From contig JAJZCD010000002.1 in NCBI GenBank assembly GCA_021851735.1, positions 1-64,000 on the forward strand: a stretch of 64,000 nt of DNA. The letters are read 5' to 3'. Within the stretch, counting starts at the first letter, position 1. Each line of letters begins with the position of its first letter. Of the stretch, positions 1 through 64,000 are shown one piece after another. The position numbers and the translations under genes are program-made. Below the pieces are notes generated by a model, which searched no databases, was not told where the DNA came from, and saw nothing but the letters and a program-made list of their open reading frames with translations. The DNA comes from a bacterium (GTDB taxonomy: Bacteria > Patescibacteriota > Saccharimonadia > Saccharimonadales > UBA4665).

Positions 1-131
1 AAGATGACGTATTTTAGTGTACAATTTGCGTCTTGTAACTATTTCTTGACTTTTCAGGGTCTGAGGATGCGACCTAAGGTTGTGTCTCTTGGATGTCACA
101 AAGTTGAAGGATTGAAAATTTAGAGGTAGAT

Positions 132-2708
132 ATGGCAGATCTAGACAATACACAGAACACAAACGATATAAGCTCCGATGATAATGAGCCGATGACATCT
201 AATGGCCCTGCGATGCACACCTCTGGAGCTGTAAGTGACGATGGCACTGATCATTCGCGTCTCGTGGAACATCGTACGGTTGAGGATGTCATGGAGGACA
301 GTTACTTACGTTACTCTATGAGCGTAATCATCGATCGCGCGCTCCCAGACGTACGTGATGGTTTGAAGCCTGTTCACCGTCGTATCCTGTATAGCATGAA
401 CGAGGAGGGGCTACGGAGCAGTAGCCGCCACCGAAAGAGTGCCAATGTTGTGGGTGCGGTAATGGGTAAATATCATCCGCATGGCGATAGCTCTATTTAC
501 GATAGCATGGTGCGTCTAGCTCAACCATGGGCAACTCGATACTTGCTAGTAAATGGACAAGGTAACTTCGGTTCCATGGACGGGGATCCTCCGGCTGCAA
601 TGCGTTACACTGAAGCTAAAATGCATCGTTTGGCAGACGAATTATTGCAAGACATTGACAAGGAAACAGTAGATTTTCGTGATACATATGATGGCGACAA
701 CCAAGAGCCTACTGTGCTACCGGCGAAATTACCAAACTTGTTGTTGAACGGACAACTAGGAATTGCTGTAGGTATGGCTACTAATATACCTCCACACAAT
801 TTAAGCGAGGTTATTGATGCGACGGTGTATAAGATCGATCATCCAGATGCTAGTCTAGATGATCTCTTGAAGTTCATCAAAGGGCCTGATTTCCCAACTG
901 GTGGCATTCTGTATGGCGCCGATAGTATACGCCAGGCATATGCTACTGGACGTGGCGGTGTAGTAACGCGTGGCATAGCGGAGATCGTCGAAGGTAAAAA
1001 AGGCCGGCATCAAATAGTTATTACCGAAATACCGTATGCGCTTAATAAGGAGAGCTTGGTAGTCAAAATTGCTGATCTAGTGAACAATAAAGTTATCACT
1101 GGCGTAAGTGATGTGCGCGATGAGTCGGCTCGTGGCAGCGTAAGAATCGTTATAGATCTCAAGAAAGATGCTTATCCTAAAAAGTTACTCAACCAGCTGT
1201 ACAAGCTCACCCCCCTGCAGACAAGTTTCCATTTCAACATGATGGCGCTTGTCGATGGCATACAGCCACGCGTGCTTGGTCTACAAGATATCCTAGGAGA
1301 ACATATAAAGCATCGTCAAATTGTGGTACGTCGACGTACTGAGTTTGAATTACGTAAAGCGCGTGACCGCGCGCATGTTCTGGAAGGCCTAAAGGTTGCC
1401 CTCGACAACATTGACGAAGTGATCAGTACCATCCGTTCCAGCAAAACAACAGAAGATGCGCAGCAGAACTTAATTAAGAGATTCAGCCTAAGCGAGATAC
1501 AAGCACGTGCTATTCTCGCCATGCAGCTCCGTACACTAGCGGGTTTGGAGCGTCAGAAGATTGAAGACGAGCTCGCACAGGTGTACAAGATAATTGGTGA
1601 ACTGGAAGCAATTCTGGCCGATGAACAAAAGGTATTAGACATTATTAAAGATGAAATGGTAGACCTTAAAAAACGCTATGGGGATGATCGCCGAACACGT
1701 GTGATCGCAAATGAACTTAATCGTCTTAGTGATGAAGATCTAGTGCCAGACGAGCAGGTGGTTGTGACACTTACATCTGCTGATTATATCAAGCGCAGCC
1801 CAGTCGTCGATTATAAACGTCAGGGGCGAGGTGGCAAAGGACGTCGTGGTATGGCTATTCGTGAAGAAGACGTCATTGAGCACGTCGTTAATGCCAGCAC
1901 GCATGACTTTTTACTATTCTTTACAAACCGGGGCAGAGTATTCCGTCTGAAGACATATGAGGTACCTGCAGCTGGTATGGGGGCAAAAGGTGTGGCAATC
2001 GTAAATTTGTTACAGCTGCAACCAGAAGAAACGATTAGCGCTGTCATCAATGTATCGAAGAGTGATCATGCGGCCAATTTAATTATGTGTACTGTCCATG
2101 GTGTAGTTAAAAAGACTCCATTCGAGCAATATAAAAATGTTCGTAGTAGTGGCCTGATAGCGATTAATCTTGACGAGGGCGACGAGCTAAAGTGGATTCG
2201 TATGACAAGCGGCAATAATGAAGTAGTAATCTCAACATCACAAGGCCAAGCCATTCGTTTCCACGAGAAGGACGCTCGTCCAATGGGGCGCGTAAGCCGT
2301 GGTGTGCGTGGCATACGTCTACGCGCTGATGATCATGTGATTGGTATGGATGTGGTAGAAGCGGGCAGTAGCATATTTGTGATTAGCAAATTTGGGTATG
2401 GTAAACAGACTAAAGTGGCGCAATTCACACCGCATGCCCGCGGTGGCGTAGGCATCCGAAGTGCAATAGTTAACAGCAAAACCGGTGAATTAGTGGGAGT
2501 AAAGACGCTTGGCGAATCTACCAACCAGGAGATAATAATCATTAGCAGAAGTGGTCAGACAATTCGCCTAGGAATCAAAGATATCCCGGCTCTTGGGCGT
2601 GCTACGCAAGGCGTGCGTATTATGCGTTTGAATGAGGGCGATGAGGTGGTCAGTTTGGCGCTTGTAGACAAGAGCGAAGAGCTCGATGACGAGAACGAGG
2701 CTGTTTAG
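132..2708 (+). CDS. gyrA: DNA gyrase subunit A
   Basis: ORF with GyrA N-terminal motifs ([29 protein letters not shown]), catalytic Tyr region ([10 protein letters not shown]) and a GyrA-box-like QGRGGKG. Confidence 0.97.
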
Positions 2709-2875
2709 CTAGTAGAATAGTCTTGTTATGGTGGGATTGTATAGATAGAGTAGTCACTTTACGTGGTGTGCAGTCATGGAGTAGGAACCCCTGGCGTTAC
2801 TAGCCAAAGAATCACAAATTGCGTAGCCAAAAAAAAGTGATGTTCTAAATACTACGGAAAAGGGCAACTATATCC

Positions 2876-2904
2876 TTGACGTATTGCATATGACCCGCTA
2901 CAAT
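2876..2904 (+). promoter_or_regulatory. Sigma70-type promoter for 16S rRNA (TTGACG-17 bp-TACAAT)
   Basis: TTGACG at 2876-2881, 17-bp spacer, TACAAT at 2899-2904, upstream of the 16S leader. Confidence 0.7.
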
Positions 2905-3136
2905 TACCATTCAGTACTTTAGAGGTGCTGATGTAGGTGGCTCTAAGAAGAACGTTAAAAATTGAATAGTGCAAATCAACGTCAATTCACTTTTAAGTGA
3001 ATTGTTTTAAACAGTGTTTCTGTCTTTAGAATTATCTAAAGTGCAGAAACACAGTCAGTAATCAACTGAAGTTGAGACAAATTCTACTGATTAACGATGA
3101 TCATTAAGTCATTTAATGCAAAATCTTAATCTTTTT

Positions 3137-4667
<1,531 letters not shown>

Positions 4668-4900
4668 TAGGGAGACACAAGGCGCTTATTTTTTCATTGA
4701 TCACTTTAACTCTGATATTGGATCCAATCCAAGGTCATAGTGTAGCTCAATGAGATACAAGCGACCTGGTCGATCTCGGTAAGTTGTAAATCAGTACTGA
4801 CAACTTACGTTTCCAATTTATATTGGACGAGACACTCAGTTTCTGAAACCTTGAATTTGACGTTGATGGCACTATTCAATTTTTAAACGTTAGAGTATAG

Positions 4901-4929
4901 AAAAAGGCCCTTTGCGAGAGGCCTTTTTT
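4901..4929 (+). terminator. Intrinsic terminator of the 16S unit
   Basis: AAAAAGGCC...GGCCTTTTTTT hairpin with T-tract just after the 16S processing stem. Confidence 0.8.
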
Positions 4930-5095
4930 TGTTGTGAATTAATGTTGGTACTTAATTGGTACGCATTAAGAGTTCCATGTAGCTTAATACTAAAGACAAT
5001 GCTACAAGGCCAATTTATTATCTTTACCCTCTCGAGTAATCTGCTGTATACTTGCAAATAGGTTTTACCTAACAAAAAAATATCAAAATCAACAG

Positions 5096-6862
5096 ATGAT
5101 CGGCAATTATCAAGGAGATCTGGTGCATTATCCAGGTGGGCGCCCACATGACAACTATAGGAAGTTGCAGCGCGTTATCGTTGTGGCTATTGCTGGCGTA
5201 ATGGGGGTGTTCGCAACAGGCGGTGGTGCTGTATTGGCAATGGGTGCTACTCATGCTGAGCGTGTTGCGCACTACGTGACGCATCAAGCTTGCCCAAGTG
5301 TCACAATAAACCATGCGCGATGCTTTGCTAGGGTTACGACGCACGGTGCGGCAAGTCCCGCCGTAGGAGCTGACTCAAGTGGGTTTTACGGTCCTGTGCA
5401 GTTTCATACGGCATACCAGCTACCGTGCACTCCTGGCGGTCCTGTGCAGGCTGTGTGTACTACTCCAAGCAGCTATGGGCCGGCAACGGTTGCAATCGTT
5501 GACGCTGGTGGTTACAGCAGTTCCAGCGGAACATTGCAAGACGATCTGCAGGCATACGATAGCTACTACAATCTACCGGCTTGCACGGCAGCAAATGGGT
5601 GTTTGACGGTTGTTAACCAGTCCGGCGCAACGTCTCCACTGCCACCGAATGTCAGCTCGGGTTGGAGTACCGAGATGGCTATGGACGTACAAGTGGCGCA
5701 CTTAGTATGTCAAACGTGCAAGATCGTACTTGTTGAAGCTAATGATGACACTATAGCGAATATTGCCGCAGCTGAAGCTACTGCGGCCAGCTATAACCCG
5801 GTGGCAATATCAAATAGTTGGGGCTCTAGTACTGACACGACTGCGTACGACAGCTATTTCAAACGAAAGGGTGTGGCTGTGCTTGCGGCTACGGGTGACG
5901 CAGGCACCGATACTAATGGGCAGAGTTGGCCAGCTGATATACCAGAAGTAGTTGCTGTATCAGGCACAACCCTTCAGTTGAACACGAACAATACATGGGC
6001 GAGTGAGACGCTTTGGTCGGGGTCTGGAGGTGGGTGTAGTGTGAACTATACGGCACCCAGTTGGCAAACTAGCCTGCCTAACTGGGCGACTAGTGGCTGT
6101 AGTAACGGTGGTCGGGCTTTTGGTGATATCGCTGCCGATGCTAACCCTAGTACTGGTGCGGCGGTCTATATAAATGGAGCTTGGTATGAAGTCGGTGGAA
6201 CCTCACTTGCAACACCACTTGTAGCGGCAATGTATGCCCTTGAGGGCGGTATGTCATCGTCAGTGAATGCGGTTGGTACGTTATATAAAAATTATTCTTC
6301 ATCGGTATTTCATGATATTACGTCAGGTAGTGATTGTACGGGCAGCAACCAGCTTAATTGTACTGCGGGGGTGGGATTTGATGTACCATCTGGTTTGGGT
6401 GCGCCGTACGGACTGGGTGCTTTCGTGGCCGGTCCGGCAGCGCCTTCGGGCCTGACGGCAAGTTATGTCAGTCAGAGTCAGATCAAATTATCTTGGACGG
6501 CAGTTTCAACCTCGAATGGCGTTGCGAGCTACCAGTTGTACCGGAACGGGTCACTTATTTATAGCGGCAGCAGTACATCGTACAATGATACCGGCCTGAA
6601 GGCAAATACCTCGTATTCCTATTACGCAACGACTACGGACAACTCTGGTAATGTTTCGGCGTTGTCTGAAGGAGTTACTGCTGGCACATTCTTGCCGGCA
6701 GACATAAACGAAGATGGGCACGTTAACCTCTTGGATTTTAGTGTATTAGCTAGTAAATATGGTCAGTCCGGCAGCTCACTTGGCCGCAGTGATATCAACC
6801 ATGATGGTACGGTTAACCTACTAGATTTCAGCCTACTAGCTAGCGCATATGGTACGGAGTAG
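5096..6862 (+). CDS. Secreted S53 (sedolisin-type) peptidase with FN3 and C-terminal type I dockerin-like domain
   Basis: Hydrophobic signal segment; STEMAMD (E...D), ATGDAGTD and GGTSLATP motifs of the S53 catalytic set; FN3 domain; two calcium-binding dockerin repeats DINEDGHVNLLDFSVLASKYG and DINHDGTVNLLDFSLLASAYG. Confidence 0.88.
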   Translation: MIGNYQGDLVHYPGGRPHDNYRKLQRVIVVAIAGVMGVFATGGGAVLAMGATHAERVAHYVTHQACPSVTINHARCFARVTTHGAASPAVGADSSGFYGPVQFHTAYQLPCTPGGPVQAVCTTPSSYGPATVAIVDAGGYSSSSGTLQDDLQAYDSYYNLPACTAANGCLTVVNQSGATSPLPPNVSSGWSTEMAMDVQVAHLVCQTCKIVLVEANDDTIANIAAAEATAASYNPVAISNSWGSSTDTTAYDSYFKRKGVAVLAATGDAGTDTNGQSWPADIPEVVAVSGTTLQLNTNNTWASETLWSGSGGGCSVNYTAPSWQTSLPNWATSGCSNGGRAFGDIAADANPSTGAAVYINGAWYEVGGTSLATPLVAAMYALEGGMSSSVNAVGTLYKNYSSSVFHDITSGSDCTGSNQLNCTAGVGFDVPSGLGAPYGLGAFVAGPAAPSGLTASYVSQSQIKLSWTAVSTSNGVASYQLYRNGSLIYSGSSTSYNDTGLKANTSYSYYATTTDNSGNVSALSEGVTAGTFLPADINEDGHVNLLDFSVLASKYGQSGSSLGRSDINHDGTVNLLDFSLLASAYGTE

Positions 6863-6865
6863 TCG

Positions 6866-8161
6866 TCATACTTTCTCAGGGCGCGGAATGTGTGAACGCA
6901 GTAGTACGAGTAGTTTCCTCTTATATGGGCGTAGTAGTAACGTTGCCAACACTAGGACTGTTACGCTTAGCAGTGCAATGATAGCTGTAGACCAGTCCCA
7001 GGCGCTTTGTCTGGAAACTGGCAAGATGACGGCAGCGGTTTGGAATACGGTTGAATTTGTCTTTATGTTGATTGCCGGGTTATTAACATATACGATGGCA
7101 CTGTAGGTTCTGTTGTTTGTTCTATACAGCAGGTGGTGTTCACCGGGGGCGACATTGGTAAAAGTCGCAACTCCGTTACTGTTAGTTAGGACCGTTTGTG
7201 CTCTGGAATGTAAGGTGACTTTTTGGTTAGCAATGGGGCGGTTGCCGTTTCCGAGTACGGTTACGGCTACAGTGTAACCTCTAGTTGTGAAGTGGTAGAT
7301 GTGTGTCTCGGCACGTGCGCCGTTCGAACTGACCGCTATAACTTGGTAGTAGTAGGTCGTCCCTGGTGTCAATGGTGACTGCCAACCCAATTTTAGTATC
7401 GCAGCTTTGGTACTGTCGGTGGTACTTGTTGTACTAGTGAGACTGTTGGCGCTAGTGCCATATATAGCGTGAATAATAACCTGCTGGTTACTTTCAACAG
7501 TCAATGTTGCCGTGGTTAGGCCAGTAACAACGTTACTAGTGCTGATATGGGGGGCTACGAGTGGCGTAACTTTATTTATGTTGTGGTTGGGTAACGTCGG
7601 AGTAGTGGCAGTACCCTTTGGTGGCGCATATGACGAGATGCTTCTGACCGGTGATGGCCTACTAGGCTGTTGTAGCGGAGGCACCGTGAGACTAATTATA
7701 CCGTCGGATACCGAAGGGTTGGTGTATGTGTTGGTGCTACTACTGGTGGCGTTGGCGTTACTAATAGCTAAAGTAGTAGATCCGCTTGAGGTGAGCGCAG
7801 TAAAATTCATGGTCGCAATTAGCGAGTCACTACTAACGCCACCCGACAAGTCGCCAAGTGCCAAACTAATGCTATTGCTGCCGATGCTTTTTTGCAGCTG
7901 TGCGGAAAAGGGTGAACCAGAAGTGCTGACACTGTTCAATCGTATCTGACTTGCATTGAAGGTGATCGTCGCTTGCACACCATTGATGGTTGTGCTCGGG
8001 TTAATACGCAGCGATACTGTTTCCGAAGTGCCAACCTGGAGATTGCTCGAGGATGGTGATATATAGATAACACCTCCGCTGGCAAATGCGGTCTGTAAGG
8101 GGAACAACGTGAGTAGGGTGCTAGTTAACAGTACGCCGGTTATTTTTTGTTTTATATGCAT
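6866..8161 (-). CDS. Membrane-anchored cohesin-like domain protein with FN3-like region
   Basis: Signal peptide, then cohesin-like region (VYISPSSSNLQVGTSETVSLRINPSTTINGVQATITFNASQIRL...LIATMNFTAL), FN3-like region, C-terminal TM helix plus basic tail. Confidence 0.75.
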   Translation of the reverse strand: MHIKQKITGVLLTSTLLTLFPLQTAFASGGVIYISPSSSNLQVGTSETVSLRINPSTTINGVQATITFNASQIRLNSVSTSGSPFSAQLQKSIGSNSISLALGDLSGGVSSDSLIATMNFTALTSSGSTTLAISNANATSSSTNTYTNPSVSDGIISLTVPPLQQPSRPSPVRSISSYAPPKGTATTPTLPNHNINKVTPLVAPHISTSNVVTGLTTATLTVESNQQVIIHAIYGTSANSLTSTTSTTDSTKAAILKLGWQSPLTPGTTYYYQVIAVSSNGARAETHIYHFTTRGYTVAVTVLGNGNRPIANQKVTLHSRAQTVLTNSNGVATFTNVAPGEHHLLYRTNNRTYSAIVYVNNPAINIKTNSTVFQTAAVILPVSRQSAWDWSTAIIALLSVTVLVLATLLLRPYKRKLLVLLRSHIPRPEKV

Positions 8162-8337
8162 GTTTGCAACTTTTTACACTAACTGCAGTATAACCTTCAG
8201 GCGCATGCTTTGCAAAGAGACGACTCACAGTATCTTGATTAGTGTCAAAATGACCGGTTGCTCTTGAGGATCGCACGCTGTCAATAACTGACAACGGCTG
8301 TCATAAGTCCTAAGCGCAAAGGCACTAATGATAAAAC

Positions 8338-8365
8338 TGGTGGGCGATGGAGGACTTGAACCACC
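8338..8365 (-). repeat. 28-bp duplicate of the tRNA-Ile 3' end (T-arm, acceptor, CCA)
   Basis: TGGTGGGCGATGGAGGACTTGAACCACC identical to 8424-8451. Confidence 0.9.
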
Positions 8366-8423
8366 CCCGTTAGGATATTACCTATAAATCCCTAGGATGT
8401 GATGCGAACAATCGAACTCTAGA

Positions 8424-8500
8424 TGGTGGGCGATGGAGGACTTGAACCACCGACCTCGTCATTATCAGTGACGCGCTCTAACCAGCTGAGCTAATCGCCC
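8424..8500 (-). tRNA. tRNA-Ile(GAT), CCA encoded
   Basis: Reverse complement GGGCGATTAGCTCAGCTGGTTAGAGCGCGTCACTGATAATGACGAGGTCGGTGGTTCAAGTCCTCCATCGCCCACCA gives a cloverleaf with a GAT anticodon. Confidence 0.95.
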
Positions 8501-8676
8501 ACAAGCTAGAATCCGATAATTGTTAAAATGTCTTTATTCTTTTGGTGGAGACGCAGTGCCGTAAAGCGCTACGCCCCCATGTAGCCACCCAAGATGGACT
8601 GTGCAATATTTATGGCGCTGGTGACGTAATAAAAGTTGCAGCCCACATCCTTCCTTAGGCTTTGAGAAAGGCAGTT

Positions 8677-8753
8677 TGGTGGAGCAACGGGGACTTGAAC
8701 CCCGGACCTCCTGCTTGCAAAGCAGGCGCTCTGGCCAACTGAGCTATTGCCCC
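8677..8753 (-). tRNA. tRNA-Ala(TGC), CCA encoded
   Basis: Reverse complement GGGGCAATAGCTCAGTTGGCCAGAGCGCCTGCTTTGCAAGCAGGAGGTCCGGGGTTCAAGTCCCCGTTGCTCCACCA; G3:U70 present. Confidence 0.95.
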
Positions 8754-8829
8754 GCTTGTAATTTTCACAAAAACTACCGATGTATTTTACCCAAAAAACC
8801 TCTATAAAACAAGTGAGACTAAAACTTGG

Positions 8830-9627
8830 CTAGTATTTGTCGTTCTCCAGGATAAACTGGTTGGCGGCGACCCATGCCTTAAGGTTGCCTGAGTCGAGAT
8901 ACAATCCATGTGTCGGTACAACAGTTACGCCGGTACGCCGGGCAAGTGCCAGAATGGCGTCAGTAATAAGATATTCACCGTTTGGGGACGGTTGGACTGC
9001 TTCTAGCTCGGGGAAGATAGCCTGGCTGAAAAGGTAATGCGAGATATTGGCCAGTGGCTTCCACCCGTGTGGCAAGGAGTCTGGGCGCTCGACTAGGTTG
9101 ACTAGATGCTGGTTGTCGTCTACGGCTAAGATACCAAAATTTGTAACGTCTTGTGGCGCTATCTGTATGCCCAAAAGTACTTCGTTAGTGTCGCGGTTAC
9201 TTCGTATGAGAGCCTGTATGGGGTTTGTCGAGGTGTTATATATGAATGCATCGCCAGCAATGACCACGAATCGCTGCACCCCTTGCAAGAGTTTTTGTGT
9301 GCAATACACCGCTGGAGCGGTACCATAGCCGAGGGTATTTTGATCGTGCACGGTGTATGTAACGTATGCAGGGCCAGCTGTTTTGAGATGTGGGTAGGTT
9401 TCGGCGATATTAATTTTTGTTCCGTAGTACTGTTCAATCTGTGAATGGAGTCGCTGCACTACGAATATAATATTGCGGATGCCAGCGGCTAGGCAATATT
9501 CGACCACATAGTCGACCGTGGGACGGTTACCAATGGGCAACATGACTTTATCGATAACGCGTGTGATGGGCATGCGCCGAGTTCCTCGGCCGGCAGTTAA
9601 AATGACTGCGGTATCTATAGTTTGCAT
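8830..9627 (-). CDS. Nucleotidyltransferase, UTP-glucose-1-phosphate uridylyltransferase-like
   Basis: TAVILTAGRGTRRMPITRVIDKVMLPIGNRPTVDYVVEYC nucleotidyltransferase N-terminus. Confidence 0.85.
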   Translation of the reverse strand: MQTIDTAVILTAGRGTRRMPITRVIDKVMLPIGNRPTVDYVVEYCLAAGIRNIIFVVQRLHSQIEQYYGTKINIAETYPHLKTAGPAYVTYTVHDQNTLGYGTAPAVYCTQKLLQGVQRFVVIAGDAFIYNTSTNPIQALIRSNRDTNEVLLGIQIAPQDVTNFGILAVDDNQHLVNLVERPDSLPHGWKPLANISHYLFSQAIFPELEAVQPSPNGEYLITDAILALARRTGVTVVPTHGLYLDSGNLKAWVAANQFILENDKY

Positions 9628-9672
9628 GGAGTAATAGTAACATCTTTGCTGATGTTGACCTTAATTGTGTGA

Positions 9673-9987
9673 CTAGGAAGAATGCGACATTGCCCTGAGG
9701 GGTGATGGGCGCCAGTGGAATTGCTCAGATTGTCGGATATTGTTGTAGAAAAGTAATACAATAGAGGATCGTGCGTGTGTTGTCATACGAGTGCCGTTGG
9801 TGATCGCTACTGGAAGGTTCGCAACAAGTGACCGTATATCTTGTCCCGTGTGGTCAGTGTGCTTGTGAGGCTGGCTGGGTGTCATTACTCCAACGATGGG
9901 TGTGAGTGTCATGCCTATCATGGCTAGTGCGACTACTATAATGTGTATATTTGTGGCAAGCGTGCGTGCAAGTTCTTTTATGCTCAT
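9673..9987 (-). CDS. Small hypothetical membrane/secreted protein
   Basis: MSIKELARTLATNIHIIVVALAMIGMTLTPIVGVM hydrophobic N-terminus; the longer ORF starts at 10008. Confidence 0.5.
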   Translation of the reverse strand: MSIKELARTLATNIHIIVVALAMIGMTLTPIVGVMTPSQPHKHTDHTGQDIRSLVANLPVAITNGTRMTTHARSSIVLLFYNNIRQSEQFHWRPSPLRAMSHSS

Positions 9988-10011
9988 AAAACGCCTCCGT
10001 CCTATCAACCT

Positions 10012-12108
10012 TTAGTGTTTACGGTCAAACAGGCGTTTACGCTCGCCTGTAAGAATGATTAGACTAGCAAAAATGAAGCCGATGATTGGCAATAGGTAGC
10101 TTGTATCGTGTTGTGCAGAGCTCGGCTTAGTTGTTGTGAAAATGATGTGTCTGATTGGATTGACATGAGTTTCGAAAGCGGCTGTAGCCGTAGTAATAGG
10201 AGTAGCGGTAATGAGAGCGCTACTGTTGGTTGGCATGGTGTGATCATATCGGGGTTTGAAACTGGCCAGACGTTTTTGAAAGTCGGCTAACATTTTTTGC
10301 TGAGTTGCTGCCTGTATGGGATTCTTGGTAGGTGCGTTGAGGTTGTAACTAGCAGTTGGGCCGTCCGCGCTAGTAGTAGTGCCCATGCCGAAATTACCGT
10401 TCCATGTGCCGAATACGTTGATGAAGAGTACACCGAACCAGTTACTCAACGATAGACTGCTGTTTAGCATATTTAGGATATTGACTGCGGTCTGGGCGTT
10501 ACCTGTTGTGGCATTTCCAGCAGTAGTGTTATCGGATACAGTAGCGTCGCCACTAGTAGCGTGAAGGTTAACGTTGTTGATAATACCGAGATCTATGTTG
10601 TTGTTGACGGTATTCTTATCTAAGATTGCGGAGGTTGTGCCGCTGGAAGCGCTAGCATCAGTACTGGTTGGGCCACTGCCAAGCTCGGCTACGTTACTAC
10701 CGGGAGGTGCGCCCATAATTATGCCCACCCATTTACCAAGGACGTTCACATATATAAGTAGGCTATTCTTCCCGGTGAAGCTACTATTTGTGAGGTTCAT
10801 GAATGTTACGTTGGTGCTTGATTTGCCACTAGTGGCATTTCCAGCAGTAGTGTTATCGGATACAGTAGCTGCACCGCTGATAGCAGTACTATGTATAGCA
10901 TTAGTCACCGCTTCTGTGACGTTATTGTGCACGGCGTTTGTGTTACTTATATTAGTATCTGTGTTATTGCTGTTAATAGAAGATCCAGCGCTAGCTAATA
11001 ATTGGTTGAGGGTGCCCTGGGGAAGTAAGATGTTGCCGTTCAGATCACCGTTAATATTTATCGTGCCGATAAACGATTGCCCAGCATCTACGGAAGAGTT
11101 GATGAGATTCATTAGATTAACAACAGCGTCAGCATTGCCACTAGTGGCATTTCCAGCAGTAGTGTTATCGGATACAGTAGCGTCGCCACTAGTAGCACCA
11201 ACGTCTATGTTGTTAGTTATTCTTGCATTGGTTGTAGTACTAGCCGCCACGTTGGTTTGTAAGGTGCTTGCGCTCGTGCTTGTGGTGCTGGGTCCGGTGG
11301 CTAAGATGGCTGATGGGTTAAACATAAAATCACCGTTAACGTCGCCGTTTATATTAGCAGTAAACATCGTAGTGCTTGGACCAAATGCGTTGCTAGTAGA
11401 CTGCAGCATGTTGGCAACGGTTGAGATAGCTTGCGCGGTACCGGAAGTTGCTGATCCGCTATTTGTGTTCATGACAACGTATGCGTTACCGGTGTTTGCA
11501 TTAGTTGTAAGAGAGTTGGTCATAAGAATCCCTGAATTGTCGCTCTGGCCGTTATTGGTAGATGGAGTCACCGCACTGCCGATGCTATTGCTGCCGGTGG
11601 TTTTGGCGTTTACCATAGGCGCTTTGGCCTGACTTGTTGTGTTGGATGTACTACTAGGAGGTAATGCACTTGTAGTATTTGGTTTGCTTGTTGAAGTGGT
11701 CGTTGGACAATTGGTTACTAAGTTGGGTGTCGATTCTGGTGTGATACGGCTAGATATGAATACCTTCTTTGCAGGACTGTATACCCATTGGACCATGCTC
11801 CAGGTTTTGGTAGTACAGTCGTAAATATAATCAGGAGCGTATAGAGGAGTACGGGTACTAGTAGCGGGATTAAATACATAATATGGATTGGTCCATTCTC
11901 CAGCGTATTGGCCGCTACAATTATAGGTATATGTGCTGGCATCTGCTCCGGCCGGCCGGGTGATATTACTGTCACGAGAGGGTGTACAGGCACTTTTTGC
12001 GGCAAAGCTTGTGACGCTTGTGCCAAGTGGGGCGAGTATCGACAATACTAGAATCATGCTTGTCATGGATAAGGTTCGAAAATTTACGGCTAGTTTATGT
12101 AGCATCAT
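10012..12108 (-). CDS. Large repeat-rich surface protein with C-terminal TM anchor
   Basis: Signal peptide; repeated SGDATVSDNTTAGNATSGNA-type units; C-terminal hydrophobic helix and basic tail. Confidence 0.75.
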   Translation of the reverse strand: MMLHKLAVNFRTLSMTSMILVLSILAPLGTSVTSFAAKSACTPSRDSNITRPAGADASTYTYNCSGQYAGEWTNPYYVFNPATSTRTPLYAPDYIYDCTTKTWSMVQWVYSPAKKVFISSRITPESTPNLVTNCPTTTSTSKPNTTSALPPSSTSNTTSQAKAPMVNAKTTGSNSIGSAVTPSTNNGQSDNSGILMTNSLTTNANTGNAYVVMNTNSGSATSGTAQAISTVANMLQSTSNAFGPSTTMFTANINGDVNGDFMFNPSAILATGPSTTSTSASTLQTNVAASTTTNARITNNIDVGATSGDATVSDNTTAGNATSGNADAVVNLMNLINSSVDAGQSFIGTININGDLNGNILLPQGTLNQLLASAGSSINSNNTDTNISNTNAVHNNVTEAVTNAIHSTAISGAATVSDNTTAGNATSGKSSTNVTFMNLTNSSFTGKNSLLIYVNVLGKWVGIIMGAPPGSNVAELGSGPTSTDASASSGTTSAILDKNTVNNNIDLGIINNVNLHATSGDATVSDNTTAGNATTGNAQTAVNILNMLNSSLSLSNWFGVLFINVFGTWNGNFGMGTTTSADGPTASYNLNAPTKNPIQAATQQKMLADFQKRLASFKPRYDHTMPTNSSALITATPITTATAAFETHVNPIRHIIFTTTKPSSAQHDTSYLLPIIGFIFASLIILTGERKRLFDRKH

Positions 12109-12268
12109 GAGTAACCTCCACGTTCAGTAGGCTTACGTTGCACGACTTGCTGTGTTGTGAAGTGCGCTTTAACGCATAATATGGAGGGGCTTGCCGTGCT
12201 TGCGCAGACTTGGCAAGCCCCTTGGACTTGAATTAGACTAAATGGGCTGATCTGTTAGTCGCTTGGGT

Positions 12269-12865
12269 CTAGTTCTTTATGCTAATTGTGAAGCTTGTAG
12301 TGTTGCTGTTTGAGGCGTTGCCACTACTAGCGTTGCCCCCATTAGTATTACCGCTAACTACGGCGTCACCAGACTGTGCGTACTGGCTGTTCTTGTTATT
12401 GATATCGACTGCATTGACGTTATGTACGCTAGTAGTACTGCTGGTCTGGTTTTTAATGAGGTTACTCGAGGAAGGCCCCGTATTCGTAATTGTGTTACTG
12501 GCGGCAGGGCCATTCTGTGACGACATTGGTACTGCTCGAGCAGGGGTGCTGTTGGCAACATGTATGTTGGCTTGGGTACTATTTGTATTGCTCGTATTGC
12601 CACTACTAGCACTACCCCCCCTAGTATTCCAAGTTACTTTAGAATTACCGGAGTATGCGTTCTGCCAATTGTGATTGTTAAGATTGATCTTATTGTTATT
12701 GTGAATGCGTACTTGGTTTCTAGTGTGTGTTCGGATGGTGTTGAGTGAGTTTGGCCCTGTAGTGTTGATGCTGCCTCCAGGGTTGGGGGCTGCAGCGACT
12801 ATACTCGTCGCGAGGCTCAAACCCAGGACGGTGGCTGCAGATGCGTAGTAGAGTTGTTTCTTCAT
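12269..12865 (-). CDS. Secreted repeat protein sharing the SGxAxVSxNTxxGNASSGN motif with its neighbour
   Basis: ATG at 12865 after AAGGAG RBS; MKKQLYYASAATVLGLSLATSIVAAAP signal peptide; two repeat units. Confidence 0.7.
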   Translation of the reverse strand: MKKQLYYASAATVLGLSLATSIVAAAPNPGGSINTTGPNSLNTIRTHTRNQVRIHNNNKINLNNHNWQNAYSGNSKVTWNTRGGSASSGNTSNTNSTQANIHVANSTPARAVPMSSQNGPAASNTITNTGPSSSNLIKNQTSSTTSVHNVNAVDINNKNSQYAQSGDAVVSGNTNGGNASSGNASNSNTTSFTISIKN

Positions 12866-12899
12866 ACATATCTCCTTGCTAGTTAGTAGTAGGTCCGGG

Positions 12900-12958
12900 C
12901 TTGATGACCCGACCTCGGTGCGTCGTCTGGCTCGGCGCACCGAGGTCGGGTCATCAAG
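12900..12958. repeat. Perfect 23-bp inverted repeat with 13-nt loop
   Basis: CTTGATGACCCGACCTCGGTGCG ... CGCACCGAGGTCGGGTCATCAAG. Confidence 0.95.
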
Positions 12959-13463
12959 GGCTACTGATTGTTTTACTGCGGCTTTCTACCCGTATGTTGA
13001 CATTGTTGCTTGAACCGTTCTGCGATGAGCTACTTGATGCACTGACGGTAGTACGACTACCGTCGCTATTGTTAATGGTCTGTCGTGTCCTACTGTCTTT
13101 TGGTACGTTGATGCTATGACCGTTAACAGTTAGGTCTGTTGTGTTGTATTCGTTAACGATTTTGCCGGGATTGTCTGTAGTAGATATACCGTTGGATGAT
13201 CTGACGGGCTGCGGTAACGCATTGCTAGAGTTAACGAATGATGTCGGTGCTGATTGTCGTGCGCTGGGGGATCTATTGTTAACGCTGTGTTGATGTCTAA
13301 TGGCACCGTTAGAAACACTGAACGCGATTATAAACACACAGACAAGCGCGCCACTTATAGCATAGGTGGCGCGCTTCAGCGTAAAAAGGGAACGAGCTCC
13401 ACGTAGGATGCTCATCAGTAAGTCGGCCGGTTGATGCTTAACGGCATATTGAGCTTCTTGCAT
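12954..13463 (-). CDS. Hypothetical single-pass membrane protein with Ser/Asn-rich extracellular part
   Basis: TM segment ATYAISGALVCVFIIAFSVS followed by a low-complexity Ser/Asn region. Confidence 0.6.
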   Translation of the reverse strand: MQEAQYAVKHQPADLLMSILRGARSLFTLKRATYAISGALVCVFIIAFSVSNGAIRHQHSVNNRSPSARQSAPTSFVNSSNALPQPVRSSNGISTTDNPGKIVNEYNTTDLTVNGHSINVPKDSRTRQTINNSDGSRTTVSASSSSSQNGSSNNVNIRVESRSKTISSP

Positions 13464-13680
13464 ACACTTGCCCCCTTCCTTACATTGCTGCCGGTTTTGC
13501 CGTCAGGTCTGTCAGCATAATAAGCGGGCACGTTCGACAGCTCTGTTAATATTTTTACATGGACACAATTTGTTCGATGTAGCAATACAGAGAGCGGTGG
13601 AGTACTATGGCGTGAATTGGTAGCGTAGGTAATTGACGCACCACCTATAAACTTGTAGCAAAAGTTGCTACATATGAATG

Positions 13681-13709
13681 TTGACCGCCTCTGTTTTTCT
13701 TGCTACAAT
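13681..13709 (+). promoter_or_regulatory. Sigma70-type promoter for 23S rRNA (TTGACC-17 bp-TACAAT)
   Basis: TTGACC 13681-13686, 17-bp spacer, TACAAT 13704-13709; same architecture as the 16S promoter. Confidence 0.7.
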
Positions 13710-14039
13710 GTCACGAGTTACTTGAGTTTAGGTCAGAGGCACAGAAATGTGGCAGGGGCTTCAAACATAAACTCAAGGTATGTATGATTCATTTCGGTGA
13801 AGAATACCTAGAGTTTAGCAGCTTAAAAATTTGGTCACATTAGAGAAGAAAAGCAATTTATTATCTGCGTTATGAGCAGACAATAAATAAAGAAGACAAA
13901 CGGCTATTGGTAACACTAGATATTCTTGATCGCTTAAGTATGAGTTCACATAAGGACTAATCTTGGCGATTAAAAGGAGCGATATGTACCAATAACTAGT
14001 CAATTGCACATACGGGATAATCTTTGTTATCCCGTATTC

Positions 14040-17660
<3,621 letters not shown>

Positions 17661-18032
17661 GATGTAATGAGACAAACCCATTTAGGGTTTCTCATCGCTC
17701 CGTGCGAAAATGTTTTGGCATTTAGCTAATTTGGAGCTTCTTTCTCCGGTTGGAGAGAGAAGAGTTGTATACTCATGGGTGTGGCTCATTACAGGTGTAT
17801 TTGACTAGTTGTTGGTGTATATCACCCAAAATTACAGTGTTTAACTGAACAGATGCTCAGTGTACAATGTAAATATAGCAAAAGTTTGTTTTTGAGCTAT
17901 GAACTTTTTTAATCTGACTAATATCGTACGGTGCGTGCGGACATCGAGTAGAAACATGGTTGGACGTCATATCTAACTGCTTAACGTGCAGACAGCGAGC
18001 AGTTACTAATAACGCGAAACGATATTTCCGCT

Positions 18033-18144
18033 CGGTGCCCATAGCGAGAGGGAAACACCTGTTACCATACCGAACACAGCAGTTAAGCCTCTCAGCGGTT
18101 ACAATACTTGGGTCTTTTAGCCCTGGGAAAATAGCACGGTGCCG
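18033..18144 (+). rRNA. rrf: 5S ribosomal RNA
   Basis: CGGTGCCCATAGCGAGAGGGAAACACCTGTTACCATACCGAACACAGCAGTTAAGCCTC... and closing helix GGTGCCG. Confidence 0.9.
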
Positions 18145-18150
18145 TATTAT

Positions 18151-18181
18151 AAAAAGAGTCTCCGAATAGGGGGCTCTTTTT
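18151..18181 (+). terminator. Intrinsic terminator after 5S
   Basis: AAAAAGAGTCTCC...GGGGGCTCTTTTT. Confidence 0.75.
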
Positions 18182-18331
18182 CTATGTCCTGAGTCTGCAA
18201 AACAGCATAGAGCAACGCAGAGTGCGTAGTGTCTGTGTTTTCTGATTTATGTAAAGTGTAGACGGTAGCGGACTCCAATGTGTACGATTGCGTACAACAT
18301 GCTTATGTGGAGTTAATTTATACTGCCGTGC

Positions 18332-18595
18332 ATGCAACGAGACGCATGCAGCCATTGTCAGTTGGCCCGAAAGCGATACGCTCAGCGTATTACATATACT
18401 TTAGGGTGTGTAACGGCTACTGCTTTGGTGGCAGGATTGACCGTAGTTATGTTAAGGACTGTCGGTGACTGGTGGAATGGATTATTAGTTGCTGCATTGT
18501 ATTTGTGGATTTTTGTGCCAGTGGCGTGGTGTGTGCTCATAGCCAATCTATTCTCCTTACTACTACACGCAATGTGTACTCACGATGCGCGGTGA
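18332..18595 (+). CDS. Putative small membrane protein (start uncertain)
   Basis: Two hydrophobic segments (VTATALVAGLTVVML; LLVAALYLWIFVPVAWCVLIANLFSLLL). Confidence 0.35.
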   Translation: MQRDACSHCQLARKRYAQRITYTLGCVTATALVAGLTVVMLRTVGDWWNGLLVAALYLWIFVPVAWCVLIANLFSLLLHAMCTHDAR

Positions 18596-18656
18596 CAGCT
18601 ATTGTAATGCTGTGAACTGAGTAATTGAGATAATTCGTTGTTTATAGTAAAAAGCA

Positions 18657-18685
18657 TTGACATTAGCGTAATAGAGTGTTATCAT
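18657..18685 (+). promoter_or_regulatory. Consensus promoter TTGACA-17-TATCAT upstream of the KGG-type gene
   Basis: TTGACA 18657-18662, TATCAT 18680-18685. Confidence 0.65.
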
Positions 18686-18707
18686 AAGCATAATTCGAAA
18701 AGATAAG

Positions 18708-18741
18708 AGGGTTTGCTAACGGTTTTTAGTTGGCAAACCCT
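18708..18741 (+). promoter_or_regulatory. Terminator-like hairpin in the 5' leader (candidate attenuator)
   Basis: AGGGTTTGCTAAC / GTTGGCAAACCCT 13-bp stem followed by TTATTATTT, before the ATG at 18791. Confidence 0.55.
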
Positions 18742-18790
18742 TTATTATTTCGGAGTGAACTTATCAATATTAACACCTGGGAGGTGTTTC

Positions 18791-18997
18791 ATGGCTGGAA
18801 CGAAGTCTGGTGGTCAAGCTGCTGCAGCAACCAATAAGAAGAAGTATGGTAGTGACTTTTACGCACGTATCGGTGCGAAAGGCGGTAAAAATGGTAATAC
18901 TGGCGGGTTTGCCGCTGGTGATGCTGGCCGTGAGCGTGCTCGAATCTACGGTGCGGTTGGTGGTCGTATTAGCCGTCGCCCTAAAAAGACCGTGTAA
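18791..18997 (+). CDS. Small basic Gly/Lys-rich protein, KGG / stress-induced repeat-like
   Basis: MAGTKSGGQAAAATNKKKYGSDFYARIGAKGGKNGNTGGFAAGDAGRERARIYGAVGGRISRRPKKTV; strong RBS GGGAGGTG before ATG. Confidence 0.75.
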   Translation: MAGTKSGGQAAAATNKKKYGSDFYARIGAKGGKNGNTGGFAAGDAGRERARIYGAVGGRISRRPKKTV

Positions 18998-19017
18998 AAG
19001 CGGTTGACTGGTTGACA

Positions 19018-19054
19018 ACAAAAGAAGCCAAACAGGCTTCTTTTGTTTTTTTTA
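19018..19054 (+). terminator. Intrinsic terminator
   Basis: ACAAAAGAAGCC aaaca GGCTTCTTTTGT followed by T-run. Confidence 0.85.
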
Positions 19055-19109
19055 AAATGCTGGATTGCCCCGGTAAGCCATGGTATGGTAGGACTATTGT
19101 TTTGTCTCA

Positions 19110-19595
19110 TTATGTCTGTAAACGGTAAGGGCGGCAGAGTCGGCTACGACTGACGCGCCACTCAGTCCGGCAATTAAAACATTGATAGTGAGACGATGAG
19201 TTTTGCAGTGAACGCGCAAAACAGATAGGACAGGTGGCACGCAGATGTAACCAATCGCGGTAGGTGTCTAGACAGTCTTGAACGTAATCTTCATTGAGTG
19301 CTGTTTCGTTACCATAGTGGTTGGCTAGCTCACGAGCTTTTTCCCAAGCAGCGATCTCGAGTTGCAAAAGCTCGAAGTCATATGTATATGCCTTATGGTA
19401 AAGCAGGGCATGGCCTACCTCATGTAGTAAGGCGAGCACATCTTCGCCTGTGTCCTCGATAGATTTTTTATATGTCACGCTATTTTTTCGGGAGTGCCAA
19501 GAAAATTTGCTACTCTCGATTAGCTGGATATATGGGTAATCAGCGGCAATACGTAGTAATAAACTTTCAAAAGCCGTGGACCCCAACTCTGCCAT
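19110..19595 (-). CDS. ImmA/IrrE-type zinc metallopeptidase with C-terminal zinc-ribbon-like CxxC motifs
   Basis: LLHEVGHALLYH (HEXXH) and CPIC...CFNC. Confidence 0.65.
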   Translation of the reverse strand: MAELGSTAFESLLLRIAADYPYIQLIESSKFSWHSRKNSVTYKKSIEDTGEDVLALLHEVGHALLYHKAYTYDFELLQLEIAAWEKARELANHYGNETALNEDYVQDCLDTYRDWLHLRATCPICFARSLQNSSSHYQCFNCRTEWRVSRSRLCRPYRLQT

Positions 19596-19801
19596 AAGTC
19601 TATTGTATACTATCCAGACACTGTTTTCATTTCCTGGCTAGAAGTGTAGGTGAACGTTTTTTACTGCAGGTATATCTTTATTTGTAGTGTCATGATGTTT
19701 TGTAAAAAGCAAAGCCTACGATAAAGTATGGCGCAAACTGTGGGTGCTGTTTATAGCGGTGCGGTGTTTGTAGTATTAAGTAGCCAAGCACTACAATGAC
19801 G

Positions 19802-20617
19802 CTATGCATATATACTTCGTGCCAAGTCATAGCAGCCGTACACTACAGCTTCTTCGGGTCGCCGAGCTTGTACAATAGGCGGAATTTTTACCATAGGCGT
19901 AGCATATTTATTTAATTCTTCTACCAACAGATCATGGTATTTAGGTAAGTAGTGGCCGACTCCGCCGCCCAGTACAACAATATCTGGCTCCATCACGGCA
20001 AGCAAATCTAAAAAACCAACTACCCAGTTTTTGACGATAGATTGCCAAATTTTAGGGTCTTCAATATCGGATGCTTTTTGATGATAGCGCTCGTATATTG
20101 CCCTACCACTAGCGAAGCTCTCCCATTTTACGAGACGGTTGCCTCGTTGGAGCATCAGATCTCCCGGCTCTGTGTTAGCCATGGTCGGATCAATCCTCTG
20201 GTCCACGATAAAGCCGCCGCCAATGCCTGTGCTGATAGTAAGGTATAACACTCTGGCGTGTTTATCCTTGAGCAACATCGCCTCGCTTAACCCGGCCAGA
20301 TTAGCGTCATTTTCGATGATTACCGGACAATTGGTTATCCGTTCAATATCACGTTGGAGGGGCACGTTTTTCCATCTTAGGTTACCGCCTTGTTTAAAGA
20401 TTCCCCTTTTACGATCGATAGCTCCTGGCGCACCCACAACTCCGGCTCGAAAATCATTCGTTGTCAGCTTTACTATGCTAGCGTTCAAATTTTGCATGAA
20501 TTCGCCATAATCTTCTGGAGTGGGTATTTTAAGTGACTCGTGGATTACCCCCTCATCATTGAGCGCCGCTATGAGTGTTTTTGTTCCGCCTATGTCTATG
20601 CCGATATACATAAGCAT
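19802..20617 (-). CDS. ROK family sugar kinase
   Basis: GIDIGGTKTLIAAL, ENDANLAGLSEA, TISTGIGGGFIVD. Confidence 0.88.
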   Translation of the reverse strand: MLMYIGIDIGGTKTLIAALNDEGVIHESLKIPTPEDYGEFMQNLNASIVKLTTNDFRAGVVGAPGAIDRKRGIFKQGGNLRWKNVPLQRDIERITNCPVIIENDANLAGLSEAMLLKDKHARVLYLTISTGIGGGFIVDQRIDPTMANTEPGDLMLQRGNRLVKWESFASGRAIYERYHQKASDIEDPKIWQSIVKNWVVGFLDLLAVMEPDIVVLGGGVGHYLPKYHDLLVEELNKYATPMVKIPPIVQARRPEEAVVYGCYDLARSIYA

Positions 20618-20826
20618 AGTGTACCATTCGCGTTCTGTAATTTACTAGAGAGAGAAATCTTCTTAGGCAATAAACCATGACATCGTATGTCGTCCTTTGC
20701 CTTATATCTGTTACTGCGGTATAATGGTAGTAATCTTATAGGGTTGTATGCTGACGTATTGTTTTAATAGCAAACTAGCGTGTATGCCTATGAGAAATAC
20801 ACTTTTCAAAGGAGGCATTTAGGAAT

Positions 20827-21888
20827 ATGCCAAAGACATCAATAACAATGGACGAGCTACTTGCTAGCAACGATGTGAAACACCTTGAACTAGGCGACGT
20901 CGTTGAGGGCACTGTATCGAAGGTACGCAAGCACCAGATATGGGTTGACTTAGGGCCCCAAGGAGTAGGCGTGGTTATGCGTCGCGAGGTGGGCCATGGT
21001 CAGAACCTCGAGGAAGGTCAGTCGGTGACTGTTAGTGTCATCGATCCAGAGATGGACGAGGGCTACGCTCTACTTAGTATGCGTCGTGCGGCGAAGGATC
21101 GTGGTTGGGACGAAGTGCAGCGTATATTTGACGCTAGTGAAATCGTTGAGATTATGCCATATGACGCTAATCGTGGCGGTTTGCTCGTAGAGCTAGAGGG
21201 CATTCGCGGCTTTCTGCCGGTGTCTCAGCTGGCTGCCGGTCACTACCCTCGTGTGAGTGGCGCTGACAAGGATGAAATCCTACAGAAACTGAATCAGCTC
21301 ATTGGTCAATCAATCCGTGTTCGTGTGCTTGACGTGAGTCGTAAAGACAACAAGCTTATTTTTAGTGAAAAAGAAGCAGTCAAAGATGACATGCAAGCTC
21401 GTTTTGCGGAACTAAAAGTCGGCGATGCCGTAGAGGGCATCGTAACGGGTGTTATCGATTTTGGCGCATTTGTAAACGTTGATGGTATCGAAGGCCTGAT
21501 CCATATCTCGGAAATTTCCTGGGAACGCGTAGAGAATCCTCGCGATTATGTTAAGGTTGGCGAAACTGTTCATGCTAAGATTATCGCTATTGACAAAGAT
21601 CGGCTGAGCCTTAGCCTGAAGCAAATGACTGAAGACCCATGGCTAAAAGAAGTCAAGCAATTTAGTAAAGGTGACATTGTGGAAGGCAAAATCACCCGCA
21701 TTACGCCATTTGGTGCATTTGTGCAGCTAAGTCCGGCCGTAGAGGCGCTTGTCCACGTTAGTGAAATGGGTGACGATGACAATATTGACCCAGAAAAAAT
21801 CTTCCAGCTTAACGAGAAGAAGGAGTTTAAGGTGTTGGATATTGATACTGACGCTCGCAAGATTTCGCTAAGCCTAAAGCGGAAGTAG
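20827..21888 (+). CDS. rpsA: 30S ribosomal protein S1 (four S1 domains)
   Basis: Repeated S1 motifs (GDVVEGTVSKVRKHQIWVDLG; GAFVNVDGIEGLIHISEISWERV). Confidence 0.9.
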   Translation: MPKTSITMDELLASNDVKHLELGDVVEGTVSKVRKHQIWVDLGPQGVGVVMRREVGHGQNLEEGQSVTVSVIDPEMDEGYALLSMRRAAKDRGWDEVQRIFDASEIVEIMPYDANRGGLLVELEGIRGFLPVSQLAAGHYPRVSGADKDEILQKLNQLIGQSIRVRVLDVSRKDNKLIFSEKEAVKDDMQARFAELKVGDAVEGIVTGVIDFGAFVNVDGIEGLIHISEISWERVENPRDYVKVGETVHAKIIAIDKDRLSLSLKQMTEDPWLKEVKQFSKGDIVEGKITRITPFGAFVQLSPAVEALVHVSEMGDDDNIDPEKIFQLNEKKEFKVLDIDTDARKISLSLKRK

Positions 21889-22039
21889 CCCATAATAATT
21901 AACCTAGTCTATAGTTTATAGCGCCTAGTTCAAAGGTAAAGCTACGGTCGTTAGAGCTATAGACTTGCACATTTATGACCGACCTTGTATATATCAGCTA
22001 GCAGCTCTGATCTCCCAGGGCAGAAAGGAGCCGACTTTA

Positions 22040-23800
22040 ATGGCTACGACCATTCAAATCGAAGATAACATTACCGTCGGGGCTCTTGCCGAAGAGCTAC
22101 ATCTGCCTGTCACACGTCTGATCAGTGAGCTGATGAAAAATGGGATCATGGCTACAATAAATGAGCGCCTTGATTTCGATACCGCTCAGATTATTGTTGG
22201 TGAACTCGGAATCGATGTCACATTAGAGCGCAAGAAGACGAGCGTGGAACCACCAAAGCGTGAAAAACGTACTGCCAGTGCTAGTGCTGCTATCAGACCG
22301 CCTGTAGTAGCCGTGATGGGTCACGTGGATCATGGTAAAACTAGCCTTCTTGATTCAATTCGCGGCGCTGAAGTAGCCAAGGGTGAGGCTGGTGGCATAA
22401 CCCAGCACATCTCAGCATATCAGGTTGAGCATAATAACAGGGTTATTACATTCTTAGACACTCCGGGCCATGAAGCTTTTGCCGCTATACGAGAGCACGG
22501 TGCGCATTTGACCGATATCGTTATCATTGTTGTGGCGGCAGATGACGGCGTCAAGCCGCAGACCATTGAAGCTATTCGTTATGCGCGAAACGCAGGCGCG
22601 CGTATAGTAGTGGCAATTAACAAAATTGACAAAGAAGGGGCAAACGAGACCCTAGTCAAACAGCAGCTAGCGGAACAGAATTTGCTAGTAGAAGAGTGGG
22701 GAGGCGATGTCGTGACAGTATCGGTGAGTGCCAAAACCAAACAAGGAATTGCACAACTACTCGATATGTTGTTGCTCGTGGCTGACGTGGAGGACTTACG
22801 AGCTGAAACTACTGTACCGGCACATGGGTTGATTATCGAAGCACATATCGAGACTGGGCGTGGGCCAATTGCACATGCACTAATTGAAGAGGGGACTTTA
22901 ACGCCTGGTGAGTTTGTGGTGTCTGGTGCTACATATGCTAAAGTGCGTAACTTAGAAGATGCAGATGGCAAGGCTATTACATCAGCCGGAGCGTCTATGC
23001 CGGTTGCAATTAGTGGTTTTAAAACATTGCCTGAGTTTGGTGATCCATTCATAGTAGTGTCGACTGAAAAAGAAGCTCGCGCTAAGGCCCAGAAGGTAGC
23101 TTCCGAGCGGGCAAATAGTGGTAACCGTAGTGATATGTCCAGTTCCGAACTACTTCGTATTATGTCACGTTCTGACCAGCTGCAAGAGCTACCTGTTATG
23201 ATCAAGGCAGATGTGCAAGGGTCGCTGACTTCAGTAGTTGATAGCATAAAGAGTGTTGATAACGATGAGGTTGCTGTATCAATTGTAGGCAGCGGTGTGG
23301 GTGTTATAAGTGAAAATGATATTCATATGGCACACAGTTCGGGTGCTATTATCTACGGATTCAATATTACTGTAGCGCCAAATATTCGTCGCCTAGCTAA
23401 TCGAGATCAAGTCCCAATACGGCTGTATAATGTCATATATGAGTTAATAGATGACGTAAGGGCTGAGTTGAGCAAACTACTATTACCGGAAACTATTGAA
23501 AAAGAGATAGGTGAACTGGACGTAAAAGGCGTCTTTAAAACGACCAAAACCGAAGTGATTGCCGGTGGGGAAGTGATGAGCGGTACAATAAAAAGCCCCG
23601 CATTAGCACGTGTATTTCGTGGTAAGACACAGGTTGGTGAGGCGGAATTGGTAGGTCTCAAGCGCGGCCCGAACGATGCGCGTGATCTGGCTACGAGTGA
23701 ACTTGGTGGTATCAGTTTAAGAACAACAAATCGGTTGCAGCTAGAGCTGGGTGACCGCATACAGTTCTACACGCGTGAGACAGTGGAACGTACGCTATAG
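22040..23800 (+). CDS. infB: Translation initiation factor IF-2 (start from RBS at 22026; ORF extends to 21965)
   Basis: [29 protein letters not shown]. Confidence 0.95.
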
Positions 23801-23887
23801 AATGCGCGAGCTAGAATGGATGTCGACTGCCTGCAAGGCTCACTTTTCGGCTCTTTAATCCTCAGGTATTCCTGATACAATACAAGT

Positions 23888-24583
23888 ATGCTAAAACTCG
23901 ACAACAGTCTTTTAGATGAACTAGGTTTAGGCGGTCTTCCTGATGCACAAAAGAGGGAGATGCTTCAGCATATATACGATACGTTAGAGCTCCGTGTGGG
24001 CACCAACTTGGCCAACCAGATGACTGATCAACAGCTTGAAGAATTTGAGAAGTTCATAGACGATGGTGGCGAGACAAATCAAGCACAAGCACTACAGTGG
24101 CTGGAGGCTAACTTACCGAACTACAAGCAAGTAGTAAATGAGGTCTTTGAGCAACTCAAGGTGGAAATAAAACAAATGGCACCACAATTACTCGCGACTA
24201 CACAGGGGGCTATGGCGCAAACACAGCCGGACCAATCGGCGGCTCAACCTGGAGGTTATTATCAGCCACCAGTTCCAGCTGGCGCTTATAATGTCGCCGG
24301 CCAGGCTACTCAGCCGATGCAGTCGCATTGGGGGTCCTCTCAGCCTACGTTTGGTCAGCAATCTATACCCCCCCAGTATCCTGGTGGCTATCAACCATCA
24401 TTAACTCCGGAGGGCCAACAACCCTATGGATTAGTAGATCCAGGCACACAGCAGCTGTCTCCGCAGAACTCAACGGATGATTCGCAGATCGCGCAACAGC
24501 CGTCGCAACAAAATGGCCAGCTTCCACCGCAACAGCCGCCTGCTGGACCGGGCACCTACCCCTCACAGCACCCTACTCGGTAG
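23888..24583 (+). CDS. DUF5663-like protein with Pro/Gln-rich C-terminus
   Basis: N-terminal helical region MLKLDNSLLDELGLGGLPDAQKREMLQHIYDTLELRVGTNLA and PQ-rich tail. Confidence 0.65.
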   Translation: MLKLDNSLLDELGLGGLPDAQKREMLQHIYDTLELRVGTNLANQMTDQQLEEFEKFIDDGGETNQAQALQWLEANLPNYKQVVNEVFEQLKVEIKQMAPQLLATTQGAMAQTQPDQSAAQPGGYYQPPVPAGAYNVAGQATQPMQSHWGSSQPTFGQQSIPPQYPGGYQPSLTPEGQQPYGLVDPGTQQLSPQNSTDDSQIAQQPSQQNGQLPPQQPPAGPGTYPSQHPTR

Positions 24584-24702
24584 ATATCATGTGGGTTCAC
24601 GGAAATGGTGTAACAGGGTATAATTTCTAATAGAAGACAGATATATCGTCTCGTTTTCGCACATACGTCCGAAGTACTTTTTTGGGTCGTAGTGAATTAT
24701 AA

Positions 24703-24780
24703 GGGGCATTAGCGCAGTCCGGCTAGCGCGCCTGCATCGCACGCAGGAGGTCAAGGGTTCGAATCCCTTATGCTCCACCA
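24703..24780 (+). tRNA. tRNA-Ala(CGC), CCA encoded
   Basis: GGGGCATTAGCGCAGTCCGGCTAGCGCGCCTGCATCGCACGCAGGAGGTCAAGGGTTCGAATCCCTTATGCTCCACCA; G3:U70. Confidence 0.93.
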
Positions 24781-24998
24781 TTTTTCCCACAAACATTGTT
24801 GGCCATGAAGGCTTTCAGTATCTTGCGTGTACTGATACGGCTGAGGTCGTTATATGGTCAAATTTGCTCAGTGCATCTATTTGCTTGTTCATGCAGTCAA
24901 TATATCGAGAGGAAAGATTGCCCGGCTGTACTAGAAAATTCGCGAGGTGTCGTTTTTTTTGCTCCAATTCATTTAGCGGAGAGACGAGTTGCTATGTC

Positions 24999-25949
24999 TT
25001 ACAAATCTTTGCCATAGCCATTTAAGAAAGCATCGATCGACATCTCATGCTTTCCCGCAGGTTTAATACGGTCGATCGCGAGCTTGCCGTCACTGGTTTG
25101 TATAGTGAGTGTTTTGTTTACAACTAATATACTCCCAGGGCTTTGTTTACTGCCTACTGAGTGCTGCTCGTCAGTAATTACGTGCGAGGCTGTGACTATT
25201 ACTGCGTGTCCGCCGAGTATACAACGGCTTTTAGGCCACTCAATGTAGGCACGGATCTCGCGCTCGAGCTGTTTGGCTGGTGTTCTCCAATCCAGGATGC
25301 CATCTTCTTTGGTGAGTTTACGGCTATAGGTGGGGCGAGCGCTATAGCCAACTGTTTCAGCGATCTTTTCTTGGCTGCTGCCTGTTAGCTTACCTGCAGT
25401 GTATTTAGGCAAAACGTCTTTAAGCAGTGTGTCACTAAGTTCGATCAGGTTCTGGGTGAGCTCGGGAGTGGTCGTACCGGGCGGAACATCCATTTCGCTA
25501 ACTGCTAGTAACGGCCCCTCATCCATAGCCTCTACCAAGAGCATTAAGCTAACGCCGGTTTTGGATTGACCGCTCAGTATGCTGAACGTTATAGGGTCAG
25601 CTCCACGCCATTGGGGTAATAGGCTGAAGTGGCTGTTGACTATACCCAGACTAAAAGAGTCAATAACTTTTTGTTCAATAAGGATCCCGAAGTCTATGAG
25701 GACACCTAAGCGGCTTGAAAAATGGGCAGCGATAACCTTGTCTGTACTCTCCTTTTTGTTCGATACTTCTATGATGGGCAGATTAAGTTTTTCCGCAACC
25801 TCTAAAACGGGCACGTTCCCATGATGATGTAGTGGGCGTGGCTTGGTCACGACTGCCTCAACTCGGAAGTTTTGAGTGAGTAATTTGAGTGATGTTGCTG
25901 CTACTGGGCCAGTACCAAAAAAAACCACAGGTTCATTTATCAAATTCAT
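24999..25949 (-). CDS. fmt: Methionyl-tRNA formyltransferase
   Basis: VVFFGTGPVAATSLKLL, NSHFSLLPQWRGADPITFSIL. Confidence 0.93.
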   Translation of the reverse strand: MNLINEPVVFFGTGPVAATSLKLLTQNFRVEAVVTKPRPLHHHGNVPVLEVAEKLNLPIIEVSNKKESTDKVIAAHFSSRLGVLIDFGILIEQKVIDSFSLGIVNSHFSLLPQWRGADPITFSILSGQSKTGVSLMLLVEAMDEGPLLAVSEMDVPPGTTTPELTQNLIELSDTLLKDVLPKYTAGKLTGSSQEKIAETVGYSARPTYSRKLTKEDGILDWRTPAKQLEREIRAYIEWPKSRCILGGHAVIVTASHVITDEQHSVGSKQSPGSILVVNKTLTIQTSDGKLAIDRIKPAGKHEMSIDAFLNGYGKDL

Positions 25950-26004
25950 ATGGCATCTTTCTTGAATAGTATGAGTTTGCTCGGATCAAATCGATACGCA
26001 TAGC

Positions 26005-26649
26005 TCACGATGCGCCCCATAGAATTTTGCTTCTTTGTATGTCTTTGGCGTAGTCTAGCTGTTGTAAAATACCCTCTGAATTCAATTCATAGAACGCTGA
26101 CGGTGAATCTTTTATATGGTCTACAAACAGTTTCCCGTGAGTGTGATCGATTTCATGTTGGAGCACACGGGCTAGAAATCCGGTGGCACTGAAACGAATT
26201 TCATTCCCTGTAATATCAAGTGCCTTCACGCGTACTTTCGCGTAGCGGGGAACTTTACCATATAGATCCGTTATACTCAAACAGCCCTCAAAGTCCTCTA
26301 TGATATCACCTTCATACTTGGTTATGGTAGGGTTTAGAAGTGCGTGGAATGTCTTATCTTTTTTGTTGTCAAAATCATTACGAATTATTACGATACGGAT
26401 TGGCGCATCAATTTGTATAGCTGCTAATGCGACGCTGACCTCATGTTCACGGCTCGATTCCCAATCGAGTGTAATGGCTTCCATACGTTTAATGAGCTCT
26501 TGAATTTCCTCGTCTATGTAGCCAACTTTTTTAGATATCTGCCGCAAGTGCGGATTTGGGAGAGTAATGAGAGAATCCTGCTTCATATGTGTGTCAGTAT
26601 ACCGTATGATGCGCATTGCGCGAACAAATAAAGTGGAGTTGGTCTTCAC
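26005..26649 (-). CDS. def: Peptide deformylase
   Basis: ALAAIQI, EGCLS, QHEIDHTHGKLF motifs. Confidence 0.92.
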   Translation of the reverse strand: MKTNSTLFVRAMRIIRYTDTHMKQDSLITLPNPHLRQISKKVGYIDEEIQELIKRMEAITLDWESSREHEVSVALAAIQIDAPIRIVIIRNDFDNKKDKTFHALLNPTITKYEGDIIEDFEGCLSITDLYGKVPRYAKVRVKALDITGNEIRFSATGFLARVLQHEIDHTHGKLFVDHIKDSPSAFYELNSEGILQQLDYAKDIQRSKILWGAS

Positions 26650-28616
26650 AGTAGATTTATTGGGTCTATATCATAATTCCAGCCGGATGGTAGCTGGCAC
26701 ACTATATCTACTAAAACTTGGCGTGAAGCGGACTTTACAAATAGCTGCCAGCTATGTTTACCACCAACGCGTGGATGGAACGATGGTGTCGGGCCTTCAA
26801 CTGTTATGTGCTGAAAGTCTCGGTGGAGTAACTGAGCGAGATCATTAGCCGATTTCTGTGCGGCTTTTGACGTTGCACGTAAAACGCGCAGTTTTAGTAG
26901 GTAGGTGAATGGTGGGAAATGATACGTCTTACGTTCGCGCAGCTCGGTACCGTAAAACTGCTGCCAATCTTGGTGAACTGCTGCTTTTATCGTTTCGTTC
27001 TCAGGGTCATAGGTTTGTACTACTACAGTACTGGCTCGATGCCCACGTCCCACTCGTCCCACTACCTGGCTAATGAGTTGATAGGTTTGTTCGTTGGCAG
27101 TGTAGTCGGGTATTAGCAAAGACGAATCAGCATTTATGATTCCGACCACAGAAAGTTTAGGGAGGTCTAAACCTTTGCTGATCATTCGTGTACCAACAAT
27201 TATGTCAGCGCTTCCGTTTCGTAGTCCCACTACGTGCTGTTCAAGACGTTCCGATTTTTTTATATCTGTGTCGAATCGTTGTATGCGGGCAGCCGGGAAT
27301 AGCTTATGAAGCATGTCTACGATCGCCTTAGTCCCAACACTCTTAAATAAGATGTCAGCGTTGGCGCATGCTGGGCAGCACGTGGGCAGACTATCGCTGA
27401 ACCCGCAAACATGGCAGCGCATACTATGCTCATCCCCATGATACGTAAGATTGAGATCGCAATGGGGACAATGTGATTGCCAGCCGCAATCATTACAGAG
27501 GACTATATTTGCAGTGCCACGGCGGTTTATGTATAGCAGTGACTGCTCTCCATTTGCTAGTGCGCTAGTTATATTCCGTAGCAGTTCGTCGCTTAACAGG
27601 TGATTTTGTTTGAATAGTTCGGGTTTACGTAAGTCTATCATTCGAATTGTGCAGGACATGTCAGCCTGTCGAGTAGAAGTAGCCGCTAACTGTGACAGCT
27701 GAGCAATATCCCGCATGGCTATAACGGGGCGTTTTTTGACATTAGCCAGGTAATAGTCTTCGATACTTGGCGTTGCACTGCCAAGTACTAGCGTAGCATT
27801 GTGTAGGTTAGCAAGTTTAGCTGCCACTCGGCCGGTCTGATAATGTGGAGCAGATTCATTCTTGTAGGCGTTGTCGTGTGACTCATCCAGTACTATTAAC
27901 CCGACGTTATGCAGTGGAGAAAACAAGGCTGAACGGGGACCGATGACAATTGTCGGCTCGGTACGATTCAGGAGTTCATACCAGCTATCACGACGTTCTG
28001 CGGCCGTAAGACGCGAATGAAGAACGTAGACGCCATCACCGAAAACGCTACGAAAAGTCTGCGTAAGCTGTGCAGCTAAGCCAATTTCTGGTGTTAAGAT
28101 TAGGGCTGAATTTCCAGAACCAATGGTGCGGGCGGCAAGCTCAACGTATACGCGTGATTTACCACTACCGGTAACTCCGTGTAGTAGATATGTGCCAGCG
28201 GCATCAATACTGGCGATAGCGTGTTTTTGCTCAGTGGTCAGTGGTGGCAGTAGATTAGTCAACGAGCGATGCTCCGGTATCAGCGGTTGTTTGTTGTTTG
28301 TGGCTCTTGGAAATGCCTCAGTAGGAGGTAGAAACTGCCGTGCAACCGTTCCTAGTGGTGCAGGATAGTAAGCGCGTAGCCAAGTTATTAGCTGAATATC
28401 CTCAGATGGTAAAGCTGGGTATGGAGCGACTGCGCTAAGCGACTTCACCGGAAAAGATGGTCTAGATGTCTTGCGCAAAACGATACCGAGTACTTTGCGC
28501 TCTCGTAGGCTCACGCGCACAACTTGTCCACTTGGTAGTGCCGTGTTTGAGCTATATGTTAGTGGTTCGCTTCCGTGGTACGTAGCTGTTGCCACTAGCA
28601 CCTCATAGTAGTACAT
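26646..28616 (-). CDS. priA: Primosomal protein N' (helicase PriA)
   Basis: GVTGSGKSRVYVELA, LDESHD, paired-Cys zinc region, GTRMISKGLD. Confidence 0.95.
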   Translation of the reverse strand: MYYYEVLVATATYHGSEPLTYSSNTALPSGQVVRVSLRERKVLGIVLRKTSRPSFPVKSLSAVAPYPALPSEDIQLITWLRAYYPAPLGTVARQFLPPTEAFPRATNNKQPLIPEHRSLTNLLPPLTTEQKHAIASIDAAGTYLLHGVTGSGKSRVYVELAARTIGSGNSALILTPEIGLAAQLTQTFRSVFGDGVYVLHSRLTAAERRDSWYELLNRTEPTIVIGPRSALFSPLHNVGLIVLDESHDNAYKNESAPHYQTGRVAAKLANLHNATLVLGSATPSIEDYYLANVKKRPVIAMRDIAQLSQLAATSTRQADMSCTIRMIDLRKPELFKQNHLLSDELLRNITSALANGEQSLLYINRRGTANIVLCNDCGWQSHCPHCDLNLTYHGDEHSMRCHVCGFSDSLPTCCPACANADILFKSVGTKAIVDMLHKLFPAARIQRFDTDIKKSERLEQHVVGLRNGSADIIVGTRMISKGLDLPKLSVVGIINADSSLLIPDYTANEQTYQLISQVVGRVGRGHRASTVVVQTYDPENETIKAAVHQDWQQFYGTELRERKTYHFPPFTYLLKLRVLRATSKAAQKSANDLAQLLHRDFQHITVEGPTPSFHPRVGGKHSWQLFVKSASRQVLVDIVCQLPSGWNYDIDPINLL

Positions 28617-29052
28617 ACCTATTAGTATACGATTAATACTAGCGACACTTAAAAAATATGAATGCTAGCTTTGCGCATATACTATCTCTCTGAAGCCGTA
28701 TTGTGACTTGTATCTCGTTTCGAAGGACGATATGTGACTAACATGATCAATTGTAAGGCGCAAGAAGGTAGCCAATGCGAAGTGTCTTTAGCCACCCTCG
28801 CTAATCGTTCGTTTTCGTACAGACCCGAATTACGGATTAGCCCCTCTCTGTAAAGCGCGCATTTTGTTTCTCCCGTTTGTTCGACGATTTACATGAGAAA
28901 TTCTAGCGTGCTTTATGCTCTGGAGCTAATTCGTGATTTGGGCCGTATAAGGGTTGAAATGCGAAACTTCCCAAGTTATACTAGGTGTGAACTACGTTGT
29001 CGTTACAACAATAAAGCGTAAGTGAGTTAAATCAGGGAAAATAGGAAGTACG

Positions 29053-29340
29053 ATGTTAGATGTTTTTATTACCTCGCGAGTACGGCGCAAGATTATTGTT
29101 ATATACGCCAAGTACCCTGATTTTAAGACGCATGTTCGGGGACTTGCAAAGCTTATTAAGGAAGATGCTGGCAATATCCAGCGAGAACTAAAACGTCTTG
29201 AGAAGGCCGGGTTTCTTATTAGTGAGAAACAGGGTAATACTAAAATTTATCATACAAATAAGCAGTTTATCATCTTTAAAGAGCTGCAGAGTATTGTTCT
29301 TAAGAGCCAGCGTACCCAGCAAAAACGTCATATTGCCTAG
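29053..29340 (+). CDS. Winged-helix DNA-binding protein (ArsR/MarR-like)
   Basis: RGLAKLIKEDAGNIQRELKRLEKAGFLISEKQGNTKIY wHTH pattern. Confidence 0.7.
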   Translation: MLDVFITSRVRRKIIVIYAKYPDFKTHVRGLAKLIKEDAGNIQRELKRLEKAGFLISEKQGNTKIYHTNKQFIIFKELQSIVLKSQRTQQKRHIA

Positions 29341-29581
29341 AGTGAAGTAGTCTCGGTAGTGACTAAGTACTGGGTGATGCTTAAAAGCTGTACTTTTTGC
29401 CGCTGCAACTCTCTTGTATTAACCAAACGCGACTCAATTATATGTAACTTATCAGTCCTTCTTGAAAAGAACCTTGTAGCTATTCAAAGTACGACAGGTT
29501 AGTCACATCCCATGAGATCCTTGGTCGGGATAGTAGTAATGCTTGCGACATCCTCCCCGTTACGCTATAATCATACCCGAT

Positions 29582-29797
29582 ATGATAGAAGTAACTCGTA
29601 AAGATAGCAAAGAATCAATTGACAATTTAGTACGTCGCTTTAACCGTCGTGTTCAGCAGAGTGGCTTGATTGTTGCTGTAAAGCAAGGTCAGTACTTTGA
29701 AAAGCCCATTAGCAAGCGTGAACGCCGCACTAAAGCCATCATTCGCACGCAGCGCAAAGTACTGAAGCTCAAGAAGATAAAACTAGGCCAACGCTGA
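29582..29797 (+). CDS. rpsU: 30S ribosomal protein S21
   Basis: MIEVTRKDSKESIDNLVRRFNRRVQQSG. Confidence 0.85.
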   Translation: MIEVTRKDSKESIDNLVRRFNRRVQQSGLIVAVKQGQYFEKPISKRERRTKAIIRTQRKVLKLKKIKLGQR

Positions 29798-29918
29798 AAC
29801 ATGTGCGTGATGTGCATTATGGGTAGGGTATCCCGCCACATATATGCAGTGTATCTTTTGGTTGCGATACCCGTTGCCAAGTATCATTCAGTAGGGTAAT
29901 CTTAGGAGAATAGACGAA

Positions 29919-30377
29919 ATGGGCTTACGCCAGCAACTTGATGCCGATCTGAAAGCTGCACTACTTGCAAAAAATACAATTAAGGTAGAGACCTTGCGTG
30001 GCTTAAAAAGCGCTATTCTTTATGCTGATGTGGCCGCAAAGAAACGGGATGTCGGTGGTATTGGTGATGACGAAATCACAGCACTGATAGCCAAAGAGTC
30101 AAAAAAGCGTCAGGAAAGTGCTGATTTGTATATAAGGGGTGGTTCACAAGCACGAGCCGACAAAGAATTAGCTGAAAAGGCGATTATTGAGGCATATCTA
30201 CCTGAGCAACTAACTGAAGAGGCGCTTTTACGTGTTATTGATGCGGTTATTGCCGAGCAAGGTGCTATAAGCGTGCAGGCCATGGGCAAAGTAATTGGCC
30301 TAGTAAAATCTGAGGTAGGTGGTGGTGCTGATGGCGCTAGGATTGCACAGTTGGTAAAGGAGCGTCTGAGCGCATGA
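29919..30377 (+). CDS. GatB/YqeY domain protein
   Basis: LRQQLDADLKAALLAKNTIKVETLRGLKSAI, EAYLPEQL. Confidence 0.9.
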   Translation: MGLRQQLDADLKAALLAKNTIKVETLRGLKSAILYADVAAKKRDVGGIGDDEITALIAKESKKRQESADLYIRGGSQARADKELAEKAIIEAYLPEQLTEEALLRVIDAVIAEQGAISVQAMGKVIGLVKSEVGGGADGARIAQLVKERLSA

Positions 30378-30907
30378 TATTGCTAATGGGGCCAGCTGGT
30401 TCAGGCAAAAGTATGCAGGGGCATCACCTGGCTGATGAGTATGGGTATGCATATATTTCGAGTGGTGAGATATTCCGAGTGCTGTTTACTGGTAGGCGTC
30501 GTCATGAAATGCTTGAAGGTAAGCTGTTGAGCGATGGTGAAGTAATACGTGTCATTGACCGCATACTTGAATTTATCGATACCAAAGAACAGTTTATTCT
30601 GGATGGTTTTCCGCGTACTAAGTCGCAAGTGGATTGGCTACTTATGCAAGTTGAGGCTGGCCGCATGGATCTACCGGTGGCGATAAACTTGGATGTGAGT
30701 GGGGATGTCGTGCATGATCGTCTACGAAAGCGTGGCCGCATGGATGACACTGATGAAGCAATTGAACAGCGTCACAATGATTACCAGTCGATAACATTGC
30801 CGCTGATGTCTTACTTGAAGGAAAAAGGAATAAAAATTATTAACATTGATGCCGATGGCTTGCCCTCCCAGGTACACGATCGCATTACGAAAGCTCTGAA
30901 TATTTAA
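30374..30907 (+). CDS. adk: Adenylate kinase (short form)
   Basis: LMGPAGSGKSMQG, FILDGFPRTKSQ; overlaps the previous gene by 4 nt. Confidence 0.9.
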   Translation: MILLMGPAGSGKSMQGHHLADEYGYAYISSGEIFRVLFTGRRRHEMLEGKLLSDGEVIRVIDRILEFIDTKEQFILDGFPRTKSQVDWLLMQVEAGRMDLPVAINLDVSGDVVHDRLRKRGRMDDTDEAIEQRHNDYQSITLPLMSYLKEKGIKIINIDADGLPSQVHDRITKALNI

Positions 30908-30993
30908 CTCCAGTGGTGTGTTTCATGAAGCGACATTAACTATTTGTATGTAGCCACTACACACCGTAGACAATAAACGATACACTAGCACTT

Positions 30994-31746
30994 ATGGAAC
31001 CTAAAACTATCAATGAACTGGCCGCGATGCGCGAAAGCGGACGTATGCTGGCAACAGTATTACAAATGATACAAAATGAAGTACGTGCGGGTATGACGCC
31101 TAAGGACGTATCTCGTATGGCGGCATGCGAGTTAGAGCGTCTAGGCGGCCAGCCGAGCTTTAAGGGCTTTATGGGCTATCAGGATATTATCTGCATATCA
31201 ACTAACAACGAAGTTCAGCATGGTATCCCGAACGAGCATATATTTAACAATGGTGATATTGTTAATTTTGATTTTGGTGTGACATATCAGGGTATGGTGA
31301 CTGACAGTGGTATTTCACTATGTATAGGCGGTATTGACCACACGGACATGGATGGAAAGCGACTTTTGAAGGGTACAGAACAGGCGCTATATGCGGGTAT
31401 CGATCGGGTTCGGGAAGGTGCACGCGTCGGAGACATATCTGCAGCTGTACAGGCTGTGCTTGAGCGTTACGATTTGGGTATTGTACGCGAGCTGGTAGGA
31501 CACGGCGTGGGGCATGCATTACATGAGGACCCTGAGATTCCAAATTACGGTCGGGCGGGTGATGGTCCAGTTCTTAGGGCGGGGATGACGATTGCTATTG
31601 AGCCAATTACCACTCTAGGGAGTCCGCGTATTTTTCAGGCGCATGATGGCTGGACGCTACTTACACAGGATGGGTCACGCAGTGCGCAGTTTGAGCATAC
31701 GGTACTTGTTACCAAGGACGGTTACGAGATCCTGACGCAGGTATAA
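30994..31746 (+). CDS. map: Methionine aminopeptidase type I
   Basis: GDIVNFDFGVTYQGMVTDSG, GHGVGHALHEDPEIPNYG, EPITTLG. Confidence 0.95.
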   Translation: MEPKTINELAAMRESGRMLATVLQMIQNEVRAGMTPKDVSRMAACELERLGGQPSFKGFMGYQDIICISTNNEVQHGIPNEHIFNNGDIVNFDFGVTYQGMVTDSGISLCIGGIDHTDMDGKRLLKGTEQALYAGIDRVREGARVGDISAAVQAVLERYDLGIVRELVGHGVGHALHEDPEIPNYGRAGDGPVLRAGMTIAIEPITTLGSPRIFQAHDGWTLLTQDGSRSAQFEHTVLVTKDGYEILTQV

Positions 31747-31809
31747 GCAAAATCGCTGCTTTTAAAGATTAGTTGCGCAAGGTGAAGCTCTAGCAGTATA
31801 CTCCTATAT

Positions 31810-33054
31810 ATGCGCGAAGGATCTGCCGCACCCACTTATGTCGGCCTTGATATTGGTACCGCTATGGTGCGTTGTGTTGTTGGTGTGCGTGATACTGCCG
31901 ATCCGACCCTCGTATCTGTTATTGGGCATGGCTCTGCGCTGAATCAAGGCATGCGCAAAGGTGTGGTTATGCATGTTGATGATACTGCTGAGGCAATCGT
32001 ACAAGCAGTAACTGAGGCGGAGCGAATTAGTGGCGTACAGATCCATCAAGCGACAGTGAATGTGAACGGCAGTCACGTTGCAGGTTTAAATAGTCGTGGC
32101 GTGGTAGCTATTTCAAGCTCTGATCGTGAGATCACAGTTGATGACCGTGAACGAGTTGAAGAAGCGGCGACTATTGTCAAATTGCCGCCAAATCGAGAGA
32201 TCGTACAGGTGTTTGCAAAAAACTATCGCCTTGACGGTCAGGATAACCTGAAAGATCCTGTTGGTATGCATGGTGTTCGCCTAGAAGTTGATTGTCATAT
32301 TGTCACTGCTTCTAGCCCTAATGTGCGCAATTTGGATTTGTCTCTTGAAAAATCTCAGGTGCGGCCACAGCACCACACGGTGGGTGCCCTCGCGGCCGCC
32401 GAAGCTGTCCTCGATCGTACTCAAAAGGAAGCTGGAACGTGTGTACTTGATATTGGTTCTGGTACGACTAATCTCAGTATTATAGAAGATGGTGAGATAC
32501 AACACGTGGCGGTTATACCTATGGGGGGTGTACATATCACGAATGATTTGGCTATTGGTCTCAAGACTGATCTTGAGGTTGCTGAGGCAGTGAAAATAAA
32601 ATATGCTCGCCTTGGGGACGAAATCGATAAGCCAGTTCGTGTTACGATAGAAAATCAACAGTATCATACGTTTTCGAGTGGCATGGTAAATATGATAGTT
32701 GAGGCTCGAGTTGAGGAGTTGTTTGAATTTGTTGAAAAAGAGCTGCAACGAGCGCACCGTAGCCGTAAACTTCCAGGCGGTGTAGTTATTGTAGGCGGTA
32801 GCGCGGCACTACCAGGGTTGGCTGATTTTGCACGGGAAAAGCTGCAATTACCTGCCCGGATCGGAAAGGTACGAGGATTAGCTGGATTAGTAGACGCAGT
32901 AGAAGGGCCAGCGTTTGCGACTGCAGCGGGTCTTATGCTCCTTGACATACTACTAACACCGTATATGAATGAGCAGGCCGTTACTCGTGACCTCATGAAT
33001 GGCGGAAGTATATCTGAAGCACTGGGTAAACTCATAGGTAAGTTCAAAAGATAA
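31810..33054 (+). CDS. ftsA: Cell division protein FtsA
   Basis: VGLDIGTAMVRCVVG, VLDIGSGTTNLSI, VVIVGGSAALPG. Confidence 0.93.
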   Translation: MREGSAAPTYVGLDIGTAMVRCVVGVRDTADPTLVSVIGHGSALNQGMRKGVVMHVDDTAEAIVQAVTEAERISGVQIHQATVNVNGSHVAGLNSRGVVAISSSDREITVDDRERVEEAATIVKLPPNREIVQVFAKNYRLDGQDNLKDPVGMHGVRLEVDCHIVTASSPNVRNLDLSLEKSQVRPQHHTVGALAAAEAVLDRTQKEAGTCVLDIGSGTTNLSIIEDGEIQHVAVIPMGGVHITNDLAIGLKTDLEVAEAVKIKYARLGDEIDKPVRVTIENQQYHTFSSGMVNMIVEARVEELFEFVEKELQRAHRSRKLPGGVVIVGGSAALPGLADFAREKLQLPARIGKVRGLAGLVDAVEGPAFATAAGLMLLDILLTPYMNEQAVTRDLMNGGSISEALGKLIGKFKR

Positions 33055-33260
33055 AGTGGAAAACCTGAGATCTTGCCAAGATTTGGGCCGTAAAAGTACT
33101 CACGGATATTGCATGTTTTTTGTTAGTAATCTTTATATTCGAGGCCCATTGTTCAGATAGATTGGCCGTATACCAACAAATGTGTGCGAGTGGACTTGAA
33201 CTGGGGCGACACAGCCGGTATACTTCGTAGTATAAGATATGCAAGGGGAACGTAAGCACC

Positions 33261-34589
33261 ATGGCACAAGTAGTCGAACCAGCAATTGAGACGTTTGCTC
33301 GTATTAAAGTTGTTGGAGTCGGTGGTGCCGGAGGTGCAGCCATTAACCGTATGGTTGATGCTGGAATTGAAGGTGTAGAATTTATCGCCATCAACACTGA
33401 TGCACAGGCCTTACAAAATTCTAAAGCTGCACACAAAATCCATATCGGTCGTGATACTACCCGCGGGTTGGGCGCTGGCGCCGATCCGACAGTTGGCGAA
33501 ACCGCTGCTCGCGAATCTGCCGATGAAATTAAACAGACGCTTGAGGGCGCTGACATGGTCTTTGTCACTATTGGTGCGGGCGGAGGCACTGGTAGTGGTG
33601 CGGGCCACGTGGTAGCAAAGATAGCTAAAGAGCTCGATATACTTGTAGTAGGTTTTGCAACGAAACCGTTCGCCTTTGAAGGTGAAAAGCGCCGTCGTAA
33701 TGCAGAAGCGGCAATTGAAAATCTGCGCAAATCCGTTGATACACTTATCATTATCCCGAACGATCGTTTACTGCAAACTATCGATCGCGCTACTCCATTG
33801 ATCGAAGCCTTTAAAGTGGCCGATGACGTACTGCGCCAAGGCGTTCAGGGGATATCTGACCTCATTACTGTAAATGGGCTCATTAACCTGGATTTTGCTG
33901 ATGTAAAAGCAGTTATGAGTAACGCGGGCACCGCGCTTATGGGTATTGGCCGCGCTAGCGGTGAAAACCGGGCCATACAAGCTGCCCAACAGGCAATCGA
34001 AAGCCCGCTTCTCGAAGTGTCTATTGATGGTGCTCGGGGTATTTTGTTTAATGTGATTGGTGGCAACGATCTTAGTATGCACGAGATCAACAGTGCAGCT
34101 GAAGCTATTACTACCGCAGCTGATCCCGACGCAAATATTATTTTCGGAGCCACCATTAGTCCTGAGTTAGATGGTGAAATTATTATAACTGTGGTGGCAA
34201 CAGGCTTTGATGCCTCGTACTTTACGAAACGCCAGCCGGCTGTTGAGCCTAACATAAAGTCCGAGTCTCCAGATAGCGCTGTGTCACCTGTACCGTTGAG
34301 TGCCAGCGAGCAAGACATGCAAGGTATTGACATGGAGCTTAAAGACCATGTTGAAGCTAATGCTACAGATTTTGATAATGATGCCCCGATGCCAAATATC
34401 TGGTCAATTGAAAAAGCTCACAAGACAGAAACGATAGCCGAAGAAGAACCAGTCATCGAACCGGTTGTGTCATCGCATGACGATGAAGAAGAGCTAGCTC
34501 GTCCATCCTTCTTGCGCCGCCTGACGAAGCGTACTCATCGAGATGAGATGATTGATGGCACTCATGAGGATGAGGTCGGTAAGCAATAA
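33261..34589 (+). CDS. ftsZ: Cell division protein FtsZ
   Basis: [30 protein letters not shown]. Confidence 0.97.
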
Positions 34590-34646
34590 TGCGTGTAGGC
34601 CCTTAATAGTTTTCTATTTTGAATAAGCCCTAAAATCTATGGAGAC

Positions 34647-34771
34647 GCCGCGAAGCGGCACAGAGCACCACGGCATTTGCCGTGGGTGAATGCCTAATCC
34701 AGCATGGTAGTGCTGGTCGAGCGTTAGCTCGTACGTCGCCGTAGGCGACAGCACCACGGGTTTACCCGTGG
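34647..34771. repeat. Cluster of six consecutive short perfect hairpins (PATE / IS200-IS605-end-like)
   Basis: GCCGCGAAGCGGC; CCACGGCATTTGCCGTGG; CAGCATGGTAGTGCTG; CGAGCGTTAGCTCG; GTCGCCGTAGGCGAC; CCACGGGTTTACCCGTGG. Confidence 0.9.
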
Positions 34772-35002
34772 GAATCTATACATAGTGGAGCAAGATCAAG
34801 ATACTACTCTAGTCGAAAGAAAAGTTTTCGCTGGAGTGAAAGTCGTTATGCCATGCAACTTCACAACTAAGTAACTATTCTTAGGGGATTCGAGCTAGAA
34901 ATAACATATTTACAGGTGTAAAATGCCCTATCCTGTACTAAATAATACACCGAAAATAGCCTTGTATAAGTGCTACAAATGGCGTTATGATTTTTATGTA
35001 AG

Positions 35003-35018
35003 ACACTATATGTAGTAG
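35003..35018. promoter_or_regulatory. Candidate NrdR box upstream of nrdR
   Basis: ACACTATATGTAGT resembles the NrdR box consensus acaCwAtATaTwGtgt. Confidence 0.45.
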
Positions 35019-35105
35019 TCTAGGTAATCTTTCATACTTATCTATCGCATCTAGTTGCACATTAAGAAAAAAGGTCCGTTTTGGTTAGGACAGGAAGGAG
35101 GCGAC

Positions 35106-35585
35106 ATGAAATGTGGCCAATGTAATGGCGGTGACACGAAAGTCATTGAAAGCCGTGACGTCGATGCGAGTCATGCGGTGCGTCGTCGTCGTGAGTGCAG
35201 CCGGTGCGGCTATCGGTTTACTACCTACGAGCGTTTAGAGCGGCCACAATTGGTGGTTGTTAAAAATGACGGTACGCGGCAATTGTTTAGTCGTAGTAAA
35301 TTGCTTGCGGGCTTGTACCGCGCCTGTGAAAAGACTTCGGTAACTACTATGCAACTTGAGCAATTAGTGTCGAGCGTGGAACAGCAGCTCTATGCGTGTG
35401 CTGAACCAGAGGTACTATCCGGTAAAATTGGTGAATTAGTTATGGAGCGTCTACCATCACTCAACGAAGTCGCATATGTGCGGTTTGCAAGTGTGTACCG
35501 ACGTTTTAAAGATATAGCAGGCTTCGAACATGAACTTTTACAAATGCGTGAAAGGAAAAATACTGGCACTGTGGTGAATGTATAG
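35106..35585 (+). CDS. nrdR: Transcriptional repressor NrdR
   Basis: MKCGQCNGGDTKVIESRDVD...RRRECSRCGYRFTTYER; RBS GGAGG before ATG. Confidence 0.95.
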   Translation: MKCGQCNGGDTKVIESRDVDASHAVRRRRECSRCGYRFTTYERLERPQLVVVKNDGTRQLFSRSKLLAGLYRACEKTSVTTMQLEQLVSSVEQQLYACAEPEVLSGKIGELVMERLPSLNEVAYVRFASVYRRFKDIAGFEHELLQMRERKNTGTVVNV

Positions 35586-35796
35586 CGGGGTGTCGTGGGT
35601 CGGCACGGTGGCTGTAGCTGGCTCCCCTCGATCTGTAAATATGATTTTGATCTTATGGATCGTGGGGAGCTTGCTCAAAAAAAGCCTGGTAGGATCGTTG
35701 AGTAAAAGCGAGACAGGTTAAAGAGTATCGACTCTAATAAAAACATATAAAATAAGATGGTCATTAGAGGTGGTGGCCAGGAGGGTAATAACATTT

Positions 35797-38640
35797 ATGG
35801 GACAAGCAACAAATAGTGGCTTACGGCGATTTTTTACACAGCCGAAGGCAAAAGGTTACGATAGTTTGAAATGGGTTAAACGCGACTCTTTATTAAAAAA
35901 TCCATTCACGGGCTCAGTTGTTTTTGAGCAAAAGGATGTTGAGATTCCTGATAGTTGGTCGCTCAATGCACTTAATATTGTTGCACAGAAATATTTTACT
36001 GGTACGCCCGGTACTGACGAGCGCGAAACATCACTTAAGGACCTGATTGATCGTGTAGTTGATACAATTGTGCGCCAGGGTGAGCAAGAAGGATACTTCG
36101 ATAGCTCAACTGAGGCTGAAACGTTCCGAGAGGAAATCAAGTACGTGTTAGCTAGCCAAAGGGCAGCTTTTAATAGCCCAGTGTGGTTCAATATTGGCGC
36201 GTCAGAGCGTGCGCAGCAGGCAAGTGCATGTTTTATATTAGGCGTAGACGATACTATGCAAGATATCTTACAGTGGTATGTCGATGAGGGTATGATTTTC
36301 AAAGGTGGCTCAGGCAGTGGCGTGAATATTAGTCCTATTCGCAGTAGTGTTGAGAAACTTGGCAAAAGTGCCGGTACTGCAAGTGGCCCGCTGAGCTTTA
36401 TGCGCGGCGCAGATGCTAGCGCCGGCGCTATCAAGAGCGGTGGCAAAACTCGCAGGGCAGCTAAGATGGTGATTATGAACGTCGATCATCCAGACGTAGA
36501 AGAATTTATTTGGTGTAAATCAATCGAAGAAGACAAAGCTCGTGTGCTCCAGGCGGCTGGCTTTGATATGAGCCTAGACGGCAAAGATATTTTTAGTGTG
36601 CAGTATCAGAATGCCAATAATAGTGTTCGAGTAACGGACGAATTCATGCATGCCGTCGAAAATGATGAATATTGGGAGCTCAAGGCTGTGACGACGGGCA
36701 AATCGATACGTAAAGTAAAAGCTCGGCACATTTGGCGCCAAATTGCCGAAGCTGCCTGGAAGTGTGCGGATCCGGGCTTGCAGTTTGATACCACTGTAAA
36801 CAAGTGGCACACTACACCTATTGCCGGACGCATTAATGGGTCAAACCCATGTAGCGAGTATATGCACCTTGACAACTCTGCGTGTAATCTGGCGAGTATT
36901 AACTTGCTGAAATACCTAAATGACGATTTTAGCTTTGATATCGAAGCATTCAAGCACACCGTAGAGCTAATATTCACCGCTCAGGAGATTCTAGTGGGCT
37001 ATAGTGAATACCCAACTGCGCGTATCACTAAGACGTCCAAAGCGTATCGTCAGCTTGGTATCGGTTACGCCAACCTCGGTGCATTGTTAATGGCTCAGGG
37101 GTTACCATATGACAGCGAGGAGGGTCGTGCTCAGGCAGCCGCTATTACTGCATTGCTGACTGGTCATAGTTATGTGACATCTGCAAAGATCGCGCGTAGA
37201 GTTGGGCCGTTTGCCGGTTACCACAAAGACCGTGAAGGGATGCTGCACGTACTTAGGATGCATCGGGAAGCGGTAGATGACATAGATGCTAGTTTAGTTG
37301 CCGAAGACCTCTTGAGTGCTGCGACACAGGCTTGGGATGAGGCGAACGACTTAGCTGAACTCTATGGTGTGCGAAACTCTCAGGCTAGCGTGTTGGCTCC
37401 AACCGGCACTATCGGCCTCATGATGGATTGCGATACCACAGGTATCGAGCCAGACTTAGGGTTAGTTAAGGTTAAGAAACTAGTTGGTGGCGGTACTATG
37501 AGTATCGTCAACCAAACTGTACCACGCGCTCTCAAGGCGCTCGGCTATACATCTGAGCAAGTAAATGACATCGTGGCATACATAGATACGGAAAAAACAA
37601 TCTTGGGTGCGCCGCATCTACAAAAGGCGCATGAACCGGTCTTCGCGTGTTCTATGGGCGATAATGCTATCCACTACTTGGGTCATGTCAAGATGATGAG
37701 CGCAGTGCAGCCATTTTTGTCAGGCGCAATTAGTAAGACGGTTAATATGCCCGAGACTGCTACCGTGGAAGACATCGAACGATTACACTTGGACTCTTGG
37801 AAAATGGGTCTTAAGGCGGTTGCTATCTATCGTGATAACTGCAAGGTCGCCCAACCACTTAGCATGGCTAAGAAAGAGGACGGACGAGAGGCTATCCAAG
37901 AAAGCCGCGCTGAGCAGGCTGCTGCGGCTGGTGCCGCCGCAACACCCGTACCTGTTGTGGCGCAGGCTGTCGATGCAACATTGGATGGCCGTATTGTGGT
38001 CAAAGGCGCTGTTCGTCGTAAACTGCCGAAAGTACGCACGGCCCGAACATACAAGTTCCAGATTGCTGACCTAGAAGGCTTTTTCACTGTTGGTGAATAC
38101 GAAGACGGCGCTCCCGGCGAACTGTTTGTGAACGTTAGTAAGCAGGGATCGACATTAAGCGGCGTCATGGATAGCTTTGCTATATCCATCTCTCACGGCT
38201 TGCAGTATGGTGTGCCACTTAAGAGCTATGTAAAGGCCTTCCGTGGTAATACCTATGCGCCGTCGGGCATAACTGACGATACTGACATTCGGACAGCTAG
38301 CAGTATCACGGACTACATATTCCGCCGTCTAGCACTCGATTATCTAAGCTTCGATGATCGTCTGGAGCTTGGTCTGGCGAGTATTGAGGATATGCCAGAG
38401 GCGCAAACAAGCTTATTGGAGCCGCCCAAAATTACTGAAAAAATTGTAGCGACACAAGTGCAGAGCGAGCCGACAAGCAGGGATCAAGCTAGCGGGCCCC
38501 TGTCCGTCTTAAGTGGCGAAACGCCTCAGGTCATTAAGGACGCTGCAGCACCACTCTGCTATAATTGCGGAAACCAGACTCAGCGTAGTGGATCGTGCTA
38601 TGTTTGTACGAGCTGTGGTTCCACGACTGGCTGTAGCTAG
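35797..38640 (+). CDS. nrdJ: Adenosylcobalamin-dependent (class II) ribonucleotide reductase
   Basis: NPCSEYMHLDNSACNLASINL, AFNSPVWFNIG, C-terminal Cys-rich zinc/redox tail; the ORF also extends to 35770. Confidence 0.92.
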   Translation: MGQATNSGLRRFFTQPKAKGYDSLKWVKRDSLLKNPFTGSVVFEQKDVEIPDSWSLNALNIVAQKYFTGTPGTDERETSLKDLIDRVVDTIVRQGEQEGYFDSSTEAETFREEIKYVLASQRAAFNSPVWFNIGASERAQQASACFILGVDDTMQDILQWYVDEGMIFKGGSGSGVNISPIRSSVEKLGKSAGTASGPLSFMRGADASAGAIKSGGKTRRAAKMVIMNVDHPDVEEFIWCKSIEEDKARVLQAAGFDMSLDGKDIFSVQYQNANNSVRVTDEFMHAVENDEYWELKAVTTGKSIRKVKARHIWRQIAEAAWKCADPGLQFDTTVNKWHTTPIAGRINGSNPCSEYMHLDNSACNLASINLLKYLNDDFSFDIEAFKHTVELIFTAQEILVGYSEYPTARITKTSKAYRQLGIGYANLGALLMAQGLPYDSEEGRAQAAAITALLTGHSYVTSAKIARRVGPFAGYHKDREGMLHVLRMHREAVDDIDASLVAEDLLSAATQAWDEANDLAELYGVRNSQASVLAPTGTIGLMMDCDTTGIEPDLGLVKVKKLVGGGTMSIVNQTVPRALKALGYTSEQVNDIVAYIDTEKTILGAPHLQKAHEPVFACSMGDNAIHYLGHVKMMSAVQPFLSGAISKTVNMPETATVEDIERLHLDSWKMGLKAVAIYRDNCKVAQPLSMAKKEDGREAIQESRAEQAAAAGAAATPVPVVAQAVDATLDGRIVVKGAVRRKLPKVRTARTYKFQIADLEGFFTVGEYEDGAPGELFVNVSKQGSTLSGVMDSFAISISHGLQYGVPLKSYVKAFRGNTYAPSGITDDTDIRTASSITDYIFRRLALDYLSFDDRLELGLASIEDMPEAQTSLLEPPKITEKIVATQVQSEPTSRDQASGPLSVLSGETPQVIKDAAAPLCYNCGNQTQRSGSCYVCTSCGSTTGCS

Positions 38641-38661
38641 TCTGCCCTAGTCTGTTTACAG

Positions 38662-38690
38662 CTGCAGGACGGGGCAATCCCGTCCTGCAG
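38662..38690 (+). terminator. Strong hairpin after nrdJ (no clear T-tract)
   Basis: CTGCAGGACGGG gcaat CCCGTCCTGCAG. Confidence 0.6.
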
Positions 38691-38854
38691 TGTCTATAAG
38701 GGCATTTCCCCTAATTGTTACTTTTCCCAACTGCTTTTTATAGCGTAGGTTTGCTACTGCTGTGAGAAGATAACCTATCAAACTCTTAAATGTATCTTAA
38801 AATGTGAGAGATATCGTTGGGGAACTGAGCCAGATGCGCTACACTAATGTGCGT

Positions 38855-39130
38855 ATGAAACTACTTGTGCTTTATAGGCAGAATTCAGAGTTAGCTCGTC
38901 GCGTGGAAGGGTTTGTACGCGACCTGCAGACCCAACATGGTCTAGATAGTCATTCCTTAAAAGTGCTTGATTATGATAGCCGCGATGGTTCAGCAATGGC
39001 TAGCTTGTATGATGCCATGGAACAGCCGGCAATTATTGTTACCAACGATGACGGTAGTTATGTAAAACATTGGCAAGGCGCAGATCTGCCGTTGTTGTCT
39101 GAGGTTGCCGGCTATGTTTTTCAGTATTAA
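38855..39130 (+). CDS. Hypothetical thioredoxin-fold-like protein (start uncertain, ORF from 38804)
   Basis: MKLLVLYRQNSELARRVEGFVRDLQ...QPAIIVTNDDGSYVKHWQG. Confidence 0.5.
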   Translation: MKLLVLYRQNSELARRVEGFVRDLQTQHGLDSHSLKVLDYDSRDGSAMASLYDAMEQPAIIVTNDDGSYVKHWQGADLPLLSEVAGYVFQY

Positions 39131-39196
39131 GTATCTCTAAACCTGTGCTTGAATTGCAGAGGGTTGCCAAACATGACAAGAGGCTATACTATAAAG

Positions 39197-39478
39197 TGAG
39201 AAATGCGTTGTGGTGGTTACACCACACGAGCGGCTATCAACCGTGCAGTCGAGATAATTTTGCCTAGAAGGTAAGATGAACTGGAGCGCAGCGGGAAGAA
39301 CCGGCTAATGGTCTAGTAATGTAAAGCCAATAGCCTCAGTAGACCCCGACGGATCGACCCGTAAGATCACACAAATCAAGCGCCATAAGAATCACTTCTT
39401 TTGGAATCTGGATGGTACCGTCCGGTCTGCAAAGCAGTACTGGATTCCAGAGCCTAACAGAAGTGATTTTTATTAATA
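39197..39478 (+). promoter_or_regulatory. T-box-like leader upstream of CYTH-ileS
   Basis: CAGTAGACCCCGACGGATCGACCCGT segment, GGATGGTACCGTCC (T-box TGGTACCG), candidate ATC specifier at 39236-39238, terminator AATCACTTCT...AGAAGTGATTTTTATT, located before ileS. Confidence 0.72.
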
Positions 39479-39491
39479 AAAGGAGAATGAT

Positions 39492-40013
39492 GTGGTAGAG
39501 CTTGAACTCGAAAAAACCTATCTACTCAAAGAATTGCCAGAAGGGCTAGAGGGGAATAGATCAGAGATTATTAGTGATGCTTTCGTGCCCATTAGTGCTA
39601 AGCACCCAGTGCTGCGTTTGCGCCACCGAGGCAACAACTATGAGTTAACTAAAAAGCAACCGATAGATGATGCTGACCCGTCTCGTCAAAATGAGCACAC
39701 GATTCAGCTTACTCCCGAAGAAGCTGCTGCGTTTGATGCAGTATCTGCTAAGCGCTTCAGTAAACGTTGCTACTACTGCACTGTCGATGGGCATCAGGCG
39801 GAAGTTGACATATATCTGGGTGATCTAGCAGGGCTGGCTGTGGTCGATTTTGAATTTATGACTGATGAGGCTTTGCAATCATTCACTATGCCGAGGATTT
39901 GCCTAGCTGATATTACGCAAGAGGAGGCGTTAGCTGGTAAAAAGTATGTGGATCTACAATCTGTACTTCAAAAATATAACTATAAACCACTATTTCTTCA
40001 GGAGACAAACTAA
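39492..40013 (+). CDS. CYTH domain protein (triphosphate tunnel metalloenzyme-like), GTG start
   Basis: VELELEKTYLLKELP (ExExK-like), LRLRHRGNNYELTKKQP, AEVDIYLGDLAGLAVVDFEF. Confidence 0.8.
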   Translation: MVELELEKTYLLKELPEGLEGNRSEIISDAFVPISAKHPVLRLRHRGNNYELTKKQPIDDADPSRQNEHTIQLTPEEAAAFDAVSAKRFSKRCYYCTVDGHQAEVDIYLGDLAGLAVVDFEFMTDEALQSFTMPRICLADITQEEALAGKKYVDLQSVLQKYNYKPLFLQETN

Positions 40014-42970
40014 TGAAATTCACTGCGGGGAACCGTCGTAAGGCCACCGAGTACGAAAAAGACTTGGTGCAGCAATGGAAAAAGAATAAGACATTTGAGA
40101 AGTCTATCGAGCAGCGTCCAAAAAGTAATTCGTACGTATTTTACGATGGGCCGCCGTTTATTACTGGCATACCACATCACGGTACGTTACTGAGTAGCAT
40201 CGCAAAAGATGTGGTGCCACGTTATTGGACTATGAAGGGAAAACGCGTGGAACGTGTCTGGGGCTGGGACTGTCATGGCTTGCCAGCCGAGGTTTTTACT
40301 GAGAAGAAGTTGGGTATCCAAGACCGTCGTGATATTGGTACTAAGATTACCCTTGAGGAATATATCACAACTTGTCGCGACAATATGGTACAGACGGGTA
40401 GCATGTGGGAGGACACCATTGATCGGATTGGCCGATGGGTTAATTTCAAGGGTGCCTATCGTACTATGGACAAGGATTACATGGAGAGTGTCTGGTGGGC
40501 ATTCAAGCAATTATACGACAAAGGTAAGGTCTACGAGGGTGAAAAAGTACTGTTGTATTGTACACGTGACGCTACACCTCTCAGTAAGGCTGAAGTCACA
40601 ATGGATGCAGGCAGCTACAAAGATGTCAACGACCCGAGTGTGTATGTAAAATTCAAGCTGAAAGACGAGGAAAAATATCTGCTTGCCTGGACAACGACAC
40701 CGTGGACATTGCCAGCGAATACCGCTACGGCCGTCCATAAAGATGCTGATTATAGCGAGGTGAAGTTAGAAGACGGTAGTGTCGTGATAGTGGCAACCAA
40801 GCTGATGGAAAGAGTACTTACTGATGAAAGACATAAACCGATACCGTTTACATTGGTAGGCACACTGAAGGGTGCTGATTTGGTGGGTAAAAGCTACGAG
40901 CCGCTTTTTGAAGACCGTGGTGAAAAAGCCCATAAAGTATGGCATGCAGATTATGTGAGTATGGAAGAAGGAACTGGCATTGTGCACTTGGCCCCAGCTT
41001 ATGGCGAGGAAGACTATGAACTAAGCAAGGAGAGCGGCTTCCCATTTGTGAGCATTATCGACGCCAATGGCCTATATACTGAAGGTGAGTGGCAAGGCCA
41101 GAATGTGTGGGATGCCAATAAGCCTATAGCCAAGCACCTACATGCTCGTGGTGTGGTCTGGAAAATAGAGTATGTGGTGCACAGTTACCCACACTGCTAT
41201 CGTTGCGGTACGCGTCTGATGTACCGAGCGCATCCCAGCTGGTTTATTGACATTAACGGCCAACGCCAGCTGATGCTCAATGAAAATGAGCATGTAAGCT
41301 GGTTCCCTAAGCATCTCAAGGAAGGACGCTTCCGCAAGACAGTTGAGAGTGCTCCAGATTGGAATGTTAGTCGTGATCGATTTTGGGCAACGGCTATGCC
41401 GGTATGGAAAGGTACCGACAAACAAGGCAACGAGCACGTCAAAGTCATAGGTAGCTATGCGGAATTGAAGGAATTGAGTGGCGTTGAGCTTGAAGACTAC
41501 CATCGCCCATGGGTCGATGACGTTGAGTTCGATCTAGACGGTGTGCATTATAAGCGTATCGACAAGGTACTTGATTGTTGGTTCGAGAGTGGTAGCATGC
41601 CATTTGCACAGTTTCATTATCCGTTCGAGAACGTTGATAAATTTGAGGCGAACTATCCAGGCGATTACATCGTGGAATATGTAGGGCAAGTCCGTGCATG
41701 GTTTTACTATGTGCATGCCGTGAATGTGGCACTATTCGGTAAGCATGCCTTTAAACACGTGAATGTTACTGGTAACCTGGCTGGGAACGACGGCCGTAAG
41801 ATGAGCAAGCTTTATGGCAACTATACTGACCCGAATGAGCTGATGGATCTATATAGTGCCGATGCGCTGAGATTCCTACTTATGAGTTCTCCTCTCATGA
41901 ATGGAGAAGATTTTGCGCTACAGGATAAGGAAGTCCTGGATGTACAGCGTAAGCTAGCTATGATCTGGAATATGTACGACTTTTTTACGATGTATGCGTC
42001 CGTTGATGGTTGGGAGTGGAATGGTAAGCACGAAGACCCGTCTGCAAGTGTCGTAAATCCCCTCGACAAGTGGGTGCTGTCGCGATTACACCAGCTGCAA
42101 GATCATGTGACTGAAAAGATGGATGCTTATGATATACCCGGTGCAATGGAACCAATCTTAGGCTTCATAGATGACGCCAGTAACTGGTATGTGCGTCGTT
42201 CGCGGCGTCGTTTTTGGCGATCTCGAAATGAACAAAGCATAAATATCAATGAAGAGGATTCTCAGGCAGACCAAGATAAAGATGATGCGTACCGGACGTT
42301 ACATTATGTGCTGGTACATCTGAGTATGATTTTGGCACCCTTTGTGCCATTTTTGGCTGAAGAGCTCTATTGCAAGCTCACTGGTGGCGAAAGCGTACAT
42401 TTGTTAGACTGGCCGAAGGCTGGCGCTATCGACGAAGATGTCATAGCAAAAATGACGGTCGTGCGCACGATAATCAATGAAGGTCTGTCACGAAGAGCGA
42501 GCAATAAACTTAAGGTAAGACAACCGCTTGCTGCTGTCAGCCTGCGCGGTAAGACTGTGAATTTCTTATCTCATGAAGCGGCGCACTCGAGTTTCTACGC
42601 TAATATACTGCTCGAGGAACTCAATGTTAAACGGGTAGATTTGCACCCTGGCGACGAGCCATTATTAGTTGAGCTGGATACCGATATTACGCCAGAACTG
42701 CAGCGTGAGGGTCTAATGCGAGAATTAGTACGACAGGTACAGTCCGCACGTAAGGCTGCAGGACTAAATGTTGATGATCGTATAATGCTCAGTGTTGTTT
42801 CTACTGAAAGAGATGTGTTACATACACTAGAGACGTATGGAGAGACTCTTAAGTCCGAGACGCTCGCCGTCGACTTAAACAAGGACCTACCATTGGAAAA
42901 AGCCTATACTGTAAGTTTCACCATTGATGGCTACCAGATAGAGGTCTCTCTCGCTAAAGCGGTATCTTAA
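40013..42970 (+). CDS. ileS: Isoleucyl-tRNA synthetase
   Basis: DGPPFITGIPHHGTLLSSIAKD (HIGH-like), WGWDCHGLPAE, DGRKMSKLYGNYTDP (KMSKS). Confidence 0.96.
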   Translation: MKFTAGNRRKATEYEKDLVQQWKKNKTFEKSIEQRPKSNSYVFYDGPPFITGIPHHGTLLSSIAKDVVPRYWTMKGKRVERVWGWDCHGLPAEVFTEKKLGIQDRRDIGTKITLEEYITTCRDNMVQTGSMWEDTIDRIGRWVNFKGAYRTMDKDYMESVWWAFKQLYDKGKVYEGEKVLLYCTRDATPLSKAEVTMDAGSYKDVNDPSVYVKFKLKDEEKYLLAWTTTPWTLPANTATAVHKDADYSEVKLEDGSVVIVATKLMERVLTDERHKPIPFTLVGTLKGADLVGKSYEPLFEDRGEKAHKVWHADYVSMEEGTGIVHLAPAYGEEDYELSKESGFPFVSIIDANGLYTEGEWQGQNVWDANKPIAKHLHARGVVWKIEYVVHSYPHCYRCGTRLMYRAHPSWFIDINGQRQLMLNENEHVSWFPKHLKEGRFRKTVESAPDWNVSRDRFWATAMPVWKGTDKQGNEHVKVIGSYAELKELSGVELEDYHRPWVDDVEFDLDGVHYKRIDKVLDCWFESGSMPFAQFHYPFENVDKFEANYPGDYIVEYVGQVRAWFYYVHAVNVALFGKHAFKHVNVTGNLAGNDGRKMSKLYGNYTDPNELMDLYSADALRFLLMSSPLMNGEDFALQDKEVLDVQRKLAMIWNMYDFFTMYASVDGWEWNGKHEDPSASVVNPLDKWVLSRLHQLQDHVTEKMDAYDIPGAMEPILGFIDDASNWYVRRSRRRFWRSRNEQSININEEDSQADQDKDDAYRTLHYVLVHLSMILAPFVPFLAEELYCKLTGGESVHLLDWPKAGAIDEDVIAKMTVVRTIINEGLSRRASNKLKVRQPLAAVSLRGKTVNFLSHEAAHSSFYANILLEELNVKRVDLHPGDEPLLVELDTDITPELQREGLMRELVRQVQSARKAAGLNVDDRIMLSVVSTERDVLHTLETYGETLKSETLAVDLNKDLPLEKAYTVSFTIDGYQIEVSLAKAVS

Positions 42971-43465
42971 CCCACATTGCGCAGCTTTAGCTGAAATTTT
43001 AAAGGGCCATGAAACGCACGAGCATGCCATCCTTTGGAGGACATCATATCTTCAACGCCGGAGAAATCTAGCTTGAAGACGCACGAAGAAGTAATCCGTG
43101 GGGTCGAGCTTAGGTAGCTGAAGTGGCCACAGTGGCATAGTAAGCTGTGGATAAACTCTGTCTATGGTAAGTAGCATTTTTCTAAAAGTAGTAATATAGA
43201 CTACAAAAAATAGATAATCAATGCCCGCAATGTCAATAATTACAAGGTACTATAACAGTACTGAGTAACATATTTTGATGTATAAAACACAATCATTAAT
43301 TAATCGTAGGCCGCCATATTAGTTGGTAATCTTATTGCTTCCACTGTCTACAAGATTTATTCAGTTCTCTATTGCAACAAAGGTTCCAAAGAGAGAAAAT
43401 AGAAAGGTGTTTACGGTTAACATAAAAAATATCTAGAACACAAACTAAAACAATTAAAAAACAAA

Positions 43466-46400
43466 ATGACCAGGTTGACACCGATAAAACGGGTACTCTT
43501 TGAGCACAGACTTATTCATGTGCTGTCCGTTCTGTTTGGTGTTTTCGTTTTTTCCTTCATTAGCTGGCAATCGCCGCAACTGGCATATGCTGCGTCATCT
43601 AATACCATTAACTTCCAAGCGCGACTACAGACAGCATCCGGTGCTATCGTGCCGGATGGTTACTACAACATCGAATTCCAATTGTATAATGCGTCTTCTG
43701 GTGGAACGGCACTCTGGACGGAAGACTATACGTCGACAAGTGGCCCCGGTGGAACTGATGCTCGTGTGCAGACGATTAACGGCTACTTTTCCGTACAGCT
43801 AGGTAGTATCACTAGCTTTCCATCGACGATTGATTGGAGCCAGCAATTGTACCTGACTATGAATGTTGGTGGTACCGGTACAAGTGTCGTAGGACCGAGT
43901 AGCGCAAACCCGACTGGGTGGGACGGTGCAATGAACCCGCGCCTACCGCTGACAGCTGTGCCGTATGCTTTCCAATCTCAGCAGGCTGCTCAGGCAACTG
44001 AACTATCTAGCACAAACGTTAATGGAACTAGTACGCTGTCATTCCAGGGGTCTAGCAGTGGTAACCAGAGCTTTGTGATCCAAGATCAGGGGGCTGCCGG
44101 GACCTACAATCTGCTGACACAGAACCAGGCAAACAACAGCTACATCCAACTACAGGGAAGTACCCCTGGCACTGCCCAGACAGGTAATTTTAATATATCT
44201 GGGACTGGTGTCGTGGGGACAGAGCTGTATACACCGATCCTTGACGCCGCGACGTCTGGTGGCACGCTCAGTATTGGCTCTACTAACTCTGCCACTGGTA
44301 TCCTCAACCTAGGTACGACTACCACCACTGGTGCTATCGCTATTGGTGGCGTATCACAGACGGGAAGTTTGACGGTGGGTGACTCAACGCTGACGAACTC
44401 TATCGGCATTGGTACTGGGTCTACTGCGAGTGGAGACACTCAAACAGTTAATATTGGTACGGGTGGACTCAGCGGCGCAACAACGAACGTTACGATTGGT
44501 TCGACGGCTAGTGGAGGCGCCCTGACTACTCAAGCCGAAGGCATCTCAAACACCTTGACCGGCAGTGCTACGGCTCCGAGTGATGTCGTGAAAACTGCTA
44601 CTAACTCTACTACTGCTTTGCAGGTGCAAAATGCTTCCGGCTACCAAACTCTTAACGTCAATACCATTAACGGTACCACCACCCTCGGCAATATAACAAC
44701 CACCACCGGTTCCGGTGTAGCCGGTAGCCTGTCTCTGGCTGACGGTACTAGTGACGGCTTTGGTGCTACGATCAATACCACCACTTTGACTGCCAACCAG
44801 ACTATTACTATCCCCAATGCCAGTGGTACAGTGTGTCTGGATGCAGGTAATTGTCATGCCACCTACTCTAAGACTGCCACTGCGGTCGTTGCCATGGGTG
44901 CGACTACTGGTTGTACCGGTACGGTACCAGTAGAATCGAGTGATCCGAAGGGTGCCGACTATGTCGATACCAGCTGTACGTCTGCCCAGACTACGATCAA
45001 TAGCGCCATTAGTGCAGTCAGCGCAGCTGGCGGCGGCATAGTCTACCTGGAGGATGGCACCTATATCATATCCGGCTCGGTTACGATTGCCTCGAACGTG
45101 ACCCTCGAAGGCGCGGGCGCTAACACTGTCATCGAGCTTGAGAATGGCGCCAATGCTGCCGTGACTATGATTAACATCGGTTCGAGCACTAGTAATGTGG
45201 TCGTCAAAGACCTCACCCTTAACGGTAACAAGGCTAACCAGACGAGCGGTAGTACCTACGGAGTCAATGATGTGACGAATAGTACGCCAGGCGTCCAGTT
45301 GAACCATCTGTCGGTTGAGAACATGTACGGTAGCGCGTACGGGGTTATGCTGGCTGGATCTGGCACTGGTAGTGATTCGGTGACAAACTCATACATTGCC
45401 TCGAATGCTGGCATCGGTGTTTATTCATCAACTGCTAACGCGTTTATCGCGGATAACGTTATAACGGGTAATAGTGGAAAAGGCATTGACGTGACTGGTG
45501 CTGGCACAACAATTACCAGTAACACGGTGACAAGTAACAGTAGCTACGGTATTTATGCCACCAGTGGCAAGGGCATGGTTGTTAGCAATAATACCATTGC
45601 CTCGAACACGAGCTACGGCATGTATCTCTTGGGAGCGCCTGGTCTAAGTGTAACGGGTAACAGTCTGACTAACAACGCTGGCGGTATTAATGAAGCGGCA
45701 TCGAATGCAATTATTTCAGGCAATACTTTAACGAATAATACGACGTTTGGTATAGATCTTGAATCCGGGTCGACTGGAGACGTCGTTGAAGACAATACTA
45801 TCTCATTGCCTTCGACCGGTGCTTATGATGGTATTTACGTCTCTAACACTGCTAGTGGTAACTCGGTCACCAACAACACGATTCTTGGCAATGGTGGCAC
45901 CGGGGTGGCGATTTATACTCAGGCGGGGGCGCTAAATACTTACCTATCAGGTAACTCTTACTCCGGCACCGGAGCGACCACCATTTCAGATAACGCGCTG
46001 AGCACCCGGTATGGCTCCCAACTCACCAACAATGGTGATCTAGCAATACAGAATGACGGTGCCACGGTCATTGGCAGTACCCTGCAAGGAGGTGCTACCC
46101 TGAGTGTGACCGGTGGTTACACTAGCAGCCAGCTGACGGCACCGAACTGGGGATTTGGCGGCGTTAACTATGGGGGCACATCTGGCGCCACAACTTGGGG
46201 CTACGAGGTGACTGCACTGGATGGTACTGGTGAGACGGTAGCGTCGACTCAAAAGACCATTACAAACGGTAACGCTACCCTGTCATCAACTAACTACAAC
46301 ACGGTCACTTTCCAGCTTGAACCAGGTGCTATCAAATACAATATCTACCGAACAACGGCTGGTGGGACACCGAATACAACCGGTTTGGTTACGACCATTA

Positions 46401-48670
46401 CTGCTGGTACATTGACTGCTACGAACGGAACAGTAACAGAGCCGTCCAATAGTGATCTAGAATGGAAAGACACCGGTTTCGCAGCTACCGCCATAACTCC
46501 GCCAAGTACCAATACAACCGCTGGCATTAACATTGCTGGCGCTCTTGATTCTGCCGTTCTCGGTGGCACGCTCAGTATTGGCTCTACTAACTCTGCCACT
46601 GGTATCCTCAACCTAGGTACGACTACCACCACTGGTGCTATCGCTATTGGTGGCGTATCACAGACGGGAAGTTTGACGGTGGGTGACTCAACGCTGACGA
46701 ACTCTATCGGCATTGGTACTGGGTCTACTGCGAGTGGAGACACTCAAACAGTTAATATTGGTACGGGTGGACTCAGCGGCGCAACAACGAACGTTACGAT
46801 TGGTTCGACGGCTAGTGGAGGCGCCCTGACTACTCAAGCCGAAGGCATCTCAAACACCTTGACCGGCAGTGCTACGGCTCCGAGTGATGTCGTGAAAACT
46901 GCTACTAACTCTACTACTGCTTTGCAGGTGCAAAATGCTTCCGGCTACCAAACTCTTAACGTCAATACCATTAACGGTACCACCACCCTCGGCAATATAA
47001 CAACCACCACCGGTTCCGGTGTAGCCGGTAGCCTGTCTCTGGCTGACGGTACTAGTGACGGCTTTGGTGCTACGATCAATACCACCACTTTGACTGCCAA
47101 CCAGACTATTACCTTGCCAAACGCCAGTGGTACTGTGTGTTTAGACTCTCAGAACTGCAGTACTGCTGGCAGCGGTTATATATTGAACCAGAGTGCTACC
47201 CCCGGCACTGCTCAGACGGGCAACTTCAATATCTCGGGAGCAGGTATCGTCGGTACCGAGCTATATACGCCCATTCTTGATGCCGCGACATCTGGCGGTA
47301 CGCTTTTTCTTGGTGATGCCAATACTTATACCGGTTCTATCGTCGTTGGCTACGGTATGAGTACCGGGGGTATCACGCTCGGTTCTGGGGGCGGCACCGG
47401 TACGATCACGGTTGGTAAGTCAACAGCTACCAATACCGTTGACATCGGCAATGGCTCAACGGCAAGCGGCAGTACACAAACGATCAATATCGCCGCTAGT
47501 GGCCTGAGTGGCGCCACCACAAACGTGACGATTGGTTCCACGGCCAGCGGAGGAACACTGGCTCTGCAGGCCGAGGGCATTACAAACACCATGACCGGTA
47601 GCGCTACGGCTCCGAGTGAGGTCGTGAAGTCTACTACCAACTCTACTACCGCCTTCCAGATTCAGAACTCGAGTGGAGTAGCTGTATTGAATGCCGATAC
47701 CACAAATGCTCGGATCGGTATTGGCACTGCTACGCCCAATGCAACACTGGATGTAGCTGGTGACACCTATCTCGGCGACAAGACGCTGACCGCGAACGAC
47801 CAAGCTGAGGTCTGTCTGTTCGGTAACAGCACCTGCTCATACGCCCAAGCTGGTGCCTATAACAGTATGCTCCAAATATTCGGCGGGGCTGGCCAATCGC
47901 GCGCGCTCCAGCTTTATCAGACAGTGAATGGATCGGCATACATTGACGCTACATACTCAACGCTTGAGCTTATGACTTCCGCAACTAGTACAGATATTAA
48001 TCTGAGCCCGACTGGGAGTGTAACGATTGGCAGCGGCTCTACTCCAGTGGCAAGTCCTACGATATTTGTACTTGCAAGTGGCTCCAGCAGCACCGATCCA
48101 ACGACGGTAATCAACGGAGGCATGTATTATAACAGTACTATGAAGTCGTTCCGATGTGGACAGAATGGGATGTGGGTATCGTGTAGTGGGCTCGTGGCAA
48201 GCAGCACTACTGTCCCTTCGGCTATTACGGGAACGTCAACCTACACATCACTCGGTGACTCGTACACGATCCCCGCCAATGATTGTCAGCCTGGTGTCAC
48301 ATATGTGGTTAATGCGGGCGGGCAGTACTGGACAAACGGTCAGTCGGGTACATCCTTATCTGCAGCTGTCTTTGAAGGTTCAAACAATATTGCTGGTAAT
48401 ACGAACAGTGTGCCTGCAAATGTTTCTGGAGGGTTTTGGAGTTTACAAGCAACAATTACGTGTGCAAGTACAACCTCAGTTTCTACTACAGGCTTCTTTG
48501 GGACGGGGCCTAATAGCAGCCCGAAATTTAGCCCGTTCACCTTTAGTGGTGCGGCCTGGACATCTACTAGCACTGCCCTGACTATAAAGGCAGACTTTTC
48601 TGGGACTGTTAATGGCCTTGATCGGATGACCATTCAGGAGTTCACTGTGCAACGTCTTGGCTCGCCGTAG
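43466..48670 (+). CDS. Giant secreted repeat / right-handed beta-helix surface protein
   Basis: Signal peptide (VLSVLFGVFVFSFISWQSPQLAYA); INFQARL...NPRLPLTAVPYAFQSQ module; beta-helix repeats (VTNNTILGN, ITSNTVTSN); long Gly/Thr repeats. Confidence 0.85.
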   Translation: MTRLTPIKRVLFEHRLIHVLSVLFGVFVFSFISWQSPQLAYAASSNTINFQARLQTASGAIVPDGYYNIEFQLYNASSGGTALWTEDYTSTSGPGGTDARVQTINGYFSVQLGSITSFPSTIDWSQQLYLTMNVGGTGTSVVGPSSANPTGWDGAMNPRLPLTAVPYAFQSQQAAQATELSSTNVNGTSTLSFQGSSSGNQSFVIQDQGAAGTYNLLTQNQANNSYIQLQGSTPGTAQTGNFNISGTGVVGTELYTPILDAATSGGTLSIGSTNSATGILNLGTTTTTGAIAIGGVSQTGSLTVGDSTLTNSIGIGTGSTASGDTQTVNIGTGGLSGATTNVTIGSTASGGALTTQAEGISNTLTGSATAPSDVVKTATNSTTALQVQNASGYQTLNVNTINGTTTLGNITTTTGSGVAGSLSLADGTSDGFGATINTTTLTANQTITIPNASGTVCLDAGNCHATYSKTATAVVAMGATTGCTGTVPVESSDPKGADYVDTSCTSAQTTINSAISAVSAAGGGIVYLEDGTYIISGSVTIASNVTLEGAGANTVIELENGANAAVTMINIGSSTSNVVVKDLTLNGNKANQTSGSTYGVNDVTNSTPGVQLNHLSVENMYGSAYGVMLAGSGTGSDSVTNSYIASNAGIGVYSSTANAFIADNVITGNSGKGIDVTGAGTTITSNTVTSNSSYGIYATSGKGMVVSNNTIASNTSYGMYLLGAPGLSVTGNSLTNNAGGINEAASNAIISGNTLTNNTTFGIDLESGSTGDVVEDNTISLPSTGAYDGIYVSNTASGNSVTNNTILGNGGTGVAIYTQAGALNTYLSGNSYSGTGATTISDNALSTRYGSQLTNNGDLAIQNDGATVIGSTLQGGATLSVTGGYTSSQLTAPNWGFGGVNYGGTSGATTWGYEVTALDGTGETVASTQKTITNGNATLSSTNYNTVTFQLEPGAIKYNIYRTTAGGTPNTTGLVTTITAGTLTATNGTVTEPSNSDLEWKDTGFAATAITPPSTNTTAGINIAGALDSAVLGGTLSIGSTNSATGILNLGTTTTTGAIAIGGVSQTGSLTVGDSTLTNSIGIGTGSTASGDTQTVNIGTGGLSGATTNVTIGSTASGGALTTQAEGISNTLTGSATAPSDVVKTATNSTTALQVQNASGYQTLNVNTINGTTTLGNITTTTGSGVAGSLSLADGTSDGFGATINTTTLTANQTITLPNASGTVCLDSQNCSTAGSGYILNQSATPGTAQTGNFNISGAGIVGTELYTPILDAATSGGTLFLGDANTYTGSIVVGYGMSTGGITLGSGGGTGTITVGKSTATNTVDIGNGSTASGSTQTINIAASGLSGATTNVTIGSTASGGTLALQAEGITNTMTGSATAPSEVVKSTTNSTTAFQIQNSSGVAVLNADTTNARIGIGTATPNATLDVAGDTYLGDKTLTANDQAEVCLFGNSTCSYAQAGAYNSMLQIFGGAGQSRALQLYQTVNGSAYIDATYSTLELMTSATSTDINLSPTGSVTIGSGSTPVASPTIFVLASGSSSTDPTTVINGGMYYNSTMKSFRCGQNGMWVSCSGLVASSTTVPSAITGTSTYTSLGDSYTIPANDCQPGVTYVVNAGGQYWTNGQSGTSLSAAVFEGSNNIAGNTNSVPANVSGGFWSLQATITCASTTSVSTTGFFGTGPNSSPKFSPFTFSGAAWTSTSTALTIKADFSGTVNGLDRMTIQEFTVQRLGSP
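44258..44808 (+). repeat. 551-bp direct repeat, copy 1
   Basis: Identical by eye to 46562-47112 (constant offset 2304). Confidence 0.95.
46562..47112 (+). repeat. 551-bp direct repeat, copy 2
   Basis: Identical by eye to 44258-44808. Confidence 0.95.
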
Positions 48671-48863
48671 GGGTGGTATCCATAGTAGTCTTCATAACCT
48701 CCTATGCTGCCACACATACCAGTCTTCAACCTCATGAAACATGAGAAACCGATGACTTGTTCAGCCTCGTCTTGCGTGAGAAGAGAGTGAGTCTTTACAG
48801 ATTGGGGCATACCTGGTACTATCTATTGGTACGTAAATTTCTTTTTGAGGAATATTAATAATT

Positions 48864-49172
48864 ATGAAAAAAGCAGTAATCGCAACTGGTGGTAAGCAAT
48901 ATGTTGTCACTGAAGGTAAAACCGTTACAGTCGAACGGCTAAAAGATGCAGACAAAAGTGTCACATTTGATGCGCTGATGGTCATTGATGGCGATAAAAC
49001 CACTGTAGGTACCCCATTCGTTAGTGGGGCAAGTGTTACCGCGAGTGTAGTGGATGGTGAAGCCAAGGCTGAAAAAGTAACGGCAATCCGTTATAAGGCT
49101 AAAAAACGCGTGCACAAAGTGCATGGCCATCGTCAATTACAGACAGTCCTCAAGATTGAGAAGATCGCCTAG
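48864..49172 (+). CDS. rplU: 50S ribosomal protein L21
   Basis: KKAVIATGGKQYVVTEGKTVTVERL...KKRVHKVHGHRQLQTVLKIEKI. Confidence 0.93.
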   Translation: MKKAVIATGGKQYVVTEGKTVTVERLKDADKSVTFDALMVIDGDKTTVGTPFVSGASVTASVVDGEAKAEKVTAIRYKAKKRVHKVHGHRQLQTVLKIEKIA

Positions 49173-49527
49173 CTAGTAGGTAGTCTCCTACGGTATGGTT
49201 TTTTAGAGTACTACATTATCCTGAGTAAGCCATCCATTGCATGTGCATAATCTACTAAGCATTAGGTGGCTTGTAGCAGCGCCGTAGACTAGCTCTCGCT
49301 GTTTGGGATTTGCCTCATAATCTTTGCCCAGTTTTCGGGTTAAGCCAGTTGAAGGTTTGGTCGCTCGCCCAATGCTTCGGTCGCATTGGACACCTTTGAG
49401 TATCTTGGCGTCCTCCCGATCCCGGATCTTTACAGGTACTAGCGCTCTCAGAGTTGGATTGAGCGCATTGAGAGGCGTACTGTCAGTATTGATTCGGGTG
49501 TTCCCAATCTACTCTAGAGCCGAAGAG

Positions 49528-49654
49528 CCCCTGACTTCAGTCAGGGGGTGAAAGGTGCTTCCCTGGGCAATAAGACAAAGTCTTGTCTTTTGCCCTGGAA
49601 AAAAGGCATGCGTAAGCATGCAGGAAGATGGAAGCCACGGACTTCAGTCCGTGG
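49528..49654. repeat. Cluster of four hairpins resembling IS200/IS605 or omegaRNA-type end palindromes
   Basis: CCCCTGACTTCAGTCAGGGG (49528-49547); CCTGGGCAATAAGACAA.../...TTGTCTTTTGCCCTGG; GCATGCGTAAGCATGC; CCACGGACTTCAGTCCGTGG (49635-49654). Confidence 0.75.
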
Positions 49655-49814
49655 GGGTTCACTGTCGAGTCATACGTGCCAGTAGCTTGTTAACCCAACT
49701 ATTCTGGTCAAGCCTGAGCGACGAGGCAAGTTTTGTCCACGAGCGGGCGGGTAGGGTGGATAGTTATGAGAAATGTTTTCATGTGCTTTGACTTAGCAAA
49801 TCACTTCTTGTTAA

Positions 49815-50849
49815 CCTCAGTTCGACATAACCCAGCCGTTAGGCTGGCAGTAACAACGGCTCCGTGAGGAGCTGTTGTTCTGTCTTCGTGAAATGGAGAC
49901 AGGGTTTCTTTGGTTGTAGCTGGTAGGCAATAAGACCGGCCAGTAGATTGCTCAAGAAGTTCTTTGGGCTCCGGTGTCTGGTATGCTCGATTTGGTTGCT
50001 ATTCTTCAGTTGGTCATTGATGGTTTCAATGAGGTTCCGCTTCCGGAGCATAAGCTTATCCCAGAGTGGGAGCAGCCGGTTCTTCATGTTTTTCTTAATG
50101 CCGGTAACGAGTTGCGTACCCTGTCACCAGAGTACTTCAAGCAGCTCTTTGGAGATGTATCCTCGGTCGGCGTATAGCTTGCCATGTAGTTTATGACAGA
50201 GTTTTATTCCTAGCCGTGGGTTGTTGTCAGCCACATTTCCAGGAGTCAGCATGAAGGCGGTAATTTCACCACGCTCATTAACAACCAGATGAAGCTTGAA
50301 CCCGTAGAACCAGCCCATGCTGCTCTTGCCCCGGGCGGCAATATCTTTGAAGACTCGGTTCCGCCCGATCCGGTGGTTGTCACACACCACAAGCTTGGTG
50401 GAATCAATGAAGTTGGCGAGTGTTGGGGTTCCCAGCAGATATGTCAGCAAGGCACACAGTGGTATGCTCGCATCCTCCATAAGCTCAACGAAACGACCAT
50501 AACTGACAAGATTGGGAAAATCCGCTGTGAGCTGCGCACTAACATAACCGGTGTAGTACCCCTTGAAGGTTTTGTGGTTGCTCTGGTGAAAGTAAATGAG
50601 GATGGTCAGTACTTCACTCAATGACAAAGCAGAGGGTTTTACGCGTTTGGCCACGCCTGAGGTTAGCAACTGTGCTTTCCAGCGTGGCTCAAACTCTTTG
50701 CAAAACTCATCCACGAGGTAGAATAAAGCTACTAGCTCCATATTGGTGTCTCCTTTTTGTTTGTTTTTGTTCTTACAAACAAAAGGATACCAGGGCTAAC
50801 GCCCTGGTATCCAGGCAACAAAGAGGAGACGCTTATGTCGAACTGGGGG
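49815..50849 (-). mobile_element. IS982-family-like insertion sequence
   Basis: Inverted ends CCTCAGTTCGACATAA / TTATGTCGAACTGGGGG, flanked by TTAA on both sides, enclosing an IS982-like transposase. Confidence 0.85.
49839..50741 (-). pseudogene. IS982-like transposase interrupted by one in-frame TGA (50124-50126)
   Basis: FIDSTKLVVCDNHRIGRNRVFKDIAARGKSSMGWFYGFKLHLVVNERGEITAFMLTPGNVAD...YADRGYIS...[42 protein letters not shown]; both halves lie in the same frame. Confidence 0.88.
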
Positions 50850-51282
50850 TTAATTATGCAGCAACAGCGAGAAGAAAATGAGTCGGTTTAATGTACTTGT
50901 GTGCGAGTAGTAGTGAAATTACCCGTTGGGACTATTAGTGTGGTTGATCTGGAGGACGCCATAGTCCTTATGTATTTTCAGTTTAACCCAACAGCGGTTC
51001 CCGAGCATAATCTCGTGTGAAGTTTAATCAGTAGTTAACAAAAAGGAACTCACAATTACCATACTCTGATTTTGAGAGCGCAGAGTTAATACTGTTGCAA
51101 CGACGTGTGGGGATAGCAGTCCTATCCAGCTAGTATTAAAAGGCTCTTTATATGAGAGGAGCCTTCCGTTATATATGTGCGTAAACGGCTCTAAAAAGCT
51201 GGTAAAATTAGGCTTCCTATTATGTTGTTTATGTTTACCAGTCTTTCTGGTAGTCTGTAGGTAGATAGTACAGGTATAAAAC

Positions 51283-52044
51283 GTGAAACATATCATTGCC
51301 GTTACGAATCAGAAGGGAGGAGTTGGTAAAACCACCACTGCGGTGAATCTTGCTGCCAGATTAGCGAACCCTGATCGTCGTGTAACCCTTGTTGATTTAG
51401 ACCCGCAAGGCAATGCGACCAGTAGCTTGGGAGTGACTAAGGATAATTTGCAAAGAACATTGTACGACGTTATGATTGGCCATTGTGAGCCGGCAGATAT
51501 AGTCTTGCCAACAAGCATGCATAACTTGTTTATCTTGCCGGCTAATAACGCCGTTGCTCAGGCAGAAGTCGATCTTGTACCAGTGCCGCATCGTGAGTTT
51601 CGGCTGCGCGAAGCCTTAGTGACCGTTGATGCCGGAGTAATTATTATCGATTGTCCGCCAGCGTTGGGCCTGCTGACTATAAATGCATTGACGGCTGCAA
51701 CCGAAGTACTAATACCGGTACAGTCAGAGTACTTCGCTCTTGAAGGATTGAGCCAACTTCTGCAAACGATTCAAGCAGTAAAGCAGGGTATTAACCCGTC
51801 ACTCGAGATACTGGGTGTAGTATTAACCATGTTCAATAAGCGTATGGTGCTGAGCGAGCAAGTGCAGACGGAGGTATCAAAGCACTTTGGTCCAAAACTA
51901 TTTAAGACGGTTATACCGAGAAATGTGCGCGTCGCAGAGGCGCCAAGCTATGGGCGTACTATATTTGAACATGATAAGTGGTCTAAAGGTGCACGTGCGT
52001 ACAAAAGCTTGGCAAACGAAGTCGAAAAGCGTCTATTTGATTGA
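51283..52044 (+). CDS. parA: Chromosome partitioning ATPase ParA/Soj
   Basis: VTNQKGGVGKTTTAVNLAA, LVDLDPQGNATSSLG. Confidence 0.95.
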   Translation: MKHIIAVTNQKGGVGKTTTAVNLAARLANPDRRVTLVDLDPQGNATSSLGVTKDNLQRTLYDVMIGHCEPADIVLPTSMHNLFILPANNAVAQAEVDLVPVPHREFRLREALVTVDAGVIIIDCPPALGLLTINALTAATEVLIPVQSEYFALEGLSQLLQTIQAVKQGINPSLEILGVVLTMFNKRMVLSEQVQTEVSKHFGPKLFKTVIPRNVRVAEAPSYGRTIFEHDKWSKGARAYKSLANEVEKRLFD

Positions 52045-52228
52045 GTATTCTTGCTGTATCCGCTGACTTTTGTAGTGCTATTCTTAGATCTTTAACATCC
52101 ATCGGTATTTATTTCATGGATACGCTCGTTTTTCGTACTATTGCACATAAGGTCGATTATACGTGGCGTCCGTTTACGGGGACTGTATAAAATGGTATGC
52201 TTCTGTATAAGAAGGGTAATCAATTTAC

Positions 52229-53092
52229 ATGGCAGCAAAACAGACAGGGCTAGGTAGGGGGTTCGGTTCACTCATACCGGAAAATTTTGACACTACAAAA
52301 TTAGTGGAAGATGGTGAGCGTGTGCATAAGTTAGCCGTGACTGATCTGCTCCCGAACCCTGAGCAGCCTCGTACCGTGTTTGATGATGATATGCTAGCTG
52401 AATTGGCCATTAGTATTAAACAATATGGTATTTTACAGCCGTTGGTAGCTACACCTAGCGGTGATAGGTATCATATCATCGCCGGAGAACGTCGTTGGCG
52501 CGCGGCGAAAATAGCTGGCTTAAAAGTAGTTCCAGTGTTAATACGTACTACTCGGCAACAGGAAAAACTCGAGTTAGCAATTCTTGAGAATGTCCAGCGT
52601 GTAGACTTGAGCGCCTTGGAGCAGGCAGTGAGTATTGAACGACTACACCAGCAGTTTAACCTGACATATGGGGATATTGCTAAACGACTCGGCAAGGCAG
52701 AGGCTACAATACATAATACGGTACGACTTTTGCGGTTGCCGGAAGATGCGCGTGATGCACTTGCAGGAAATGCGATAAGCGAAGGACATGCCCGACAAAT
52801 TCTGGCATTGAAAGGGTTGCCTGATTCACAGGAAAGGTTGCTAGGGCTAATCATACAGAACGGTTGGTCGGTTCGCCAAGCCGAGCGATACGTTAGCTCA
52901 CTTAAGGCTGGAGTGAACGATGATAAGAGGACTACCGAGCGCGTAAGTGGTGATACGCCTGAGACAGAACACCTAAGCAAGCGTTTTGGTACAAAAGTAC
53001 GTATACACCGTATGGCAAAGGGCGGGCGTATTGAGATCGTCTTTACCTCTGATGATCAGCTCAATGGATTGTTAACGGAATTAGCACAATAG
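52229..53092 (+). CDS. parB: Chromosome partitioning protein ParB
   Basis: NPEQPRTVFDDDMLAELAISIKQYGILQPL, GERRWRAAKIAG. Confidence 0.95.
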   Translation: MAAKQTGLGRGFGSLIPENFDTTKLVEDGERVHKLAVTDLLPNPEQPRTVFDDDMLAELAISIKQYGILQPLVATPSGDRYHIIAGERRWRAAKIAGLKVVPVLIRTTRQQEKLELAILENVQRVDLSALEQAVSIERLHQQFNLTYGDIAKRLGKAEATIHNTVRLLRLPEDARDALAGNAISEGHARQILALKGLPDSQERLLGLIIQNGWSVRQAERYVSSLKAGVNDDKRTTERVSGDTPETEHLSKRFGTKVRIHRMAKGGRIEIVFTSDDQLNGLLTELAQ

Positions 53093-53247
53093 GCACTCGT
53101 ATTAAGTTGAACGATATCCATTAAAAATGCAGTCGTGTGCTCTATTTCAGGGCGTTAGTCTTTGCAAGACATTAAGCTATTTGTGTCTATATTACGACGA
53201 GATGCTGCCGTATGCTTTCGATTTGTAGAATCCTTCGGCAAGTAGGT

Positions 53248-53970
53248 TTAGAACTTCTCGATCTGAGAGAAGGGGTAAATACGTACGACGAGCTTGCCAA
53301 TGACTTGGCTGGTATTGATTGGCCCAAAAATACGACTGTCAAGACTGTCAGGTCGGTTGTCTCCGCATACGAATAGTTGATGCCTACCTAGCGTGATGTT
53401 TATATTACCTGAGGTTTGCGGAATAGCGCCATTTCTACCGTATGGCAACGTTGTGTCTGGGTCAAATCCATGCGGATGTTTTTTGTTATATATGGTTATG
53501 GCGCCATTTTTGATGACTATATGATCGCCAGGTAAGCCGATCACTCGCTTGATGAGTTGTTTTGTGTCCTGACTGTCCCCGTAGTTACTGAGGCCTGATT
53601 CGGTGAAGACTATGATGTCACCACGTTTAGGGACGTATTGGTGTCCGGTTATGCGCGCCCAGGTGCGGGGGAGTTTCCAGACGATCAGGCGGTTATTATT
53701 GTGCAGGGTATTCTGCATACTGGGCCCCTCGACCTGATATGACTGAAATACGTACACAGTTAGCACAAAGGCAATCAGTACGGCTAGTAGCAGTACACCG
53801 ATAGTGGAGAGTACCTCACCGATACGATGTGTAGGCGAGGATGGCTCATTGCGTGTATCCTGTGGCGTTGGCACATCCCTGGATGGGCGTATTGGTTCGG
53901 TGTCTGAGTGAGTGGTTAACGATGTGCTACCACTTTCGTCTGTATGTATATTTTGTTCATTCACTTGCAC
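53248..53970 (-). CDS. lepB: Signal peptidase I
   Basis: VEGPSMQNTL, KRGDIIVF, LIKRVIGLPGDHI, GDNRPDSLDSRIFG. Confidence 0.95.
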   Translation of the reverse strand: MQVNEQNIHTDESGSTSLTTHSDTEPIRPSRDVPTPQDTRNEPSSPTHRIGEVLSTIGVLLLAVLIAFVLTVYVFQSYQVEGPSMQNTLHNNNRLIVWKLPRTWARITGHQYVPKRGDIIVFTESGLSNYGDSQDTKQLIKRVIGLPGDHIVIKNGAITIYNKKHPHGFDPDTTLPYGRNGAIPQTSGNINITLGRHQLFVCGDNRPDSLDSRIFGPINTSQVIGKLVVRIYPFSQIEKF

Positions 53971-54080
53971 TTTACTATACGACAGTTAACATAAATATGC
54001 CATTAATTTTTCTCGATTCTAGTCCTTGACGTGGGTTCAACAAGAGATGGTTTTCGCTTATACTAATGTATGGTTACATT

Positions 54081-55625
54081 ATGAATACGGATGGAATACA
54101 GCCCGCTAGACGGCGCACTACTAGTCGTACTCGGCATGTTTCGCTCTTAGTGTCAGATGCAGCGCCCCATAGCTATGAGCAGTCTGTACTGAACGGGCGT
54201 AATAGTTTTGTATCTGATAACCAGAATACTGACGCAGAGCTTAAAAAGTTTCCGTTGCCGCGGTATCATGCACCAAAGCACCCACAGCACATAGTGCGTC
54301 GACGGCGTCGGCGATCGCTAGCAAGATGGATGGCAAGTTTATCAGTAGCGATTATACTAGCTATCGGTGGCTATTTTTCATGGAGTGTATATGCAAAGTT
54401 GCACCAGGTGTTCCATGGCAGCAGTGTTACTGTAGCTGCATTGTCAAGCCGTCCGGTCACGCCCGATCAGCTTAACGGAGAGGGTGATGGGCGTATCAAT
54501 ATATTACTGCTTGGTATTGGTGGTCCTGGTCACGATGGACCAGATTTGACAGATACAATTCTTGTACTGAGCATAGATCCAGTTAATGACTCTGCCGTCA
54601 TGCTGAGTGTGCCACGTGATCTTTGGGTACGTCAGCCTATACCATATTTTGGCGCGCATCAAAAGATAAACGCCGTGTACGAAAGCGGCAAGTATAATTA
54701 CTTAGGGCGTCTTGACGACACTAATACGAATTCTCATGCGGTCGAAGCCGGATTTACGAACATTGATCGAGTGCTAAAAACGGTTATTGGTATTAACATT
54801 AACTACCATGTACTAGTTAATTTTCAGGCGTTCAGACAGGCAATAAATACTGTGGGGGGCATAACCGTAGATGTACCAACACCGCTTGTGGACCCTACTA
54901 TGGCCTGGGAGAATAACTGGAACCCGGTATTGGCGCAAGCTGGAGTCCAGCACATGGACGGCGTGAAGGCACTTCTATATGCCCGTTCACGTGAGACTAC
55001 TAGTGATTTCGCCCGTACTAGGAGACAACGGCAAATCTTAGTGGCGCTGAAAAATAAGGTTATGAGCGCGGGGACGTTGAGTAATCCGGCAAAGATCGGG
55101 GGTCTTATGAGTGCTTTTGGCGACAATATATTTTCAGACTTAAGTACACAAGACGCTATACGCCTGTATAGTATTATGACAAAAATCAGCAACAACAAGG
55201 TACAATCCATAGGCTTAACAGGTAAGGGGCATGATCTGGTTACGACCGATCATGTGGGCAATATCTCTGTAGTTCGGCCTATGGCAGGTTTTGATGACTA
55301 TACAGCAATTCAAGCCTATGTGCGTAGTCAGCTGCCCGATGGCTATATCGTGAAAGAGCACGCTCCAATTGTAGTATTGGCTCAGTCAGATACTGGGGCA
55401 AAAGCTACAGCTACATTACTCCAAGAATATGGTTACAATGTTGTGTCTAGCGGCATAATCACACAGCGAGTAACGACATCAGTAGTAGACCTATCACATG
55501 GCAAGGACCCGTTTACGGCGCACTATTTACAGGACAGGTATCACAAAGTAATGACAAAACTTCCGGCAGGGGTGCATTTACCTGCAGGTAGTGCGGCAAA
55601 ATTTGTTATAATGGTAGCAAAATGA
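54081..55625 (+). CDS. LytR-CpsA-Psr (LCP) family cell wall protein
   Basis: ILLLGIGGPGHDGPDLTDTILVLSIDP...MLSVPRDLWV...LLYARSRETTSDFARTRRQRQIL; the ORF extends to 54066. Confidence 0.9.
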   Translation: MNTDGIQPARRRTTSRTRHVSLLVSDAAPHSYEQSVLNGRNSFVSDNQNTDAELKKFPLPRYHAPKHPQHIVRRRRRRSLARWMASLSVAIILAIGGYFSWSVYAKLHQVFHGSSVTVAALSSRPVTPDQLNGEGDGRINILLLGIGGPGHDGPDLTDTILVLSIDPVNDSAVMLSVPRDLWVRQPIPYFGAHQKINAVYESGKYNYLGRLDDTNTNSHAVEAGFTNIDRVLKTVIGININYHVLVNFQAFRQAINTVGGITVDVPTPLVDPTMAWENNWNPVLAQAGVQHMDGVKALLYARSRETTSDFARTRRQRQILVALKNKVMSAGTLSNPAKIGGLMSAFGDNIFSDLSTQDAIRLYSIMTKISNNKVQSIGLTGKGHDLVTTDHVGNISVVRPMAGFDDYTAIQAYVRSQLPDGYIVKEHAPIVVLAQSDTGAKATATLLQEYGYNVVSSGIITQRVTTSVVDLSHGKDPFTAHYLQDRYHKVMTKLPAGVHLPAGSAAKFVIMVAK

Positions 55626-55751
55626 GGCGCGGGCATATTACTAACAGGCTATCTTCTGCATCACCCGTTGTATGGACTCCTGTGCGCTATACAAGGTGTA
55701 CTGTCGACTGCGTTTTACTGACAAGATATTACATTCGGGAGAACCATTGAG

Positions 55752-56501
55752 ATGAAGCAGTTCATAAATAAGATAACACCAAGCAGAGGCTTTTCTTATG
55801 TGCTGTACATTGTTCTCAATGCTGTACTGCCATTGCTAGTGTTCTTACTGGTGCGCATGAGTTTTGTCCAGCTAGCTTTAAGCCTTATTTTGTTAAGTAA
55901 ATGGCGTATGTTTGCAGTACGACCACGTTTCTGGGCAGCTAACATTCGGGCAAATGCTATCGATATCGTAGTAGGTGTTTCGGTGTTGGCATTCATGGTA
56001 GCCTCGGGCAGTGAATTGTTGCAGCTATCATGGGTAGTATTGTATGTTGGCTGGCTAATTGGTATTAAGCCTCGGGGTGAGACAATATGGGTTTCGCTGC
56101 AAGCGATTATCGGTCTCGCTGCTGGCTTGATGGCATTATTTCTTACCTGGAGCCATGCGCCTTTATTTATATTGGTCGGGTCGGTAGGCGTACTGTGCTT
56201 CTTTGCAGCGCACCACTTCTTTTACAGTTTCGATGAGCCATACATGGGTCTATTGTCGTATACGTGGGCATATTTTGGAGCAGCACTGACGTGGATACTT
56301 GGCCATTGGTTACTGTTCTATGGCCCAATTGCCGAGCCGACGCTCCTGCTCGTATCGCTCGGCGTAGGTCTAGGGTCACTCTACTATCTTGACCATTTCG
56401 ATAAGTTAAACTACAGCGTTCGTCGCCAGGTTGTTTTCATAATGGTCGCAGTGTTCTTGGTAGTGCTGACTTTTTCAGATTGGGGTGGCAAAATCGTATG
56501 A
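55752..56501 (+). CDS. Polytopic membrane protein of unknown function
   Basis: Multiple hydrophobic segments along the 249-aa ORF. Confidence 0.7.
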   Translation: MKQFINKITPSRGFSYVLYIVLNAVLPLLVFLLVRMSFVQLALSLILLSKWRMFAVRPRFWAANIRANAIDIVVGVSVLAFMVASGSELLQLSWVVLYVGWLIGIKPRGETIWVSLQAIIGLAAGLMALFLTWSHAPLFILVGSVGVLCFFAAHHFFYSFDEPYMGLLSYTWAYFGAALTWILGHWLLFYGPIAEPTLLLVSLGVGLGSLYYLDHFDKLNYSVRRQVVFIMVAVFLVVLTFSDWGGKIV

Positions 56502-56661
56502 TGCTTTCTATGAAACGGTATACTGTGTCTGTCGAGAAGGTAGCGCGTACGCTCCATACGTTTATATTCTCATGTGTGATACTGTTAATTTCCCAATCAG
56601 GATTGTGTGCTAGCTAAGCCGTAAAAAATAATTATTTCTGAAAGAAAGGGTGAAAATATAT

Positions 56662-58008
56662 ATGGAAGACGACAAGCAAGGAAATAAAATAAGTGACTCG
56701 GAAGTGTTCTCTAGCGAGACAAGACCAGCGGAAACTGTGAAGCGTGCTAAACCTGAACTGTTATCTGCTCCCAAATCGGATGCATTTGGCGATACCTCAC
56801 CGCGTAATACTAGCGCAGTCCAAAAAAATGCTAGTGGGCTTAAACAGCGCAAACGTGTACTTGCATTTGCGCTGGGTGGTATAGTCGTACTCTCGCTCGG
56901 TTTCGGTGGCGGTTGGTTGGGGGCGATGGCACGCGGCAATAGTACTGCGCCCATGAATATTACACGGCAAAAGGTTGTCTTGGAAGGCAAGGCTGCAGTT
57001 ATTAGTAAAATTGCTAAAGATGTTGGGCAGAGTGTGGTCTCTGTAAACGCAACTACCCAGACGGCCTCCAGTAACAACTTTCTCTTCGGTTACGGCGGAG
57101 GGACTACCTCACAGGATGCTGGTACGGGCATCATATTGACGAAGAGCGGTCTGATCATGACTAATCGTCATGTAGTGCCAGCCGGTACGACAAGTGTTAG
57201 CGTTACGCTGAGCGATGGCACAGTGTATAACAACGTTAAGGTCGTTGGACGTACTAGCGCCGGAAGTTCCCTGGATGTTGCGTTCTTACAAATTCAGAAT
57301 ACGCAAGGTAAGACACTGGTTCCTGCTCAGTTAGGTAACTCTGCAACGGTTAAGGTCGGTGACCCAGTGGTTGCGATTGGTAATGCGCTTGGACAGTTCC
57401 AGAATACAGTCACAAGTGGTATTATCTCGGGTTATGGCCGCAGTATACAAGCAAGTTCAAGTAATGGGTCTAGTAGTGAGAACCTGACTGATATGTTCCA
57501 GACGGACGCAGCCATAAATGAAGGTAACTCAGGCGGTCCATTGGTGAACTTAGATGGGCAAGTCATTGGCATGAACACCGCATTAGCGACTAATTCCCAG
57601 AATATTGGCTTTGCTATACCGATTAATGATCTGTCTGGCCTAATTAGCAGTGTAGAGAAGACTGGTAAGTTGCAACGCCCGTATCTAGGAATAGTCTACA
57701 TACCGATTACGAGTGATGTGAAACAAATGTACAATCTAACCGTTAATCATGGTGTTTATATCCCGAACTCTACTCAGGCAAATGGTGCGACTACGGTCAT
57801 TGCTGGTAGCCCTGCCGATAAAGCCGGTGTCAAGCCTGGTGATGTTATCACCAAGGTTGACGGCAAGGATATCAATCAGCAAACAAGCCTGATATCGCTG
57901 CTTGATAATCATCAAGTTGGCGATACTGTGACGTTAACGATTGTGCGTAGCGGTAAGACTATTACAAAAGATGTAACGCTTGGTGTCACGCCAAATACTG
58001 GCGGCTAA
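56662..58008 (+). CDS. HtrA/DegP-like S1C serine protease with PDZ domain
   Basis: TNRHVV, LDVAFLQI, NEGNSGGPLVN, PDZ GSPADKAGVKPGDVITKVDGKDI. Confidence 0.93.
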   Translation: MEDDKQGNKISDSEVFSSETRPAETVKRAKPELLSAPKSDAFGDTSPRNTSAVQKNASGLKQRKRVLAFALGGIVVLSLGFGGGWLGAMARGNSTAPMNITRQKVVLEGKAAVISKIAKDVGQSVVSVNATTQTASSNNFLFGYGGGTTSQDAGTGIILTKSGLIMTNRHVVPAGTTSVSVTLSDGTVYNNVKVVGRTSAGSSLDVAFLQIQNTQGKTLVPAQLGNSATVKVGDPVVAIGNALGQFQNTVTSGIISGYGRSIQASSSNGSSSENLTDMFQTDAAINEGNSGGPLVNLDGQVIGMNTALATNSQNIGFAIPINDLSGLISSVEKTGKLQRPYLGIVYIPITSDVKQMYNLTVNHGVYIPNSTQANGATTVIAGSPADKAGVKPGDVITKVDGKDINQQTSLISLLDNHQVGDTVTLTIVRSGKTITKDVTLGVTPNTGG

Positions 58009-58044
58009 TCGGTAGTGGGCTGAGCAGTAAAAGGTAAAAATCCG

Positions 58045-58070
58045 AAAGAGTTCCCATGTGGGAACTCTTT
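58045..58070. terminator. Bidirectional terminator between convergent htrA-like and prmC genes
   Basis: AAAGAGTTCCCATGTGGGAACTCTTT. Confidence 0.8.
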
Positions 58071-59002
58071 TACTTTGTATCAAGTTCAAAGATCTGGATA
58101 AAATCGTCAGTTTTGCCTAGATGGTAGTCGTTTGCTTCAGCGATCGCTGTGAGTGCTTTGTGCTGGGTTGGCATACTTTCTGTAAAAACGTAATGAGGCT
58201 TTTCCGTACTCAAGCTAATTTGCACAAACAGCTTACGGTAGATGTCTAAGCCATCACGGCCGCCAAATAGGGCATGAGGGGGCTCGTGTGTGGCGGCGGT
58301 GTTTATATGAAAATCATTGGGTACGTACGGTAGATTGCAGAGGAGAATGCAGGGTGTAGGGGGCAGGGCGTAGTGGCGTTTAACTTGTACGGCCACCACT
58401 TCGGTCTCTGCAAACAAGCCTAGTAAGTCGCTGTGGGCACACTCTACTATGGTATCGTGGGCTCGTGCATTATTATGAGCCACTTCTAGGCACGCATTAT
58501 CTATGTCAAGAGCAATAACATGTGTTTGCGGAAATTCTAGCTTTGCGGTTATGGCAATTGCTCCCGAGCCAGTGCCGATATCTATGAGCGTAGCACATGC
58601 AAAAAATGGATCTTCATGCAGTGTATATTTGAGAAGTTCAATCATTGTTTCAGTTTCTGGTCGTGGTACGAGTGTATGAGCGTTCACAAGAAAATTGCGA
58701 CCATAGAATTCCGTATGTCCACGGATGTAGGCAAGCGGTATATGTTTAGCTCTTTGAGTAATATTTTTACTCAGATTTTCGATTTCTGTAATCTGTAGGT
58801 TACGTTCTAAATGGGATAGTATCCATGATCGGTCTTTACTAAGCTCGTCCTCTAAAAGTACCAAACAGTCCAGCCGGGCGGTTGCTATACCTGCAGTTGT
58901 CAGTTGAGCGCTCTTTGCTTTGATCCAATCTTCAATGCTCATGGGGCGTCCTATGATTTTATTGACAAGTAGTACGTGGGTGATCTCCTGCGTGTAATTC
59001 AA
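58070..59002 (-). CDS. prmC: Release factor glutamine methyltransferase PrmC
   Basis: LVPRPETETMIELL, IDIGTGSGAIAITA, CNLPYVPND. Confidence 0.9.
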   Translation of the reverse strand: MNYTQEITHVLLVNKIIGRPMSIEDWIKAKSAQLTTAGIATARLDCLVLLEDELSKDRSWILSHLERNLQITEIENLSKNITQRAKHIPLAYIRGHTEFYGRNFLVNAHTLVPRPETETMIELLKYTLHEDPFFACATLIDIGTGSGAIAITAKLEFPQTHVIALDIDNACLEVAHNNARAHDTIVECAHSDLLGLFAETEVVAVQVKRHYALPPTPCILLCNLPYVPNDFHINTAATHEPPHALFGGRDGLDIYRKLFVQISLSTEKPHYVFTESMPTQHKALTAIAEANDYHLGKTDDFIQIFELDTK

Positions 59003-59128
59003 TACCCTAGAATCTCATTGTGTGACCGTTAGGCGTTAGAGTCTTTGTTTAGTATAGCTTTAATTCTGACAGTCGGCGGAATAACCAGTCTACTATTTTC
59101 GTTGTGTATTTCTGGTAATGACATCATT

Positions 59129-60184
59129 CTACTGATCCTCATTTATGAGCTTATACTCGTAGTCGGCAAGTTTTTTGATCAGGTCATCAATGTCGCCATT
59201 GAGTGCACCGGGGATGTTACTACGTGAATAGCCGATGCGGTGATCTGTAATGCGGTCTTGCGGAAAGTTGTATGTGCGAACCTTTTCGCTGCGGTCGCCA
59301 CTACCAATAAGCGCCTTACGCGCTGTGCTAAGTTTCTTTTGCTCTTCCTCGATTTTTATTTGTAACAAACGTGAGCGTAAGACGCCTAATGCTTTTGCTT
59401 TGTTCTTAATTTGTGACTTTTCGTCCTGTTGAGTGACGACAATGCCTGTCGGTAAGTGGGTAATACGTACTGCGGAATCAGTAGTGTTGACGCTTTGGCC
59501 ACCGTGGCCGCTGCTACGATAGACGTCAATGCGGAGGTCATTATCCTTAATGTCTATGTCAGTTTCTTCGGCTTCAGGGAGTACACTGACAGTGACAGTT
59601 GATGTGTGGATGCGCCCCTGGCTCTCGGTGGTTGGTATGCGCTGTACTCGGTGCACACCGGCTTCAAATTTCAGTTGTTTGTAGATGTCATTGCCACTTA
59701 CCGCAAAAATGATTTCTTTGAAACCGCCAACATCACTAGGAGTTTCAGATAATAGTTCTATTTTGTAACTGTGGTGTTCTACCCAACGGCTATACATACG
59801 GTATAGATCGGCCGCGAACAAGCTAGCCTCGTCGCCACCCGCTGCAGCACGGATTTCAACGATCACATTTTTTTCATCATTTGGATCTTTTGGCGTCAGC
59901 GCTTCAGCTAGGGACGCGTCATTGTCAGCAATTTTGGCTTCAAGATCAGCTATCTCAATTTGAGCTAGTTCTGCCAGCTCATCGTTGCCGTTGGCTAGCT
60001 CGGTTGCTTGGCGGTGTTTTTCAGTTAGTTGGTTTTTAGCATCGAACAGCTGCACTACATGTTCTAGCCATGTACGACGCTTCGCAAGTTTAGGGAATGT
60101 GGGATCGCTATAAATGCTTGGATCACGCAGACGTGTCTCCACGTCAGCGAACTCTGTACGAATGTTTCGTTCTTGTGCTTCCAT
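59129..60184 (-). CDS. prfA: Peptide chain release factor 1 (start inferred at 60184)
   Basis: SSGHGGQSVNTTDSAVRITHLPTG, EIRAAAGGDEASLFA. Confidence 0.94.
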   Translation of the reverse strand: MEAQERNIRTEFADVETRLRDPSIYSDPTFPKLAKRRTWLEHVVQLFDAKNQLTEKHRQATELANGNDELAELAQIEIADLEAKIADNDASLAEALTPKDPNDEKNVIVEIRAAAGGDEASLFAADLYRMYSRWVEHHSYKIELLSETPSDVGGFKEIIFAVSGNDIYKQLKFEAGVHRVQRIPTTESQGRIHTSTVTVSVLPEAEETDIDIKDNDLRIDVYRSSGHGGQSVNTTDSAVRITHLPTGIVVTQQDEKSQIKNKAKALGVLRSRLLQIKIEEEQKKLSTARKALIGSGDRSEKVRTYNFPQDRITDHRIGYSRSNIPGALNGDIDDLIKKLADYEYKLINEDQ

Positions 60185-60342
60185 AGCGGCTCCTAGAGTG
60201 TAACTTGTAACATAGGATGTTGTCACCTTATGGCCTGTCACGTTTTGGGCTTGCAGAGGGCATACCGCATATTACTGTTTTGCCGCGAACAAGCCTATGG
60301 CGAGTGAAATCCTGTTTTATTATGTAGTGCGCAGGATTGATG

Positions 60343-60684
60343 CTACTCAGTATCCTTGGTTTGGTCGGCCTTTGCTGCTTTTGCAGCGGCGCGAGCCTTT
60401 TGCTTTTTTGCGGAAGCGATGCGTGCTTCTTTTGCTGCTTTTGCAGCTTCAGAGCGGGCTTTGAACTTGTCGACACGACCTTCGATGTCGAGCACACGCT
60501 CCTCGCCGGTATAGAAGGGGTGGCTGCTACCGGTGATGTGGACTGTTACTAGTGGATACTCGATACCATCAAGCACAATACTTTCCTTGGTAGCTACCGT
60601 TGATCGCGTTAGGTAAGTGACGCCATTATTGAGATCCTGAAAAACTACGGGACGATAGTTTTTAGGATGTAGATCTTTTTTCAT
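60343..60684 (-). CDS. rpmE: 50S ribosomal protein L31 (type B) with Ala/Lys-rich C-terminal extension
   Basis: MKKDLHPKNYRPVVFQDLNNG...SSHPFYTG. Confidence 0.92.
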   Translation of the reverse strand: MKKDLHPKNYRPVVFQDLNNGVTYLTRSTVATKESIVLDGIEYPLVTVHITGSSHPFYTGEERVLDIEGRVDKFKARSEAAKAAKEARIASAKKQKARAAAKAAKADQTKDTE

Positions 60685-60999
60685 TAGGATTAGTTCCTCT
60701 TGCCCTTAAAAAACATTAATAGCTATGCGTGGTAGCCGGTTAGCGATGGGCGAAGCGCAGGCGGCATATCCCAAACAATTAAAGCTATTATATCACCCCT
60801 GTTAATATTAGGTCAATTCGAGTAACGAGGCAAAATACAATACGGAAAATGAGGATAACTTGGATATTGATGTCACATCTGTTAAAATAACCTAGTCATT
60901 AACGAAGCAAGTTGGGCAGTGTCCTCCTAATGGTTGCTTGTGCAGAGCCCATTCGGTACCCAACTCGAAGAACAAGGATAAGAAAGGATATATATTTGT

Positions 61000-61725
61000 A
61001 TGTCTATGGAAGTAGATATTAAGCAACTGTTAGAGAGTGGCGCACACTTTGGTCATAAGACTAGTCGGTGGCATCCTAAAATGGCGCCATACATCCACAG
61101 TAAGCGTGGCGGTAGCCATATTATTGACCTGACTAAAACGGTTGAATGTTTGGAGACGGCATTACAATTTTTGCAGGATACTGCAGCTAAGGATCGACAG
61201 ATTTTATTTGTTGGCACAAAGCGTCAAGCGCAACCAATTGTAAAACAGCTAGCCGAAGATCTTAAGCAGCCATATGTTACCAATCGCTGGCTAGGTGGTA
61301 TGCTGACCAACTGGAACACCATTGGTACGCAAATAAAACGTTTGGTAGATATCGAAAACAAGATGAATAGCGGTGAGCTGGCCGCAAAATACAATAAGCT
61401 CGAAGTTCAGCGTTTTCAAGAGGAAATCAATAGCAAGAATGAGCTATATGGTGGTGTTAAGGAACTAAACGCAAAGCCTGGTGCAGTCGTAATATTTGAC
61501 GTAGTACATGATAGTAATGCCGTTAAGGAGGCTAAAAAACTTGGCCTACCAATTATTGGTATTGTCGATAGTAATGCTGATCCAAGTGGTATTGCATATC
61601 CTATTCCTATGAACGATGATGCTATAAAGGCGTTACAGTTGGTCGCAGACTACATGAAAGCTGCGGTGAGCTCTGGCGAGGCCAAAACGGCAAAGCACGT
61701 AGATAAGACTGAAGTTGAAGCGTAA
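61000..61725 (+). CDS. rpsB: 30S ribosomal protein S2
   Basis: LLESGAHFGHKTSRWHPKMAPYI, TNRWLGGMLTN. Confidence 0.96.
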   Translation: MSMEVDIKQLLESGAHFGHKTSRWHPKMAPYIHSKRGGSHIIDLTKTVECLETALQFLQDTAAKDRQILFVGTKRQAQPIVKQLAEDLKQPYVTNRWLGGMLTNWNTIGTQIKRLVDIENKMNSGELAAKYNKLEVQRFQEEINSKNELYGGVKELNAKPGAVVIFDVVHDSNAVKEAKKLGLPIIGIVDSNADPSGIAYPIPMNDDAIKALQLVADYMKAAVSSGEAKTAKHVDKTEVEA

Positions 61726-61815
61726 TTTCTTAACGTTTTGGCACTTTGACTGAGATGCTCATGGTAGCAATGCTCGGAGTTTTAAGAAGGAAAAATCTTG
61801 AAAGGAGATTGAAAA

Positions 61816-62412
61816 ATGGCAGTGTCAATTGAAGATGTAAAGCGTCTCAAGGACCTAACTGGTGTCGGGCTGACTGATGCTAAAACCGCACTAGAAGATG
61901 AAAATGGCGACTTTGATAAGGCGCTGGAGGCAATGCGCAAAAAAGGACTAACGAAGGCCGAAAAACGCGGAGAACGTGAAGCACGTCAGGGTGTCATTGG
62001 CACATACAATCATGATGGCCGCATTGGCGTTCTTGTGGAAGTAAACTGCGAAACGGATTTCGTAGCACGTAACGAAATTTTTACGACGTTAGTAAAGGAT
62101 CTAGCAATGCATATTGCTGCTTCGGCGCCTGAATACGTAAGCGTGGACGAGATCCCAGTGGACGTACGTGAGGCGAAGCGGCAAGAGCTGCTCGCAAGTG
62201 ATGCGCTTAAAGGCAAGCCCGCCGAAATGGCAAGCAAAATAGTTGACGGCCAGCTCAAGAAATATTTCGCAGAGCGTTGTTTACTTGAACAGCCATTTGT
62301 TAAAAATCCGGACATGGCCGTTGGCGTGTATGTTAGGGAGCATGGTGCTCGCTTGGGAGAAAATGTTTTAGTACGCCGCTTTAGTCGAATGGTTCTTGGC
62401 GAAATCGCTTAA
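61816..62412 (+). CDS. tsf: Elongation factor Ts
   Basis: VKRLKDLTGVGLTDAKTAL, VEVNCETDFVARNE. Confidence 0.95.
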   Translation: MAVSIEDVKRLKDLTGVGLTDAKTALEDENGDFDKALEAMRKKGLTKAEKRGEREARQGVIGTYNHDGRIGVLVEVNCETDFVARNEIFTTLVKDLAMHIAASAPEYVSVDEIPVDVREAKRQELLASDALKGKPAEMASKIVDGQLKKYFAERCLLEQPFVKNPDMAVGVYVREHGARLGENVLVRRFSRMVLGEIA

Positions 62413-62506
62413 ACAAGGCAGGCTGTTTCTTGTCGTAACCCCCTTTTGATATGGTGCAGGGGCGTTGTGACTGCTAGCCCGTAGTAATTGCATAAATATA
62501 AATCAC

Positions 62507-62535
62507 TTGCAAAAAAAGCAAATATGGTGTATATT
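62507..62535 (+). promoter_or_regulatory. Promoter TTGCAA-17-TATATT for a small ORF
   Basis: TTGCAA 62507-62512, TATATT 62530-62535. Confidence 0.55.
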
Positions 62536-62573
62536 AGGGTTTAGGCTAACAAAACCAAAAGGGCACCAAGAAA

Positions 62574-62687
62574 ATGAGTAAGCAGTTAAAACCAATCAAA
62601 CTTGTAAAGCGTCCAGCAAGCGACAGACTGACTGATTTGACCACTGAACAGTTGGAACGCATCGGCGAACTAGCTCTCGAATGCTAA
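62574..62687 (+). CDS. 37-aa small protein MSKQLKPIKLVKRPASDRLTDLTTEQLERIGELALEC
   Basis: ATG ORF between a consensus promoter and an intrinsic terminator; below the supplied ORF cutoff. Confidence 0.5.
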   Translation: MSKQLKPIKLVKRPASDRLTDLTTEQLERIGELALEC

Positions 62688-62705
62688 CGTATTGCTGTGT
62701 GTCCA

Positions 62706-62740
62706 GGCCGCTTGGCGTACTATCTGCCAGGCGGTCTTTT
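62706..62740 (+). terminator. Intrinsic terminator after the small ORF
   Basis: GGCCGCTTGGC...GCCAGGCGGTC TTTT. Confidence 0.75.
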
Positions 62741-62862
62741 GTACAGTGTAAGTGAAGCGTATCAATATTGTGATATGTGCTGTTGATTACGGCGGTAGGC
62801 TCGTTTATAGACGCTCTGGATATCTATCCCGTATAATATTATCGAAAGTAATAAGGAGTCCT

Positions 62863-63426
62863 ATGAATCCATCACAAGTTTTAGCGGAAGCCAAAAGTAA
62901 GTTCGAGGCTGCTGTAGTGCATTATGGTGAGCAGCTCAAGAGTCTGCGAACCGGTCGTGCTAATGCGGTTATGCTTGATGGTGTTATAGTTCAGGCTTAC
63001 GGGCAGGCGATGCCACTTAATCAAGTGGCAAGTGTTACTGCACCCGAAGCGCAGCTTATCCAGATACATCCATTTGATCCAAATAACTTGCAAGCTATTG
63101 TAAGTGCAATTCGTGACAATCCGACATTGGGATTTAACCCAAGCGATGACGGACGAATAGTGCGCGTCCCAGTGCCGCCACTGAATGAAGAGCGCCGTCG
63201 CGAAATTGTTAAGCAACTCGGAGGTAAGCAGGAAGACGCAATGATTGTGCTTCGTAACGTGCGTCGGGATAGTTTAGATGTTATCAACAAGGCTAAAAAG
63301 GACAAGGAAATTGGCGAAGACGACGCTAAGCGTCTGGAGGTTCAGGTTGTGGATGCTATGAAAGTCGCACAGGTAGAGATCGAAGCGGCGAGTAAGGCCA
63401 AAGAACAAGAGATAATGACCGTCTGA
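62863..63426 (+). CDS. frr: Ribosome recycling factor (start inferred; ORF from 62752)
   Basis: LKSLRTGRANAVMLDGVIVQAYG, LNEERRREIVKQL, RNVRRDSLDVINK. Confidence 0.94.
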   Translation: MNPSQVLAEAKSKFEAAVVHYGEQLKSLRTGRANAVMLDGVIVQAYGQAMPLNQVASVTAPEAQLIQIHPFDPNNLQAIVSAIRDNPTLGFNPSDDGRIVRVPVPPLNEERRREIVKQLGGKQEDAMIVLRNVRRDSLDVINKAKKDKEIGEDDAKRLEVQVVDAMKVAQVEIEAASKAKEQEIMTV

Positions 63427-63760
63427 TGGGCGTGCAGAATTTAGGCTTTATACAAACCTAGGAATCAGGAGTCATATTGCAGCTACAAGCAAGTAGCTCA
63501 CCTTGCATATTTGTGTGCTTACTGATTCGTAGCGTCATGTGGAGGTATTACTTGTTGCTTGTTTCTGCTCTCGGGTAAAATGTTCTGTATCCTCTCTATC
63601 TATTTTTTTATGATCTGGTGTTGTTCTTTAGATGGTTTTTGCCTGCGGAGCGCTTGAGCGATGGATTTATTTAACGACTGGCAACGTGCGCGATGGAGGC
63701 CGCTACCTAGTGCTATAGCTATTCTTCTGTTTTCCGTGTATGACGCTCTATACTGTTCAT

Positions 63761-64000
63761 ATGCATGAACCATTTGAAGTGATGCGGCAAGAAATTGATG
63801 CACGGATCACACAGTATTTTGCGTCATCGGAGGCACTTATGGGTGTGGAGGTGTCGCAGAACGGTACGTATGCACTACAGCTACTCGCTGAATTTACTAG
63901 TCGGCCCAGCAAGCGGCTGCGCGGTATGTTGGCTGTCATAGCATATGAGATGTTTGGCGGAGCAAACCATCTTGTGGCAATAGATTTGGCGTTGGCAATG
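63761..64000 (+). CDS. Polyprenyl (isoprenoid) synthase-like protein, truncated by window end
   Basis: MHEPFEVMRQEIDARITQYFAS...SRPSKRLRGMLAVIAYEMFGGANHLVAIDLALAM; KRLRgmL..A.E.FGG pattern; no stop in window. Confidence 0.65.
   Translation, partial: MHEPFEVMRQEIDARITQYFASSEALMGVEVSQNGTYALQLLAEFTSRPSKRLRGMLAVIAYEMFGGANHLVAIDLALAM

Follow-up and report, generated by a model that had tools for sequence, protein, structure and literature searches.

A convergent protease and cohesin gene pair

The window (the whole stretch of DNA analysed here, 64,000 nucleotides from a tiny, host-dependent Saccharibacterium) carries two convergent genes between a 16S rRNA gene (3134-4666) and the genes for tRNA-Ile/tRNA-Ala. 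The + strand gene (5096-6862) is an ORF of 588 aa for a secreted S53 protease with an FN3 domain and a dockerin, and the - strand gene (6866-8161) is an ORF of 431 aa for a membrane-anchored cohesin protein. Both lie where the sequence-only reading had located them, with 3 bases (6863-6865) between their stops. The true protease start is probably GTG 5123, giving 579 aa; this start is favoured by a ribosome-binding site (AAGGAG) at 5112, although chance alone would produce a few such patterns in a stretch of this length.

In the protease, a hydropathy scan finds an N-terminal hydrophobic segment (residues 24-42, 5165-5221, + strand) that may act either as a signal peptide or as a signal anchor. 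It is followed by an S53 peptidase core, recognised by its kumamolisin match (residues ~97-443, 5384-6424, + strand), and by an FN3 domain (residues 449-520, 6440-6655, + strand; PF00041 at 25 bits, which is at its cut-off). A phmmer search against the PDB matched kumamolisin at E=3e-23 across residues 172-441. E193 and D197 of the ExxxD motif (codons 5672-5674 and 5684-5686, + strand), the oxyanion Asp D268 (5897-5899) and S370 of the GTS motif (6203-6205) align with the kumamolisin catalytic residues and are invariant across the ten orthologs that make up the S53 dockerin set. The Glu-Asp-Ser catalytic triad and the oxyanion Asp that define the S53 family are thus present. The long pro-domain PF09286, an accessory feature that does not define the family, gave no Pfam match in the protease, and only ~50 aa separate the hydrophobic segment from the S53 core. 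The usual sedolisin pro-domain is therefore missing, and activation may differ from that of usual sedolisins, which self-process. The AF2 model of the protease was poor (pLDDT 45.7). Characterised sedolisins and kumamolisins are acid-active, and several sample-style names among the genomes (TL1, BP5, MAS4) may point to a mine waste origin. Outside the CPR, the nearest S53 cores in our scan (L151-L157, 32-42%) come mostly from Actinomycetota genomes, with one from Eremiobacteria. Since the hosts known for cultured Saccharibacteria are actinobacteria, a gain of the S53 protease by transfer from a host is conceivable.

The protease ends in a dockerin (PF00404 at 34.6 bits, cut-off 22.9, residues 535-582) made of two repeats, DINEDGHVNLLDFSVLASKYG (6701-6763, + strand) and DINHDGTVNLLDFSLLASAYG (6791-6853, + strand). 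As in type I dockerins, both Ca2+-binding loop-helix repeats (DxNxDGxVNxxD) are complete, and both have LL at recognition positions 10-11, which gives the domain two-fold symmetry. Positions 10, 11 and 17 are recognition positions of type I dockerins, where symmetry accompanies a dual binding mode. Across the dockerins of the lineage, the two repeats agree with each other far above shuffles at these positions (z 11.7 at position 10, 10.4 at position 11 and 10.7 at position 17), and not at position 4 (z 1.3). Core helix position 13 is likewise raised (z 9.5), so inter-repeat agreement is not exclusive to the recognition sites. Repeats that are alike at the recognition positions are as expected if both dockerin faces bind the same cohesin.

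The convergent gene encodes, by our reading, a signal peptide (residues 1 to ~27, 8081-8161, - strand) with a K-rich n-region, a hydrophobic core and an AFA-S site, and the AF2 model places a helix there (3-18). The cohesin domain follows (residues ~30-160, 7682-8074, - strand; PF00963, AF2 model and Foldseek). Next come a beta-sandwich resembling FN3 or purple-acid-phosphatase-N domains (residues 205-293, 7283-7549, - strand; sub-threshold in Pfam, pLDDT ~81-92 in most blocks) and one resembling carboxypeptidase-regulatory or SpaA domains (residues 297-360, 7082-7273, - strand; PF13620 at 24.2 bits, below cut-off). The protein ends with a C-terminal TM anchor (residues ~390-412, 6926-6994, - strand; from hydropathy and the model) and a basic tail. 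The carboxypeptidase-regulatory-like sandwich, which is found in 30/76 cohesin proteins, comes in addition to the FN3-like region claimed earlier.

The cohesin assignment is borderline by PF00963 (22.8 bits by hmmscan, cut-off 24.1; 26.7 bits in the genome search). The domain scores 144 bits with a cohesin profile of the lineage, a profile that includes the window sequence itself. Searched against the PDB, this profile (73 sequences) matched almost exclusively cohesin chains (best E=6e-8), one match, 7urp, being labelled 'Ribonucleases G and E'. An AlphaFold model built from nine orthologs had a mean pLDDT of 70.5, with most cohesin-region blocks at 72-91, and most of its top Foldseek matches in the PDB were cohesins: Clostridium perfringens 2vo8 (TMt 0.80), C. 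acetobutylicum CohA2 (6kge; TMt 0.78, rmsd 2.3 Å), Archaeoglobus 2xdh (TMt 0.76) and CipA (1aoh; TMt 0.76). The modelled domain thus has the cohesin jelly-roll fold when compared with 6kge, 2vo8 and 1aoh. The domain calls of the sequence-only reading hold for both genes: a secreted S53 protease recognised from E...D, D and GTS motifs and ending in FN3 and a two-repeat dockerin, and, opposite, a signal peptide, a cohesin-like domain, an FN3-like region and a C-terminal TM. The cohesin fold of the N-terminal domain, on which that reading had staked itself, is borne out by the model.

Other features of the locus are recorded here as side observations. The 3' end of tRNA-Ile (8424-8500, - strand) is duplicated exactly, 86 bp apart (8340-8362 and 8426-8448), and the duplication adjoins the cohesin gene; the genome has these two copies only, and the duplication is a possible integration scar. 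The nearest ortholog locus (L142) likewise has tRNA-Ala/Ile close by. Further along, 10012-12108 (- strand) encodes a 698-aa surface protein with a signal peptide, a C-terminal TM and recurring 'SGDATVSDNTTAGNATSGNA'-type segments, which gave no Pfam match.

Dockerin and cohesin genes across Saccharibacteria

The window genome (1.13 Mb, 97.7% complete) yielded one dockerin and one cohesin, namely those of this pair; the search for other dockerin proteins, proposed by the sequence-only reading, thus detected none. We surveyed 295 genomes of the order, where a dockerin was detected in 84 and a Pfam cohesin in 57. Both modules occurred in 49 genomes (Fisher p=1e-24, overstated because genomes are counted as independent and not corrected for phylogeny), and a dockerin lay within 5 kb of a cohesin in 44 of these 49, so that chance adjacency of the two genes was rejected. 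When the lineage profile was used, a cohesin was found in 80 genomes, 57 of them also with a dockerin (p=7e-22, again with genomes counted as independent). Outside family f35, 53/59 dockerin genomes had a cohesin, and inside it 4/25 (lineage profile). A dockerin is therefore not always accompanied by a cohesin partner in the order, since most f35 dockerin genomes have no detectable one. Phylum-wide, among 380 genomes, a cohesin was present in 112, a dockerin in 149 and both in 76.

The same association emerged when 84,980 species genomes were scanned using no patterns other than those of S53. This search returned eight Saccharibacteria loci (49-66% identity), every one of which has a convergent SP-cohesin-TM neighbour; these loci partly belong to MAGs of genomes also in the order search, and the two sets overlap. 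In the family of the window, full-length S53-dockerin proteins occur in nine genomes, each paired with a cohesin gene. The exact pair was not seen in two other genomes of the window's genus: one (G117) has a cohesin-dockerin adaptor beside an anchor as well as two dockerin proteins that are unlinked to these, and in the other (G208, 87% complete) neither module was found. The pair recurs at every one of the eight orthologous loci and, carrying different cargoes, throughout the order; it was not seen in its exact form in these two genomes of the genus. Of the refuting outcomes named by the sequence-only reading, those open to testing did not occur, and its interpretation is supported. The more alike two dockerins are, the more alike their neighbouring cohesins tend to be (mirror-tree rho=0.47, above all 2000 permutations); when partners were swapped within families only, the permutation maximum was 0.365. 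This parallel divergence could be explained by shared inheritance of a linked pair alone.

From the domain identities, export signals, anchor topology, catalytic residues, gene pairing and order-wide recurrence read in sequence or structure, we propose that the two proteins are a cognate pair, in which the membrane cohesin would tether the dockerin-bearing S53 protease to the Saccharibacterial surface (probability roughly 80%). The S53 protease would be exported, and its C-terminal dockerin would fold with two Ca2+ ions, on which it presumably depends, and bind the cohesin at the N-terminus of the adjacent gene's product, which would sit in the cell membrane through a C-terminal TM helix. The enzyme would then be retained on the cell surface atop a stalk of two beta-sandwiches, not diffusing away, and could digest proteins at or near the cell lived on. 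The released peptides may feed an organism that we assume to lack most amino-acid synthesis.

The dockerin could instead pair with a cohesin made by a different organism, either the host or a community member, the neighbouring gene being there by coincidence. Small genomes often interact across species, and in ANME consortia each partner expresses cohesin/dockerin proteins (PMC10553843). Adjacency in 44/49 genomes with both modules and at 8/8 orthologous loci makes such a coincidence very improbable.

A more serious alternative concerns the N-terminus of the protease, which might be an uncleaved anchor that makes a cohesin tether redundant. Docking would then organise a protease held by its own segment, or secure the mature enzyme after self-processing from that anchor. 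The hydrophobic segment is long and follows a basic region of 26 residues (17 from GTG 5123), sedolisins as a family self-process, and three related proteins (L062/L063/L113) have no clear signal cleavage site. Furthermore, S53 homologs of genus g4 (G114, G220) have no dockerin and carry a long basic N-terminal segment and a TM helix, so an S53 protein can be anchored another way. We nevertheless regard this alternative as unlikely: cleavage is plausible at small-residue motifs of the window protein (AVLAMGA), and with so short a region before the core, self-processing of the normal kind is uncertain. The G114 and G220 genomes yielded neither a dockerin nor a cohesin, unlike the dockerin-bearing S53 proteins, which occur together with a cohesin gene. 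Dockerin-less S53 proteases with an N-terminal TM and a long basic tail lie beside a sortase-like gene at L185:1466-2737 and L186:1211-2485.

Cargoes and architectures in the order

In the fetched loci the polarity of the two modules is near-constant: the dockerin ends the secreted partner, and the cohesin follows the signal peptide of the C-terminally TM-anchored one. An N-terminal dockerin, right after the signal peptide, occurs in four genomes (G244, G014, G104 and G045; L141, L167, L169-L171, L175-L177). Proteins that combine cohesins with a C-terminal dockerin and have no TM also exist, and many adjoin an anchor cohesin gene. Among 74 dockerin proteins, Pfam found six subtilases, eight polysaccharide deacetylases, many Ig/FN3 arrays and LRR repeats. 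That the dockerin stays constant while the enzyme varies points to an exchangeable display system.

This diversity of cargoes bears on two further possibilities, that the protease cleaves or is regulated by the cohesin protein, or that its cohesin-like domain is a beta-sandwich stalk that binds no dockerin. The Pfam score is indeed borderline, and cohesin-like folds with other roles exist (PMC6030884). On the other hand, the same anchor accompanies proteases, deacetylases and Ig proteins with the dockerin as their common feature, the dockerin is symmetric at its recognition sites, and the model matches dockerin-binding cohesins, which together leave these possibilities improbable beside tethering.

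The most elaborate architectures were found in genus g8 (G097, G144, G170), where an anchor cohesin comes after a scaffoldin that bears three cohesins and a dockerin. The anchor cohesins of g8 form a separate clade (99% SH-aLRT), and a different dockerin type is present on the unlinked cargo, which includes GH25 lysozyme-type enzymes along with beta-helix and Ig proteins. Taken at the level of sequence, scaffoldin and anchor form what appears to be a two-tier, cellulosome-like layout in Saccharibacteria. A simple order-wide split into type I and type II cohesins was rejected: the cohesins of anchors and of scaffoldins cluster without falling into two clades (20 and 13 changes), and a clean split was seen in g8 only. 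The g8 loci themselves (L104, L109, L115) hold scaffoldin-like ORFs of 1000-1194 aa with at least three cohesins and a C-terminal dockerin, then the cohesin-TM anchor, and unlinked GH25 dockerin cargo lies at L162:2529-4148 and L165:3767-5320.

Multi-cohesin scaffoldins in some relatives suggest another purpose, in which the pair binds as proposed and serves a larger assembly or cell-cell adhesion, protease activity being secondary. Many cargoes of neighbouring pairs are Ig/FN3 arrays in which no enzyme domain was found, and an adhesin role is described for the cohesin/dockerin proteins of ANME and their sulfate-reducing partners (PMC10553843). However, the S53 active site of the window cargo is intact, and the window modules alone would build no larger assembly because one dockerin and one cohesin were found in the genome. 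We consider this purpose, like the N-terminal anchor above, a minority option. The sequence-only reading had called the pair a minimal system; this stands as a one-to-one arrangement in this genome, which is not unique to it, and does not extend to the relatives with multi-cohesin scaffoldins.

Returning to tethering, a broader version would have Saccharibacteria and other CPR share a modular system of membrane cohesins and exchangeable cargo for host contact or digestion, of which the window would be the simplest, one-to-one protease form. The cargo would comprise proteases, peptidoglycan- or glycan-active enzymes and Ig adhesins, with two-tier scaffoldins in some genera. We put this forward tentatively, at somewhat short of even odds for the whole. 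Such an order-wide tag-and-socket arrangement suggests a general way of holding tools on the surface and bears on the ways in which epibiotic CPR bacteria affect their hosts. If the pair works as read, reduced genomes would keep a plug-and-socket display platform in which the cargo alone needs changing.

In family f35, the dockerin proteins that were fetched are mostly without a cohesin neighbour. Large dockerin proteins at its loci L130-L135, two of them (L133 and L135) subtilase-LRR-dockerin proteins, are directly followed by proteins with a signal peptide, an Ig-like domain and a TM. These neighbours were rejected as cohesins (hhalign probability 2-12%) and are possibly a different socket for the dockerin.

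Relation to known cohesin-dockerin systems

Like clostridial cellulosomes (CipA-type and anchoring scaffoldins), the window pair has a C-terminal dockerin on an enzyme, a cohesin fold and predicted surface anchoring via the cohesin protein, and g8 relatives add a three-cohesin scaffoldin with a C-terminal dockerin beside a separate anchor cohesin. A cellulosome reading of the window pair was nevertheless rejected. The genome search gave a single cohesin in place of a multi-cohesin scaffoldin and a single dockerin in place of several plant-polysaccharide enzymes, and neither protein had a CBM match. Moreover, the enzyme is a protease and not a cellulase, the anchor is a TM helix and not an SLH or sortase attachment, and the genes are convergent. 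If true, tethering would mean that cellulosome-type assembly logic is used outside cellulose degradation. Cohesin folds outside cellulose degradation are also represented by Archaeoglobus 2xdh, a stand-alone archaeal module, and C. perfringens NagJ/GH84C 2w1n, part of a secreted glycosidase, neither of which is a dedicated anchor for one cargo.

Closer in its enzymes is the cellulosome-like complex of the Cloacimonadota Ca. Stygibacter, in which cohesins are predicted to hold dockerin-bearing peptidases (S8/S53-domain and C25) on the surface; it differs in its large, multi-cohesin, CBM-bearing scaffoldin, its surface-attachment CTD and its many enzymes (PMC8542988). Within the CPR, cohesin and dockerin genes are already known: Ca. 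Shapirobacterales (Microgenomates) have both modules, with expression reported, and theirs are read as a cellulose-degrading cellulosome with no 1:1 cargo-anchor pairing or protease described (PMC9123182). In a cultured Saccharibacterial epibiont, the envelope protein SEML1_0315 has a dockerin and is essential by Tn-seq; a cohesin partner is not mentioned there (PMC10633639). Text searches of open-licence papers, preprints excluded, gave no description of the pairing or of an order-wide anchor system in Saccharibacteria. What appears new here is the putative one-to-one display pair with a TM-anchored cohesin, plus the order-wide family of such anchors around it. The survey supplies many new candidate cohesin-dockerin pairs; the one in the window includes a protease from a family that is typically acid-active. 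If the pair is read correctly, action on the host surface becomes directly testable, a dockerin protein being reported essential in the cultured epibiont (PMC10633639).

A further CPR locus came from a genome of the same phylum outside Saccharibacteria (G360). At L178:3870-17356, five consecutive secreted dockerin proteins, with apiosidase-like, GH5-like, CBM6 and beta-helix domains, are followed by a scaffoldin with two cohesins and a dockerin, which by its domain content looks like a cellulosome-like cluster in a CPR genome.

Follow-up and report, generated by a model that had tools for sequence, protein, structure and literature searches.

An ultrashort T-box-type leader with predicted transcriptional control of a CYTH-like gene and ileS in Saccharibacteria

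The 64,000-nt stretch of a Saccharibacteria genome analysed here (the window) contains, before a gene for a CYTH-like protein and ileS, a leader some 280 nt long with a hairpin and U-rich tract at its end (Table 1). The first-pass annotation had placed a T-box-like riboswitch before ileS, and the identity of this gene is certain from its TIGR00392 score above cutoff. The 173-aa product of the first gene was named by neither Pfam nor NCBIfam. Its CYTH label thus had no Pfam match behind it, but a fold model of low confidence (pLDDT 60) resembled CYTH/triphosphate-tunnel enzymes (NE1496, Foldseek E = 7e-8), and judged by this model the label is likely correct. The tRNA-Ile(GAU) gene lies together with tRNA-Ala(UGC) (8424-8753, minus strand) between the 16S and 23S rRNA genes, on the opposite strand to them. 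At 3.6 kb, the 23S rRNA match (14041-17661) is longer than its 2.9-kb model, pointing to insertions or an intron. A consensus scan found 3 promoter-like sites, with 2.4 expected by chance. The minimum free energy (MFE) of the 284-nt leader was -100.1 kcal/mol, against -70.9 kcal/mol for shuffles (z = -5.7), and every motif named in the first-pass annotation was found where it had been placed.

Table 1. Elements of the leader, the genes downstream and the predicted tRNA ligand (window coordinates).
Feature	Position	Strand	Basis or detail
Promoter-like site TTGCCA-17 nt-TACTAT	39164-39192	+	Consensus scan; weak alone
Basal Stem I helix, 5′ strand UGC	39204-39206	+	Pairs with GCA 39288-39290; by inspection
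Hairpin inserted within basal Stem I region	about 39209-39226	+	
Specifier hairpin, GA-rich flanks (putative K-turn)	39228-39246	+	4 bp, 7-nt apical loop CUAUCAA
AUC specifier (Ile)	39236-39238	+	Next base A39239; conserved among ileS leaders
Hairpin insertion of this lineage between specifier hairpin and Stem II	39245-39287	+	Gap in most relatives (33-leader alignment)
Stem II	39291-39348	+	S-turn GAA 39298-39300 opposite AGUAGA 39338-39343
AGTAGACCCC	39338-39347	+	Sequence
CGACGG..CCCGT	39347-39362	+	Sequence
Stem IIA/B pseudoknot-like element CGACGGAUCGACCCGUAAGAUC	39347-39368	+	IIA pairing; IIB swapped-control comparison
RRRxG (AAGCG), Stem III, AA	39378-39382, 39383-39404, 39405-39406	+	Alignment, folding
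CTGGA-TGGTACC-GTCC	39408-39423	+	Sequence
Antiterminator	39408-39450	+	A1 39408-39412/39446-39450; bulge UGGUACC 39413-39419; A2 39420-39445, first pair G-U
Intrinsic terminator	39390-39474	+	AATCACTTCT 39390-39399 with AGAAGTGATT 39459-39468, then U-rich TTTATT; antiterminator nested inside
Shine-Dalgarno AAGGAG	39480-39485	+	3′ of and outside terminator hairpin
CYTH-like (triphosphate tunnel) protein, 173 aa, first operon gene	39492-40013	+	ORF; Foldseek
ileS	40013-42970	+	NCBIfam TIGR00392, 781 bits, cutoff 621
tRNA-Ile(GAU), A73, encoded CCA	8424-8500	-	Predicted T-box ligand

The structure was assessed in an alignment of 33 ileS leaders with a 23-pair structure, in which 96.9% of cells were paired. 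Covariation among relatives, which had been suggested as a check on the T-box reading, was present: 18 of the 23 pairs changed on both sides, and the covariation score was 0.555, against 0.269 for shuffled and at most 0.104 for slid controls. All four pairs covaried both in the specifier hairpin (99.2% paired) and in the basal helix of Stem II. GAA was invariant in the S-turn and AGUAGA was conserved in most leaders; a GAA/AGUAGA S-turn has been described for the ileS T-box of N. farcinica (PMC7583486). The antiterminator helices A1 and A2 were paired in 100% and 99.2% of cells, respectively, with compensatory changes and covariation at 7 of 9 pairs, and the first A2 pair was G-U in 21 of the 33 leaders. 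The conserved AAGYG-Stem III-GAA agrees with the 5′-RRRxG-Stem III-AA-3′ motif, which is a T-box feature (PMC7583486). Stem IIA was paired in 83.8% of cells, and Stem IIB reached at least 3 bp in 93% of own pairings versus 62% of swapped controls. A putative K-turn at the base of Stem I, with GA/GA flanks and a 3-bp helix, was recognised mostly by inspection; the helix, here UGC/GCA, reads UCC/GGA, AAC/GUU or GGC/GCC in relatives, and under a strict proximity test its complement was located nearby for 35 of the 76 leaders, with insertions obscuring the remainder. A long-range helix between GCGUU (39205-39209) and AAGCG (39378-39382) in the single-sequence MFE structure was dropped, as AAGYG is the RRRxG element and in the alignment the 5′ UGC is matched by GCA.

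The Rfam T-box model RF00230 matched neither the window nor the leader, even at E ≤ 10. According to the first-pass annotation, the T-box reading would be refuted if such a match were missing and relatives had no conserved specifier or bulge. The match is indeed missing here, but hundreds of relatives retain the specifier, the S-turn, the bulge and the helices, with covariation. Similar leaders were found by blastn in 19 of 94 family genomes, and RF00230 gave matches in 26 of the 94 (best E = 3e-11), several of them at the blastn loci. Homologous leaders matched RF00230 at 52 bits (E = 7e-11), and no leader tested reached the gathering score of 93 bits. At gathering, Rfam reported no T-box in 19 Saccharibacteria-type ileS loci and the thrS locus, nor in 20 loci from outside the order. 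On contig C48 of the window's genome (G000), RF00230 gave a weak match (E = 1.3); other weak matches (G034:C8, G040:C1:103837, G057:C1 and G041:C33) look like chance, several lying within coding sequence. In one relative, the whole RF00230 model was aligned in order, namely Stem I base, Stem II, AGUA, IIA/B, AAGUG, Stem III and UGGUACCG, with 76 distal Stem I positions of the model replaced by a 7-nt loop. Covariance model R2, from which the three leaders of the window's genus were left out, retrieved the leader from the 64-kb window at 96.9 bits (E = 1.4e-20) as the sole match to E ≤ 10, and the full model R1 gave one credible match in the whole genome, the next having E = 3.4.

The candidate Ile specifier of the first-pass annotation was borne out, with AUC present in 33 of 33 family leaders and in all 76 readable leaders of ileS genes from named Saccharibacteria and of related ileS genes. 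The bulge UGGU is complementary to the A73-CCA end of tRNA-Ile(GAU) from the same genome. A second T-box-like leader of this genome, located before thrS (contig C11, about 18,560-18,700; locus L056, about 2060-2260; RF00230 E = 0.003), has ACC in the specifier hairpin; its bulge (at about 18,661) is UGGA, which matches the U73 carried by all three tRNA-Thr of the genome. It appears as a very small T-box with its own terminator and no evident Stem II S-turn. Read from their sequences, the putative codon and the discriminator change together between the Ile and Thr leaders, as expected of T-boxes. In a relative, the leader before hisG has the bulge UGGG, and the tRNA-His of the window's genome has C73. 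T-box-like leaders of Saccharibacteria were also observed before hisG (bulge UGGG), proS and thrS (L036, L049, L041).

The leader is order-wide and present across the phylum, and is no one-off in a reduced genome. At a threshold of E ≤ 0.001 per genome, for which a rough calibration gives less than one expected false match, R1 matched 263 of 392 genomes within the order, in 121 of 156 genera; in a sample across the phylum it matched 131 of 384 genomes, of which about 99 belong to other classes. We inspected 41 loci outside the order (40 among the stronger R1 matches and L167), assigning genes one position further downstream (L240, L241) by reading the protein sequence. ileS lay downstream in 25 of the 41, with AUC and once behind a histidine-phosphatase gene; valS followed in 12, with GUC and once behind NAD(P)HX dehydratase; non-discriminating aspS followed in three, with AAC or GAC; and the remaining locus had aspS with an ambiguous specifier. 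Since R1 was trained on AUC only, the agreement of GUC, AAC and GAC with these genes is independent evidence. Among Saccharibacteria, the small unrelated genes between T-box and ileS vary (by eye, cupin-, acetyltransferase-, CYTH- and phosphatase-like; L088, L093, L094, L102, L137, L140, L144, L154-L156, L162, L165 and others), so the T-box would control changing passenger genes. Some ileS proteins have an inserted histidine-phosphatase (phosphoglycerate-mutase-like) domain (L239, L248, L240), and in L240 the T-box and ileS are additionally separated by a stand-alone histidine-phosphatase gene.

Two competing folds were computed for the 3′ part of the leader. With RNA up to the 3′ arm of the terminator, the MFE structure was Stem III with A1/bulge/A2 (-26.8 kcal/mol); with the 3′ arm included, it was the terminator (-43.3 kcal/mol), in which A1/A2 and the bulge were kept and Stem III alone was replaced. 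The terminator hairpin claimed by the first-pass annotation has its arms in place and a U-rich tract after the 3′ arm; a terminator scan reported none at the leader, because its 8-nt loop limit excludes a hairpin enclosing the antiterminator. Of 77 Saccharibacteria leaders, 73 have a 3′ arm that pairs with Stem III; among 69 distinct arms, this pairing extended over 9.4 nt with the leader's own Stem III versus 6.6 nt after swapping. As the computed terminator fold replaces Stem III alone, we propose a switch between Stem III and the terminator. In this model, the anticodon of tRNA-Ile(GAU) would pair with the AUC that the short Stem I presents in its apical loop, a pairing that the Stem II S-turn would clamp, and the ACCA end of uncharged tRNA would pair with UGGU of the antiterminator bulge. 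Docked in this way, uncharged tRNA may lock Stem III and the antiterminator via the bulge and the RRRxG purines, so that RNA polymerase would read into the operon. The 3′ end of charged tRNA would be unable to dock, and without docking the 3′ arm (39459-39468) would invade Stem III at its loop and 3′ strand (39390-39399) to form the terminator. With the antiterminator retained within the terminator structure, it is harder to see than for a textbook T-box how charging would alter termination.

The 5′ arm of a textbook T-box terminator consists of the 3′ strands of A1 and A2 (PMC7583486), and a terminator competing with A1/A2, rather than with Stem III, is the most serious alternative to this model. 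GGAATC (39403-39408) can pair with GATTCC (39443-39448) in the window in competition with A1, and among 42 T-boxes outside the order the terminator arm pairs with antiterminator sequence in 22 and with Stem III in 15. In the full-length MFE structure, however, A1/A2 remain formed, and in nearly all Saccharibacteria leaders the 3′ arm falls on Stem III instead of A1/A2, so we regard the textbook switch as unlikely here.

Control mainly at translation or mRNA stability, with a secondary role for the terminator, is suggested by the nearest known architecture, as ultrashort Stem I, Stem II S-turn and IIA/B are those of the translational ileS T-box of Actinobacteria (PMC7583486, PMC1262725). Here the Shine-Dalgarno lies downstream of and outside the terminator hairpin, which argues against its sequestration, and a hairpin with U-tract and a 3′ arm pairing with Stem III recurs in the same 73 of 77 leaders; this mode of action is therefore quite improbable. 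An ordinary structured leader, such as a peptide attenuator or a protein-bound autoregulatory element resembling a T-box by chance, would fit the missing Rfam match, but covariation is order-wide and specifier-gene and bulge-discriminator matches extend across several amino acids, so this explanation is nearly excluded. Considering these results, the T-box reading of the first-pass annotation, with tRNA-Ile as ligand and the ileS operon as target, is supported by the relatives, and the leader is very probably an ultrashort-Stem-I T-box riboregulator that controls transcription of the CYTH-ileS operon. With less assurance, we favour a wider reading in which Saccharibacteria have a T-box expression platform of their own, with tRNA locking Stem III against a terminator that leaves the antiterminator unaltered inside it, and ultrashort T-boxes form a Patescibacteria-wide regulon (Ile, Val, Thr, Asp/Asn, Pro, His).

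Patescibacteria are tiny, reduced, mostly uncultured and often host-dependent bacteria, and to our knowledge little has been learned about their gene regulation. The occurrence of a putative sensor of tRNA charging in most of the Saccharibacteria sampled points to direct monitoring of amino acid supply. The results widen the range of T-boxes by a large group that the Rfam threshold does not pick up, and the apparent Stem III switch bears on how tRNA charging is converted into termination. These leaders also offer short natural T-boxes for structural work and possibly a native regulated element for genetics in Saccharibacteria and Patescibacteria. A search for literature joining T-boxes with Saccharibacteria, Patescibacteria, CPR or TM7 found nothing relevant, in a coverage that leaves out most subscription journals and hence gives no proof of novelty.

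In Actinobacteria, translational control by ultrashort ileS T-boxes has been described (PMC1262725, PMC7583486). The TBDB class II model covers T-boxes with truncated Stem I, a type shared by the Saccharibacteria leader; its sequences were sought in Actinobacteria reference genomes, together with truncated class I matches, and the text of the TBDB paper makes no mention of Candidatus taxa (PMC7778990). By published description, the ultrashort or class II ileS T-boxes of Mycobacterium and Nocardia share with the present leader AUC, a short Stem I, the GAA/AGUAGA S-turn of Stem II, a IIA/B element (here pseudoknot-like), the UGGN bulge and the ileS target, and such likeness may reflect shared ancestry or transfer from actinobacterial hosts. 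Unlike them, the Saccharibacteria leader holds its specifier in the 7-nt apical loop of a hairpin Stem I; and whereas the actinobacterial leaders sequester the Shine-Dalgarno (PMC1262725, PMC7583486), it has an intrinsic terminator with a U-tract. With the class I, transcriptional T-boxes of RF00230, it shares Stem II, the pseudoknot-like IIA/B, Stem III and antiterminator in order, as well as terminator control. It differs from them in scores below 93 bits and in the 7 nt that stand for 76 positions of Stem I, by which the interdigitated T-loop module for the tRNA elbow is absent; the RF00230-aligned relative lacks the long Stem I with its elbow-binding double T-loop, which is not required in the ultrashort class. 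It also differs from class I in that its terminator is built on Stem III.
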